Shown piece by piece: positions 1-64,000 of a stretch of DNA of 64,000 nt (position 1 is the stretch's first letter; every line of letters begins with the position of its first letter). The notes beneath the pieces are model-generated. The model was not told where the DNA came from and did no database searches. It saw only the letters and a program-made list of their open reading frames with translations. Both the position numbers and the translations under genes were made by a program. The DNA lies in the NCBI GenBank assembly GCA_024811115.1, contig JAKOGH010000691.1, positions 1 through 64,000 of the forward strand, in the 5' to 3' direction. Source of the DNA: Terana coerulea (lineage: Eukaryota; Basidiomycota; Agaricomycetes; Polyporales; Phanerochaetaceae).

Positions 1-1762
1 CAGTTGCGTGGCTTTGTCGGTGAGTGAGTCGCTCTATTTGAGTTGTCTGAGGATGACGTCGACCTTTTCGTAGTCCATGTCACAATACAGTACACCGAGT
101 AGCCGGCAACGAGGAGCTTGCAAGAGAATGGTACACTGTCGACGCACTTTTGGAAAGAGAAGATATACAGCGATGGCGTGCGTATGCAAGCAAGCAGCGT
201 TTTGGCGTCAAGAGAGGCTGAACTTTGAGTGGAGGGATGCAGGAACAGTGGTATCTTTGGTGCGTCTTCGCCTCTACAGAGCCCTGCTTGCGTGTACTGA
301 GACATTAGCTCATAGAATCATATTTTTGTATGCCCACGTGCAGGCAGCACCTACGATATGATGGTCAGAAAGTCAAGACATCCATTTGCTCGCTCGCTTG
401 AGGCCCTCACGGCCATTTCATGGTGGCACGCAACTCGACTCGCTCGATATCCCTCCACAAAAGCTTTTAAACATGATCAGCAGCTACTGTCAATCTACCG
501 TCGCTCGTCCAGCCTTCCGTATCTTTCCATTGTTGATAATATGCTTGATGGTCCACCCTTTATCGGCCTCTCTTCCACGCGTCTACGGTACTCTGAGCTC
601 ACTCTGGGAGCGAGGCACTGCTGCTGTAGGTGCAGCAACGGGCTATTAATCCCATTGCGGCTGCCTTCGTGCCACCGCCGTTGTCGGCCATTGACTCATC
701 GACCGGACAGAGTCAAGCCTGGGAGGGTTCCTTTGACACGAGTCCAGGAATATGCAACGCGGGACCCGCACTCACAAGACCGTTGCTGCTGCAGAAGTGT
801 CAGCACATCGCAACACGGAGGTCAATGTGAAATGATCCCTGCCTCGAGTCTTGTGCGAGTGCGACGACCACAGCCCATTCCGCGAGAAATCCGTGACTCA
901 ACGCATGCCTGCAGCGCGGCGCAGAAGAAGTTCAAGGGCTTAAACGAGACGTAGGTCCATAATACGGTTTGGTATAGACGGCAAACACTAACACAGCTCC
1001 CTCATTTTCAGCTTCCTCGGAACTTTGTCTAGCGCATGTCCAACTTTGTGGCGTTGACTTTCCCATGACGGCAACGAAATTGCTTTGACCCCTATTAAGC
1101 CAACCAAACCTGTAGGCACCATCCTATTGCAATGAGGCGAGGTAGCGGAGATTAAAATTCCTCGGATAGTCTCCAATCAAACACACGATATCAGACGGGC
1201 GCAGTCCCTCCTATCTCTCCTACCTTGCTCCCCTCCTCGCGGTTCATTGTGCCGTTATACTCTTCCCCCTGCTTCTCGCGATCTATCAATCACGTCCTCA
1301 CTCTGTAGACCGTAACGCTCCTTGGGTGCGTGGATGGCTCCAAGTCGATGGCGAAGGTTGCTTACTGTCGAGCTTAGATGTACGACTGCCGATAATGGCA
1401 TAACCGCTTGCCATGCGCTTGCCTACCCTCTGGCCAGGCAAGACCTCAACCCCTAAAGCACAACCTACGCGCTGCAGGTTGGGATTCCGCATGCAATGCT
1501 TCGTCCACCAAAAGTTTAATTGTAGTAATATAGGGTTTGGCTCAATGAACCTCAGAGTGCGCCACGCTCAGAGCCGACCTACTCATTCTGTCGCCTTGCA
1601 GTTTGCGTCCAACGGCCGTACGCGCACTCCTCGACTGCCTGTAAGGTTGGCGCTTACTCAAGCCGTATATAACGCTGTTCACGCTTGTATAAAATGCCCG
1701 CAGTGTCTTACCTCACGACCCTGCTGCTTCAACTTCAAATCTACTACCTCAAAGCAGCGTTT
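1..1762. other. Left flank, no supported gene
   Basis: I see no domain, consistent splice pattern or RNA gene here. Open frames of up to 198 codons (358-954) have arginine, serine and histidine-rich compositions typical of chance frames in GC-rich DNA. Position 77 reads ATGTCACAATACAGTAC, which resembles the first codons of the DUF6533 gene at 6693, but nothing else of that family follows. Confidence 0.5.
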
Positions 1763-4161
1763 ATGGCGGAATCGAAAGTATGCATGCATCATCCTGAGCA
1801 CAACTTCACTCGTACTAAGACTATGATCTTTTACCCAGCCGATAAGGACTTTTGCAAAGCACCCCATCGGTAGCTTTAGCGGCTACACCGCAATAGCCAA
1901 AGTGGTTAGAGATGCCGACGAAGAACAGGTCAAGCAATACACCGACGACATCGACAGCCTTCTTACATTCGTATGTATATACTTCCACTCCTTGCCGCGG
2001 ATCCTCATAAATGTCGTAGACTGGCTTGTACTCTGGTGTTCTCACCGCATTTTTGATCGAGTCATATTCCATGCTCCAGCCGCCTTCCGACGACCGAATC
2101 ATTGCGCTCCTTGAGCAGGTCGTTTCGCAGAATCATAACCTACCCCCATTCACCTTCGAGCCTTCAGTGACTGCTGTACGCGTCAACGTACTGTGGTTCG
2201 CTAGCCTGTGCTTCAGCCTCATCTGCGCCTCGTTTTCGATTTTGGTCAAACAATGGCTTCGCGAATACTTGGCCATCGACAGCAACAATCCGGCCCAAGC
2301 TCGTCTTCGCATTCGTTATTTCCGATACCCAGCCTTGCAACGGTGGAGGGTGTTTGAGATTGCGGCCGCCCTTCCTCTCCTACTACATATCGCATTTGCG
2401 CTATTCTTCCTCGGACTGTGTTTCTTCACATCCTCCGTACATCCCAGCGTTGGCGACACCACCATACCCCTGGTCTGTGGATGGGCCTTCGTTTTCGTTC
2501 TCACTGTCGTTGCGCCGACCATCTCCGCCCGCTGTCCGTACAAAGTCACTTTTGCGAAGGGTGTAGCGAAAGGCGTACGGAAGTTCATTTTCGAGTGCGG
2601 TAGCTCGCTTTGGTCTTGCCTAACCCGGTGCAGGCCCGGCTGATTCGCTGGCTGAGCGAGGTGAATCTTCGAGCGAGCCCAGTGAAAGGACGGGACCTCA
2701 TCGACCGCCTCGTCCCAACCTGCCGTCGATCTCGCGCACAATGCTGCGTTGCAGCATTCCCACCGTTACCCACGGGAAGAAGACGACGCGGTCAAGGATA
2801 ACACCCGGGATACGGACATTCTCGTCGACGTTGACGCTATCCGGTTGGACGACGATCTCCTTGGGTCGGATATCTGCGACACGCTATTGCACGTCCAGCC
2901 GCAGCCCGCCCAGATCGTCGATTTTATTCTGCGGGCGGTGTCCTCCCGTCTTCAGGTACCGGTGGCGAAGACTCCTTTGACTCAGCCTCTCGACCTGCGT
3001 GGTCTGACCAAGCAAGGCTATCTCTCCATCATCAAGATCGTCGCGGGAACGCTGCTGGCAGTGCTGGACGATCGGCCGCGTCAGCTTTCGCGTAACCCCA
3101 AGGCAACGTTGGATTCATCCCTGAGGGAAATCTGTATGATCATGATGTCCACGTCGATTCACGGCATTCCACCCGTTGGGCAAGACGCGTTATGCCCCAT
3201 GATTCTGGATCCGCAGGGTGCAAAAGTCCTCATCGATGTCAGCAGCACTATCGAGCGTCCAAATAGCAAGGATAATTCCGTCTCGTGCTTGGAGCCGCTA
3301 CGCGAAATCCTTGGAAGGCTGAACGATACTGAACTCCCCACGGCTGTTTGCCACCTTCTACAAGCCCAGTCGTGTACATCGCACCATCATCCCCAATTCA
3401 CCGATCTCCTTGATTTCTTGGCGGAGCATCCAGAGTTACCTCCTGTGGACGTTAGCGCCATACAGAGCACTCTCGTCGATAGCATTCGACAACATGAAGA
3501 TTACGAAACTTGTCAGGCCTCGCTTATTTTCCTGCCCATGACCGTCCGCAAGCTTTCCGGCTATTGGACAACAACAGAGTATCTGCTTCGAGAACTTTCC
3601 ACGACTTCTTCCGTGTCGAGGCCTACGAGGGCTTACTGGCGACACGCGATGCTGTACTCCACGCCGGATGAATTGGCGAAACGAGCGATAGCTTGGCTGG
3701 AGGCAATTTTCCTCCCTTCCGGTGCCGGTGAGTGCTGCCAAAATAAATCTTAAATACTGCTGTCTCACGTTTGCGCCCTTCGCATAGCGGAAAAAATCAG
3801 AGTCATACAGAACCTGGTCAAGATAGTCACTCCGGAGAAGGAATATAACCTCCTGCGACTATGTCTCACGGTCCTTCGGTGGCATAAGGGCACGCGGGTA
3901 CCAGTATGGGATCCCCAAGCACCCAAACTCGACGCGGAGTGGCAGGAGCTCTGGATGACTCTAGGTGCCGCGTTCCCCCGCCTCGAGTCGTACGTTGCCG
4001 ATATCATGATGCAAGACAAGGCCACGGCGAAGGAGTGTCTGAGGCTCGCCGATTTTCTGGTGCCTGCGGCGCTGGCGCCCTCGGCGTCCGCAGATACTTT
4101 ACATGTACCGCACGGGCCTGTTCACCCACTCGTATTCGCATTGACCAAGTTCGCGTCGTAA
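1763..4161 (+). CDS. DUF6535 domain-containing membrane protein
   Basis: Multi-exon gene for a basidiomycete DUF6535 protein of about 700 residues; function unknown. Proposed exons: 1763-1777, 1839-1970, 2020-about 2574, about 2689-3727, 3788-4161. The family signature is clear: DADEEQVKQYTDDIDSLLTF joins across the 1971-2019 intron to TGLYSGVLTAFLIESYSML, followed by VKQWLREYL and a block with ARLRIRYFRY and LQRWRVFEIAAALPLLLHIA. Four hydrophobic helices lie in the first 190 residues. The remaining roughly 470 residues are soluble and probably helical, starting near the family-like VDAIRLDDDLLGSDI. The 3728-3787 intron (GTGAGT...CATAG) restores frame to the TAA at 4161. The third intron (about 2575-2688) is the weakest: donor GTACGG fits, but the acceptor is inferred only from frame. 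The 5-codon first exon is also inferred. No frameshift is needed. Confidence 0.85.
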
Positions 4162-6692
4162 GGCCGTAGCCGAATGCCCCACGTTGCCCCGGAGCCCGTC
4201 CAGCTACTGTCATTTTTTTGAGTAGCTTGCCACTACTACCACCACGGAGAGCCTGGAGCTATCTTATGTGTCCGTTTGGTAGTCTGTCTGCCGTCTCTAG
4301 TCTTGTCGGACTTTTGTCTCCGGTCTTTACTATCAGCATGCGAGTCGCGTCTATAGCGTCCGTGGCGGTCCTATCAAAGACTCTTATATTTTCCCTCAAG
4401 CACTGTGCCTGTTTTGAATATCTCGTTGTGGTATTCCTCGAAGCTCGTTCAAGTACCCACTGCGAGCGGTGAGATACTTTGTTACCTTGCTCAAGGCTCT
4501 GCCTTCGAATTTACGGCTGCGGGGCAAGGAGACGCCAAAAGCACGTGTCATGCACGTGGTAAAAAGCTCTGGCCCGAAGTGCGCTCGTCTCTTCAGTCTT
4601 GCCCCGTTGGCAGTCCGGTAGTTGACCGACCAGGAATCCAGGTACGTACACAACGAGAGTCCGGCGATTATCGTTGATGAAACAATTTGCAATCATAGAA
4701 AATAGAGGCATGACGTTGCCGCTGTACGTTGCGTCAGCCGCCGTTTAGCCTTGCAAATGAGGATCCAGGCAAAGAACAAGCTTGGAAATGTCGTTCGCGG
4801 GTAACCGGAGCACTTGTAAGGTGGCGGCTTCGATCCTTACATATTTCACTGATTCTATCAGGCAGAATTGGCATGGATGGAGCCCTTCGTGGCTTGAAGG
4901 CAATGCTCTGGCTCGGAGAGCAGGTGGAAGAAGCTCCGAGTCGTCGGCGTGGACATCCCTCCACCCACAGAGCTCCCGCAAAGGCCTGGCCAAGCAAGGC
5001 TGAAATGTCTAGGTCTCTTTGAACCACTTGACAGGGAACTCTCCTGCCGTGGCTGCAAGGCCCATAGCAAACAACTCCTGATCTCAGCCCTCCTTTCGCC
5101 CACTGCGACCTACTATGCCAGCAATTCATTTATACTCGCCGCCAAAAGTGTAAGTTTATACATGTAGTGATGGCCTTCTCAGCTGATCATTGTTAAATCT
5201 GGCAACATCTTCACCGCTGCATCCAGACGTAGGGATATCAATCTCGCGATCACCTCGTTGTCCGTGACATCCATCCGACGCAGGTACAGTTCCGCACACC
5301 GCTGCGGCTTCCATAAATTGACCTGGAGCATTTTTATAAAGACCTCCTCTGTCTTGCAGATATCCTTGCGCACGTGCCACCTGCTACACGGTGTGTTAAT
5401 AGAAGAGGCGTGTGCGGGGCCGCTGGCTCTTCCGCTGTCACGGTTCGGGTGCGTCTAACGGCGACGTATGCTCTCGATCACGGCTATCTTCTGTGGAAAA
5501 ATCTCCCCTGGAGCCCAAATCCTCGTCTCACAGCCCGTGCAAGTCAATTGGGCGGCCTTGACCGCGGGAAGCATGGTCATCTTCGTCGGACGGCGCCTTG
5601 GCCGTTGTGTCGAAGCAGCTCCACTTCCCACTTGAAATGTGGAATACTGATTACCTGTAGCGCCTTCCTCGCCTGCGGCCCGTTTGTACTGCGGCGTAGG
5701 TAACCAGGATACACAGAGCCGGTGATACCGCAAACTGTTGTAGCTGGGCAAGCAGACGAGGTTGTGATGTGGTCTGTATATACCCCGGACAGTCCACGTA
5801 GACCACAGATTGCAGATGGTGATACTTTCGTGCTGTTGTGCTCCTGATTATGCCCGTCGTGTGCAAATGCGAACGTAGCTTCTGCGTACCACCGTGACAT
5901 TCTTCCCGAGGAGATGCAGAACCGACGCTCAGCGCTCATGTTAGACTCTGCAGCTCCGCGTGTATGATGCATTCATGTTGGGAACCGAAGCCTGCGTGCT
6001 TTCACATCATCGTGGCGCCGAGGTCGTGGCGACTCCGTTCCTGCATTCAGCTTATCTGTACGTGCTCAGGCTTCTATCTCATTGCTCATCTAACTTTGTG
6101 CACAACATAGCTCCTCTCGGTGATATTACCTCGACGGCTTTGGTACTAGGTGTGCTTCTATATGTCACCGCTCAGCCAGAAATATCTCTCATTCAGTCAC
6201 AATACAGTCTACCGCTTCTGCTAGGTCATTGGCCTTGCGTGAATGCCGAGCTACATAAACGCATGCTGCTCTGCACTGATTGAGTATATGCACCGCATGC
6301 GTAGCAGCTTACATTGAAACTTTATGGCTTGGCTATTTCCCTTCTTTGCTTTTTTTAACATCTTCGTTCCAGTGACTCCGGAGCGTCGGTTCCTATAGAT
6401 GCTGCGACAGCCTACGAAATGGTTGAATATCTGCCAGCAAACTCAAGCCGCCCAGGAAACAAGTTCATCTCGACACGCAGCAGGGCTATGCTTAGGGAAA
6501 TGAAACTCCTGCTTCTGCGTTGATATCATCCCTGTCGCGGTGCACCCTGAATGATAGTGGGTGTACTTGCTTCCATGACTCGGAGCCAATCCGGAATTTG
6601 GTACGTGACTATATAGCCTTAAGTAACTAATGACTGAGCAAAAATCAGCTTTGCCCCGCTCCTCCCTGTTAGGGTTCACGCTTCTGCGCACC
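4162..6692. other. Gene-poor interval
   Basis: About 2.5 kb with no frame I can connect to a protein family. Frames of 97-131 codons on both strands (for example 4734-5129 minus and 5577-5972 minus) overlap each other and lack conserved motifs or plausible joint exons. It may hold regulatory DNA or heavily decayed sequence. Confidence 0.4.
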
Positions 6693-8373
6693 ATGTCACA
6701 GTATAGTACAGAGTTCGCCCAATTCGTTTCCAGCATGTACGTGTCGTGACCCAGGGTAATATTTTTGGCCTATCCTTACGTTAAGTCTCCAGCCAACAGG
6801 ACAACTACATGACCTATGGCATCTCCGGTGAGTGTAGCGGAGTTATATTCGCCATATTCGTAATTAATGAGTTGGTGTTTGATTTACTAGCGATGATAAC
6901 CTATGAATATATCATCACACTCGGACAAGAAATCGCCACCGTATGGATGCGACGACCAACAGCCACATCCCTCCTCTTGCTCACTACACGCTGGGCAATG
7001 CTACTGTTCAATGTCCTTACACTTTCTCTAGGATCAAATAAGGTATGTAGCTTCGCTTAGGGGTAGGTTAATCTCCTACTCATGAAGCAAACGCCAGAGG
7101 TGCTGAACTTCCCGTTGCCGATCAAATGCGTACTCACCACGGAAACACCTTTCACAGCTGCGAGGCTGTGATTATCATGTTGGAAATTCTTAGCTTTATT
7201 GGATTCGCACAGGTGGCGTGTACGTCTCCCGATTTGCTCCTTGAAGCCGGACCGAATCTGATTTGTGCAGTCTTCTCTGCACTTCGAGCCGCCGCCCTTT
7301 GGAGCTCGTGGAAGTATCACCAGCTGGTATTTGTGGTCGTCGTTTTGTTTGGGCTGGTGCCGGTCGGTACGAACTCAGTGAGTGCCCCGTAATCTCCAGA
7401 ATCACAGCTCAAGCTCATGACGAACTCAGTTCATTCTCTCAAAATTCGGATATCAATATTGGGCCCCGCCGCTGAATACATGCACGACTTCCCTAAACAT
7501 GTCGGAAGAACTAAATCAAATGTGAGGCCGTTGTTGCGTTTTGTCACGCGTTAGGTACTCAGTTATCTCCCTAGACGTGCGTTTGAATCGTTCTGGGGAC
7601 TCCGAAGCTCATCTACTTATCTCATGGGGTTCTATGTACAGTGACTTTATTCACAAGGGCCTCGCTGATCCTTGCAGATGTCTTGGTTCTCGTCTTGACA
7701 TGGGTTAAGACATTCAGGCATTGGCGGCTGGCGAAAACCATGAACCTGCCGACGTCGCTCTCGTCTTGTCTCCTTCGTGACGGTAAGATATGCTTGACCG
7801 CCATAATCACATACCAATTGACGACTTCTGTAGGATCGTGGTATTTCCTGTATGGCCTGCTCTGTCATTCAAAATAGGATCTGGGTTCACATGATCACTG
7901 CAGTGCATTACTCGCAATAAATATTAGTCAAATGGCCACGTCCGAGACGGCTGAAACCTTTGTACGTTAGCCATTTCTCTCTGGACCTCACTGCTGACAG
8001 CCCTGGGCAACGATAGGGGCAAACGTCGCTCAGCAGCTCACTGTGTCAATGGTAAGTCTGCATTTGTTTTGTAGACGGCACATGCTAACCGCCGTTGCGA
8101 TAGCCACCCGTTCTCATGAGCCGATTCATGCTGAACCTTCGTCAGCTCAACGATGCAGACCGTCCGCGAATACGCTCGGACGGACAAGTGACCACAATGT
8201 TTTCGGTGCCGAACTTTAGGGTTCCGACGGAGTCGCTGGGTAACATCGCCGAGCCCCTGGATCACGGACAAGCTGAACGATTTGCACGTGGAGACGAAGA
8301 GGGCGACCTTACGGTAGACGAGCAGCCAGAAATCGAGCTCCAGCCCGTTACGGGATCTCCAGCTGAGATGTAG
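6693..8373 (+). CDS. DUF6533 seven-helix membrane protein, copy A (intact)
   Basis: Predicted 343-residue integral membrane protein of the basidiomycete DUF6533 family; function unknown. Exons: 6693-6736, 6793-6827, 6891-7042, 7098-7099, 7158-7219, 7271-7377, 7430-7521, 7575-7576, 7642-7782, 7834-7849, 7904-7961, 8001-8051, 8104-8373. They total 1032 nt, exactly 344 codons with the stop. Landmarks are TYEYIITLGQEIATVW (DUF6533 core), TTRWAML (TM2), FFSALRAAALWSSWKYHQL after TM3, VPVGTN, APPLNTC, LVLTWVKTFRHW (TM5), SSCLLRDG, and the family tail MSRFMLNLRQLN followed by NFRVP and GNIAEPLDHGQ. Two exons are only 2 nt (AG and AC); without each the downstream frame is lost. Six or seven hydrophobic helices suggest a serpentine topology. 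It is the best template for the other copies. Confidence 0.85.
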
Positions 8374-9924
8374 GCCAATGGGAGCGCACATCGTTTTTTC
8401 ATGGCGCCGGGGGTTACTAGCATTTTGAGATTTGGACATAGTCGTATCTTCGGAGTGTACTTTTGATCCCACCTTGAATGCGAGCGCGAGGGTGACAGCG
8501 AGTTACGGCGTCGACACACATGTCTCCGGAGCACCGCTTCAAGTTCAATGCGGAAAGTAGAAAGGCGAGGATGTAGAAATAGGCCTATGCATACTGAGGA
8601 ACCTCGGTGTAGCAGCTGGCTGGTCGTAAGCTTAGGCCTGGCAGCTTGAGACGGATGGGGCGATGGACGTCGTGGCGCCACCGTCGCGTGGCTCTCACGT
8701 GGCTAGCGGGTTGGCTTCCGGTGAGCGCTTCTGTATTTTGACTCTTCGCCGACTCGACTGACGAGGTACGCACATAGCCAGAACTCGACGCACGCAGGTG
8801 TCGCTGATAGTTATTGGCAAAAATAAACTGGTATTCATATCGGCAGGCCAAAGGAGTGCTCAGCTGGGATGCGCCATGCGGCTTCTGTGTCGTCCCCTTA
8901 TAGGACAGCCACAACTCTGCCGGCGCAGGCACGTCGGCAGCCCACTCTTCGTCATGCGACTACAGGGCCTACGTTTACTGAAAACGAGGAAGTGACATTG
9001 TGCCAATGACCCTGCTCTTGAAGATGAGCATGCCCTGTGAGGAGCGTAATCATTCTTCACCACGATTTGCGCCACTGTCTGTTGGATGTGCCACTGGGGA
9101 CTCGCGCATACCTGCATTCCCACATTTGCTCGTTGTAATCGCAATTTATGTGTACGTAACTCGCTCCTCTGCTCCTCTGCTGAGCTCATTCTCTGGTGCA
9201 AACGGGGAGCCATGGGAGTTGAGTCGTGAAGCAGAGCATGCCGGTGGCCGTGTTTGCCGAGGTTGTTGAAGCCGTCCTAAAGGGCTGTAAGTCCCTCAGG
9301 GAAGCGTTGAGCCATCACTATATCTTCTGCTGCACTCGTAGAATCCTTTGTTTCGGCGAAGACGACCCTTTGATATCTGGAGATGGCACGTCGTCGCACT
9401 TTTGTGCAATCGAGAAGCTCTGCGTTCGTCCCACAGTCGCCACCTCTGTGAGAGTGAGCATGTTGTACTATTGAACATTGCCGACGGCTCTGCGCCTTCT
9501 ATCGCGGTGATTTCTATTGATCATCATTGTTGAGTCTAAGTCTGATTGCACTTTACTAGGCCAGCAGTTTGCTTCAACCGATGTTGGAGACTCAAGAGTC
9601 GCAGCATGTCTGCCAGCTGGCTAAATGCATCGCTCGATGCTTCAGAATGGATTGCCTGTTCTCGCTTCCCTGTCTTCTCGGGCTAGTACACCATTCTATA
9701 TTGTCCGACTGCAGAGCACCAAGACGCTGGCATGCGGCGTGCTCCGGTGGGTTATTAATGCTCCCTATTCTGCTTTGATACGAACATTGATAAAGTGCGC
9801 TGTGGAAGATCACCTGTGAGGGGATCAAAGGTTCAGCCGCGCAGGTAAATAAGGAGGTGAGAACATAGTGGATATGTTGTGTACGCCTAGCTTTCCCTTT
9901 CCCAACACCCCAGCTCCTCAGCAC
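8374..9924. other. Intergenic interval between two DUF6533 genes
   Basis: Separates tandem DUF6533 copies A and B. I searched both strands for decayed family exons (the RLTWxKTFRHW-type TM5 segment and the PNFRVP tail) and found none. Overlapping open frames of 60-147 codons have no recognisable features. Confidence 0.4.
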
Positions 9925-11619
9925 ATGTCGCAACCTAGTGCGGAATACGTGCAGGAGGTGTACGAACTGTGCGTGCATCATTATGATTTCCGTCGGCGCA
10001 CACTGATGAAGATATTTATTAAGGCGACTGGACACCTACGCGACTCTGGTGGTAGTTGGTGAGTGTACCGCGTCATGTAATGGGTACCTTCGATTACTCA
10101 GACCGGCCTGCCGGATTTCTGCTAGCGGTGACTATCTACGAATACGTCATGACTTTTGACCATGAGGTCACCACTGTGTGGAAGAGACGATTGGCCGCCA
10201 CGTCTCTTTTTTACTCAGCACGCGCTGGGTGATGGTGCTGACCCAGGTTCTCACGTTGTGGCCATCGTCGCAAGAGGTGCGCGGTATTGCCGCGGTGCAA
10301 CGTCCTGCTCACCACCGGGAAACAGAGGTCCTGTGCATCCTAGTCTCTGCGGAATGTACGCTGAGGCTAACTTTGCAGCTGCAAGCCTATATCTATTGCT
10401 CAGCAAATATTCGACTATATCGCATTTGGTCAGATCGCTTGTAAGCTTCCTCAACATACTCATTGACTCGTAATTGACTTTTGATACCCGACATAGTATT
10501 CTCCGCGCTCCGTGCAGCTGCCCTTTGGAGTGGATGGAAGTATCACCAGGTGATCTTCGACGTCATTGTCCTGATTGGATTAGTTCCGGTTGGTACGGAC
10601 TTGGTGAGAGCTTTCCACCCTTAGCATCTGCTGCTATTGAAATGCCTCAAACCCACACAGTTTGGCCTTGCTCGCTTCCAACATATGTATTTTGGACCGC
10701 CATTAAACGTGTGCAGTGCCACGGTCGGGATTTCGGACAACCTCAATCAAATGTGAGGAACGCGCCACTTTTTTGCTGGGTTGCATGCTCATTTTTCTTA
10801 CGATTAGCTGTGCGCATGAACTGCCTGAACACGCGTTCAGTTACCTCTGACTTACTGTGACGAGCAGTATCCTTGCTTACAAGAGCCTCGCTCACATCTG
10901 TCGATGTACTTGTCCTTGCGTTGACATGGGGAAAGACTTTCACGCATTGGCGGGAGGCAAGTCGAATGAACCTGTCCGCATCGTTGTCATCCTGTCTTCT
11001 TCGCAACGGTAAGAAGTGCTGCACTGTAGATTTAACAGCCATTGCTCATCATTTTTATAGGTACTTGGTATTTCCTGTACGCAATCAAGCATGGTATATG
11101 CACTCAAACCTATCTTACTGTGTCAACTTCCACTTTTATAGCGCATTATTTGCTGTCAATATCACACAAGTGGTAACTAAAAGTGCGGATACGAAGCTGG
11201 TGCGTGCTTCGCCCGCTTGGATGCGTTGTCTAACCATGCCGGCTTAGGGCGGAGCAGTAGTCAGTCAGTTGGTGGTGGCAATGGTAAGCTGGTGCTTTCT
11301 CAAGATTTTCAAGGCTCAGTAGCAATCACCGCAATAGCCACCTGTTTTGATGAACCGGTTCATGCTCAATCTTCGCCAACTCAACCTGCCCAGCAACTCG
11401 CAGACGCACTCGGGAGCAGCGCAGTTGTCGCGATTCTCGACACCGAACTTCAGAGTTCCCGAGTCGGATTTGATTGGAAACATCGGCGAGCCGCTTGAAC
11501 ACGGACAAGCAGAGAGCAACGTGTACGAAGACGAAAGGTCGAGCGATGTCAGCTCCCCTCAGCAGCCGGAAGCTGGCTCAGATGCCATCCCAGGACCGTC
11601 AAATATCACGCACGCGTAA
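9925..11619 (+). CDS. DUF6533 seven-helix membrane protein, copy B (one-base frame break)
   Basis: Second + strand DUF6533 paralog with the exon structure of copy A: 9925-9968, 10024-10058, 10126-10276, 10326-10327, 10379-10440, 10497-10603, 10661-10752, 10808-10809, 10868-11008, 11061-11076, 11142-11199, 11248-11283, 11338-11619. Recognisable blocks are VTIYEYVMTFDHEVTTVW, LSTRWVMVLTQVLTL, CKPISIAQQIFDYIAFGQ, FSALRAAALWSGWKYHQV, FGPPLNVC, LALTWGKTFTHW and the C-terminal tail MNRFMLNLRQLN with IGNIGEPLEHGQ. Exon 3 carries six T at 10207-10212 where the family frame needs seven, so translation as read would end soon after TM1. Every other exon junction stays in frame. This is either a base-calling error in the homopolymer or a very young pseudogene. 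The 2-nt exons here are AG and CT. Confidence 0.75.
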
Positions 11620-11794
11620 GGTTATTGCGCTTTGTGATCTAGTGCTCCTCAAAATGCTCACTTCATGTCCAGATGGAATGAGCATTTATGGCGATGTGGA
11701 ACAACTTAAAATTTATTTATCAGCTGTCCTTGTATGTACTTGGTGTCCATCGCCGTGTCCTATCATGAAGGCGAATTATGTATGTCCAATTGAT

Positions 11795-13309
11795 TTATTC
11801 CAGCTGAGCGTTGTTGCCATCGACTAGCTCCTTGACGGCCTCGGCTATCTCCACGGCTCCCTGCATAAATGATGTTAGCAAACTCACGCTCGAGAAGCTG
11901 ATAAAACCGCCTCACTGGGGTGTCCGAGTGGCAGCAAATGGACACCTCGCGTACGCCGGTTGCTAGAGGGAGATGGCCTGCCGTCGTTGTGATCTGACCT
12001 TCGCTCAGTAACTTGTTGACCTAAGGCCAGCGAATGGTACTGTTAGATGCACAGCCACGACCAAGCTAAGAATCGCTCCGCGACACACCCGATCGCGCAC
12101 CACCGACACAGGAACTGGATCGTGTTTTCTGGTTGAATGAGAGGTATTAGAAGCCATGAACTTCTCCGTAGATTTCCGACGCACTTGGTAATCAAGAGCT
12201 TGCCCTCAGGGCTGTACTCTAGGTCGGCGAACCACTCTGAGGGTTATGTTAGTGCAGGTAGCAGGGGGGCAAGTGGCAAACCTGCGATAAACGGGACGCC
12301 AACCTCTTCCGCCGCCTGCTGGTGACATGTTCCAGCAAGCCCCATAAATGCGACGTTGAACGTCTTAGCGACAGCCATGACAGCTCGGGCGAGCTCCATA
12401 TCGCGAGCAATCATGCCGTAAACAGCACCATGGGGTTTGATCTATGAAAATATACACGAGTCCTGTGAAATATTTGACGGCGGACGGGCAAAAAACCAAC
12501 GTGGTTGAGTTCCAAGCCGTACCGTGTCATAAATCCGCAGAGTGCGCCGACTTGGTAAACAAAGCACGCTGCGAGTTCGTCCTAAGGTAGCAGTCAGCGT
12601 GAAGACAAATCAAATATGCATCCGCAGCTAATGGAGTTTGACTTACGGGGTCCATGACCATCTCGCGTCTGCCGAACCCTTGTCGGTCTGGGAGTGATGG
12701 GTGCGCCCCGATCCGTACACCGTTTTCCTTCGCCAGTCGAACAGTTTTGTCCATGACTGAGAAGTCGCTAAAGCGTAGTACATGGTAAACCTCCATTTTA
12801 TTCTTCGCAAGTCATGGTAGTTTCAATACTCACGATGCATGGAATCCGCAGGCGACGTTCGCCAAGTGGATAGTTCTCATGAGTTGTTCATCATCGCCCT
12901 GGCGAATGATCGATAAAATGTCCATAGGCAAGCAGTATAGCGACCTACTATGCTGTAAAGCGAGTATCCCTGCAAAAATGAAATGAGTCAGAATCCGTGT
13001 GCATGGTCTGAGAGAACAAGTGAAGGAAGCCCTTGTGGCGCTGCCAAACGTAGGCAGCGGCATGGCGGCCCGAAAGCCGACAGCTCACTCGAGCGCCCGT
13101 ATTCCAGACGACCTCTTGCGCTCTGCCACCATCTCAACGCCAACCTGCAGCCCTTGGCACTTGCTTGTCCCTCTTCATGATACATTGAAACATTTGCACA
13201 GAAACACTCTTCCACCAAGTCCACTTCGGCGAGACTCTGCGACGTCAAGTCTGCTCACCTCTCCCATGTCGCAGTTTACGGTGGCTCGAATACGCTCGAA
13301 GGACGACAT
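11795..13309 (-). CDS. lamB: LamB/YcsF family protein (lactam utilisation / 5-oxoprolinase subunit A-like)
   Basis: Complete ten-exon gene giving 253 residues, the usual family length of about 250. The ATG is at 13309 and the first exon encodes [17 protein letters not shown], ending at a GTGAGC donor. Exons then give [46 protein letters not shown] with [64 protein letters not shown], and [19 protein letters not shown] before the TAA at 11795. These are the diagnostic motifs of LamB/Ycs[24 protein letters not shown] and the HSDTP region. Bacterial PxpA works with PxpB and PxpC to open 5-oxoproline with ATP; the PxpB- and PxpC-like modules are fused in the divergent neighbour. The intron phases are consistent throughout, with no frame break. 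The exact substrate is inferred. Confidence 0.93.
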
Positions 13310-13563
13310 AGCGCAAGATGGTCCGAAGTCGTTGTTCAGAGCAAGGGTCGTCTCTCAAGCTCATTGCTTTATAGATTACGATTACGGGACAGCCAGTACG
13401 ACACATGGGAATACATGACCCTAGTTGGGGGTCAGTTGGTACACACCTTATCAGCGGGTGAAATGAACCCCAAGGTACGTAGAGTAATTTCGTCATGTGC
13501 ATTGATATACATATTCTCTATAGATTATGCTACATTCCGGCGTGTCTCCTGTACTCTTTCTCG
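13310..13563. promoter_or_regulatory. Shared divergent promoter of the lamB-like and carboxylase genes
   Basis: The 254 bp between the two start codons is the only non-coding DNA available to both genes and probably controls them together. CTTATCAG at 13447-13454 (CTGATAAG on the other strand) is a GATA-factor type site, and GATA activators such as AreA control nitrogen catabolism in fungi. An AT-rich stretch with a TATA-like element precedes the + strand start. Binding has not been shown; a single short site can occur by chance. Confidence 0.45.
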
Positions 13564-16500
13564 ATGTCATTTCACAACCACAAACTACTGGTCGCCAACC
13601 GTGGCGAGATAGCCGTGCGCATCCTCCGCACCGCAAAGCGTCTCGGCATTCCGACGTTGTCCGTCTACACTCGCACCGACTCAACATCTCCTCACGTTCT
13701 GCTAGCGGACCAAGCTATTGCTCTCCGCCCAGACGACACCGACCTACTGTCGAACTCGAGAGGATACCTCGACGTCGACGCTATCGTAGACACATGCAAG
13801 TCCAACGGTGTCACTCTCGTACATCCCGGTTATGGCTTTCTTTCCGAGAACACAGAACTCGCAGAGGCTCTCGAGAAGCTCGGCATTACCTGGCTTGGTC
13901 CAAGTGCGCAGACAATACATGACATGGGCCTCAAGCACGAAGCTCGCATAACAGCCATCCAAACGAACGTTCCCGTAGTCCCTGGCTCGGACGGCCTCCT
14001 GACAGATGTCACCGCCGCCGTTGAAGCAGCACGAAGAATCGGGTTTCCCGTGATGATCAAGTCAACAGCAGGTGGTGGTGGGATGGGTCTGATAGTTTGT
14101 GAGGACGAGATGGAAGTACGCGAGAAGTTTATTGTGACGCAAGAGCGGGCTAAGGTGCGCCTCATGACGTGTATATGCGTTATTGAATACTGGATTGATT
14201 TCCCTCAGAACCTCTTCCACAACGACGGGCTATTTCTCGAACGTTACTTTCCCAAGGCCCGACATATCGAGGTCCAGGTATGCCGTTGTTATGACAGGTA
14301 TACTCTGGCTCTGTACAAACGTTAGGCTTGTACAGGTGTTCGGGAACGGACGCGGACATGTGATCCACATGGGTGAACGCGAGTGTAGCGTCCAACGGCG
14401 TTACCAGAAAGTGATTGAGGAGACCCCAAGCCCATTCTTTACGGAGCATGTCGGTATGTCTCCCGAGATTTTACCTCTGACTCACTAAGTTCTCACAATC
14501 TGCCAACACTCAGAATTGCGCGAGCAGATTTGCGGTGCTGCAGTTCGACTAGGCCAAAAGATCAACTATAAGTCTGCCGGTAAGCAAACTGAAAGTCACC
14601 GGGCGTGAAAGCTGCTTACGTGCTGGTAGGAACGGTTGAGTTCATTGTCGACGACGCAACGGCCGAGTACTTCTTCCTGGAGATGAACACGCGAATTCAG
14701 GCAAGACCCATTCCTCATTACAGTCACCCGCTGAATGCTGAACGAGTCCCCAGGTCGAGCATACCATAACAGAAGTCGCGCATCCGGGGCTTGATATTGT
14801 TGAGCTCATGATTCGCCAAGGCATTGCCCAGCACGAGTCAGCAGAGGGTGGCCTACCGCCGGCGCAGCTGGACCAGCAACTCTATGTCGAACTGAAGCGC
14901 ATCCACGCTATCGAGGCTCGGGTATACTGCGAAAATCCTGCTGCGAATTTCAAGCCGTCGCCAGGTGTTCTGCAACACGTCGACTTCCCACAACACGACT
15001 GGCTGCGAGTGGACACGTGGGCCGAGACGGGTACGACAGTCACACCGTTCTTCGACCCTCTGGTTTGCAAATTGATCGTGACGGGAGAGACACGGGTGGA
15101 GGCAATTGAGCGCATGAGGAAAGTACTGTTGAAGACGAAGGTGTACGGGCCACCTAACAACGTGCACTACCTGCGAGCAATTTGCGAGTCCGAGGTGTTC
15201 AAGCAAGGTCGAGCAACCACTAAGTTCCTGGATACATTTGAATTCGCGCCTAGGTCTGTACTCATGGGCTCTATCACGCTTACCATGCTGACCCGCTTAT
15301 AGAGCTGTCGATGTTCTTAGCGGTGGGCTGGAGACGACAGTGCAAGATTATCCTGGTCGCCTGCTGGGCCTCGGCATTCCGCGCAGTGGACCCATGGACT
15401 CTCTCGCGTACCGCGCCGCGAACATCCTCGTCGGTAACGCTCCGGGCACAGAGGCCCTCGAGATCACTCTCGTGGGCTGTCGGCTGTTCTTCCATGTCCC
15501 CGCGGTTGTCGCTGTTACCGGGGCAGACGTGAAGGTCACGGTTGATGGACACGAAGTCGGGATGTGGGGACGGATTAATGTCCCGGCGAAGGCAAAGCTG
15601 GCAATCGGGACGATTGGTGGGACGGGGTTCAGAGCGTACCTCGCTGTGAAGGGCGGTTTTCCTGAAGTGCCGATGTACTTAGGGTCGAAGGCAACGTCGA
15701 TGGGTCTTGGAGGGTATCAGGTGCGCCTGACATTGATTCATGGCTACATGCGTTTTTTTAATCATTTGCATTCGCAGGGTCGCTCTCTTTCCACCGGAGA
15801 CCAACTTGCACTAGGTGACTCCTCATACCTAGTGAGCGACATCCCAACCTCCTTGCCGACGTCACTACGCCCCACGCATCCAGAACATTGGACCATCTAC
15901 TGTCTCTCAGGCCCGCATTGCGATGAGGAGTTTTTGACGGCGCAAGGAATCAGCGAATTTTTCGATACACGGTGGAAAATCAGCTCTTCCAGTAATCGTA
16001 TGGGCATCCGTCTCGAGGGGCCGAAGATTGGCTGGGCGCGAACAAGTGGAGGCGAAGGCGGATCGCATCCATCTAACATCCACGACAATGGCTATGCGCT
16101 GGGAACGATCAACTTGAACGGCGATACGCCCGTCATTCTGACCAATGAGGGCCCCGACATGGGTGGGTACCTGTGTCTTTGCACAGTCGCTACCGCCGAT
16201 TTGTACGTTGACCTTGCAATATGCTAAGCACTCTATGCTGACCGGTTGACCCAGATGGAAACTTGGGCAGCTCCGCCCCGGTAACACTGTTCAATTCGAG
16301 CGCATCACCGTCGACGAAGCCATGCACTTGTCAGCTTTGACGGTCGAATACTTCGACCAGATCTCGCTTCCGAGTTCTATGGTCGCGGATGACCCATTCC
16401 CATTGTTTACGCTCAAGTTTGAGGATGTGAACGAGGATCCGAAGCTGCACGTTATAGAAGCTGTCGGCCAGCGGCCCAAGGCAGTACTGCGGCAGGTAAG

Positions 16501-18336
16501 CAGCATGTCGTGCTCCAAACCTTGTCTGGCGGTGTATACTAATAGTTGATTGATAGGCAGGGGATTCGACAATTCTCCTGGAATACGGAGAATTGCTCCT
16601 CGATTTCCACGTGCGAGCCCGCCTTCACGCCTTCGAATGTGAACTACGCAACAACGAGGTGGCCGGAATCTGGTCGGTCGCCCCATGTATTCGTTCTACC
16701 ATGGTATGTAACAGCAACGTGACCGTATCAACCTCTTGTACGACTGGACGCCTTGGTTAGATTCGTTTCGACCCATTTATAATTACCCAAGCCGATATCC
16801 TTGGCCTGCTCGTCGACGTCGAGAAGTCGCTGCCTGACACCATGCACGATATGAGCTTCCCTGGCCGCAAGATTACTTTCCCGATCGTCCTGGACGACCG
16901 TTGGAACCGCGAAGCCCTTGAGAGATACATGCGGGCTATACGCGATGAGGCCGTGTACCTCCCCAGCAACATCGAGTATCTCGCGACAAATAATGGACTG
17001 CAAGGCGGAGCGGAGGAGGCGCTCCGGCTGCTGGTGCAGACCGACTGGGTACGTCTCCTGCAGCTTCTCCGCCGTCGAAGTTCTGACCACTGGTGTGCTT
17101 CAGCTCGTCTTCGGCGTGGGATTTTACCTGGCTTGTCCCTTCCTCATACCCGTGCGTCGTGTTCCTCGTCCCATGAATGAATCTAACATCGTCGATCCCT
17201 AGATCGACCCACGATGTCGCCTCGTTGGTCAGAAGATGAACCCATCTCGAACATATACACCACGAGTGAGTCCGGCGATATCATTTTGCCGTAACGAACA
17301 TTCAACATGCGGAAACTTAGGGTGCAATTGGTATCGCCGGACTTGTCGCGGCCATATATCCCATTGAGTCGCCCGGTGGCTACCAGCTTTTACGGACGGA
17401 CTTTACCTCCGTGGCAGACGTGGGGTCGCGGCGATGGCTTTGCAGCTCAGAAACCGTGGCTTCTGCAACCTTTTGATCAGGTAAGCTAGCTGATTGCCCC
17501 GATGTGCTTATGTGCCAAACGCTCATTCGGCTCCGAAGGTTGCGTTTGAAGTTGTATCCGAAGCTCAGTATCTCGAAGTAAGCAGCAAAACGCTGGAAGT
17601 CACTGCAATGGCTGACAAATCGTCCACAGTTGGAGAAGAAATTCGATGCGGGGCAATACATCTTCAAGGCAAGGCTAAAGAATTCTGCATGCACGGCAGC
17701 TACTGAAGTTGAATGCTGACGATAGATTGAGCCGAAAACGTTTTCGATGGCAGATTATGATATCTTCCTGGACACGATCAAGCCAGAGATCTCCCTCTTC
17801 AAGCAGCGGCAAGCGGAAGCCGTCGCAAGAGAGGAAGAGCGGTAAGCATTCATAGTCTACCCTCTCATATAACATAACAACTCACTATTTTCCGCGGTAG
17901 AGAGACAAAACTACTTGACATCTGGCAGCGACGGCAAGCAGACAAACATTCACAACAAAGTGCAGTTGCCGGGACCGATACGAACGGTGAGTCGATACTT
18001 TCCTCAATCAAGTAGGCATGGTAATTGATTTACATAGAAGCAGACTCTGACGGTGGACAGATCATCAGATCGTCATTGGCAGCGGCCGTCTGGAAGGTCA
18101 CCTGTGCCCCAGGCTACGTCGTGCGGTCTGCGGAGGATATCCTCCTCGTGCTGGAAGCTATGAAGACCGAGGTAAACGTCGAAGCCGGGGAGGAGAACGT
18201 CGGTCGAACTGTCCGCAGTCTAGGAAAGGACGTGCGGCCAGGCGGAATAGTGCAATCTGGCGACATGCTCGTCACCCTCAGATTAGGCTTTGTATCATTT
18301 CATCATGCCAATCGAAAACCATGGGCCCACTCATAA
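13564..18336 (+). CDS. Urea-carboxylase-like biotin-dependent carboxylase (LamA-type), one-base frame break
   Basis: Nineteen proposed exons total 3784 nt, one more than the 1261 codons needed. Domain order follows urea carboxylase. An N-terminal biotin carboxylase comes first ([26 protein letters not shown]-grasp [27 protein letters not shown]). Next is a KipA/PxpC-like domain ([32 protein letters not shown]), then a KipI/PxpB-like domain ([30 protein letters not shown]). The C-terminal biotinyl domain carries the biotinylation motif EAMKTE near 18160. There is no allophanate hydrolase amidase domain, unlike yeast Dur1,2. Two introns use GC donors (14701-14753 and 17669-17725). In exon 14 (17321-17480) the four T at 17388-17391 shift the frame; three T would give [15 protein letters not shown]. 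As read, translation ends at TGA 17474. The divergent lamB-like partner suggests lactam or amide carboxylation rather than urea. Confidence 0.88.
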
Positions 18337-19017
18337 TCACTGAGCGAGTGCATGGCTCAGATTGGTCTGAAGACGCAAAGTAGAGAAGAACTCCAAGTGA
18401 TCGGGGCAGATACTTACGCTTTCCCATCATACATTTCAGGCGCCGTTCTCGTATGCCATAGTCTAAGTCTTCTCCTTCAGACCCGACAAGATATTGCGCT
18501 TTTCTCGTCTTTGTAGTCCTTTGCGGTATGCAGTTGCGTGGTATCTGATTTTATTGGCTACAGCTGACTCTGGCTTCACAGATCATGCATTTCTTCCCTT
18601 GAGAGACTCGGATGTCGCATCTGATCAGATGCGAGGGCTGTCCCCGACGTTTACATCTCGAGTGTACGTTACAGAACTATACTATTTAACAACTCAGCGA
18701 CGCTTAAATGATGCCCGCCGACGCTCTCAAAGTTACTCATGGCTGCTCGGCGAGGCACCATTGAGGAGCTGCATTCCCCGTCTTTGAATATCATGATTTC
18801 AATGATTCCGCTCGCATGAGGTCGCGAGTAAAATGTATAGATATGCGCACAAAACGGAATCCCTGATGTGAGTGCTCCCGGTTCGCTCCCTCAGCTTTCA
18901 AGCTTCACACCCCACGCTCCTTCTCCCCGGCCGTACGCTCCCTCGTGTCTGTGACCGACCGAACGAGACTCGAACCGTCACCCACACCGACAGCGAGACT
19001 GCCTGGTGCCATCGAAC
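18337..19017. other. Intergenic interval
   Basis: Lies between the carboxylase stop and the next start codon. A short frame at 18494-18787 shows no domain and no joint exon with either neighbour. The last 150 bp is C-rich and probably promoter and 5' leader for the membrane-protein gene that follows. Confidence 0.4.
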
Positions 19018-20126
19018 ATGCAGGCAGTCGTGGTCACGGTCGATGACAAGGACCCTCGCATTAGTTATGCTGGCGGATGGTACCCAAACGATAACCAAGG
19101 AAATGACTACAACCGGTATGTCTTGTTCATACCTATAATCCTCTGGTCTGTTGTGTCCGTGCTGCTCACCTCCCGAACAGCACGTCGTCCGTAGCAGGGT
19201 TTTCTGACGCCAAATTTTACTTCACGTTCAACGGTGTGTACTAGGGCTACTCAGCGGTATCAGCCTGACCTTACTTATCCTACTCTTTTCATGGCTCCAG
19301 GCACATCAGTTGCGGTATATGGATCCGTCGCTCCAAACAATACCGCCACGTCGACATACAGCCTCGACGGGTCCTCTCCCTTGAACTTCACACAGCCGAA
19401 CATCACGCAATACACCTCCCGCTTCTCCTTCTACCAGTCCCCGACCTTGGACGCCGGTCAGCATACCCTCGAGGTGCAGGCACCGTACACCTTGGCGAAT
19501 GACCCGGCGGGCCAATTCCATTTCGACTATTTGACGTACACCCTTCCGAGCAGTAGCTCGTCCGGTACATCAGGTGGGGCGACACAGACGACGACCACGT
19601 CGAATGGCGTAAAGCTCGAGGTCATCCTGCCAGCAATACTGTGCCCATGCATCGTTATCATGCTTGGCCTGGCTTTCCTGGCCCTGTACTGGCGCAAAAA
19701 GGCCCAGTTTGCGGAGCGAATGGCGCTGCGGATGTCTCCTGGCGCCGAAAAGAATATTGGTTCAGATGACATGGGTATGTCGTTCCGTGCAGCCTTCTCC
19801 GGATGTCACAGTACGACCCTTACATGGCACATGCAGGCAGAAACGGGTCCATTCAAATCACGCCGTTCCTGGACATGCGCGCCTCCTCGAATGCTTTCCC
19901 CACACTGCCCAGCCTCCGCACCGCGCATTCGGAGACAGCCAGCCCCGGCACCGACTGGCACGAGCTGCCGCCTATTTCGTTCGACCGGGCGGAGTCCAGT
20001 ATGGCGTCGCACTACAGCGGCGTGCTGGACCTGGGCCGATTGGACAGAGAACCGCCGACCACAGGCCGCGCGAGCGTCATGACGGGGCCGCCGGAGTACA
20101 GGTCGACCTACTCGCGGCGGGGATAG
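19018..20126 (+). CDS. Single-pass type I-like membrane protein with extracellular beta-rich domain
   Basis: Four exons: 19018-19115, 19181-19233, 19301-19774, 19837-20126. The product starts MQAVVVTVDDKDPRISYAGG, then NRTSSVAGFSDAKFYFTFNG and SVAVYGSVAPNN, the usual pattern of basidiomycete proteins whose ectodomain resembles a galactose-binding-like fold. Several N-x-S/T sites lie in this part. A Ser/Thr/Gly-rich stalk (PSSSSSGTSGGATQTTTT) leads to one transmembrane helix (VILPAILCPCIVIMLGLAFLALYW) followed by the stop-transfer RKK. The cytoplasmic tail is disordered and ends RSTYSRRG. The last intron (62 nt, GTATGT...GCAG) was chosen because it keeps frame; the next AG upstream would not. 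There is no classical signal peptide, so the orientation (outside N terminus) is inferred from the stalk and charges. Function unknown. Confidence 0.8.
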
Positions 20127-20882
20127 CGGCATCGGAGGTCGTTAAGCGGATTTCCCTTGTTTCCCTTCACTCACTCACGGACTCCGTTATATGTCCCGGA
20201 GATACATCTATGCATAGACTTACGGCGCTGCTAGTTGCGAACATTTTCAGCAACAGATGCATACACGCTCCTTTGAGCCGAGGAAGGTTACATTGTATTC
20301 GTAGCCTATAATTATATCTGAACCGCGGGTTAGACATACCATCCGCACGAGTGCTTCACGAGATGCAACTCACCGTAGCATCGAGTCCGTGTCATCAGAC
20401 AGGTAAGTAGGGACAAGCAAATCACGACCCTGTCGCTCCTAGGCTCGGTGTCATGGCAGGCTTGGACACCGGCTGGTCCGTACTCGGCGCGAGCAGCGGC
20501 TCGCGCTCTACGGCGTCCGTCTCGGCCTCCTCGGAGGTTCCACACCGACAGCAAGAACATCGGCAGAGGTTCGCCGTACACGCATGTCCTACAACATGAC
20601 ATCCAGCGGCTGGTCTATGACAAGATAACAAATGCGACTTACGGCTGGTGGCGAAGTCCTGGCATATCCCAGCCAGGCATGCGCCGAAGAGTGCGGAACA
20701 GAACGCTCCGCAGACATCGTCGGCGGACATGAGTCTGAGACTTTGCCTTCGGTGATTAGGGGTGGTCTATAGCACGAAAACTCAGCTGAATGTCGACAGA
20801 GTGGATAATAAAGCAGCGTACCCTGGTGGAAGTAGCGGAGCACAATTGTGTTTACTGCGCTTACGATGGAACCTCTGGATCT
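20127..20882. other. Intergenic interval
   Basis: Downstream of the membrane-protein gene. Frames at 20422-20730 (minus) and 20448-20732 (plus) lie opposite one another, are rich in Cys, Arg or Ser, and show no family features. I see no supported gene. Confidence 0.35.
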
Positions 20883-21652
20883 ACAGTGCCTTGCAGGATG
20901 AACTGCGTACGGCTCTTTTGCTCGCTTTGTTTGTCCCGTACAACGCTTCCCTTATCAGGTAATTTTGAAGGTCACATCAGTCACCGGGCGCACTCAGTAG
21001 CGGCGGTGGACAGTAGGGCGTGACAGGCAGGGTACTCTGCATTATGAGCGTGCTATTGGCCTTGTAGCATATACATAGAGACTATGAATGTCTACAATGT
21101 AGAGAATAAACATAGTGTATGTGATATAATACAGGATATTATGTTATGATCACATGCACGACTTGAATTTCGAGCAAAACTCAAGCGTTGACGCGTTGAC
21201 GTCCGGCTAAGCGTGGCGCGGCGCGGCAGAGTCGCGGCAGTACTTGTAATCTTAATGGCTGGAAATATTGGTGAGAAATATTTACACTTGTTGCCGTAGT
21301 ATTAATGGTCAGTCCTTGATAGTGATGAATGCTTGCTCAATGGAGATGAATTGGGTAGGTTGAAGGTGATACTATCTGAGTAAGACTGGGATTATAGGTG
21401 TCGCACGTCCTGTGATGTTCCCTATACATTCTATTTGCTGTTTGAACGCGTACTAAATCTACGCTACAGGGCAAACCACACATAAACATCATACGCTCTA
21501 CAGTCTCTGCCTGTCACGCCCTGCTGTCCACCGCCGCTACTAAGTGCCCGGTGACTGATGTGACCTTCAAAATTACCTGATAAGGGAAACGTTGTACGGG
21601 ACAAACAAAGCGAGCAAAGAGCCGTACGCAGTTCATCCTGCAAGGCACTGTA
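20883..21652. repeat. Long imperfect inverted repeat, arms about 190 bp
   Basis: The left arm at about 20883-21075 is the reverse complement of the right arm at about 21463-21652. The outer ends are ACAGTGCCTTGCAGGATGAA on the left and the complement TTCATCCTGCAAGGCACTGT on the right. The best 150 bp is nearly identical, with scattered substitutions and one or two single-base gaps; similarity then fades toward an AT-rich loop of about 390 bp. I found no convincing target-site duplication outside the arms and no transposase inside. It could be a non-autonomous element with long terminal repeats or a foldback unit able to form hairpin RNA. Confidence 0.8.
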
Positions 21653-21937
21653 AACTGCGTACCGTCGTTTAGCTCAGGCGCTTTGATCACATCACATCAG
21701 TGTACAAATGAACGGGAGTCATGTTCTCGTCAAACATTCTAGCAGCTCAGACTCTACATGAAAACCAAGGCATGAAAATGTGATATAAAGCACGGTCAAT
21801 CCACTACAGCCAACTATAACAGGCCCCTGTCCTAACCGAAAAAAATCCCTGACAGATGATAGATAGCCCTCTAGACAATATCTCCCAGAGGTGTCTAAGG
21901 CCTCCACTCGTAATTATGCAAGTGTAACGCATGCACC

Positions 21938-23228
21938 CTATACACAATCGAAGGCAAGCTGCACGCCGCTCTGCACCAGCGACTGGAAATGGCGTGGCAC
22001 GACCTCCTGCAGCACCGGGCGTAGAGACACGAACGCCCCGGGGATCTGCGTATAGTCCGTCGCGCGCCCGCTCGCAAAGGTCACTTTCCGGACGGTCCTG
22101 AGCTGCGGCCGCGCGAGCACCTGCGCGAGCGCGGCCCAGTCAAGGGCGCCGAGCATCGCGGGCGCCTCGGCAGCGTCGCCGGCGAGGATGGGGTACACCG
22201 CGAAGCGGACTTCGGCGAGGACGGGCGAGGCGACTTGCGCGAGAAGGGTGGCGAGCCAGGTGGTGATGAAGGAGGCGTCGCGGTACATGGGGACGCCGAG
22301 CGAGAGGGAGCGCAGGGCGGTGCTGGTAGACATGTCGAGGTATGAGTCGAGTGATTTAGGATGCCCTGCTGCGTCGAATTCTGCGAATAATTGGTAGTAA
22401 GCTCAAGAAAATCGCACAAAATGATCAAGGCTCACCTCGAGTGCGGGCGGTGGATGTGCTCGGCGAGCCAATTTCGAGGTGCCGTAGTGATGGTCCGACA
22501 AACTCGAGAAGCTCCCGCAGACGCATGTCATGCGCGCCAATGAGCGGAAGGCGCAGCGTATCGACGGACGCTTCTGGTATTGAGGTTAACAGCCAGTCGA
22601 TGACCTTGTCCCTCGAAAAGCAGCTCCCGAGGTCCAACTCCCGCAAACCGAAGGAGCACGTTGGCGCGCCTGACGCAGGGTCGCGACCAGCAGCGTCGCT
22701 GGGGACCCAGCGCCCCCACCAGACCCCGTCGAACTGGAGGCGCGACAGCGCAGGGAATGCGTGGCAGAGTTGCTGCACGTCCGCGAAGTTGTCGAATGTG
22801 CAGGTGCTGATGGACAGCCGGCGCACGGAGGGGAAGGTGACGCGGCAGGGTGGGAGCGCGCCGTGTCTGGGGGCGCCGAACCACAGACCGTCGAGCGTGA
22901 CGGACTGCAGCGCGGGTAATCGCGCCAGCGTTGTGAGCGTTGTGTGTAGGATGTGAAGGTCGTACCACTGGCAGACTTCGCCCTTGCGCTGCGCGAGGAC
23001 GGCGTGTCGGACGTGGTGTGCGACATCCGGCGACGCTTCAAGCATCCGGTTCAGCTTCTGCAGTGCAGGTGCCGAGCAGCTGAGGCAGAGGTCACGCCAA
23101 AAGTGATGCCGTGCGGTGGGCAGCCATGCGCGGCGGACGAGGGCGCAGGCGGCAAGCGTCGCACGGTCGTCATGGAGGTGGTCGAGGATGATGTCGTCCA
23201 GCTCTGGGGGTAGGTTCCAAGGGCACAT
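21938..23228 (-). CDS. F-box protein with LRR-like C-terminal region
   Basis: Two exons (23228-22436 and 22380-21938) encode 411 residues. The start MCPWNLPPELDDIILDHLHD is a typical basidiomycete F-box opening, continuing DRATLAACALVRRAWLPTARHHFWRD with the conserved L-x-x-C-x-L-V-x-R-x-W pattern. The rest has irregular leucine-rich stretches such as VRRLSISTCTFDNFADVQQL and LRELDLGSC, as in Agaricomycete F-box proteins that bind substrates for SCF ubiquitin ligases. The intron (GTGAGCC...TCGCAG, 55 nt) joins ARTRE to FDAAGHPKSL in frame. The coding region is very GC-rich, with long shadow frames on both strands. A decayed relative lies at 40.8-41.7 kb. Its targets are unknown. Confidence 0.85.
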
Positions 23229-24801
23229 TTCCTCCGCTTGCTGCGACGCAGAATGGAGGCAATCTGGCGTACGGGGAGCCCGGGTCAGCTCAACGGTCTA
23301 TTTAACGGTGCATTCCAGGAATACACGCTGAGGAGAACACACGCACCCATGACTGAAAATTTGCAGAAACCTGGGTAAAAGCGAAGAGGGTGTAGACGCA
23401 GAGGGCGAGTGTCGAGGTGACGGTTTGGAATAAGAAGACGACAGCCTGCATTGCAGATTCTGCAGTCAACCCTGAGTGAAAGTTATCAGATAAGATGAAC
23501 TCGCCAGCAAAGAGCAGTGGTCGAACAGACGCCCACAACTGCCTTCGGAATCACACCGAGCGGACGAAATCCTCAGCCCGAGCTGCAACCTTCACCATAC
23601 CCCAAGGTCCCCAATCAACACTGCATCGTATAGCTTAGTGATATATTATTTCACTTGATTTTCTACCCATCGATATCGTAACCTCTGCACCGCGGATACT
23701 TCATTTGGTTCTGCTTTGCAGAACCTCGAAGACATACTGTACCTCTTAGTCGCTCCTCCAAAAGGCCAGCCATATCACTCCAATGAACCGGACCTGCTTT
23801 CAAGCTTCTACGGCAACTTGGGTGCTCCAAATTGAACGAAGCCCTTCGAATCTGGTGCACAAGCTGTAGGACCCACGTACGAGCGTACTTGGCACCGTGC
23901 TGGAGTGTGTGATTGAATGAGAGCCCAGCTCGGATCCTGGTTCGAGGTACGCTAGCACCCTTTACTTCATATTGCGCTATCGACGAGTCCTTGATATCCA
24001 CAGTTATACCCCACCCACGTCAAACCGGCCTCGAACTCTTCAGGGTCGTCGCGGACTCGGGTTTATATGTCGAGACGAGCCCAAGATTACCCCATACCCA
24101 GGATACCCTCGACGTTGTCGTCGGCCATTCTGCTGCGCTCCGTCGTCTCTACCTGGACTGGGGTGTGTGTGTGACCCATGAACACAATGTTCAATGTATC
24201 CCGGCTCTTGTGAACAGGCTACTATACCGACTGATTGTATGCAGCGACTCCCACCAGAAGACAAGGCACCCTTCCACCTGCTTTTAACAATACCCCCATC
24301 TGTGCCACTACCGGTATGGAGACCCGGGCCCGTTGACGCAGAAAATGCGTTGCTTGCAATGAAGTATGACCCCTGGGTAGTACCCGTGAAGTGTAGCTTA
24401 TAACGTCAAGCACCTCCCGGCTCTGTAGCACGAGACACACCGCTCAGGCACCCGACATGCAAGCCCAAGACTCTGCATTGCACGCTCTACGGCGTATCTT
24501 GTTCGACAATGTTTGGCTCAAACACCGCTGAGGACGATGAATACATCTGGACGTCTCGCCATACCGCCCATTCCCTCGGCGCTGTGGGCGCATGCGTTTG
24601 GGCTGTCAAAGGTACCGCTTGGGTGCGGTTGTGCAACCTCGCGCAGTTCACTAGGACGCTTACGGATGGTAAAGAAAGCTGGACAGTCGGTCGGCGGCGG
24701 GATGCGGTGGGAGAAAGCATTGTTGTGAACTCGGTGAAACGTACAAGAGCATGCCAAGAACTCAGCGCGGACGGTATCTTTCACTTCGTATCTAGGACTT
24801 G
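23229..24801. other. Gene-poor interval
   Basis: No frame here shows a domain. Frames at 23663-24001 (minus), 23913-24287 (plus) and 24509-24910 (plus, upstream of the secreted-protein start) overlap each other without conserved motifs. The end near 24.7-24.9 kb is probably promoter for the small secreted protein. Confidence 0.4.
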
Positions 24802-24808
24802 TATAAAA
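24802..24808 (+). promoter_or_regulatory. TATA box of the small secreted protein gene
   Basis: TATAAAA lies about 100 bp before the ATG at 24911, a usual distance allowing a leader of about 70 nt. It is preceded by AGGACTTG and lies in the expected strand. Confidence 0.55.
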
Positions 24809-24910
24809 TGTGCAGGAAACGAGGCTGCCATACCACGCACCCCAGGCATTTGCGGTGACGACCACCTAGAGCATCACTCTGCATACTCAACGTCTTCACC
24901 CGTCAACAGC

Positions 24911-25201
24911 ATGCGCTTCAACTCCCTCGTCCCCGTCCTCGCTCTCGCGTCCCTCGTTCTGCGCGGTGCGACCGCCCTCGCGTCCATTTCCCCCGACGTC
25001 GTGAAGTACAGCATCGACGGCTGCGGCTCGACGGGCGGCATGGTGCCCGCGTACTGCCGCGACACCACAGCGGCACAGAAGTGCAAATGCAGCAGCATCG
25101 GCGTGTATGGTTGCTCGGACATGGACGCGCAGACGCTCTGCAAGTCCAAGGGCTGCGGATGCGTCGCGGACAACCCTCAGCCGTGTGGCAAAATCTGTTA
25201 G
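24911..25201 (+). CDS. Small secreted cysteine-rich protein
   Basis: Intronless 96-residue protein. Residues 1 to about 24 (MRFNSLVPVLALASLVLRGA and on) form a signal peptide with a short basic start, a leucine and alanine-rich core and a likely cleavage after an Ala-x-Ala site. The mature part of about 72 residues holds ten cysteines, including CKC and GCGC pairs, enough for five disulfide bonds. It is probably exported to the hyphal surface or medium. The start at 24911 is chosen over upstream in-frame codons because it begins the signal peptide and follows a TATA box at a suitable distance. No family is recognised; effector-like, antimicrobial or wall roles are all possible. Confidence 0.75.
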   Translation: MRFNSLVPVLALASLVLRGATALASISPDVVKYSIDGCGSTGGMVPAYCRDTTAAQKCKCSSIGVYGCSDMDAQTLCKSKGCGCVADNPQPCGKIC

Positions 25202-25668
25202 GTGCACGCCGCGTCTGTAAGTCGCCTCTCTGCACTACTTCTGTAAAGACGTGCTAAACCACACCTTTCGGATAGTTTCGCTAATGCTGCACAATATTCG
25301 AGAAGAGTTTGGGCGTTGTGGAACTGAAGAGTCAGCAGGCGGGGTACGAGACGGTTTATTTTGTACATGCGGCCGCGCTTCAACAAGAAATAATGAACTA
25401 CACTCTGGTGCATTCTTTTGTAGCGAATTCTTGCATGAAAGAAGGACAGAAAGTACAGATATTGACATTAATGCGGTGAGACGGCTAATTCTCGCATACA
25501 CCGAGGGTATAGTGGAAATGGTCTACTGGGGCTTTCTCGCGCTCCCGACGCGTACAATAGGGAGCTCGTAGGAAACCAGCAAAGAACGATATGCGTCGCA
25601 GTAGACAGGATCTTTTCGTGATCCGTTCAGCGACTCATTGCAACGCGAGAGCACGACACGCACCCACC
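25202..25668. other. Short intergenic interval
   Basis: Lies between two converging genes, the secreted protein (+) and DUF6533 copy C (-). It probably contains both 3' untranslated regions. No other feature is visible. Confidence 0.4.
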
Positions 25669-27372
25669 TTACGCACAGCCGAGAGCCGACGACGTGTCCG
25701 CAAATGAATCCAGCTTCAGGGCATCGCCACGAAAGTCGTCTGTTGACCGCTCGGCGGCAGCTCCAGACAACCCACCCTCGTCCTGGTCATGAAGCCTCTC
25801 GGAGCCCCCATGTTCAAGAGGCTCGCCGATGTTGCCAATAAAGTCAGAACGAGTCCTAAAGACTAGCGCTGAGGGAGTCGAGATGTATCGCGCGTTCGAG
25901 TTCGTTGGCGAGTCGTCGTGGGTGTTGAGCTGGCGCAGGTTAAGCATGAACCTGTTCATGAGGATAGGTGGCTATGCCAGAGATTATCGCTTGGCTCTAT
26001 CGCGCTCGGGATATGCACACTCACCATTGACACGATCAACTGCTGGGCTGCATCCCCGCCCTAATTCAACAGGATCTTAGCAGAGCGACTACGATGAGAA
26101 AGGTGCACCTTACCAGCGTGGTAGTAGTGGAAGTTGCTATTTGCGCGACATTGAGTCCAAGCAATGCGCTAGAAGACAATGACCGCAGATTTAGTACAGC
26201 TGTACGCTCGTGTAAACGCGCGTTTCTTACAGAAAATACCAAGTGCCTAAAATCACTATCAGACATGCGCTTAACAGGAGAATTAGTATCACTGACCGTC
26301 ACGAAGGAGACATGAGGATATTGACGTTGACATGTTTAGTCGTCTTGCCTGTCGCCAAAGCCTGAAAGTCTTCAGCCACGTTAAGACCAATACCAATGCA
26401 TCGGCAAATATCAGGGCGGATCGGGTGGACAAGGTTACTGTTTTCTTCAGTGAGTATGTATTGCACAGGGTTGCTGTTAGGGTGTCCGCACGCACGGCTG
26501 ATCCTGACGTCAGCTTGCGACTCTGCAGAATCCAAAATCTTGTCTTACGTCTCATATAGCGCATCGGAAATGTCGGCCTCTGCGCTGCAATATCCCAAAA
26601 GAGGGCCAGTGTACGTGTAGACGAAGCGAGACGTCAGGAACTGAGCTGATAGTAAGCATTCCTGCCGGCGCTGCTCAGAATAATGGGTGCTCACTAGGTT
26701 CGTGCCGACTGGTACCACTCCGAGCAGAACAATGACTGCGAAGACGGCTTTGTGGTATCTCCACCCGTTCCAAAGAGCGGTTGCGCGAAGTGCGGAGAAT
26801 ACTTCGTGAAGAGGGTGTCAGTCCAGTCTGACCAATGACAAGAACGCCGCGAGAGACTCACAAGCCACTTGGACGAACCCGATGCAACCAAGCACTTCAG
26901 TGAAGAGTATGAGGGTCTTGCAGCTGTGGCGGCTGGTTCAGTAAACATCTGGCTTGACAATAGAGAGCTCTCAACTTCTGCAGGCTACCAATTAGTGCGC
27001 ATTTCATGTCTAAAGCGGCAAGTTGCTACGTAGCCGGTGATGATGGCAGCATCATGGCGATCTGGTTCAAGACCATCACCCAGCGCGTGCTGAGTAAGAG
27101 GAGCGATGTGGCCGTGAACTTCCTTGACCACACGGCGATGACCTCCTGGCCAAGTGTAATGAAATATTCGTAGATGGCGATTGCTATTTATCATAAGTAA
27201 GCGGGTGTAATTCGCGTAGCGCCGCAATACCACTCACTGCTAGTTGCAAATATTATGTAGTTGACTAACACTCTGGCAGGAGTTAGCTATCAGGGCGTGC
27301 TCTGCGTAATCGCGAGTGTGATGCTCACTCATCGGATACTTCTTGCACGAATTCCGTACTGGAGGAGGACAT
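25669..27372 (-). CDS. DUF6533 seven-helix membrane protein, copy C (first microexon lost)
   Basis: Intact paralog with ATG at 27372 and stop at 25669. The exons read MSSSSTEFVQEVSDEVLVNY, IAIYEYFITLGQEVIAVW, LSTRWVMVLNQIAMM, CKTLILFTEVLGCIGFVQVA, FSALRATALWNGWRYHKAV, VPVGTN, YTGPLLGYC, TRSALIFADALVLVLTWLK, SSCLLRDG, and the tail MNRFMLNLRQLN with IGNIGEPLEHG. The second 2-nt exon (CC at 26496-26497) is required. At the first microexon site this copy differs: the third exon is two bases longer (ends AC) and joins straight to CTGCAAG. An AA pair flanked by CAG and GTTGAG at 26976-26977 looks like the retired microexon. The C-terminal tail is longer and more diverged than in the other copies. 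Confidence 0.82.
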
Positions 27373-29423
27373 CGTATGAGTTGGGCGGCGCGGTGGAAAA
27401 GGAGTGCAAACTCACCATACTGGAGTATCCTCTTTTATGTACGCCGGTCAATCTTTCGATCCCCTCACAGGTCAATGAACTCGGATTTACGTTGCTATCA
27501 GCATATATCAGTATGGGACAGGCTGATTCCTCTCCCTGCCCGTCGCCGGTGCTGTGGCGTCAAAGCTTCGACAAGGGGAAACAAAGCCACGAGCACGCAA
27601 CTTGAGGCAGATCTTCCAAACCACGTAGTTCGATGCCGCCGTATCGGGCGATCCTGTCAGTGTTATCGAGTAGCCGGGCCTCACGGTCTCCACGTCACGG
27701 GCTGAAGTTGGGGGTCGGCTTTCACGTTGCAGCCGTAGTGTTGAGACAGGCAGTCTTCTGACTATGCCCAGGCAATGCGCGAGAGAAGCCTAATCGAATG
27801 GGACTCATCAACGAAGGAAAGATACCGATATGGTACCTGGGGCTTACCTACCAACTCGTGTGTTGAAGACAACTCCGAGCTGAATGCTTCAGCTCCAACG
27901 GGATTTCTGTGGTCCCTGTACAGCTTCCGCTTTGCCACGGATGCCACTGGAGAAGTTCAAGGAACTGTTCAGAGTGGAGTCCCATCTGACCAGAGATAGA
28001 TCGCAAAGGCGGAAAGAATGTCAGCATCGTGGCTGTGCCGGAATCGGATGTCCGGCTTACCATCAAGAACGCCAGGCAGACTCGTCTCTCACGCACTGCG
28101 TGATTAGAAGCCTTGTAAGCTACACAACGAGCACCCAGGCTGGATGACGGAGGAATATCTCTCTCAGTGCAGCAGGCCGGGTGCAATAGCAGACACCTTT
28201 ATTCCTCATAGCAGTCCCCGCCGGAGCGGGCGTGGCATGAGGATCCTCGCGGATGTGCTCTGTACCGTCGATAAGCCGCCGATCTGTTGATAGAACCAAG
28301 TCAGCAACTAGGCCACCGTTAACTTGAAAGCTTCACAAATAAGGCACGAGAATGTCTGCTCCAAGTTAACGGAGGCCTCTAGCTGCTCCGCTCGCTGGCA
28401 GAACACTAGTGCAGAGTCTGCTTTACGGAACCGTGGGAGGCTGGAGCCGTCCCGCTGGGACAAGCCCGAAATGAGCTGGAATGAACTTTACCTTCATGGT
28501 GGATGTTACCATATGGCGTTGCACATATACCAGTGAAGTGGGCATAGTTGCGGGTCGCACAGAGTCCGAGAGGGGGCTTCAAGGCCTATAAGTTGCTGCA
28601 CTCGCATGCATGGCGGCCAAATAAGCTTCACATTGTTGAAAAATTGACTGCGTTGAAGAAAACTAAGGTGGACGCATGCTCGCTTCATTTATAAATTCTT
28701 GCAATGGCAACTGGAACAAGCATAAGAAGGCCAGCGAGATGGACTTGCAGCCTGGTGGTTAGGACTCAAAACACAGAGGCGCTCCTCGGAGTTCTCGCTC
28801 AGCGCCACGTGAGATCCACGTGCATAAAGCGCCACTACGCCCTCACTTTGTTCTCCGACTCGCTGTACTTATCCTTGTTCTCTCACCAGCCTACAAGCTT
28901 CATACTCGCCTCACCGGTCCTCAGTTGTGTGCTCAAAGCTTGAAGGCCAGGCTGCCTTTGCGCTCGCAGCAGTGATCTTTTCGACAGTGCGACACTTTGG
29001 CAGCAGCATCCCTCGCTAACAAGTGCGTCATACCCGAAGCCTTCCACCTTTAGCTGGACCGACGGGAGGGAGGGTTGTACGTGGGCATACACCTATAGAT
29101 GTATCGCGTTAGCGTCCAAGGACCTGCTGATAGTGGCTGTCAATGTTGGGTCGACTCGGTAGATTTGCTCCAGTCACGAGCGGATTGTTCGTAATTGTCT
29201 TGGTTTAGACCTGTTCTAAGTGTACATAGAGGATTCGTAAACAAACACGCAACACGCTCGACATGTTAGTGATCTATAATTAGGGCCTCGTCCCGCAACC
29301 TAGTGATTCCGAGCTAGGATGAATTGACGTGATGACTTAATACGTCTACGAGGCTGAGAGCCGCGTGTCTAAGTCAGCCATCTTCTCGTCGTATGCGCAA
29401 AGCTGTGTTCACTCACCGTATGC
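27373..29423. other. Gene-poor interval between two DUF6533 genes
   Basis: No coding region is supported. At 28805-28825 two CACGTG-type boxes are separated by a few bases (CCACGTGAGATCCACGTGC), as in the dispersed-repeat copies listed below, so this may be an old fragment of that repeat. The remaining frames are short and unrelated to known families. Confidence 0.35.
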
Positions 29424-31133
29424 CTAAACGCATGTCAACGACCCGGTGATAGCTCCCAGCCTGACTTCCGGCTGTCGCCCAAGAGCTTCAAGCTTGTTCT
29501 CTTTGCTTTCGTGCACCATCCCCTCGTCTTGTCCGTGCTCGAGCGGCTCGCCGATGTTGCCAATTAAATCGGACGGAACCCTGAAGTTCGGCAGCGAAAA
29601 TCTTGAGAAGTGCTGCAAGTCCGAGTGTGTTTGCGAGTCACTGGACGCATTCACTTGCCGGAGGTTGAGCATGAACCGGCTCATAAGAACGGACGGCTGT
29701 TCGAGGCCCCGGCTGATATGAGCGTTGTCGACTCTCAATGACTCGTGCAATCTCACCATGGCTACAATGAGTTGACTGATTATCTGCTCGCCCTAGTCCA
29801 GGATGAGTTCGTTGAATGACATGACGTGAATAGAAGGCCACGAACCAACGTTTCAGAGGTATTGTATATCACTATGTGTGTGATGTTAAGTCCAAGTAAA
29901 GCACTAGAAGACGGGAGGTAATGCAATTAGACCGTGCTGTGCGCCTGTGTTGCGCTGTGTTGCGTACAGAAAATACCAAGTACCTAGCAACACAATGAGT
30001 AACATTTCTCAAGGGAAATGACGGGGCCTCTGACCGTCGCGAAGGAGACAAGAAGATACTGATATTGATAGCTTCATTTGCCTTGCTTCTTGCCAATGCC
30101 GGAAGGTTTTAATCCACGTTATTACAAGCACCAGAATGTCTGCCAAAATCAGCGAGCATCTTGTGAACAAGACTACTATTTATTGAGATTAGTAAGCACG
30201 GTAGAAATACCTCCACGAAATTGCTACACACGGCTGATGGTCGGTGTCAGTAAGCTGCAGCAGAAAGGTATGGTGAGCTTGCCTTTGATTTAGCTTTGGT
30301 GAAATATCAATAGTAATCGTACATGTCCTCAGTAGAAGGCCAATATATGCGTAGTGGTAGTTCGTAATGTTGTACTGTGTCAATGAAATACTTAATAGTC
30401 ATTGCTACTCGGAGTAAGAATCTCTTACTAGGTTTGTACCAACTGGAACCACTCCAAAAATCGCGATAATTGCGAAGATAATTTTAGAATATTCGCGAAA
30501 ATTCCAGAGAGCGGCTGCACGAAGTGCAGAAAATACTGTGTCAAGGCCATGAGTGTTCCAACCAACACGAGTACTTCAAAGTACTTTAAAGCACTTACAA
30601 GCTACTTGAGCATATCCAATGCAGATGAGCATTTCCTGAATTATAGATACGGGCCTGCAACTGCACAATGCGGGTCAGTAAGTATTATGGATTGAAAGCA
30701 GGCTCTCGGAGCTCAGCACCTCTGTACAATATACAGTGAGCAAGCTAGTAGCGGTATTCACATGATTAGACTGTTACAGACCTCTTGTGATAATGGTACG
30801 AGCACAAAGATCTGTGCTGCGACCATTGTCCACCGGGTACTGAGAAGTAGTAAAGACGTGGCGGTGAACCGTCTTGTCCACACAACAGCAACTTCATCCC
30901 TGAAGGTAACCAGATAGTCATAGAAGATTATCACTTAGGAGATAAACATCGAAGTAAACAATCGATACTTCAGGCAGCATAGCTCCCTGTTACTCACCAG
31001 AAACCGCAACAGCTATGTAGTTGCCTGATTGACTGGCAGAAGTCAGGTGTAATTACACGCTGAAAAACATCGGAGGAGTTGCGACGCACTTTGCAGCGAA
31101 TTCTTGCGCATATTCTGCACCGGATTGGGCCAT
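29424..31133 (-). CDS. DUF6533 seven-helix membrane protein, copy D (intact)
   Basis: ATG at 31133 begins MAQSGAEYAQEFAA, then QSGNYIAVAVS, VIIFYDYLVTFRDEVAVVW, STRWTMVAAQIFVLVPLSQE, CRPVSIIQEMLICIGYAQVA, FSALRAAALWNFREYSKI, VPVGTN, ADILVLVITWIKTFRHW, SSCLLRDG, and the tail MSRFMLNLRQVN followed by NFRVPSDLIGNIGEPLEHG. All exon junctions keep frame with the two 2-nt exons AG (30720-30721) and CC (30232-30233). The intron before the second microexon starts with GC (AATCAAAG then GCAAGC) instead of the GTGAG found in the other copies. The stop codon is at 29424. It is transcribed in the same direction as copies C, E and F. Function unknown. Confidence 0.83.
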
Positions 31134-34100
31134 GTTGTGAGCAACAGTGTTGCACGGAGATGTTTACATTGTCTGTGCTCGTAGGGCCGCAGGTATATGT
31201 ATGCGCCTTATTCCTAGCTGTCCGGTTTTCTGACGCGGATGAGGCCGCTAGAGGCGCAGCGCAGCAGATTTGGTATCAAGGGGAACAGATGGTGTGATTT
31301 CCCTGCCGCCCATGAAGATCGACCTGTCTTCTATGCAAAATGTTGCGAAGTCATCAAGGTTTGGATGCTAGCGTTCCCTGGTTGATACACCGACGTTCGG
31401 TAGGTCAGACAGAATGCTTTACTGTCCAAAGCCACGAGCAGTACCACAAAGCAGCAAGTTACAAACAAAGCGCGAAGTAGAACGCCATCTCTGCGGCAAG
31501 AGTGCGTTGATAGCTACTCTCAGCTCCCAAAACCAACCAGCCGCCTCCGCACGATACGGAACTTGACGAGGGCAGGAGTTCCGCGCCGTTGTGGTATGTA
31601 TCAGAGCGAAGATTTCCAAGGCGCCCTAGCGATCGCGCCGAGGAACACGGGTATGGAGCCTTACGGGATAGTAAATCCCTGGATGATTGGAGCTGATGAT
31701 GTGCGGCGAAGGAGAGCTTCAAGTTAACGGCGCAGCGCAGAGACGCCGTCCGCAGAGGTGAGATCCAGAAGCAGCGACATGGATTTCACATGTATGAGGC
31801 GATGTACAAACGATCTTCCGCTCATCCTCTGGCATCTGTAGCAGATGGAAGCTCGCTACATTGCAGAGGATGTGATGGCGCCAAGTGGCGTACGCAAAGG
31901 CCAGATAACGTACGCATGAGCCGTCTACGGCTCTGGTCCGAGTTTGCCTTGGCTAGACCTGTTTGTATCGAATGCCATGATTCGCCAAGCACTACGCTCC
32001 ATGTGAGCAATCGTAACTGGTCCACATGTCAGGGTACGCACTGTGTTCGGCATAAAGCCCCAACCAAATCATACCTTTATGACGCTTTGCTCGACCGAAA
32101 CTCAACTGGGATCCTGAGTAGGTTCTGAAGTGCGTTCTTAGCTTGCTGAGCAGCAATTGAAGCGAAGCTACAGCTTGTCGCTGCGGCGCAGAGGACACCA
32201 GTCGAAGAGCGGGGCCTATCAACCCGCCACGGGTAGTGACGAGGGGCCAGACAGAGGGGCGTGCCGCTCCCAACTGCCGTTAACGCTAGGCAAGTCCGTG
32301 TTGACGGAGCGCACGCCGTGAGCGCACCGCGTGTGGCCGCGAGACGTTTACCTGCATACGCGCATCATGGGGCAAATCAATGCACCTAATAACTTCGCAG
32401 GAGACTAGCGTACATACATTCTCGGGGGTGGCGTCCAGGTTGAGGTGTATGTGCGATGCAGCTCGTGTTTCACGTCGAAACGCTGGGATGGTAGGGAGCA
32501 CCAGCGAGGAGTCGAGGGATAAATGGAGGGCTGTAAAAAGTGAGGGAGTACGAGCTTGTTCCGTGGTTACCTTGCTTGTCAAGGTCTCTCTGCTATGCGA
32601 AATATCGTGGGAAAGCAACCCTCAACTCACCGGACTTTGCCGTGATTGCATCATGTTACGCGTAACAGTCACCAAAGTCACTACCAGTTTCCAGCTTCAC
32701 CTCAAGGACAAGCAAAGGTTACTGCCGCGCAAGCGGCGCTTCACGAGTGACTTGAAGGCAGAAGAGAATACACGTCCAGGGCCCGAATGACGGCGTACAG
32801 GGCAACGCTGGACCCACGAAGCGGTCGCTTGTCTCTACGCCTCTGCATATGATATTGCAGTATTTGCGGCTGGACCTGAGAACAAGAAGCTGGTCATTAG
32901 CGGTAGTTACGCCTGACTTCAGCTGCGTAGACACCAGTCGAGAAGGAACTTAGAGCACTAAGCGGCCCAACTTGAAAAGGCTAGGGCGCCCCTTGCCCGA
33001 AGAGCAGGCCACGTGGTCTTCACGTGACGTCCTCGCCACACGTCCTCTCGAGTCTTGCCCCAGTCGCTTCACTCTCTTCTTGCTACACAATTCGCTCATC
33101 AGCTTCACTCTGGCATCGGACCACATACGTGGTCACTGGTGATATACGTCGCGGCACATTCGAAGGCAATGCGGTGCCGGCCCATGTCCCTGCCTTAGAC
33201 GGTTCTGCGCTGTGAGTGCGTTCGCCCTGGTTTCTGTACCAAGCGAATTGTGACAAATGATCCCTTCCACAGAAAGCAGACATCGGCCAGTGGACTGGCT
33301 TATATGTATACATGACGAAAGATATGTCGTGTAACTCAGCGCAGCTGCCAAAATTCTCGGCCTCTCGCCCCAGACCACGGAACATAACTCGACCACCAGC
33401 AAGCAGCCAGCCTAGTAGTACATCTCCGCGCGCCCTGACGCAGGTACACGGAACATGGAGCGAAGCGACGCGGAAGATTGAGTGGTACTGGTTGGGACGG
33501 AGGTTGGTGAGTAGTAACAACACCATGGTGTGGACGACCTTACCGTATCTAACAGGCTGCTCAAGCGACCAGGGAACGCAGAAGACATTGACACACATCG
33601 TCCTCATCCTTCTGGCGATCACCACGCCACAATTCAAGACGAAGTTTTGATGCCGTTCAGTGGCTCTTGCTACACTTGTGCCGCAATGCGAACATCCTGG
33701 ATTACAAGAGTGGTTGCCGGCACCGCCATCAGAATGCGTGCTTTGCGGCAGCCTACAGGCAAATCCATCGGTGAGTGCGCTTTCACCTCGCAATCCTACC
33801 CTTTTTCTTATCAGCGGAACGCTTGAAAGGCCGTGCATGCGCTCCTGTCCATCGCTTGCTGAACGTCGCGATCGACGTTGTCACCCCGACCGGAATAGAG
33901 TCCATAGTGCATCGTCTCATGCTACGCTGCTTCCTCTCTGGCATCTATCAGTCGCTCTGCTGCGCCATGACGCGTCTCGGACGCGAACCTTTCGACAATC
34001 GCTGACCTTATGCGTTGGTCCGAGTCGCCTCTGCGCCCTAATCGCAGTGAACCATCCGACACAACCTTACCCTAGCATGCGCATCGCGCTACCGAGCACA

Positions 34101-34734
34101 TTCGGCGTCGACTTATCCAATCCGCCACCATCCGAACTGATGACAGCCGCTTAGGGCTTTTGAGTCGTGAAGTTCACTCGCGCAAGTGCCGCAACATGCC
34201 CAACGGCGCTCGACGCTCTCTGCTATCCTACGCGCCGGAGTCCCTTGCATTCTGGGCTGTCGATCTGTCCATGCATGTCGTCTACTCGGGCAACTTTACC
34301 GTCTTCGCTCTCCTCTGTAGCTGGGCTGCGGCCTCAGGCGTTTGTCATTGTCGCGGCTCCAAGCCCATGCCTTCCTCAAGTAGCTCTACATGTATGCAGG
34401 GTTCTATGCACAGTTCATTGCCAAACCACTTTCCAAGGCCGTGCACATAATTTCCAATGTAATACCTTCGTGTATGTGCAACGACAGACCTTAGAACTAG
34501 ACCCCCAAGCTGGGCAGCGGTTTTATTTGACTGACATACCTAGGCAGCTTGGTCCAGCTACGTGGTTTGATCGGGAGTTGACTGCTGGTCCTTGCCTTCG
34601 CCTCAGTGCGGAGCTCAAGCAATAAGTTATGTGATGCAGCAGCTCTCAACCCATAAATACAAACATTCTCACACATAAATCACCAACGCGCTTTGAACGT
34701 GCTCAGCATAGTTTTGATGCGCCGCCACAAATAG
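31134..34734. other. Gene-poor interval
   Basis: Frames of 110-250 codons exist on both strands (for example 33083-33838 minus, 33660-34154 plus and 34167-34625 plus), but they overlap in antisense and show no domains. CCACGTGGTCTTCACGTG at about 33011-33028 again pairs two CACGTG-like boxes, so 33.0-34.1 kb may be a diverged dispersed-repeat copy. I found no RNA gene. Confidence 0.35.
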
Positions 34735-36830
34735 AGCCTATACACCACTTAAGCAATGTCAGCAATCCATTTGAAGCTAGCAAAATAGGGTGTACTCACT
34801 TTATTCACTTGCAGTCTAAGCCTACACATGGGTGGAAGGTTCAGTAATGGGTTCAAGCTCAATTTCCGGTGGCTGTTCTAAAGCTGCAGCTCTGCCATTG
34901 TCCTTGTCAAGCTCAAGCTCATTAGCCTGTCCATGTTCGAGTGGTTCACCAATGTTGCCAATTAAATCTGATGGAACTCGGAAGTTTGGCATTGAGAACC
35001 TTGAGAAATGCTGTGCATTAGAGTTTGTCTGTGAGTGTTCAGTATTATTGAGCTGGCGCAAGTTGAGCATGAATCGGTTCATGAGTACAGGTGGCTATAT
35101 CCATAGTTGGAATTTAGTACTAAATGATTTAATCAATACAAGCCTACCATAGAATTAACAAGTTGTCCAACAAAGTTATTTCCCTAATGTCATAGTATGC
35201 TTTTGTTAATAGCAGCAGAGAAATCTTCACATATATAGAAAACATACAGTTGTATTAACTCCAGTGTAGGCAGTTACCACACGTGCAATATTGATCACTA
35301 GCAAAACTCTGAGTTATGTAGGTTAGTATGATAAGGCTTGGTTATGCATAGTATATAAGTGTATCTCTTACAGAAAATACAAAGTTCCTGCAAAGACTAT
35401 TAGCATGGCTTATATAATAGCATAAAACTAGCCAATCTTACCATCTCGGAGAAGGCAAGTTGAAACTGAAGTTGACATCCCTATAGATCTTGCTGACTGC
35501 CAGTGCTTAAAAGTCTTGATCCATGTTAAGATTATAACCAAAACATCAGCAAGAATTTGTGAGCCTCTTGTAAGCATAGCAACTGCCATGTGTAAAAATG
35601 TTTAAAAATGGTTGGACTGCTAAAGAGTTATCTGGACATACATCTAAAGATATAAATTAGCATAAAAACCAGTACAAATCCAATAATAATCTCACATTGT
35701 ATTCAAATGTTCTGAAACTCCAATACTTGTTGCACATATGTTGAAAGGTGGCCCAATATATGCATACTCATACTGAGAAAGCCCAAACTAAGTTTACAAT
35801 GGATTAGTGAGTGATTATTTATAAAAATGAATTCTAACCATATTAGTGCCAAAAGGAACAAATCCAAGCAGGGCAATGGCAGCAAAGATGATTCTGGCAT
35901 ATTTGGAGGAACTCCAGAGAGCAGTTACTCTAAGGGCAGAAAACACTGTATATAAGAATGAACATTTGATTAGACTAGCAGTAATTAATTAAAGCACTTA
36001 CAAGCAACCTGAATAAGTCCAATACATTCTAGTACTGCTTGAAAAATTGTCAAGGGCTTGCAACTATAGAGGCTGTTTTAGCAGGTATTCATTCAAATGT
36101 AAAGAGCTTAGCACCTCTGTAGCATAATAGTAAGTATAGTTGCCATTCTTTGTGAGTAAACATCACACACCTCTTGCGACTTTGGTGCAAGTGCTATGGC
36201 CTGGGTAAGAACCATTACCCAGCGTGTGCTAAGCAGCAGAAATGATGTTGCTGTAGCACGTCTTCTCCAAGCAGTATCAACTTCTTCTCTAAATGTTATG
36301 AGATATTCATACAGCATCCACACTAACACAATATATGTTGGCATGAGCAATAAAGGAGTGCCAGTAGTATGGCCTTAAGAGACTCACCAGCAGTTGCAGT
36401 GCCAGTGAAGTTGACAATTTGACTAGCAGAAAAGTCAGCATAAATACAGACAGAAAGACCTCACAAGTCATAGTAGAGCGCACAATTCAAAGATAGCTTG
36501 TGCATTTGCTGCATTGGATTGTGACATGATGCAAGTGGCTTTGTTAGAGAAGGAGGTTCAAGGAGTATGAGTATCATGCCCAGGATTCAGGCTTATATGC
36601 GCACTGCTGAGCACCAGACTTCTGATGGCCTCATTGACCAACACTCAAGCATGCTCATTGTTGTTTAGAGCGCACAGTCACATTGTCAATATCGTCATAG
36701 AATCAACAATCACATCTTAGCCTATACATAGCCACCATGCATGTCATGATGTGTTCACTGTGAAAGATGGACAAACGCACGCAGAAGGAAGCGGTGTGTG
36801 CGTAAAGAGCCACAGCACGAAGATTGAAGG
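34735..36830. repeat. Segmental duplicate 1 (pairs with 60350-62440)
   Basis: This block and 60350-62440 align over about 2.1 kb, including DUF6533 copies E and G, their introns and about 300 bp beyond the start codon. Shared landmarks include CAATGTCAGCAATCCAT near the 3' side and TTGTTAGAGAAGGAGGTTCA just upstream of the start. Both blocks are AT-rich compared with the other family members. Confidence 0.85.
34822..36527 (-). CDS. DUF6533 seven-helix membrane protein, copy E (intact)
   Basis: ATG at 36527 starts MSQSNAANAQAIFEF, then QIVNFTGTATA, VWMLYEYLITFREEVDTAW, LSTRWVMVLTQAIALAP, CKPLTIFQAVLECIGLIQVA, FSALRVTALWSSSKYARI, VPFGTN, IGPPFNIC, ADVLVIILTWIKTFKHW, GNNFVGQLVNSM, and the tail MNRFMLNLRQLN with NFRVPSDLIGNIGEPLEHG. 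Frame is maintained through all exons with 2-nt exons AG (36115-36116) and AT (35642-35643). Codon use is noticeably more AT-rich than copies A-D, and the surrounding DNA is AT-rich too. Its nearest relative is copy G. The stop codon is at 34822. Function unknown. Confidence 0.83.
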
Positions 36831-37839
36831 TTTTATGGGCTACAAAGATATGCTGACAGTGCATCAAAGTCCCCTGCCATAATTAGTTACACGGCTACAC
36901 ATATTCAGTGCACCGCATCGCATCCAAAGACACAACGGTGAAAGCACTGGTCAATGGCCACATTGCTAAGTGCTCACAATTGCAGTAGAGTCTTAGGGAA
37001 AGCCAGCACCTGTTATGAGAACGGAACATTTGAGGAACACAAAACCAAGAGATATCAAACAGTATCATACCTTGCATCCAATCACATCGCTGCCCGCCTG
37101 CCTTACCTAGACGGCCAAGGAAGAACTCATCTTGACAGCGGTCTGATAGTGGAGCACATATATGATGTGTAGGACGGTAGTCGAACCAACGACTGCCGAC
37201 GCTTGGGCCTTCCACGGGGATGGCTGCACGAACGTTCAGCGAGAACCGTTGGACAACAAGTGCATCTCAGTCATTGATGTTCATGTCTGGTGACGGCAGT
37301 GTGACCGCCGACCGAAACGTGTGGGCTTGCAGCGATGAACCCAGTAATATGCACGGGAGACGACCACGAAGCGGAACAAAGACACCGCCAATGGGAAGAT
37401 GCAGTGTTTGCGAGCTCGACAGAAACTGCAGCTTCATCTATCACAGGACGCCATGGTATCAGCAGCACTCATAGCCACAGATTTTTGGACAACCCACCAG
37501 TAGATACGGTGGCTAAGGTTCGATGATAAACTGGTGTAGCAGTTCGGTGTTATTGAGAGGCGGAGATGCACTGATGCGTAATAGGCAAAGCCGACTGGGC
37601 GGATAGCGGCATGAGTCTAGAAACCTTCTTGAAATACGTTGAGACAGGTTTTCGGCCGCTGCGAGCTGGATATCGGAGCGGGGACGGTCGGGTTACAGCC
37701 CAGGCCCCAGCCAAATCCACGTCGCAGTGTAGTGCACCGTGACGAGCAAACGATGCCGTATGACACAACAGCGTTCGTCTTCAAATGCGATGATATTATC
37801 TACGTGCAAGTGTTCTGTCAGTAAAAGCCAGTGAAGCTC
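36831..37839. other. Gene-poor interval
   Basis: Frames at 36895-37215 (minus) and 37220-37474 (plus) have no recognised features. The interval separates the duplicated DUF6533 block from a dispersed-repeat copy. Confidence 0.35.
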
Positions 37840-39240
37840 TGGACGCGTGCGTACCAGGTATCGAGTCAGTCGACCCATCCGAAGTCGAGTGTCAAAAAGC
37901 GGCGGCGAGGCTTGGTCAAAAACGCTTGCCACGTGCAACGCACGTGCGGCCAACGCCACGACGCTCGGACGGCGGTGAACGCGTCGCGCTCCCCACCGGT
38001 CACCTCGCCTTCTCTGCTATCTTCACTTCTCACCCAATGGTTCTCATCTGCCTTTCTGCGGCTTTTTGGATACCCCTACACTGAGATGATCAACTTGTAT
38101 CATACCACGTCTATCAACGTTTCAACCATGACATCTGTTATCTCGGAAGCGTACACTTGAGCGTTTGCATGGCCATCCTGCCGCCGCACCGACGCCCTGC
38201 CAGCCCGGTACGACAGCTGAACCTTGAAGCGACCCCCTATTCAATGCTGTCTACACCGTTCGGCATCACCTCCTGTGCTGCGGACGTCGTGGAGCAGGAG
38301 CTCAACAGGTAGCGGAGGGACAGGCATGACTTGTGCCTCTTGTTTTAACGCACGAGTTAGGCATGCGAAGAGATGTACGAGGTGTATTAGATGGCACGGG
38401 GAATTTCTAAGGAGGTGCGTGTACTTGAATATGTAAGCAATGGTGCATACTGACCACGACCTAGGTGAAATGGAGCCCGAAACCACACATTGAATCGTGT
38501 TCGTCAACAGCGTGTGATCTGAGTTTTCCTTGCGCACCGTCGCTACTGGGGCGCGTTCACAAGGTTTACTTTATCAACTGAAGGTCGAAGCGGTCCGTGC
38601 CATTGGTCGTTGACTTCTGCTTGCAGGGCACATCCATCTGGCATGTCCACTTTCAAAGGTCCGCTATCACGGTCGCATTTTCATTGGCTTCTGCCACAAC
38701 GCAATCATGATACACGACGCCACTCACCCAAGGCAAGCCCCAGCCGGTGGAGTGGCTGCGCCGCCAACCAGCCCCCGCCGGCGGATCCCGTCGCTTCTCT
38801 TTGCGCGGCAGAGAGCAACTCAACCAAAGCAACTAGCCGCCACCCTAATAGCCCACGTGTAACGTGTGAGGAAAGTACGTCGGGGGCAAGGGCGGGATGT
38901 CGCTATATGCAGAACCGAAGCTTAATAGCCCGTAAAGGTATCAGTGAGTGTTGTACTGCTATTTAGGATCTCGTCATCTAACGGCTTGTTTAAGTTGGCG
39001 AGTGCGAATCCCGAACACATCGTCTTCACTCTATCCAGAAGCTGGACGCGTGGAAAGCCGAGAAGTTGCTTCAGAGTTCCGTACTGATTCCCTATGCGAT
39101 CTCGCCACAACATCAGTGTCACGGATCTCGAATGTGTTCGTCAGTAACGCTATACACGCTCCAGCATTCGCCGTTACTCTTTGCCTGGTTCTGTCGCGTT
39201 GTTCAGTGTGGATTCCGAGATGGTGCCCTGAGGAAATCCC
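37840..39240 (+). repeat. Dispersed gene-like repeat, copy R1
   Basis: Begins with a leader box shared with copies R3 and R4: CCACGTG, five or so bases, CACGTGCGGCCAACGCCA (37929-37960). A conserved segment ATGGCCATCCTGCCGCCGCA follows near 38169, then a GAGATGTACGAGGTGTA block near 38372, and a 3' block near 38960-39110 containing TATCCAGAAG and TTGCTTCAGAGTTCCG. In R4 this 3' block reads EPDCIAFALSRSSTGE. Intron-like GTGAGT and AG sites recur at the same places, so the source was probably a spliced gene. This copy has stops and shifts and appears non-functional. No protein family is recognised. Confidence 0.65.
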
Positions 39241-40816
39241 CCGGTAAACCTCTATTCGCCACAAACGTATCACTCACTCACGAACAGACCGTATCAGAGT
39301 ACACATGCACGTTCTGTCGGCTCTGTCCGACCAGAATGCATCGCCATCGTCGTTCTCAACAGATGGATTGAACATTCGAACCCGCGGCTGCGCTAGGAAA
39401 CTAGGCAACGCTGTGCATGTTTTGGGAATCTCCGCAAGCTACAGACAATTTCGAGCACGTCGCGACGGACACATGTACGAGTCACTCAGGAGGAACGGCA
39501 AGCCGACCTACGACGTCATGTGCGCGGATACCCTGCGTTAAGCGGTGTGGTGCAAGCATTCGCACATGTACGAATTCTGGTCAACCGCTGCAACCTGTGG
39601 CCCAGAGATGTCAGCGAGTCACCACCGCGCACGACCCACCCTTCGACTTCTGTCCCCGGCAAAGTATTTTGGACACCAAGTCGAACATTCGAAGCATCAC
39701 GAACGGGAGACCAGGTTTACAGTTCTCCCGCTCCGACCGCGGGCTTTTCCCGGCCAACCATCTGCCCTGCATATCAAGACTCTTTGTTGGCATGGCCTGT
39801 TCCCGGCCGCACACCTCTTTGTGTCTCGCTGTGCCGTGCATTCACTCAACGTCGCCATCTTGATTCGACGTGAAGCAATCTCGCGCTTTACGTCCTCGCC
39901 TGGCCGAGCTCAACATTGCGGTCAAAGCTACCTCGTATCCTTCGGACCTTTCCATAGAGCTGGTTCGCTCGCCCCAAATGCTCGCAGACCGCGCTTGCCT
40001 TTCGCCTTCCGACGCATGGATTCCCTCAACCTTGAGCCGGTGCGCGCACATGTACCTGCTTGGTTGGATGGCAGCACGCATAGCGACAGGCTCTTTGGAC
40101 ATTGAATTACAGCAGCGACTCTCAGTAGCACAGAAGTCTTGCTGAAAGACCGGACGTCATCCGTTCTCATGTCGGTGTTGGTCTTGTACCCTGGACCTCG
40201 CAATTACCTCCGCCGCTATTGACGCTACTGAGGCTGTCATTTCTGGCACTTTATACGACCAAATCGTGGTCTCAAAAGTACTCGTCGCCACTGTCCAAAG
40301 CTCAGAATTTACATTGATTTTGTACGCTGATTCTTTACCACTGTTGTCTTAGTTCTTACATGTTATCATAAAATGCCATTGAAATACATGCACGAAAAGA
40401 ACTTGTCGCTTTCTTCATCCTTTCGAGCAGACTGAGAAGGTACCGCGTACGGTCAGCTTGATGGGAGGCAGACAAGAGCGAAGCCACCGCGCATTGTGCT
40501 CAGGCGTAGCGGGGAAATGGCTACCGCACGGATGCAGGCCGGAGAGAAAAAGGCAAGCGGATTGGCACAGCCGTCGGCGCCGAGCACAACGCGGATGGAG
40601 GTGAAGGAAATGGAATTTTTATTCTGCTGATGCTGGGCATGACGCCGCAACCGCCTACAAAATCGAACACAAGCGGCATGCCGCTTCGTGCTAGTAGGTC
40701 GAAATGCCGGCGTACAACCTTCCATAGCCCCGGACATAGAGGCACATTGACAAGAGCCGTGGAGATCTACCTGCAATCTGTCACTGGCCAACTCGTGATA
40801 CTATCTTCCGAGCCAT
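39241..40816. other. Gene-poor interval downstream of repeat R1
   Basis: Carries CACATGCACGTTCTGTCGGC near 39301, which is also seen at 43562 (CACATGGACGTTCTGCTCTC) after another repeat copy, so repeat-derived sequence probably continues here. Frames of up to 186 codons (39545-40105 plus) have no domain and overlap in several frames. Confidence 0.35.
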
Positions 40817-41700
40817 TTTGACCGGGAGCCGTGCCAGCACTTGCGCAAGTGCACCTTAGCCGAGGACGTCCAACATTTCGATCGGTGAGAATGCGGCGCA
40901 CAATAAAGTGGACTTTTCATATACGGGCGAGCCAACTTGCGAGAGATGTGTTGGGATCCAGGTAGTGATGAAAGACGAGTCGCGATTCATGAGCACGACA
41001 AGCGAGAGAGACCGTAGGGCGATGTGACATGGACCAGCTGGCGACCCCGTCCTTCGTAAAGCTTCTCCCAATGTCTAGCTGCCGCACGCCAACAGAACAC
41101 GCTGGTGCGCCTGCCACGAGGTCGCCGCACGAGATTTCACTGGGTACCAACTGAGCATTTAGCGGTCCCATCAAGCGCAATCGGACTGGAAGCGCGCCAG
41201 TGCGAGGAAGGGGTCGCGGTGTTGCTGGACGTTCATGAAGTTGTCTAATGTGCAGATATTGATGAATAGCCGGTGCTTGGATGGAAATGTGACGTCGTAG
41301 AGTAGGGGTACACTGACAACATACCGTCCAGGGTGAACGGCTGCAGAGTGGGGAAGCGAGCGAGGGTCGTCACTGCACCACGTAGGGGTAAGTCGTACCA
41401 AGGCGACCATCCCCTGTCGAACGCCGTAGCAGACAAAGTTGAGGATTCCGTAGTTGCGTAGTCGACCCCAGGTTCCTGAGACACTTCTTTCCCAGAGTGC
41501 TAGACAACATACGCACTCCTTGAGCTGCCACCGCGCGATGAGGGATTCCTTCCCAAAGGTGGGTGGAAGCGACACAGGAAATATTCGGGTATGACGATCC
41601 TCAAAAGCGAGATTTGTGCAAGACAGATGACGGTCCATAAACGAGAGAGCATAGTTGTGCGATGGTAGGCCGTCGGCGGGCTTGATCGTCATTGCGAAGG
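40817..41700 (-). pseudogene. F-box protein pseudogene related to the gene at 21938-23228
   Basis: Fragments in different minus-strand frames match the F-box protein in order. INICTLDNFMNVQQHRDPFL corresponds to the STCTFDNFADVQQLCHAF region, followed by a LARFQSD match to LSRLQFD. CSVGVRQLDIGRSFTKDGV matches CSFGLRELDLGSCFSRDKV. Further on, LRSLSLVVLMNRDSSFITTW matches LRSLSLGVPMYRDASFITTW. The segments are separated by frame changes and deletions, and an intact F-box opening is not visible. It is a decayed paralog without coding capacity. Confidence 0.75.
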
Positions 41701-42179
41701 CAAATGGATACCAACGGTACGCCAGGCAACACCCTTCTTAAATGTGATCCCTGGTATGTGGTACTAAGGACGCGCAGCAAAAGCGGGAAGGACCTGCGTA
41801 CATGTTTGAGCGGCCGTAATGTGCAAGAGGTTACGACGTACCTCAGCCAGTTGCTCATCGAACTCCATCTACCTTCGGGACTTCTCGATGTGACCTAGAA
41901 GCCGCGTAAAACGTCTGAGCAATCGGCACGGGTGTTTGGGCAATGGTTTCGACGTGGTGCAAGTGCAGTGGAAGCCAGAACGATGTGAGGAAAGCTGCTT
42001 GAGGGCGAAGCAAGCAAGCCAGCGGTGGGCGGAGAGAAGTGACGCCGTCGAACGTTTGACAACTCGGAAAGCACCAGTTACTTCATGCCGAGTGAGCGAA
42101 GGGAGGCAGCTGGACTGTACAGTTCGGAAAGAGAGGCCGTTGTAAGTAGAGTGGCGGTGGTGGTGGTTATTTGGCTCTT
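41701..42179. other. Short gene-poor interval
   Basis: Possibly the 5' remainder of the F-box pseudogene; nothing further can be supported. Confidence 0.3.
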
Positions 42180-43960
42180 CGTGGTCGACGCGAGACGCGT
42201 TGTCGAAAGCGTTGCTGGGACTCCAGACACTGCACTCAGGACCCCAATCGTTTCCAAGCTCCCGCCGCGTCGCGACTTGCGAGCGCGACCAAAGCTTGTT
42301 TCTTGACTCTCCCTGTGAATCCTCCTCCCGACTATCGCATTATATTCACACCATCCCATGGCCATGTCCCAACCCCACGACATATATCCTCGAAGTGTAC
42401 AAGGGAGTGTTTGCCTGACCACCTTGTCGTCACATCACACACCGATACTCTGATAGCATTGCGTGATAGCTTTGTGTTGAAGTAGCCCCCGCCGGCCGCA
42501 ACCCTTGCACGAAGCACACAACCTTTGGCACCGTCCCCTCCACCGCAGACACTATCATGCCGCAGCTCATGTAGTGGAGGGACAGACACGACGCGCGTGC
42601 TTCACCATAACGTCGTCACTGGGCGTACTGAGAAGGATATGGTGGCCCACTTGACGGTTCAAGGACTCCTACGAAGGTGCGTCCACTTGAATATGCGTGC
42701 AGTGGCGCGTGCTGACAAGAATCTACGCAGTCGATGGCGTTCGACGCTCATACATTGAGTTACGCTCATCAACAAGGTCTGCTCCGGGCTGCTGTGTCCC
42801 GCAAGGGTACGTCCACAGTGCTCAACCCACGGCCAGAAGCTGACCCAATACGCACCAGATGCTATCTGGCGAAGGCTTGTTCGCACCGCTCGTCACTGGC
42901 TTCTACTTCCGACGTACACGCACCTTGGAAGATTCCCACTGTGGTCGCATTCCTACCGGAAGCTCACGTTAGAGCAAATATACAACACTGTTTGCGTAAG
43001 GCAGGCCTTGGCTAGTGAACTAGATGCACGATACATGAAGCCTAGTCAACGAAGTCTACTCTCATGCTTAGGCCGGCAGAGAATAACTCGAAAAAGCAAC
43101 CGACCCAGTAGCCCCTTTGCGGTTCATCGCAGAAATGCCTCTGACAAAGAGGCAGCGTTAATACGCATGGGTCGAGGATTAGCAGTGGCCCAAGATACTG
43201 GTAAGTTTTATACCGATCTACAAGAGCCCGACACATATCTGACGGACTGCTCAAGCTAAGGATCATGGAACCCCAGAACGCGCCGTCTTCACTCAACTTG
43301 AAAGATAACGGACAGAAACCCGAGATGTCACTTTTTGAACTTCGCGCTGCTCCTCACAGTGGTCATGCGGCAACGTTCACTTCGCGAGCTTCGACGGTGA
43401 TAGTCGGCGACACTGTGCGTGCGTTGCGCTTGTCATCGCTTACGGCCCTAGCCTACGGCTTTGCCTAGTGCGGAACCGGAGTCGTCGCTGCGAGGAGAAC
43501 CACCAGTAAGTACGCGGATGTCTTAAACCCACATAGGTTCACACCAGAACGCTTCAGATCGCACATGGACGTTCTGCTCTCTCAGCCAGAAGGAATCTAC
43601 ATTGTCCTTGCCGAACTACCGCAGTACTCGACAGATGGATCCAGGCTCGTGTGGAACTGTGCACACACCGCAAGACCGTTTGTCCCGTCGTCAAGCGATT
43701 CATTCGACGTAGACCACTTCTGTGTATGAGAGAATTCGATTCGACGGACCGCGGCCGACCGGCTTGGCTTCAGGAATTCCTGAAGATGCGGAACCGGGAT
43801 AAGGCAGACACTCATGCACGACAAGAACCTCGCACTCGAGACGACGGCGTCCCGACTCGCACCATAGTCTCATCATATGCAGCTCGTCCTCCACCAAATT
43901 CCTCAAGTACATATCCAACTCATGTCGAAGCACTATGCATGGAGAACCCGTAGCTGCATT
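42180..43960 (+). repeat. Dispersed gene-like repeat, copy R2 (diverged)
   Basis: Shares ordered blocks with R1, R3 and R4: GGTGCGTCCACTTGAATATG near 42674 (R1 has GGTGCGTGTACTTGAATATG), a TGGTTCGCACCG-like block near 42883, and GTGCGTTGCGCTTGTCAT near 43421 (R4 has TGTTTGCGTTGCGCTTTGTG). The CACATGGACGTTCTG block near 43562 follows, as after R1. No continuous reading frame remains. Confidence 0.5.
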
Positions 43961-44704
43961 CGCGGACGTTTTTTGGGGGGCTAGCCGTTTATTCTTCTTC
44001 CTACCTCTGCCTGGGCAAGCAGTCAACTCCGCCTTCAGAAATTCCAGGAGACGCAGGTGGCAAACTTAGACAGGGAAATGTAGTGGTAATGGCCGCAGGA
44101 GCTATCATTATCGTTGGGACGGCAAAAACGCAAGCGTTTCCATTGCGTTTCGGTGAGCCTTGTGTACTCTGCAATGAGAATAGCGCCTAACCCGTTCCCA
44201 CCCTCAGCAGTGTACATGCTGCCTCTCTCGCTGCCCTCGCCGCACATGCTTTGCCCATGTTTCTCCTATCATCCGCCGCAATGCGCCCATATACCAATAT
44301 TTTATGTAAGGCATTGCGATTTTATTTCAGACCAATTTTCCCCTATCACACGCCTAGGGCGTTTGTCGTTGTGCCTACGTGCCATTGGCTGAACTAGAGC
44401 GGCTGCTTGGCCCGCGCGAATATTGGCTGGACGGACGGGATGGTAATTGTGGTTAGGCATGTTTTGTCGTCTGGTCATACAGAAGGTCAGGCTCATAGGG
44501 TTCTGCAAGGATGTATCTATCATTTACTGAAGTGTACAAGTAAGGCTTGTAAATAAATACTGAGCTCCAAAATTACTAGATGAAAGGGCAAAGCGTTGCG
44601 GAGAAGGGCGGCGCCTGTTGCGTTCATGAATGTTCGTTCAACTCGTAAGCGCAAAGCACGCACGCTCTAGGCGTTCTCGACAGCCGATGGCCCGGCAACA
44701 GAGT
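43961..44704. other. Short intergenic interval
   Basis: Lies between repeat R2 and the 3' end of DUF6533 copy F. No feature is supported. Confidence 0.35.
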
Positions 44705-46389
44705 CTAGCTCGACCTCCGGCGGCTCGAGAGGTGCGGCGCCCCAGTCACTGCTTTTTCATTACTGAATTCTTCATCTTGTCTGTGATCAAGGGGCTCGCC
44801 GATGTTACCCACGAAGTCCGAGGGGGTCCTGAAGCTCGGCATCAATGAGGACTGCGGTGCCTCCGAGCGCGAGAGCGAGCCGCTGTTGCCAGCACCGAGC
44901 TGGCGCAAGTTAAGCATAAAGCGGCTCATGAGCACTGGTGGCTATACATCGTAGCAGCCGTATGAGTGCGGAGCAATGTGTACAAGAGAGGTGACGGAAA
45001 CTCACGAAGGTTATGACGAGCTGAGAGACGAAGCTTCCGATCTGAAATAAGATACGGTTAGACCGTTGGATGTGTAAAAGCAGCCATGATACTACACACC
45101 AGCGCAGTATCGTCGCCTAAACCGGTCATCTGCAAGATATTGAGTCCAAGGAGAACACTAGCAAATGATAAAGGGTACACCAGGTCAGCGTGGGCATCAC
45201 CGTGTCGGAATGTGACATACATGAAGTACCAAGTACCTGTACATGCGTCAGCAGCATATTGGTGTCAGGAAGAAGAGCCTCTTACCATCGCGGAGAAGAC
45301 AGGATGCAACCGACGTTGGCAGCCCCAAACGTCTCCCCCAACCTCCAGTGCCGAAAAGTCTTGCTCCATGTCAGAACCAATACCAATGCGTCGGCGAATA
45401 TGAGTGCCCCTCGAGTGATAAACACCACTGAACGTCCTTGTGAGTACAGCGTGCGTTAGATACTCGCAACACAGGCTGGACGCACGTCTAATCGCATTCA
45501 TGAATACGCAGTTATGCTGAAATGAGCTCTTGATCCACTCACATTTGATTGAGATGATCGGAAATGTTGGCAACCAGGGTGCACGTAGGCAGCGGCGGAC
45601 CGCTATACATATAGCTATACTGAGAGGTGGTGTACTGAGCTGATGTTTAGCGCAGTGGGCACTGTTCAAGTGGCATAAGGCCTACCAAATTTGTGCCAAC
45701 CGGGACCATTCCGAGGGAAAATATCACAGCGAATATGATTTTGTGGTACCTCCAGTCGTTCCATACAGCCATCGCTCGAAGTGCGGAGAACACTATGGGA
45801 AAGAAAGGGGGTGAGACGTCTGTTCCGAGCATTGGAAAGAATTGCCCCAAAGAACTCACGTGCGAGTTGGCCGAGGGCCATGTAGTTGAGCACTTCTTCA
45901 ACAATGAGAATGGGCTTGCAACTGTAGAGACAAGGTTAGCGGAGGATTTAACTAAGCAGGCGAAAGTACCTAACCTCTACAACTCGCTGGTTAGTATGTA
46001 GATCATCCTACGGCCGACAACATATTGACATACCTCAGATGATAACGGCAGAACCCCGAAGATCTGGTTCAGAACCATGACCCAACGCGTGCTGAGCAAG
46101 AGAAGAGATGTGGCTGTGAGTTTCTTCATCCACACCGTGCTGACTTCCCGCCCGAGTGTGATAAGATATTCATAAATAATGACGGCTGGCGAGACGCATG
46201 ACAAGTCAATTTATTCAGCGTATGCAAGGCGCAGCTTCAAGCTGATATTCACCGCTGACCGCATATAATACGTAGTTGACAAGCCGACTTGTAAAAGACT
46301 GTTGTAAATATGCGGTTCGAGTGGTAGATAGGCGACGAGACGCACAGGCTAGACACTTCTTGTGCATATGCTGAACCGGATTCGGACAT
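44705..46389 (-). CDS. DUF6533 seven-helix membrane protein, copy F (one-base frame break)
   Basis: ATG at 46389 opens MSESGSAYAQEVSSL, followed by SRLVNYVLYAVS, AVIIYEYLITLGREVSTVW, LSTRWVMVLNQIFGVLPL, CKPILIVEEVLNYMALGQLA, FSALRAMAVWNDWRYHKI, YSGPPLPTC, ADALVLVLTWSKTFRHW, the tail MSRFMLNLRQLG, and PSDFVGNIGEPLDHRQ. The 2-nt exons are AG (45975-45976) and AC (45486-45487). In the TM5 exon, four C on the + strand at 45323-45326 add one base. With three, the frame continues as GLPTSVASCLLRDG, as in the paralogs. All other junctions keep frame. This is either an assembly error or a fresh inactivation. The stop codon is at 44705. Confidence 0.76.
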
Positions 46390-47620
46390 GGCGTGAGCCG
46401 TATGGCGGTGAAGAGGAATGCTAGGGGCGTACCGCCCAAGTTGTTTCCAACTATATGTCCATTCGGTTTACTCTTCATGCGGCGAACAGATTCTCAAGTT
46501 CATCGGCGGTGTAAGCGGAGCACTTCAAAGTGGGGGCTCTGGTACAGCCATGCATGATGACGGCCTCCGGAAAACGCCGCAACATTGCGCGTATGAGACC
46601 AAGAAGCGTTTCAAGCGGGGCAAAGTGGGCTCGGAAGGACGTGCTTGTGTATGCACTCCTGCGCTTCCGCACGGTACTATATCGCAGTGCCAATCCGCCC
46701 TGGAGCCAACCTAATCATAAGAAGTAGTTCGAGAAGATGAGCTCAGTACATACGTGATAGTAGAAACTCCCGCGATATATTAGAGAGGTGGCGCACGGAC
46801 GGGTGCAGTGGGAGTGACGCACAGTGATAACAGCTGCATGACCTTGGGGTTCAGCGCAAGGATAAACGGGTTAGCACAACAGAATATTATAGAAAGCCAG
46901 GAAACCGAAGCAAAAAAACAGCAGCAGAATACTTACACCAGAAGAAGCATGTTCAACATCGTGATACTCATGTACCGCGGCGATAAACCACAAGCCTTGA
47001 GGACGTGTAGTTGCTTGGTGATCGAACACTGGCGCTATCATAAACCACTCGATCACTGAGTCAAAGATGAGCACACAGCTATCCACTAAAACCCGATGGA
47101 AACTCACGGTAAAGATAGCTCAGATGATCTTTGAGTTGCGCATGTTATTAATCCGTCTTGCCTAAAGCCACCATTGGAGCGCGTCGAACAAGCAAGCAAC
47201 TTGGATGTAGTTGTGGACCTAAATAGGCAGCCACATGCCGATGTCTTTAGAGACGGACGTTTGTCACGGGTCCAGTTATACCCGTGCAGTGCTGCGCCAG
47301 CCGTCCGTGGATTACACCGCGACTGCATCGACAACGCGGACGGCAGTTGGACAATAACCACGACCTGAACGTGCAGCTTCCCACTCTCGCGTACATCCGT
47401 GCCAGGGTCATCAACGGCGATTCAACGCGGCGTCGCCCGTCGTATCTGAGGCAAGCGGGTCAAGGCGCAGCGCAGCGGCGCGGCCAGGGCCATAACAGGC
47501 CCCCGACGGTCCTCCTCCGTTCCGTATTTCATGAAACATTGCTGAAGCGTACATTGAGTCGTCTGCACTGTTCTGCGGATATTCGTACAATTTTCTTCTG
47601 ACGCAAACTCGGAACATCGG
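46390..47620. other. Gene-poor interval
   Basis: Frames at 46418-46714 (plus), 46871-47107 (minus, hydrophobic end) and 47104-47361 (minus) show no family features and no clear splice links. The GC-rich 3' part may be downstream sequence of the dehydrogenase gene. Confidence 0.35.
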
Positions 47621-49103
47621 TTACCAAGAATGATGACCTCCGCTGACAACGATGCTGCAAGGAGGTAGTCAGCAAGCCGCAGCACATACGTGGAACGAAG
47701 TGTGCTCACTCGCTGCCCGTGCAGAACGTGCTAGCGTCGCTCGTCAGCCATGCTACGACGCCCCGAAGCTCGTCGGGCCGACCGATGCGGCCCATGGGAT
47801 TCAAGCTCGCCCATTTGCCGAGCAGGTGCGGCTGCGTATCGAGGTACGCGGCGGTCATGCTGCCTCGCCTCGTCAGCGCCATGGCCCAAACACCGGAAGT
47901 CAATCTCAGACGCACTTGGTGTAGATGTACCCGGGACTCAGCGTGTTCACCCGGATGCGCTTCGGGCCCAGTTCGCACGCCATGCTGCGCCCCATCTGCA
48001 GCACCGCAGATTTCGAGCTGTTGTAGGACACCCAAGCGTGGTCCTGCGACGCATGAGCAGACCCACGACGCCACCAGGACTCAGGCGACGGACCTTGTTG
48101 GTGATGGAGCCGCTCATGCTCGCCACCAGGACGATGCTCCCGCCGTTCCCAAAACGCGCCATCTGTCTCCCAGCCGCCTGCGCGGTATACAGGACACCGT
48201 TCACGTTCACGTCCATCACCTGCGCAGCGCACCCGTCAGCGCCGCGGCATACCGAAGCCCCTCGACCAGCGACATCACCTCGCGGAACTGAGACGCAGGG
48301 TACTCGAGGCAGTCTGTGTGAGTCTTCAGCACGCCCGCAGCAGCGATGCAGGCGTCCATCCGCTCCTCTCTGTCCCCTATATCTTGCCCAATCTTCCACA
48401 TCGCTTCCTGTCGCCCACACACATGTCAGCCACCTCACACGAACGGTGTTGATGCTCGCAGCCTGCCCGGGCGCACCTGGTCGGTTACGTTCCCGCTGAT
48501 GTACTCGAGACGGCCCTCGCCGGCCTTGTTGGCCATCTTTGCGGCGTAGTCGCGCACCTTCTGCCATTCCCCGGACGGCGTCTTGGGCAGATCGACGCAG
48601 TACACGGCGCGCGCCCCGGCCTCGACCAGGGCGAGCGCCATCTCGAGCCCCAGCCCGCGGTTGCCCCCGACACGAGCGCGACGCGGTCGGCGAGGGAGAA
48701 CTCGTGCTGGAAGAGCGTGGGAGACGGCGCGGGATCTGTGCGTGATTGAGCACGATGTGTGTCCGTGGCGGCCGAGGCGAGGCCAGCACTCACCGTTTGC
48801 AGCATGGTGCAGCGCGGCTGTGACACCGATGGGACCGTACGCGGGCTGCTGGCCTGTCTTGGGTTGGTTGTCGACGTCTAGCGGGAGTCTCCGTCGCTCT
48901 TGCAATGGTGCGATCGCGTGAGGGGTCGCATGGGCCGTGGACGAGCTTGTGGCAGTGTCGCCCTTCCAGCAACCACTCCTAGCATTCTCGAGCGCAGTAT
49001 GAAGGCCATGCTGTTGAGGGATCGGTGGTGGACGTTGAGGGTGCAGTGGCCGCTTTCGGGTGGGGAACTGGGCAGTTATTGGCCCGTTTTCGCCGTGTCC
49101 CAC
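47621..49103 (-). CDS. Short-chain dehydrogenase/reductase (polyol/sorbose reductase-like), one-base frame break
   Basis: NAD(P)-dependent classical SDR. The Rossmann glycine motif is visible as GGNRGLGLEMALALVEAGA once a frame break is allowed. Then come GEGRLEYISGNVTDQ, the IAAAGVLKTHTDCLEYPA strand, VMDVNVNGVLYTAQAAGRQM, GSIVLVASMSGSITNK, the catalytic Y-x-x-x-K in SYNSSKSAV, ELGPKRIRVNTLSPGYIYT, and the C-terminal NPMGRIGRPDELRGVVAWLT. Introns keep frame to the TAA at 47621. The glycine motif needs six C on the + strand, but only five are present at 48664-48668. The start is uncertain. Upstream in frame is DNQPKTGQQPAYGPIGVTAA; an ATG at 49009 in another frame opens a basic, mitochondria-targeting-like segment (MAFILRSRMLGVVAGRATLP), which hints at a second missing base or an unseen intron. 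The substrate is not predictable. Confidence 0.82.
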
Positions 49104-49962
49104 GCATTGACCGCATACCTCTGGGAGTCATCCCATTGCCGATGGGTGGCAATTCAAGTCTGTATGGCGGTCATGGGTTTGCAGCGTGTAGAGAATCCAT
49201 CAAGCACCTCTGATAGAGCAGGTCTATGAGGTCAGTGCCGGGCCTCGGAGCAATTCCAGGCTGCCCAAAGAAGACACTCGATAATAAGAGAAATGTGCAG
49301 CAGCGCTGCAGGCATGCCTCTGAGGTGGTGGCGGGTGGGTATGAAAGCACAAAGCGCTCATGCTCCTGTCGAGCTGTGTTGGCCAATCAACGCACAGATT
49401 AATCCGCAGGCTGGCTCTATCCGAGCTGCCGAGGAGTCCATTCTGTTGATTGGCTTTGTACCACCTCACGTTTGTTCGCTCGCATTCACAACCCCTCTGC
49501 TCCTGAGCGCACTCGCGGGTGTCAACAACAACTAGTACAACTGTACCAGGTGCGACGCTCTCAACTGGGGACGGAAATAATGGTGCAGTCTCTGAGTAAC
49601 TAGCTGGGGAACAGACCAGCTCGAGACTGGCTTTCTCTGTTGCAGACGGTAGTTACTTATACAGGTGTAGTCCTAAACTGTACAGTACCACCCGGTATCC
49701 TTGTGTATGTACTAGAGCGGCCCAGAACAGTAGAGAAACATACGGACACCACGGTATCGATGAGAGAACAATAGATAGGAGTAGAAGACAATGGAAATGA
49801 AAAGAATACCCTAGAGACGCCCAGAAGTTCATGACAGCGGGCATCAGGCCTCACGGTCCGACTTCGTTCGGCAGGGGAATTAGCTTGGTAAATCACCTAC
49901 GGACACATATTCTGTTAGCACTAAATTTATGAGCTCTAAATTGGTGCGTACCATGTTCCAAG
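49104..49962. other. Intergenic interval before the hAT element
   Basis: No gene is supported. Its last eight bases, GTTCCAAG (49955-49962), are the left target-site copy of the hAT insertion. Confidence 0.5.
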
Positions 49963-51120
49963 TAGTGCTTAACAAAAATAACAATATATTCCATTATATT
50001 CCGAAAATAACATTACAATACCAATAAATGTATGCATATCCATGGCCGCCGTGAATACTAGTAGAGAGCATCATACTACATTACAATATCATTACATTAC
50101 CATACCGCATTGGTATTTATTGGTATTGGAATGGTCCAAGTCTAAGGCATGGTGGGCTAGCGGGAGCAATAGCCGGCAGGCTGCAGCAGTGCGGCGAGCT
50201 CCGGCGGCTATGGTAATTGCCCGCCGGCCTGGGCGTAAATCTGACGAATTTTGAAAGCACGCGCATCGACCGTCTTCAGCTTATCTTTTCTCTTCTCAGC
50301 TGCGCGTTGTGGCTCTTCCTCCTCTATGTCAACACCAGGAGATGTGGCAACACAGCGTGCCGAGCTGAATAAAGCCCTGCAAGCTCTCGGCATGCTCATC
50401 TCCAAGGGTCTTGAACAGTGTCACGGCATTCCTGAGGCTTCCGAAGACGGCCCGATCGCACAGCACTTCTCAAACGCGAAGGCCAACGAGAGGAGGGCCC
50501 GTACTACACCGTTGATAAAGCCTGGACCCGTGTTTTTGTGGAGAACATGCTCCTGAAAAGCACCTGGAGTTAATAACCCGAGGCTCTTATGGAGTAGAGT
50601 GCATACACACATTTCTGGTGAAGCTGGCCGCCCATCCGGCAATCGAGAAGCACAACGGGCTGTTCTTGATGAAGGAGCGCACCCAAGCGCTGATCAGCCT
50701 CACAGCGCAAGTGTAAGCGATAATAGTAAATAAGAATGATTAAAATGCTCACCGGGAGGATTAGTGTAAACAAAGCAAGAAGCGAAGAAGGGACTGCTTT
50801 CCAGTTCCTCGCCCAGCAGACGCAACTTTCCAGCCTACAGATGCTACGAAAGGTCAGCGCAAAGACAATGCGGCAGTCCCAGCTGCTAAAGAGAGCGCAC
50901 CAAAGAAGAACGCTTTCAATCTTCTCGGAAAGCCCCAGAAAATCTCACCCGAAGGTGAGTAGAGATCTGCGCATACCAGCCATCAGTTGCTGATACATCA
51001 CACAGACTCTGAGCGGCTGAACGAACCTCGACTGCAAGCAGCTATCAAACGCGCGCTTCCAATTCGTGGATGATGAAAGTGATGGTGAGGCGGCACCAAA
51101 GAAGGCAAAGACAGCGACGG

Positions 51121-51200
51121 ACAGGGGAAAGGGAAAGGAGAAAGGGAAGGGAAAGGAAAAGGAAAAGGGAAAGGGAAAGGAGAAGGAGAAGGCGCAGGCG
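51121..51200. repeat. Purine microsatellite in transposase exon
   Basis: An uninterrupted purine tract built from GGGAAA, GGAAAA and GGAGAA units encodes a run of alternating lysine, glycine and glutamate (KGKEKGKGKEKEKGKGKEKE), expected to be a disordered basic linker. Confidence 0.85.
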
Positions 51201-51982
51201 AAGCCTAAGCGCAAGCGTGTCAAGGTGAGCTTGCTCGCATTCAGCGGTATACTATTGTAGTCAATGGACTTACGTTCAAACCCCAGGAGCGACACCAGCG
51301 ACGAGAGCGATGCGAGCGACAGCGACATCCAAGAGGTGTTGCCGTCCGATGACGAGGTAGTCGTTGTTTCAAGCAAGCGCGACAGAAAACGGTCCAAAGG
51401 CGCTTGGGCGGTTGAGCAGTTCGCACCGCCACAGAAGGCCAAGAACGCTACTGGGGATCCAATATGGTCATGCAAGTGTAACTGGTGCACGTACGTGACT
51501 ATTCAGCTTGACATTGATTCAATTATCTCTGAACATAACAATCAGTTGCGAGCGTACTCTCCCACGAAAATGCAACAAGTTCGAAGATGAGGTGTCGCTC
51601 ACCCTGAGCAATCTTATCTCTCACTTCGACGAGGGTAAGAAGGGTCGGTGCAAAGGAATCAAGCCTGATGCCTCATACAAGAAGTGGGCTGCACGCGTGG
51701 CACTTCAAGAGTCGGGCGACACTTCTGAACATCGGCTCTCATTGGACGCAGCTGGCGAGTCGTCGAAGCAGCGATCACTCATGAAGGACTTCGTCGAACG
51801 TGGGATTGCTCACCCTGCAGAAGAGCTCTCGTTTGCAAGATTCCGAGAATACTTTGTTAAGGGCATTGTTGAGGACGACCTGCCATTTTTGTTTGGCGAG
51901 CGCATTGGTATGAAGTGCTGTTTCTCTCTTGTACTGCCTCGAAACTATGAAGTGCCGAATGGCATGATGGTTCAGCGGGATA

Positions 51983-52650
51983 TAGTGTTGCCGAAGTTCA
52001 GTTCAGTTCAGTTCGGGTCCATTTTTGTCCGAACCAGAACCAGAACCAAGTGTTTAGCAGCTGAACCTGAACCAAACTGAACTGAACCAGTATGAACTGG
52101 TTCGGTTGGTTCAGTTCAGGGTTCGAACTGGTTTGAACCATTGAACCATGTATATATCAGCTTTACTCTGTCAAATCAGTGTAATTGCAATGGTAGATTA
52201 TAATAGAGTTATATATTGACATCTAGAAGAGTTTGTATAGTGCAAAAGCCTTACATTATGATGTTTTGAAGCTCAGTGTCTGATAGAAGCTGCCAGTTGC
52301 CTTTTTTGGCAGCTATTGATGGCATCATATATACACCAAAACATAAGCAGAGTAACATTTGATGCTCAATTTACAAGCACAACAATGAAAAATAGTTTAG
52401 ACATGCTATAGTAAGTAAGTTCATGTACTTTTCTCTATGAATCCCAGTACAAATACACTACATAACATATACATGGTTCATGGTTCGAACTGGTTCGAAC
52501 TTGGTTCAGAGTGTGACAGCCATGCCCGAACCAAGAACCGAACCAAGTTATCTAGAGGCCAAACTAGAACTGAACCAAACTGAACCACACGGTTCGGTTC
52601 ATCGGTTCTGGTTCTGAACCGCCGAACCGAACTGAACTTCGGCAACACTA
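51983..52650. mobile_element. Non-autonomous hAT MITE nested in the transposase gene
   Basis: A 668 bp element with terminal inverted repeats: left TAGTGTTGCCGAAGTTCAGT, right end its complement ACTGAACTTCGGCAACACTA. It is bounded by a perfect 8 bp target duplication GCGGGATA at 51975-51982 and 52651-52658. Both subterminal regions are made of GGTTCGAAC and GAACTGAACC-type repeats able to fold. There is no coding capacity. Removing it rejoins the host frame as MMVQRDTQRLYAVMDRK, so it inserted into an intact transposase exon. Confidence 0.92.
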
Positions 52651-52859
52651 GCGGGATACACAGCGTCTGTATGCTGTAATGGACAGGAAGGTCACCGAAT
52701 TGCTCACAGTGAGTTCCAATAACAGGTCGGACTGGGTTTCTTGTGTAACAGAATTGCTTATTATGCTCACAGACAAATGATTCAAAGATTTCTACGGCTA
52801 ACGACACCTGCATCTGAAAAAACCCCCTTACTATTCCTGCCTAATGCATGCTGATAAGC

Positions 52860-53160
52860 ACTAATTCATTGCACATAAGCTTCAAAGTAACACAACTAGA
52901 TAAATAGATACATTAGGCCAATAAGGCAGTTTAGTGAGGTCCTTTGCTAATTGTCTTAATTATTCTATATATTAGGGCAATTAGTCCTATTTCTCAGCTA
53001 TTTGTTTCCTTACTGTCCTATTTTGTTCCTTACATGCAGCTATAATACCACTACTGCTTGACTAGTCATCTGAGAAATCCCCTTCTTAATTTAACCTGAT
53101 GCTCTGTATTGCATATTTAGTTATCTACATACAAGACTAAGCTACCTAACACAACAAACT
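52860..53160. other. AT-rich, CpG-poor filler inside the hAT element
   Basis: Low-complexity AT-rich DNA with almost no CpG, unlike the gene-bearing parts of the window. It probably belongs to an older insertion that displaced the transposase core. No terminal repeats were identified. Confidence 0.5.
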
Positions 53161-53289
53161 ACTTGTACTGTGCAGGTAAGCCCATGCACCATGCACCATA
53201 CTCACCTGCACTGCGCCATGCCCACCTGTGTGTTGTATCTGTCAGTAACATACTTACGTACACCACTACCCTGGCCCTCGTGTCGTGCA

Positions 53290-53960
53290 CCAGCCCTTCT
53301 GACGGGGCGCACTTGTCAGCGTCGGTCTGCACGCGTCGTGCTTCGCCACGTCCTGCGCGCCAGCGCCGGCGCGGTGCGCGTGCTGCGCTCGTTGGCGTCG
53401 TGCTGGGGTAGCTTGCTACCCTGGTCCCTCGCGTCGTGCGTCGGCCCTTTGTAACGGCGGCACGCTCGCCTGCGTCGGCCTGCGCGCGTCGTGCTTCGCC
53501 ACGTCCTGCGCGCCGGCGTTGGCGTGGTGCGCATCCGTCGGCACCGTACGTGCGTGCGCCGCTGTCCCGCCCTGCGTATCTTGCGCGTCGTGCTGTACGC
53601 GCCGGTTTCTTGTGCGTCGGCGTCGCGCTCACCTGCGTCGGTCTGCGCGCGTCGTGCTTCGCCACGTCCCGCGCGCCGGTGTTGGTGTTATGCGCGTGCT
53701 GCGTTCTCGGCGTCGCGCCTGTGTAGCTTGTTGCGCTGGTCCCTCGCGTCGTACGTCGGCCCTTTGTAACGGCGGCGCGCTCGCCTACGTCGGCCTGCGT
53801 GTGCTGTGCTTCACCACGTCCCGCGCGCCGGCGTTGGCGTTGTGCGCCGCCGTTCGTGTCGTACGCGTCGTGTCGTGCACGCCGGCTTCTTGTGCGTCGG
53901 CGTCGCGGCCGCCGGCGTTGAGCTTGTTGCGTCGTGCTTGACTACGCGGGCGTTCGCGCG
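53290..53960. repeat. GC- and CpG-rich tandem repeat, about 155-160 bp unit
   Basis: The core CGTCGTGCTTCGCCACGTCC recurs, with small changes, near 53335, 53490, 53650 and 53802, giving four units. Units one and three share a GTAGCTTG...CTTTGTAACGGCGG half; two and four share CGCCGGTTTCTTGTGCGTCG or a close variant. The higher-order period is therefore about 310 bp. All six frames stay fairly open only because stops are rare in such sequence; no gene is implied. Confidence 0.8.
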
Positions 53961-54330
53961 CGGTGTTCGTTGCTGGTGGGGGATGCGTGGTGCCTATTCA
54001 TGAAAGCACCGTCCATAAGCCGTGCATGCACGGCTATGGACGGCTCTGGGTAGTAGCGGTGGATGCGGCGAGAGGGCCACGTACCTCGTTTGCAGGGAGC
54101 CCCTCCCCTTCAACAGCCTTGCTCGATAATTCACGCGTCCCCCACTCTTGTGTGGTGTCGCTTGGGTCCTGGTGTCGCGGTAGGTGGTCGCGACGCAGCT
54201 AACGCGTCGGTTAGGAATGAGGGACCGAGGGAATGAAAGATGACGCCAACCAAACGCGAAGGCTTCAAAGACGTTAAGGCGCTTCAATATACCCGGTAAC
54301 TTATGACCATTCTGTACGATGACACACGCA

Positions 54331-54410
54331 AGCCGCTATGGCGCAGCTGTTAATCTGCTGGGCGCGTTTACCCAGGTGGTCCTGGGTTCAAGTCCTTCTG
54401 GGTGCATTGT
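54331..54410 (+). other. tRNA-like Pol III promoter pair (possible SINE head)
   Basis: TGGCGCAGCTG (54338) resembles a tRNA A box and GGTTCAAGTCC (54386) a B box, at tRNA-like spacing. CTGGG and CCCAG can form an anticodon-like stem between them, but around an 8 nt loop. The acceptor and T stems pair poorly, so it is not a working tRNA gene. It fits the head of a tRNA-derived SINE or a tRNA pseudogene, followed by an AT-rich tail. Confidence 0.5.
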
Positions 54411-54439
54411 GGTTATTTCTGGTCATCTTTTTGTGAGCC

Positions 54440-55270
54440 TCGGCCCATTAACAAAAGCATACAGTGTGAATTGCTTTGGTCGTCTGTGAAGCAGTCACTT
54501 TTTTAGAGCTATTGTGATATTTAAAATTGATTGCAACTTGTTGTTCAACTGTGGCAAATGGTAATTATATAAGAATATAGACATTCTAGGCAAAAGCAGC
54601 TCTTTTTAGCAATTGTACAGAGCTTATATATTAGGTTATAAAGGTAATATTAAAGAGCTTCAGACTTGTCATTAACAATATCCTTAAAGCTTTGTGCACT
54701 TTGAAAACCAGTCTAATAAGGAATCCATTATGCATTTATGTGCCAACTAGGCTGAAATAGAGAATATTAGCTACATTAACTCTAAAAGTGTAATAGTATA
54801 AGTATATAGGTTAGCTAATTGGCAGAAAAAGGAGGACATAGAACTAAATTAGCTTTAAGCAATACAATAATAAGAGTCCAAGTAATAAATAAAAGCAATA
54901 GCAAAATAAGTGTCATAAGCTCTAGATAATGTCATAAATATAATACAAATAACAAGCAAATAAGTAAAAGCTAATAATAAACTACTGATAAAATATGCAA
55001 TAGTGAGAAATTAGATAAAACGAAATATAGTAAATGAGCTAATGAAAGAATGCAATAAGGCATTGGTAAGGGATAAAAAGTCAATTAGGTAGTAAAAAGC
55101 CATTAATAATCAGCAGATTAGAATGTTAAAAAGGCAATGGGCTGTTTAGCAAGCTAATAGATGTAGATTAGCTAAATAAACTATATTATAAGAATACATT
55201 TTCACAAAAAGCGAAAAAGAGCATACTAAACAACTTAGTGTTAAATAAGAAGCATAAAGCATAAATTAGA
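54440..55270. other. Very AT-rich, CpG-free low-complexity tract
   Basis: About 800 bp made largely of A, T and AGC-type words (AATAAGC, TAATAAT), with practically no CpG. It shows no coding frame and no terminal repeats. It looks like ancient transposon sequence after prolonged cytosine deamination. Confidence 0.6.
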
Positions 55271-57399
55271 AGAGGGGTTTTTCCAGATGCGCCATGTTAA
55301 CAAGCACCAGTCAAACAAAGGTCAAGGCGTCAGATCTCCAGATCGGTTGCGCAGCCCACGTTACGCGACCTTGTGGTTCAGGCCTTTCTCAGTGGCCTTG
55401 GGCTTGCACGACCCAGATGTCGAAGATCTCTTCTCTGTGGTCAAGGGCGAGGATCGGGCGTACGATCCCAAGGGAATGACCCTGATGTGGCTTTGGAAGC
55501 AAAACAAGTGATGAAGGAGTTGAAGCTGCACACGGCCGGCAAGCCTATCCCCTCGAGCGATGACAAGCTGTCTGACGAAGAGACCCAGTTGTTGGATGAA
55601 TCGTCAGATTTTAACAACTCCGACTCAGATGGTGACAGTGACGAAGGCCTGAATGACAGAGGTGAAATTGAAGCCGGCAATGACGAGGGCCATGGTCAGG
55701 AGGAGAGTGCAGCCATTGGCAATAGAAGGAAGGCTGCAAAGAAGGGAAAGCGTGGCAAGCCGAAGAAAGCCTTCACACCTGTCAATAAGGTGCGTGATTG
55801 AGAAACTCACATGATGCCGTGAGACTGACCTACTGCGTATAGCTCCACAGCATCTGCGTCAAGTGCTTCGCTCCGAGAAGCAACGGAAGAAGTTCTGCGT
55901 GTACACACGAAAGTACTGCAAGAAGGAAGTTCAGCATCTCGTCCTTGGTTCGAAGTATGCCTATCCGATGGAATACAACGTACGCCGAGATTGAACGAGG
56001 CCTCAAACTTCAGGAAGTGAGTAGTATTGCACTGCACGGTGACTATGAAATAGAATGAATAGCTTACTGTCGACTTGCAGGCGGTGAAACACTGGGTGAA
56101 GAGCTTGACCCAAGGCCTGACTGGCAAGAAGTTCGATTTAGCATCAGCTAAAGAACTGAAGTTGACTCTCACCGTCGATGACTGGGGATACCTGGTCATT
56201 GTCCTCGAGATCTTAGATGTATGTCGCCAGAGTCATCAACCACAGCCCTGATTAATGACTTGAATGACAGCCCTTCCATAATGTCACCCTCACCCTTTCT
56301 CGCAAGGGTGTTCCCACAATCTGCTATGTACTGCCACTGTAAAAAGGCCTAGAGAAGCATTTAGAAGCCATGAAAACGAAGCACAAGGCAAAGAAAGACT
56401 TCCTGATGGGTCTTTCCCTGGCTCAGGCCAAGCTTACCGTTCACTTTGACAAGGCTCTGAAGCGCAAGTACTATCTCCTTGGCGCGGATAAGTGCCATTC
56501 CCTCATCAAACCAACTATGGCATTGTTTGACTGAATGGAGCAGTTCTGCACCCATGCTTTCGAGTGGCGTACTTCGAAAATCAAGAGCTCTGGCCAGAGC
56601 ATGTGGGTAAACGCGCGGCAACCCTTCTTGACGAGGTGTTCGCAGAGTATTCCCAGGCGTCGACATCCACCACTGCCGGAGTCACTACCCCGAGCCCTTC
56701 CAGCTCATCTGCGCCGTCTACATCAACCGGATCGCAATCGAAGCCGGTCAGAGTAGCTTCTTGGCCTCTGCTCTGCGCAGCACCAGCCTGAATATGCTCT
56801 CGTCATCAAAACTCACTGAAGTGGAGCTGTACAAGCAGCCGGGCTCACTCCCATGCAAGCCAGAGAACGAGGATAACTCATTGGGATGGTGGAAGGTGAG
56901 CCGCATTTCGCTTCAACTCAGATGTCATACAACTGACTATATATTTTAGACCAACGCAGACACACTGCGTATTCTTGCGCTCGCAGCGAGACGTTCTTGC
57001 CATCCCGGAGTGAGCATATCGGTTGAACGGCTATTCTCACAGTGCAAGCAGACGCTGCGCGATTCGCGTGCGTCTATGACTGCTGAGACTGCCTCGCGCG
57101 ACTATCATTAGCAAGGAGTGGCTAAAGCGGGGCCTCGGAGACGACGTGAACTACCTCGACGGCGTTTCCATTTGGGCGGGCTTGCGCAGACCAGTAAATA
57201 CCAATGAATACCAATACATACCAATACATCTGTATTCCAATACATTACATTCGCATACCATTTCAGACTTGGCTCTGAGGTAATGGTATTGAATAATATT
57301 GAGTAAATAAGACCCAATTTTGGTATTTATTGGTATTTGTTAAGCACTGGTCCCAAGCCACTCGGCATGCATCGGTCCTAGTGAAAGCTTTGGACAGCC

Positions 57400-58690
57400 C
57401 GGAGATGGCATCTGTTCAAAAACGCTTCGCCACGTGGGATGCACGTGCGCCAACGCCACCACGCCCGGACGGACGCGTCAGACTCCTCTCTGCCGTCCCT
57501 ATTTCCTCCACTTTCTTTGTAATCATTGTTCTCGCACCGCCAGCCACTTCTTAGACTTATATACATGCGCGTAACCCTCCTGTCGGTTGCTATACCGAGA
57601 TGGTTGACTTCTACCGCACAACTGTCTCAAATCGTGGCATTCGGAAAACAAAGCGTTCGCCTGACCATCCTGCCACTGCACCGACACTCTGACAACGCAG
57701 CACACCATCACGGTTCTTGAGCAGCTCTCCTACTTCGTACAATACACAAAATTCCGTGCCCTTCTCTTTCCGCGGAGATCATCACGCAATCGCTCGCCGA
57801 GTAGTAGAAGGACAAGTAGAACCTGTGGCCTTACCCCATTGGCGAGGCATGCTTAGAGGTTTGTGTGGTCTTATAAGATGACATTAGGTGTCTTCATGGA
57901 GGTGCGTATCCTTCAATATGCACCATGCGGCGCATACTGACGACGAGCTAGGCGGCTTACAACCAACGTGCACACTGGAGTCGTAATTGTCAACAACTTG
58001 TGGTCCGAGTTGCCCATGCACACCGACGCTACAAGCGACGTCAACAGTATGCTAGGTATAACTGGAAGCCGAACGAATGCGCACTAGACGATATTCGACC
58101 AAGACTGGTTCGCACCGTTCGCTCTCGACTTGTACTTCTGGGCCATATCCGCTTTCAAGAGTCGAAGCTTCACAGTCAATTTCTCGGCGGCTCACATCAG
58201 AACACAATTACGACTCACATCTTGCTCACATCGATGTGCACACAGGGCAAGCCTGAACCAGCGGACAGACCGCCCGGCCGACCAACTCCGCCAACGAAGC
58301 TCGCTCTCCCTCTTTGGACAGCAGAGAACAACGTGACCACAACAGCCGACAACCACTCTAGGATCCGTTTCGCAGTATCTGATACAGGTGCGCTTTTGGA
58401 AGAACAGGATGTTGCTATATGGTGGGAGGAGAGTCAGCGGTCGGCAAAGTCACTGGTGAGTACTATAACGATATGTAACATCTCGACACGTCTAACGGTC
58501 CATCCAGACCGGAGATTGAAGAACTCGAATGCATCTGCTTCGCGCTGCTCAGAAGCTCAACGCGCGAAACTGGTGAAGTCGTTACCATACGGTTCGAGCT
58601 GCTTTCCGCTGCGGTCACGTCGCAACATCGGCCTCACGGACCTCAAGAGTTATTGTTGACCATGCCATGCTGCGCTCGACTTCGTTCAAT
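57400..58690 (+). repeat. Dispersed gene-like repeat, copy R3
   Basis: Starts with CCACGTGGGATGCACGTGCG (57432-57451) and the shared GCCAACGCCACCACG. Its 3' half retains the longest readable exon of the family: a 219-codon frame (58000-58659) containing HSRIRFAVSDTGALLEE and VAIWWEESQRSAKSL, followed by a GTGAGT donor near 58456. After an intron, PEIEELECICFALLRSSTRE continues in the next frame. The coding look of this stretch suggests the repeat derives from a real spliced gene of unknown function. The 5' part has stops, so this copy is probably dead. Confidence 0.6.
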
Positions 58691-60349
58691 GCTCTGTTTG
58701 GTGTGTATGACAAGTTGGGGGTTATGTCGTGAGCAGATCCACTGGTAAGCCTCCGCTGCCATAATATTCTCACCATCTCACAAGCAGAACGCTTTAGGCT
58801 ACACATTCACAATCCTTCGGCTCTGTCGGACAAAAATTGTATCATGAATGCCACCTTCAGCAGACGGATGACAGCGCCGCGCGAAGTCGCAGCTGCACCA
58901 ACGACCTACGCAACCTCCTGCGCGTGGAGAAAGTCTGCTCAAGCTACAAAGGATGTCCATCCTCGCGGCGAAAGACATGCCGAGCTGCTACACCATCTGT
59001 GCAAGTGGACAGCGTCATGCGGAATTACGCTAAGACGAAGAGAAAGCGTCTGTACACGTCGCAGAAGTCAGCCGTTACTTCCTTGGGCGGCCACTTCGAC
59101 GCAAGTTACCATTCTGCATGAGTGGACTTGACGCGATGGACCACGAACCGTCGATTTGCCTTCAGACGTCCCAGGAGATGCTTATCGGGTCCGGCCACTC
59201 GCTCATTCACAGCAAGTGCATCACACCCAAGACGATGACATTCCTACTTGCAGTACGCCCCCATTACATGTAGCTCATTCTGCGCCAGACTCTGTTCCTG
59301 CCACGCTTCTTCGAGCACCCCTCTATCGACCACAATATACCACATAAAGTGGGACCCAGAGCAGTGTTTTTGGCCTCCTACGGACTTCTTCCAACCGATC
59401 GATTGGCTGGCATGCCTCGCCTTCGACTCGTGCGACTCGCCGTGCCTGTGCGCAAACCTCTCTGCACGTCTTGCCGCATGGACTCAACGCGGAGGAAGCC
59501 TATGGACCGCGTCTTTGCTCGGCCGCTGACGAAGCGTCCTTCAGCGCGCTGTGCGTATTGCTGCCGCTCTGCGCCAGCTACTTTACTATACCACAGAGCG
59601 GCGCTGCTCTTTCTTCTACACAATTGGGTGTCTGTCCGACTCAACGGCAGCACCGCATGACGGCTTGCCTAGCCCTGGCACTTCGGCAGTCAGTTGTATT
59701 GTAGGGGTTACATCCCGCCAGCTCAGAAGTCAGGCTGCAATACCAGTTGCCGTTCGCTCTTATGTCGGGCGTCAGTTCCTGCATACTAGTTCACTACGTC
59801 ACCGTCGGCACCGGTATTGTTCACACTATTATGTACGGTGCTTTCTGCGCTGACCAGGCCTTAAGAGCGCTCGTCGCTGCTGCTCTTAGCCCTGGACTGC
59901 ATGTTGCCATTGTACGCTTAGTTCTTTTGCAATACCTATTTGATTCCTCGTGTATGTCTTACTATATTATCAATATATGTCCAAACTGTCAGTCTGGTAT
60001 TAGATCTTAGAACTGCTGGTACTGTCTGCTTGGTGGGAGTAGAAAATTTGAAGAGTGGAGCTGCCGTACAACCTGACCAGGTGAGGCAGAAGATTGCTTC
60101 CCATGGGTGTGGAGGAAATGAGCAGGTCAGGACAATGATTGATGCTGAGCACATTACGGGTGTTGACAGTGGAGGCGGAAGAATTGAATAAATATCCTGC
60201 CAATGCTAACTACAATACTGTAATCATATACATATTCAAGTGTAAGCTGCACACTGCTTTGTGTTACCAGGTCCAAGTTCGGTGATGGGATACAACTTCT
60301 TCATAAATAAATAATACACTCTAGAGCACAATTGCAAATTGGAAATGGG
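58691..60349. other. Gene-poor interval downstream of repeat R3
   Basis: Frames of 90-103 codons overlap on both strands without domains. The 3' third becomes AT-rich near the duplicated DUF6533 block. Confidence 0.35.
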
Positions 60350-62440
60350 GCTATATACAGCATAAACAATGTCAGCAATCCATCCAAAGTGCACAAGATA
60401 AAGTCTACTCACTTTATACATATGCAATCCACACCTACACACAAGTAAAACTTTTAACAATGGGTTCAAGCTCAATCTCCAGTGGCTGTTCTGGAGCTGC
60501 AGCTCTACTTGCATCCTCATCAAGCTCAAACTCATTAACCTGTTCATGTTCAAGTGGCTCGCCAATGTTGCCAATCAAATCTGACAGAACTCAGGTTGAG
60601 CATTGAAAATCTTGAGAAATGCTGCGCATTGGAGTTTGTTTGTGAGCATTTATTGTTATTGAGCTGGCGCAAGTTGATCATGAACCGGTTCATGAGTACA
60701 GGTGGCTATCTCCATAGTTGCAGTTTAGTACTAGGCAATTTGAATTGATACAAGCCTACCAAAAATTAACAAGTTGTGCAATAATGTTATCTTCCTGTTG
60801 TCATAGTATGCCCTTGTTAATAGCAGCAGAGAAATCTTCACATATATGGAAAAAACATACAGTTGTACTAGCTGCAATATAGGCAGTTACTACATGGGCA
60901 ATATTAAACACTAGCAAAACCCTAAATTATGCAGATTAATGTTGGCAGGCTTGGTTGTGCATAGTGCATAAGCATGTTCCATACAGAAAATACAAAGTTC
61001 CTGTAAAGACTATCAGCAATGCTTCTATAGTAATATAAAACTAGCCAGTTTTACCATCATAAAGAAGGCAAGATGTGACTGAAGTTGACATCTCAATAGA
61101 TCTTGCTGACTGCCAGTGCTTAAAAGTCTTGATCCATGTTAAAATGATAACCAAAACATCAGCAAGAATTTGTGAGCATCTTGTAAGTGCAGCAACTGCC
61201 ATGTGAAAAAATGTATAAGTATAGTTAAATTGCTGAAAAGTAACTTGCACATACGTCTAAAGCTACAAATTAGCATGTAAGCTAGCTGATTTCCAATGGT
61301 AACCTCACATTGCATATAAATGTTCTGAACGGCTGCTATTTGTTACACATATATTGATAGGTGGCCCAGCATATACATACTCATATTGAGAAAGGTTGAA
61401 CTAAGTTTACAATGGATTATTGAGGGGCCATTCATAAGAATAAACTTCTTACCATGTTTGTGCCAACTGGCACAAATCCAAGCAGAGTGATAGTAGCAAA
61501 GATAATTTTGGCATACTTAGAGGAGCTCCAAAGAGCAGTTACTCTAAGAGCAGAGAATACTGCATATAAAAGTGAGCATTTAGTTAGGTTAGCAATAGTT
61601 ACTTGAAGCACATACAAGCAACCTGAATAAATCCAATATATTCCAGTATTTGCTGAAGAATTGTCAAGGGCTTGCAACTGCAGAGGCTGTTTTAGTAGGC
61701 TTTTCTTCAAAGATACAAAGCTCAACACCTCTATAACATAACAGTAAGTATAGTTGCCATTTTTGCATGTAAACATTACATACTTTCTGTGATACTGTTG
61801 CAAGTATAATTACCTGGGTGAGAACCATTGCCCAGCGTATGCTAAGCAAAAGAAATGATGTTGCTGTAGCACGTCTTCTCCAAATAGTATCAACTTCTTC
61901 TTTGAATGTTATAAGATATTCATATAGTATCCATACTAGCACAATATGTGTTGGCATGAGCTATAAAGGAGTGCTAATAGCATGACATTCAGACACCTAC
62001 CAGCAATTGCAATGTCTGCAAAGTTGTCTATTTGACTAGCAGAAAGTTAGCATAAATGCAAACAAAAAGACCTCACAAGTCATATACACACAAAGCAGAG
62101 ACTCTTTTACATATGCTGTATCAGATTGCAACATGATGTGAGTGGCTTTGTTAGAGAAGGAGGTTCAAGGAGGATGCATACTACATTCAGGATTCAGGCT
62201 TATATATGTGTTGCTGAGCAACAAACTTCTGATGGCCTTGTTGACCAACACCCAAGTATGTCCATTGTTGTTTGGAGCACACAGCTGTGTTGTCAACATT
62301 GTCATAGAATCAATATTCCTATCTTAGTTTATACATAGCTACCATGCACATCAAGATGTGTTTGTTGTGAAAGATGAACAAGCTCATGCAAAAGGAAGAT
62401 ATGCATGCATGAAGAGGCACAGCACAAAGATTAAAGGCTT
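60350..62440. repeat. Segmental duplicate 2 (pairs with 34735-36830)
   Basis: Aligned against the first copy, most differences that I checked are transitions, and many are CpG in one copy against TpG or CpA here (for example GCGCACTGC against GTGTTGC, and TCGTCATAG against TTGTCATAG). This copy has also lost single bases in coding exons. Confidence 0.8.
60435..62134 (-). pseudogene. DUF6533 seven-helix membrane protein, copy G (decaying)
   Basis: Starts MLQSDTAYVKES at 62134 and preserves most exons: QIDNFADIAIA, VWILYEYLITFKEEVDTIW, IRWAMVLTQVIILA, CKPLTILQQILEYIGFIQVA, FSALRVTALWSSSKYAKI, VPVGTN, YAGPPINIC, ADVLVIILTWIKTFKHW, and MNRFMINLRQLN. The 2-nt exons are AG (61729-61730) and AC (61255-61256). 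Two single-base losses break it. One is at the end of the exon near 60770, where AATTTTTGG replaces the AATTCTATGG of copy E. The other is in the tail near 60592, where AACCTGAGTTCTG replaces AACTTCCGAGTTCC. Neither change simply shortens a run of the paralog's bases, so decay is more likely than base-calling error. The in-frame tail would end at 60435. Confidence 0.75.
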
Positions 62441-62779
62441 CCCACACTGCAAAAATGTTCCAACAACACACCCAAATTGGTAGCCTTCGAATACTCACAT
62501 CTTTGGCTACATTTTTCTCTCACAATATATTTGTAATATGTACTAGGTGACGTGTCAGCAAGGTCATGCTGTGTAGGTATGAATCAATGGGTGAATTGCT
62601 GAAGAATTGACTTTTTAGAAAGGGAAGTCCAGAGTTGAAATCAATTCTGATGTCAACTTCAGAATCGACCTGAGAATCAATGTTTTTGTCTAACTCTGAA
62701 TTCCTCTATTATTTGCAAGGAAGCATTCTATCAGATGCAACCAGTCAAGCTCCGAGCATGTGCGTACTCCATAACACAT
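62441..62779. other. Short AT-rich interval
   Basis: Contains GAATCGACCTGAGAATCAAT-like short direct repeats near 62660; otherwise featureless. Confidence 0.35.
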
Positions 62780-64000
62780 AACGAATCGTCGACCTATCCA
62801 AGGTCGAATGTCAGAGAGTGGAGGCGAGACTTTTGCGAGACTTTGTGAAAAACGCTTGCCACGTGCGATTCACGTGCGGCCAACGCCACCACGCTCGGAC
62901 GGAGGCGACACGTCGCGCTCAGGCTTCCGCCGCTTTGCTTCGCCTTCTCTGCATCCTTCTCTCCCCATTTGACGACTCTTAGCTTCATATCCTTGTGTGC
63001 TGCTTTTCAATATCTCTTGCTTGGGATAATCAAGTCGCGCCGCGCCACGTTCGACAGCCATGGCTTCCATCCTCGAAGCGGACGACTGAGCGTCCGCATG
63101 GCCAACCTGCCGCCGCACCGGCACTCTGCCAACGCAGCACGACGGCTTAGCCTTGAAGCGGTCTCCCAACTCCATACAATTTATCACCTTCGGTATCAAC
63201 TTTCTTTGCTGCGACATCGTCGCGCGGGAGCTCATTGAGTGGTGGAAGGACGGGCCCCTTGTCCTAACGCGTGGATGAAGAGATGTACGAGGTCTACTGG
63301 ATGATACAAGGGAGCTTTAGGGAGGTGCGTGCTCTTGGACATGTGAGCAACGGCACATACTGACTACGACGCAGGCGGCTTGGAGCCCGAAATCAAACAC
63401 TGGATAGTGTTCGTCCAGGATGTGATTTGAGCTGCCCAGGCACATTGCCTCCGCCAGATTGCGCTCAAAAGACTCCACTTATCAACCGACAACTGATACA
63501 AATGCACACCAGAAGCTGCTTGACCGAGACTAGTTCCAGTGACTGCCAATTTCCGGGCACATCAACTTCCAAAAGTTCCCATCGAAGCCTCATTCTCTCT
63601 GGCTTCAGTCCCAACAAAATCGTGATATACACGCTGCCCATGCAAGGCAGGCCCCAGTATGTGGACCGGCTGCGCTCAACCCCGTCGGCAAACCCCGTTG
63701 CTCCTCTTCGGACAACAGAGAGTAATTCAACCAATCCGACCGGCAAAGGCCCTGGTGAGTGTTGCAATGAGATGCAGGATCTTGACATCTAACAGCTTGT
63801 TCAAGTTTGCGATCGTTGAACCCGACTGCATCGCCTTCGCTCTATCCAGAAGTTCAACAGGCGAGAACCCCCGAAGTTGCTTCAGAGTTCCGAGCTGCTT
63901 CCCACTGCGGTCTCGCCGCAGCGTCCGCGTCACGGAGCTGAAGAGTGGTCGTTAGTAACGCTGTGTTTGCGTTGCGCTTTGTGTTGTTCTTCGCCCATCC
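62780..64000 (+). repeat. Dispersed gene-like repeat, copy R4 (cut by window end)
   Basis: Best-preserved 5' part of the family: CCACGTGCGATTCACGTGCG at 62859-62878, GCCAACGCCACCACGCTCGG, a pyrimidine-rich promoter-like stretch with TTCTCTGCATCC, then MANLPPHRHSANAARRLSLE from 63098. Later blocks are EMYEVYWMIQGSFRE near 63282, a GTGAGT intron start near 63750, and EPDCIAFALSRSSTGE near 63818 followed by FRVPSCFPLRSRR. Frames change between blocks, partly at intron-like sites. Function unknown; whether this copy is complete cannot be judged from the window. Confidence 0.6.

Follow-up and report, generated by a model that had tools for sequence, protein, structure and literature searches.

A conserved two-nucleotide exon predicted in DUF6533 membrane protein genes of Terana coerulea

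Among known ultra-small exons, those closest to the case described here are the 1-nt exons of the CYP621A P450 genes of Fusarium, which have been confirmed by RNA reads and occur in 20-24 genes (PMC12940212). Exons of 1 nt are also known from the plant genes APC11 and VPS55, where they were validated by assays, RT-PCR or RNA-seq (PMC4674806, PMC8831610). Slightly larger exons of 2-5 bp in Arabidopsis, Drosophila and human, as well as micro-exons in P450 genes of the white-rot fungus Phanerochaete chrysosporium, are cited in PMC12940212. The family considered here, that of proteins with a DUF6533 domain, includes SNB1, which has been reported to be required for fruiting-body patterning in mushrooms (PMC10949477).

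The window, meaning the whole stretch of 64,000 nt from Terana coerulea that was analysed, holds seven copies of a gene for a DUF6533 seven-helix membrane protein, two on the forward strand (copies 1-2) and five on the reverse strand (copies 3-7). In 7/7 copies, a 2-nt exon is predicted between two normal introns. As with Fusarium CYP621A, these are fungal nuclear genes in which the tiny exon was deduced from incompatible intron phases, the splice context is the same in all orthologs, a relative lacking the intron has the base in line, and gene assembly fails at the site. Unlike the CYP621A exon, which is 1 nt long, occurs once per gene and is RNA-confirmed, the exon described here has 2 nt, is accompanied in many genes by a second one, and is predicted from sequence; it also recurs in dozens of diverged paralogs of a single genome instead of 20-24 genes. 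The APC11 and VPS55 exons share with it their ultra-small size, long conservation, omission from annotation and relatives with the base in a larger exon, although they are found in few copies, in contrast to the large multigene family and the series of exon lengths within one intron pair seen in this fungus. The 2-5 bp exons and the P. chrysosporium micro-exons belong to the same size class; the sentences citing them describe no family-wide conservation of the kind found here.

Since 1-nt exons are established in plants and Fusarium, this kind of exon is already known. As far as our searches show, what is new is its spread over dozens of diverged paralogs, the presence of a second such exon, and the several states in which one intron pair is found. 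No paper on a 2-nt microexon was found by a search that left supplements, most subscription journals and bioRxiv outside its reach, so that absence from print is not established, and the examined passages of the DUF6533 literature do not mention such exons.

Two bases between two introns in seven neighbouring genes

The features of the seven window copies are given below, with the loss in alignment score on masking of the second donor. Intron A precedes and intron B follows the 2-nt exon.

7430..7521, forward strand, copy 1, upstream exon (before the loop and TM5)
7522..7574, forward strand, copy 1, intron A, 53 nt, GTGAGG..CTAG, phase 2
7575..7576, forward strand, copy 1, 2-nt exon AC (I-L; third base of the Ile codon, first base of the Leu codon), -33 bits
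7577..7641, forward strand, copy 1, intron B, 65 nt, GTGCGT..ACAG, phase 1
7642..7782, forward strand, copy 1, downstream exon (TM5)
10753..10807, forward strand, copy 2, intron A, 55 nt
10808..10809, forward strand, copy 2, 2-nt exon CT (I-L), -35 bits
10810..10867, forward strand, copy 2, intron B, 58 nt, donor GTGCGC
26498..26548, reverse strand, copy 3, intron A, 51 nt
26496..26497, reverse strand, copy 3, 2-nt exon CC (T-L), -22 bits
26438..26495, reverse strand, copy 3, intron B, 58 nt
30234..30282, reverse strand, copy 4, intron A, 49 nt, GC donor gcaagc
30232..30233, reverse strand, copy 4, 2-nt exon CC (S-L), -25 bits
30176..30231, reverse strand, copy 4, intron B, 56 nt, donor GTGTGT
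35644..35695, reverse strand, copy 5, intron A, 52 nt
35642..35643, reverse strand, copy 5, 2-nt exon AT (I-F), -24 bits
35583..35641, reverse strand, copy 5, intron B, 59 nt, donor GTATGT
45488..45542, reverse strand, copy 6, intron A, 55 nt
45486..45487, reverse strand, copy 6, 2-nt exon AC (I-L), -10 bits
45428..45485, reverse strand, copy 6, intron B, 58 nt
61257..61308, reverse strand, copy 7, intron A, 52 nt
61255..61256, reverse strand, copy 7, 2-nt exon AC (I-L), -17 bits
61196..61254, reverse strand, copy 7, intron B, 59 nt, donor GTATGT

A first-pass annotation of this DNA had placed seven dinucleotides at these positions, and all seven are found there. Its division of the gap into two introns also stands, with a total gap of 107-120 nt in place of the 110-120 nt it had given, while the details of its consensus apply less widely than it had stated. 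An upstream exon ending in AATCAAAT is present only in the copies with the exon at 7575, 10808 and 45486, and a downstream start of the TGACT type takes exactly that form only in the copy at 7575. YAG does precede every dinucleotide; the donor following it, described as GTGYGT or GTATGT, is GTGCGC in the copy at 10808, and the context common to all seven is YAG on the 5' side and GTRYGY on the 3' side.

The genes were read by a GeneWise-like spliced protein-to-DNA alignment, with introns allowed, against a profile of 115 columns built from 13 uninterrupted, transcript-like relatives. All seven copies were modelled with 2-nt exons and without gaps at the junction, and the pairs of residues joined there are I-L in four copies and I-F, T-L and S-L in the others, the same pairs that had been proposed beforehand. 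As in the class of ultra-small exons (microexons of 15 nt or less), each dinucleotide consists of coding bases preceded by a separate acceptor and followed by a separate donor; the frame needs it, and there are relatives that carry the bases inside a larger exon.

In five of the seven copies, the N-terminal part of the protein is among the listed matches to DUF6533 (PF20151) above the Pfam cut-off. Copies 2 and 5 are absent from the matches listed (150 of 267), and their downstream gene structure is common with that of the other copies. The nearest named relatives of the copy 1 protein come from Phanerochaete. A GC donor for the first intron occurs in two paralogs, the window copy with its donor at 30282 (AAG followed by gcaagc) and locus L084 (gcaagt).

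Conservation across the paralogs of the genome

The source genome (48.4 Mb in 896 contigs) contains at least 150 DUF6533 matches, the number scored out of 267 candidates. Some of them lie on several contigs with equal scores and may be alleles or duplicates. Alignment with the first profile yielded models at 61 places, representing 55 non-redundant paralogs, and 46 of the 105 DUF6533 matches in the examined DNA, which covers 80 of the 121 planned regions, gave no model. The best model has the exact 2-nt exon in 48/55 paralogs, all seven window copies included, so that the conservation proposed from seven genes extends to most of those that could be aligned. When the second donor is masked, all 48 of them lose score, by 2.7 to 41.3 bits (median 16.9). 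In two of the 48, both in L017, the exon is placed one or more columns off. That 53/55 spliced models are free of internal stops adds no weight of its own, since the alignment procedure does not allow stop codons. A simpler count by pattern (44/59) was replaced by the alignment as a measure, as it miscounted L021, whose apparent acceptor CCAG is coding.

The seven models without a 2-nt exon are L021, in which the bases are fused to a neighbouring exon, two genes in L059, L078, L081 (at 788), L056 and L053. The exceptions other than L021 are ambiguous in frame, in alignment or by a possible GC donor: one L059 gene has an exon of 4 nt, L078 has GC at the second donor, and L056 matches the strict motif by pattern despite the lack of a 2-nt exon in its model. 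Broken or ambiguous frames near the junction in a few loci (the two in L059 and L081 at 788) are what decaying or misassembled genes would give, with frame breaks mimicking an exon. This account is scarcely credible for the family as a whole, since the same two-letter solution recurs in 48/55 diverged paralogs with a motif far above shuffled expectation, and random decay would not target one column.

The same alignments bear on a second alternative, that of a single intron with shifted splice sites, or two introns around a longer exon, the frame being kept elsewhere and no 2-nt exon being present. Such a model comes within 3-5 bits of the preferred one at L061, L009, L058 and L080, and many NCBI gene models of relatives seem to be joined in this way. 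We nonetheless consider it highly unlikely: the best competitor varies by locus, whereas the 2-nt solution is identical in 48/55, and in 38/48 the competitor needs gap columns between 50 and 80, where a few of the preferred models are gapped as well. It also leaves unexplained why an acceptor and a donor should stand two bases apart between introns that cannot be aligned, and why transcript-like relatives agree with the 2-nt solution.

The spacing itself was examined by counting YAG-N{k}-GTRNG in the 48 gaps, for k from 0 to 20 and with at least 45 nt required on either side. The motif occurs at k=2 in 41 gaps; for k=0 and for k=6 the number is 3, and for all remaining spacings it is 0-2. Because these gaps had been chosen for their 2-nt alignment result, the other spacings, and not the absolute number, are the fair control. 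After simple shuffling of the gap interiors, the k=2 motif is expected in 0.19 gaps (0.4% of gaps). The interiors of the introns have a pairwise identity of 44.6% for A and 44.2% for B, against 42.9% and 43.0% for shuffled partners, and identity among the 55 protein models averages 37% (minimum 20%, maximum 81%). Since the introns are at about the shuffled level while the proteins average 37%, the motif is not a remnant of recent duplication; by these comparisons, it persists where the flanking introns are all but saturated. The second base of the exon yields Leu in 30/48 genes, with 18 expected from random bases; swapping that base between loci caused no significant drop in the Leu count (0.13), and this test of coding constraint is only partly informative.

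These spacings likewise bear on a stwintron or a recursive splice site, in which removal is stepwise and nothing of the inner sequence is kept in the mRNA. As in the stwintrons of PMC5639578, two adjoining introns would be removed in succession, those of the DUF6533 genes being nearly back to back and necessarily removed in turn, and complex introns are known in fungi (PMC5639578, PMC6616335). In stwintrons, as the examined passages of that paper describe them, no exon is left between the introns, while here two coding bases remain. A stwintron has a consensus interrupted by the other intron; here both introns are complete, with intact donors and acceptors, and the letters are needed for the frame. 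A recursive site has AG directly abutting GT, a zero-length exon, and spacing 0 occurs in 3/48 gaps against spacing 2 in 41. Complete removal would shift the frame, and L021 has the letters in an exon. The probability of either arrangement is negligible.

The position of the junction within the whole gene was followed with a profile of 236 columns, along which the intron positions of the DUF6533 family are largely fixed. Over these 236 columns, recurrence at a fixed column and with a fixed length is limited to two small exons (<=15 nt), and both have 2 nt. The first-described one, at columns 140/141, is found in 46/55 models, plus 2 in which it is shifted. The other, at columns 52/53 (between phase 0 and phase 2), is found in 30/55, plus 1 shifted, with AG as the commonest dinucleotide (19/30). 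All other exons of up to 15 nt are single cases for their column and length. Both 2-nt exons occur together in 27/55 models, which agrees with the earlier claim of two such exons per gene; to call this exceptional is too strong in view of the 1-nt exons in print (PMC4674806, PMC8831610, PMC12940212). In the window, the same alignment places the second 2-nt exon in four copies, the model leaving it unresolved in copies 2, 3 and 5, and a 16-nt exon in all seven, between introns at columns 188 and 193 that are found in 48 and 51 of the 55 models.

7098-7099, forward strand, 2-nt exon at columns 52/53
30720-30721, reverse strand, 2-nt exon at columns 52/53
45975-45976, reverse strand, 2-nt exon at columns 52/53
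61729-61730, reverse strand, 2-nt exon at columns 52/53
7834-7849, 16-nt exon
11061-11076, 16-nt exon
26231-26246, 16-nt exon
29968-29983, 16-nt exon
35372-35387, 16-nt exon
45221-45236, 16-nt exon
60985-61000, 16-nt exon

Exonic nature of the two letters

Evidence on the exonic nature of the dinucleotide comes from transcript-like relatives, proteins of about 250-440 residues whose reading frames run without a break in short contigs of 1.1-3.3 kb. Their origin from cDNA is presumed, and such records could be intronless genes. The protein search found no transcripts of this species, and the highest identity of a transcript-like protein to a model is 65% (P0011 with L021). Of 23 transcript-like proteins examined, 17 show a recognisable TM5 pattern, and in 15 of these the distance from the loop Cys to the TM5 Arg is 19; P0085 and P0104 lack a Cys at that distance. 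With its two letters included, copy 1 likewise has a distance of 19.

A broader comparison used proteins P0001-P0174, aligned to a profile of the genomic models and scored for indels at columns 60-72; of 145 annotated proteins tried, 124 cover the junction. It is ungapped in 26/29 transcript-like proteins, the exceptions being P0103, P0104 and P0127, and in 46/124 genome-annotated ones (Fisher p 2e-7). The first profile had been built from 13 of the 29; among the 16 independent of it, 13 are ungapped (p 0.001). At the junction, two 6-column bins contain 72 gap openings in the annotated set and 3 in the transcript-like set; for the next two bins the numbers are 3 and 0. Gaps are also frequent at columns 12-17 (95 openings in annotated and 20 in transcript-like proteins) and 42-53 (76 and 16), as expected of variable loops, and so strong a difference between the sets appears at the junction alone. 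The contrast supports a missed exon in other genera, short of proof, as the two sets differ in species and divergence.

In L021 (C590, 1-2423), the first intron is absent and the upstream exon runs GAT GCC AGA C into the second donor. P0011, its nearest transcript-like relative, is continuous at the junction; the two form the closest pair of a transcript-like protein and a model, and L021 itself is without the 2-nt exon. At columns 52/53, L021 again has only one intron, so both dinucleotides sit in larger exons. A continuous exon in another frame, which would speak against the 2-nt exon, was sought in the examined loci, and the one continuous case recognised was L021, with its letters in the predicted frame.

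Diverged paralogs give a further indication. Read with a wider profile, 8 of the 46 loci that had failed with the first profile display the intron pair, most of them with very low scores. Between a phase-2 and a phase-1 intron at the same place, an exon of 8 nt is found in L025, L026, L011, L012 and the identical pair L010/L035, while the same intron pair encloses 23 nt in L016 and 2 nt in L028. All of these lengths are 2 mod 3. The 8-nt cases score low (4 to -28), yet each exceeds the top value from its three shuffled versions (-50 to -62). L013/L014 is an 8-nt candidate by pattern only, not chosen by alignment, and in the remaining 36/46 no such exon was recognised with the wider profile or the pattern. 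The 2-, 8- and 23-nt series is indicated more weakly than the motif, its conservation, the frame and the fused case. Taken together, the transcript-like relatives, L021 and the longer exons of diverged paralogs suggest that the two letters are exonic, in line with the original proposal.

Proposed splicing and biological meaning

The dinucleotide is very probably a constitutive 2-nt exon of a large DUF6533 family, lying between two ordinary U2-type introns that would be removed successively. Its first letter would be the third base of a codon and its second letter the first base of the codon that follows, where TM5 begins, and the frame needs both. AlphaFold2 predicts seven long helical segments for P0002 and places the equivalents of the exon, residues 158-159, in the first turns of the TM5 helix (residues 153-191).

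Introns A and B, with median lengths of 53 and 56 nt, show nothing unusual in size, in their donors and acceptors or in the branch-like motif. CTNAY lies about 14-15 nt before the intron end in 80% of A and 78% of B, against 59-75% in eight other introns of these genes. A pyrimidine at position +4 of the donor is found in 72% of second donors and 20% of first ones. A weak second donor was considered as a sign of the order of removal and dropped, since four other introns of these genes have a similar frequency (63-73%).

Both introns would be recognised across the intron and not across the exon (intron definition). The first acceptor and the second donor share about a dozen bases, and sequential removal is therefore most likely: after one intron has been removed, the two letters would lie in an exon of normal size, from which the second intron would be spliced next. 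The intron pair would be old in the family, enclosing 2, 8 or 23 nt in diverged members and lacking its first intron in L021.

The exon would be included in the mRNA of this species, and its use is taken to be constitutive from the ordinary splice signals and from the frame, which needs it. It is also conceivable that the exon is real and regulated, with skipping shifting the frame before TM5 and inclusion acting as an on/off switch of a receptor-like protein. Any skip would break the frame, the two exons of 27/55 models would offer two control points, and Trichoderma Xlr2 provides a described example of a fungal microexon that behaves like a switch (PMC11121469). The ordinary signals of both introns rather suggest constitutive use, and regulation of this kind is considered quite unlikely.

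For the study of splicing, a constitutive 2-nt exon of this family would provide dozens of natural replicates of a near-minimal exon with normal introns in one genome, a test bed for the use of an acceptor and a donor two bases apart. The 2-, 8- and 23-nt and fused states of one intron pair would serve in the same way for the origin of such exons. The exon may also explain an error of annotation that is likely to be systematic at this junction in Polyporales, where an indel is found in 78/124 genome-annotated relatives and 3/29 transcript-like ones.

A bolder proposal, to which only a low probability is given, is that the two-letter exons are ancient in a greatly expanded GPCR-like family of wood-decay fungi and have been kept, despite complete turnover of the introns, as splicing checkpoints. 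A skip at either would destroy the frame, and receptor output would be set by the reliability of splicing in a fixed order. If this were true, much of the public Polyporales annotation of the family would be wrong at the same two places.
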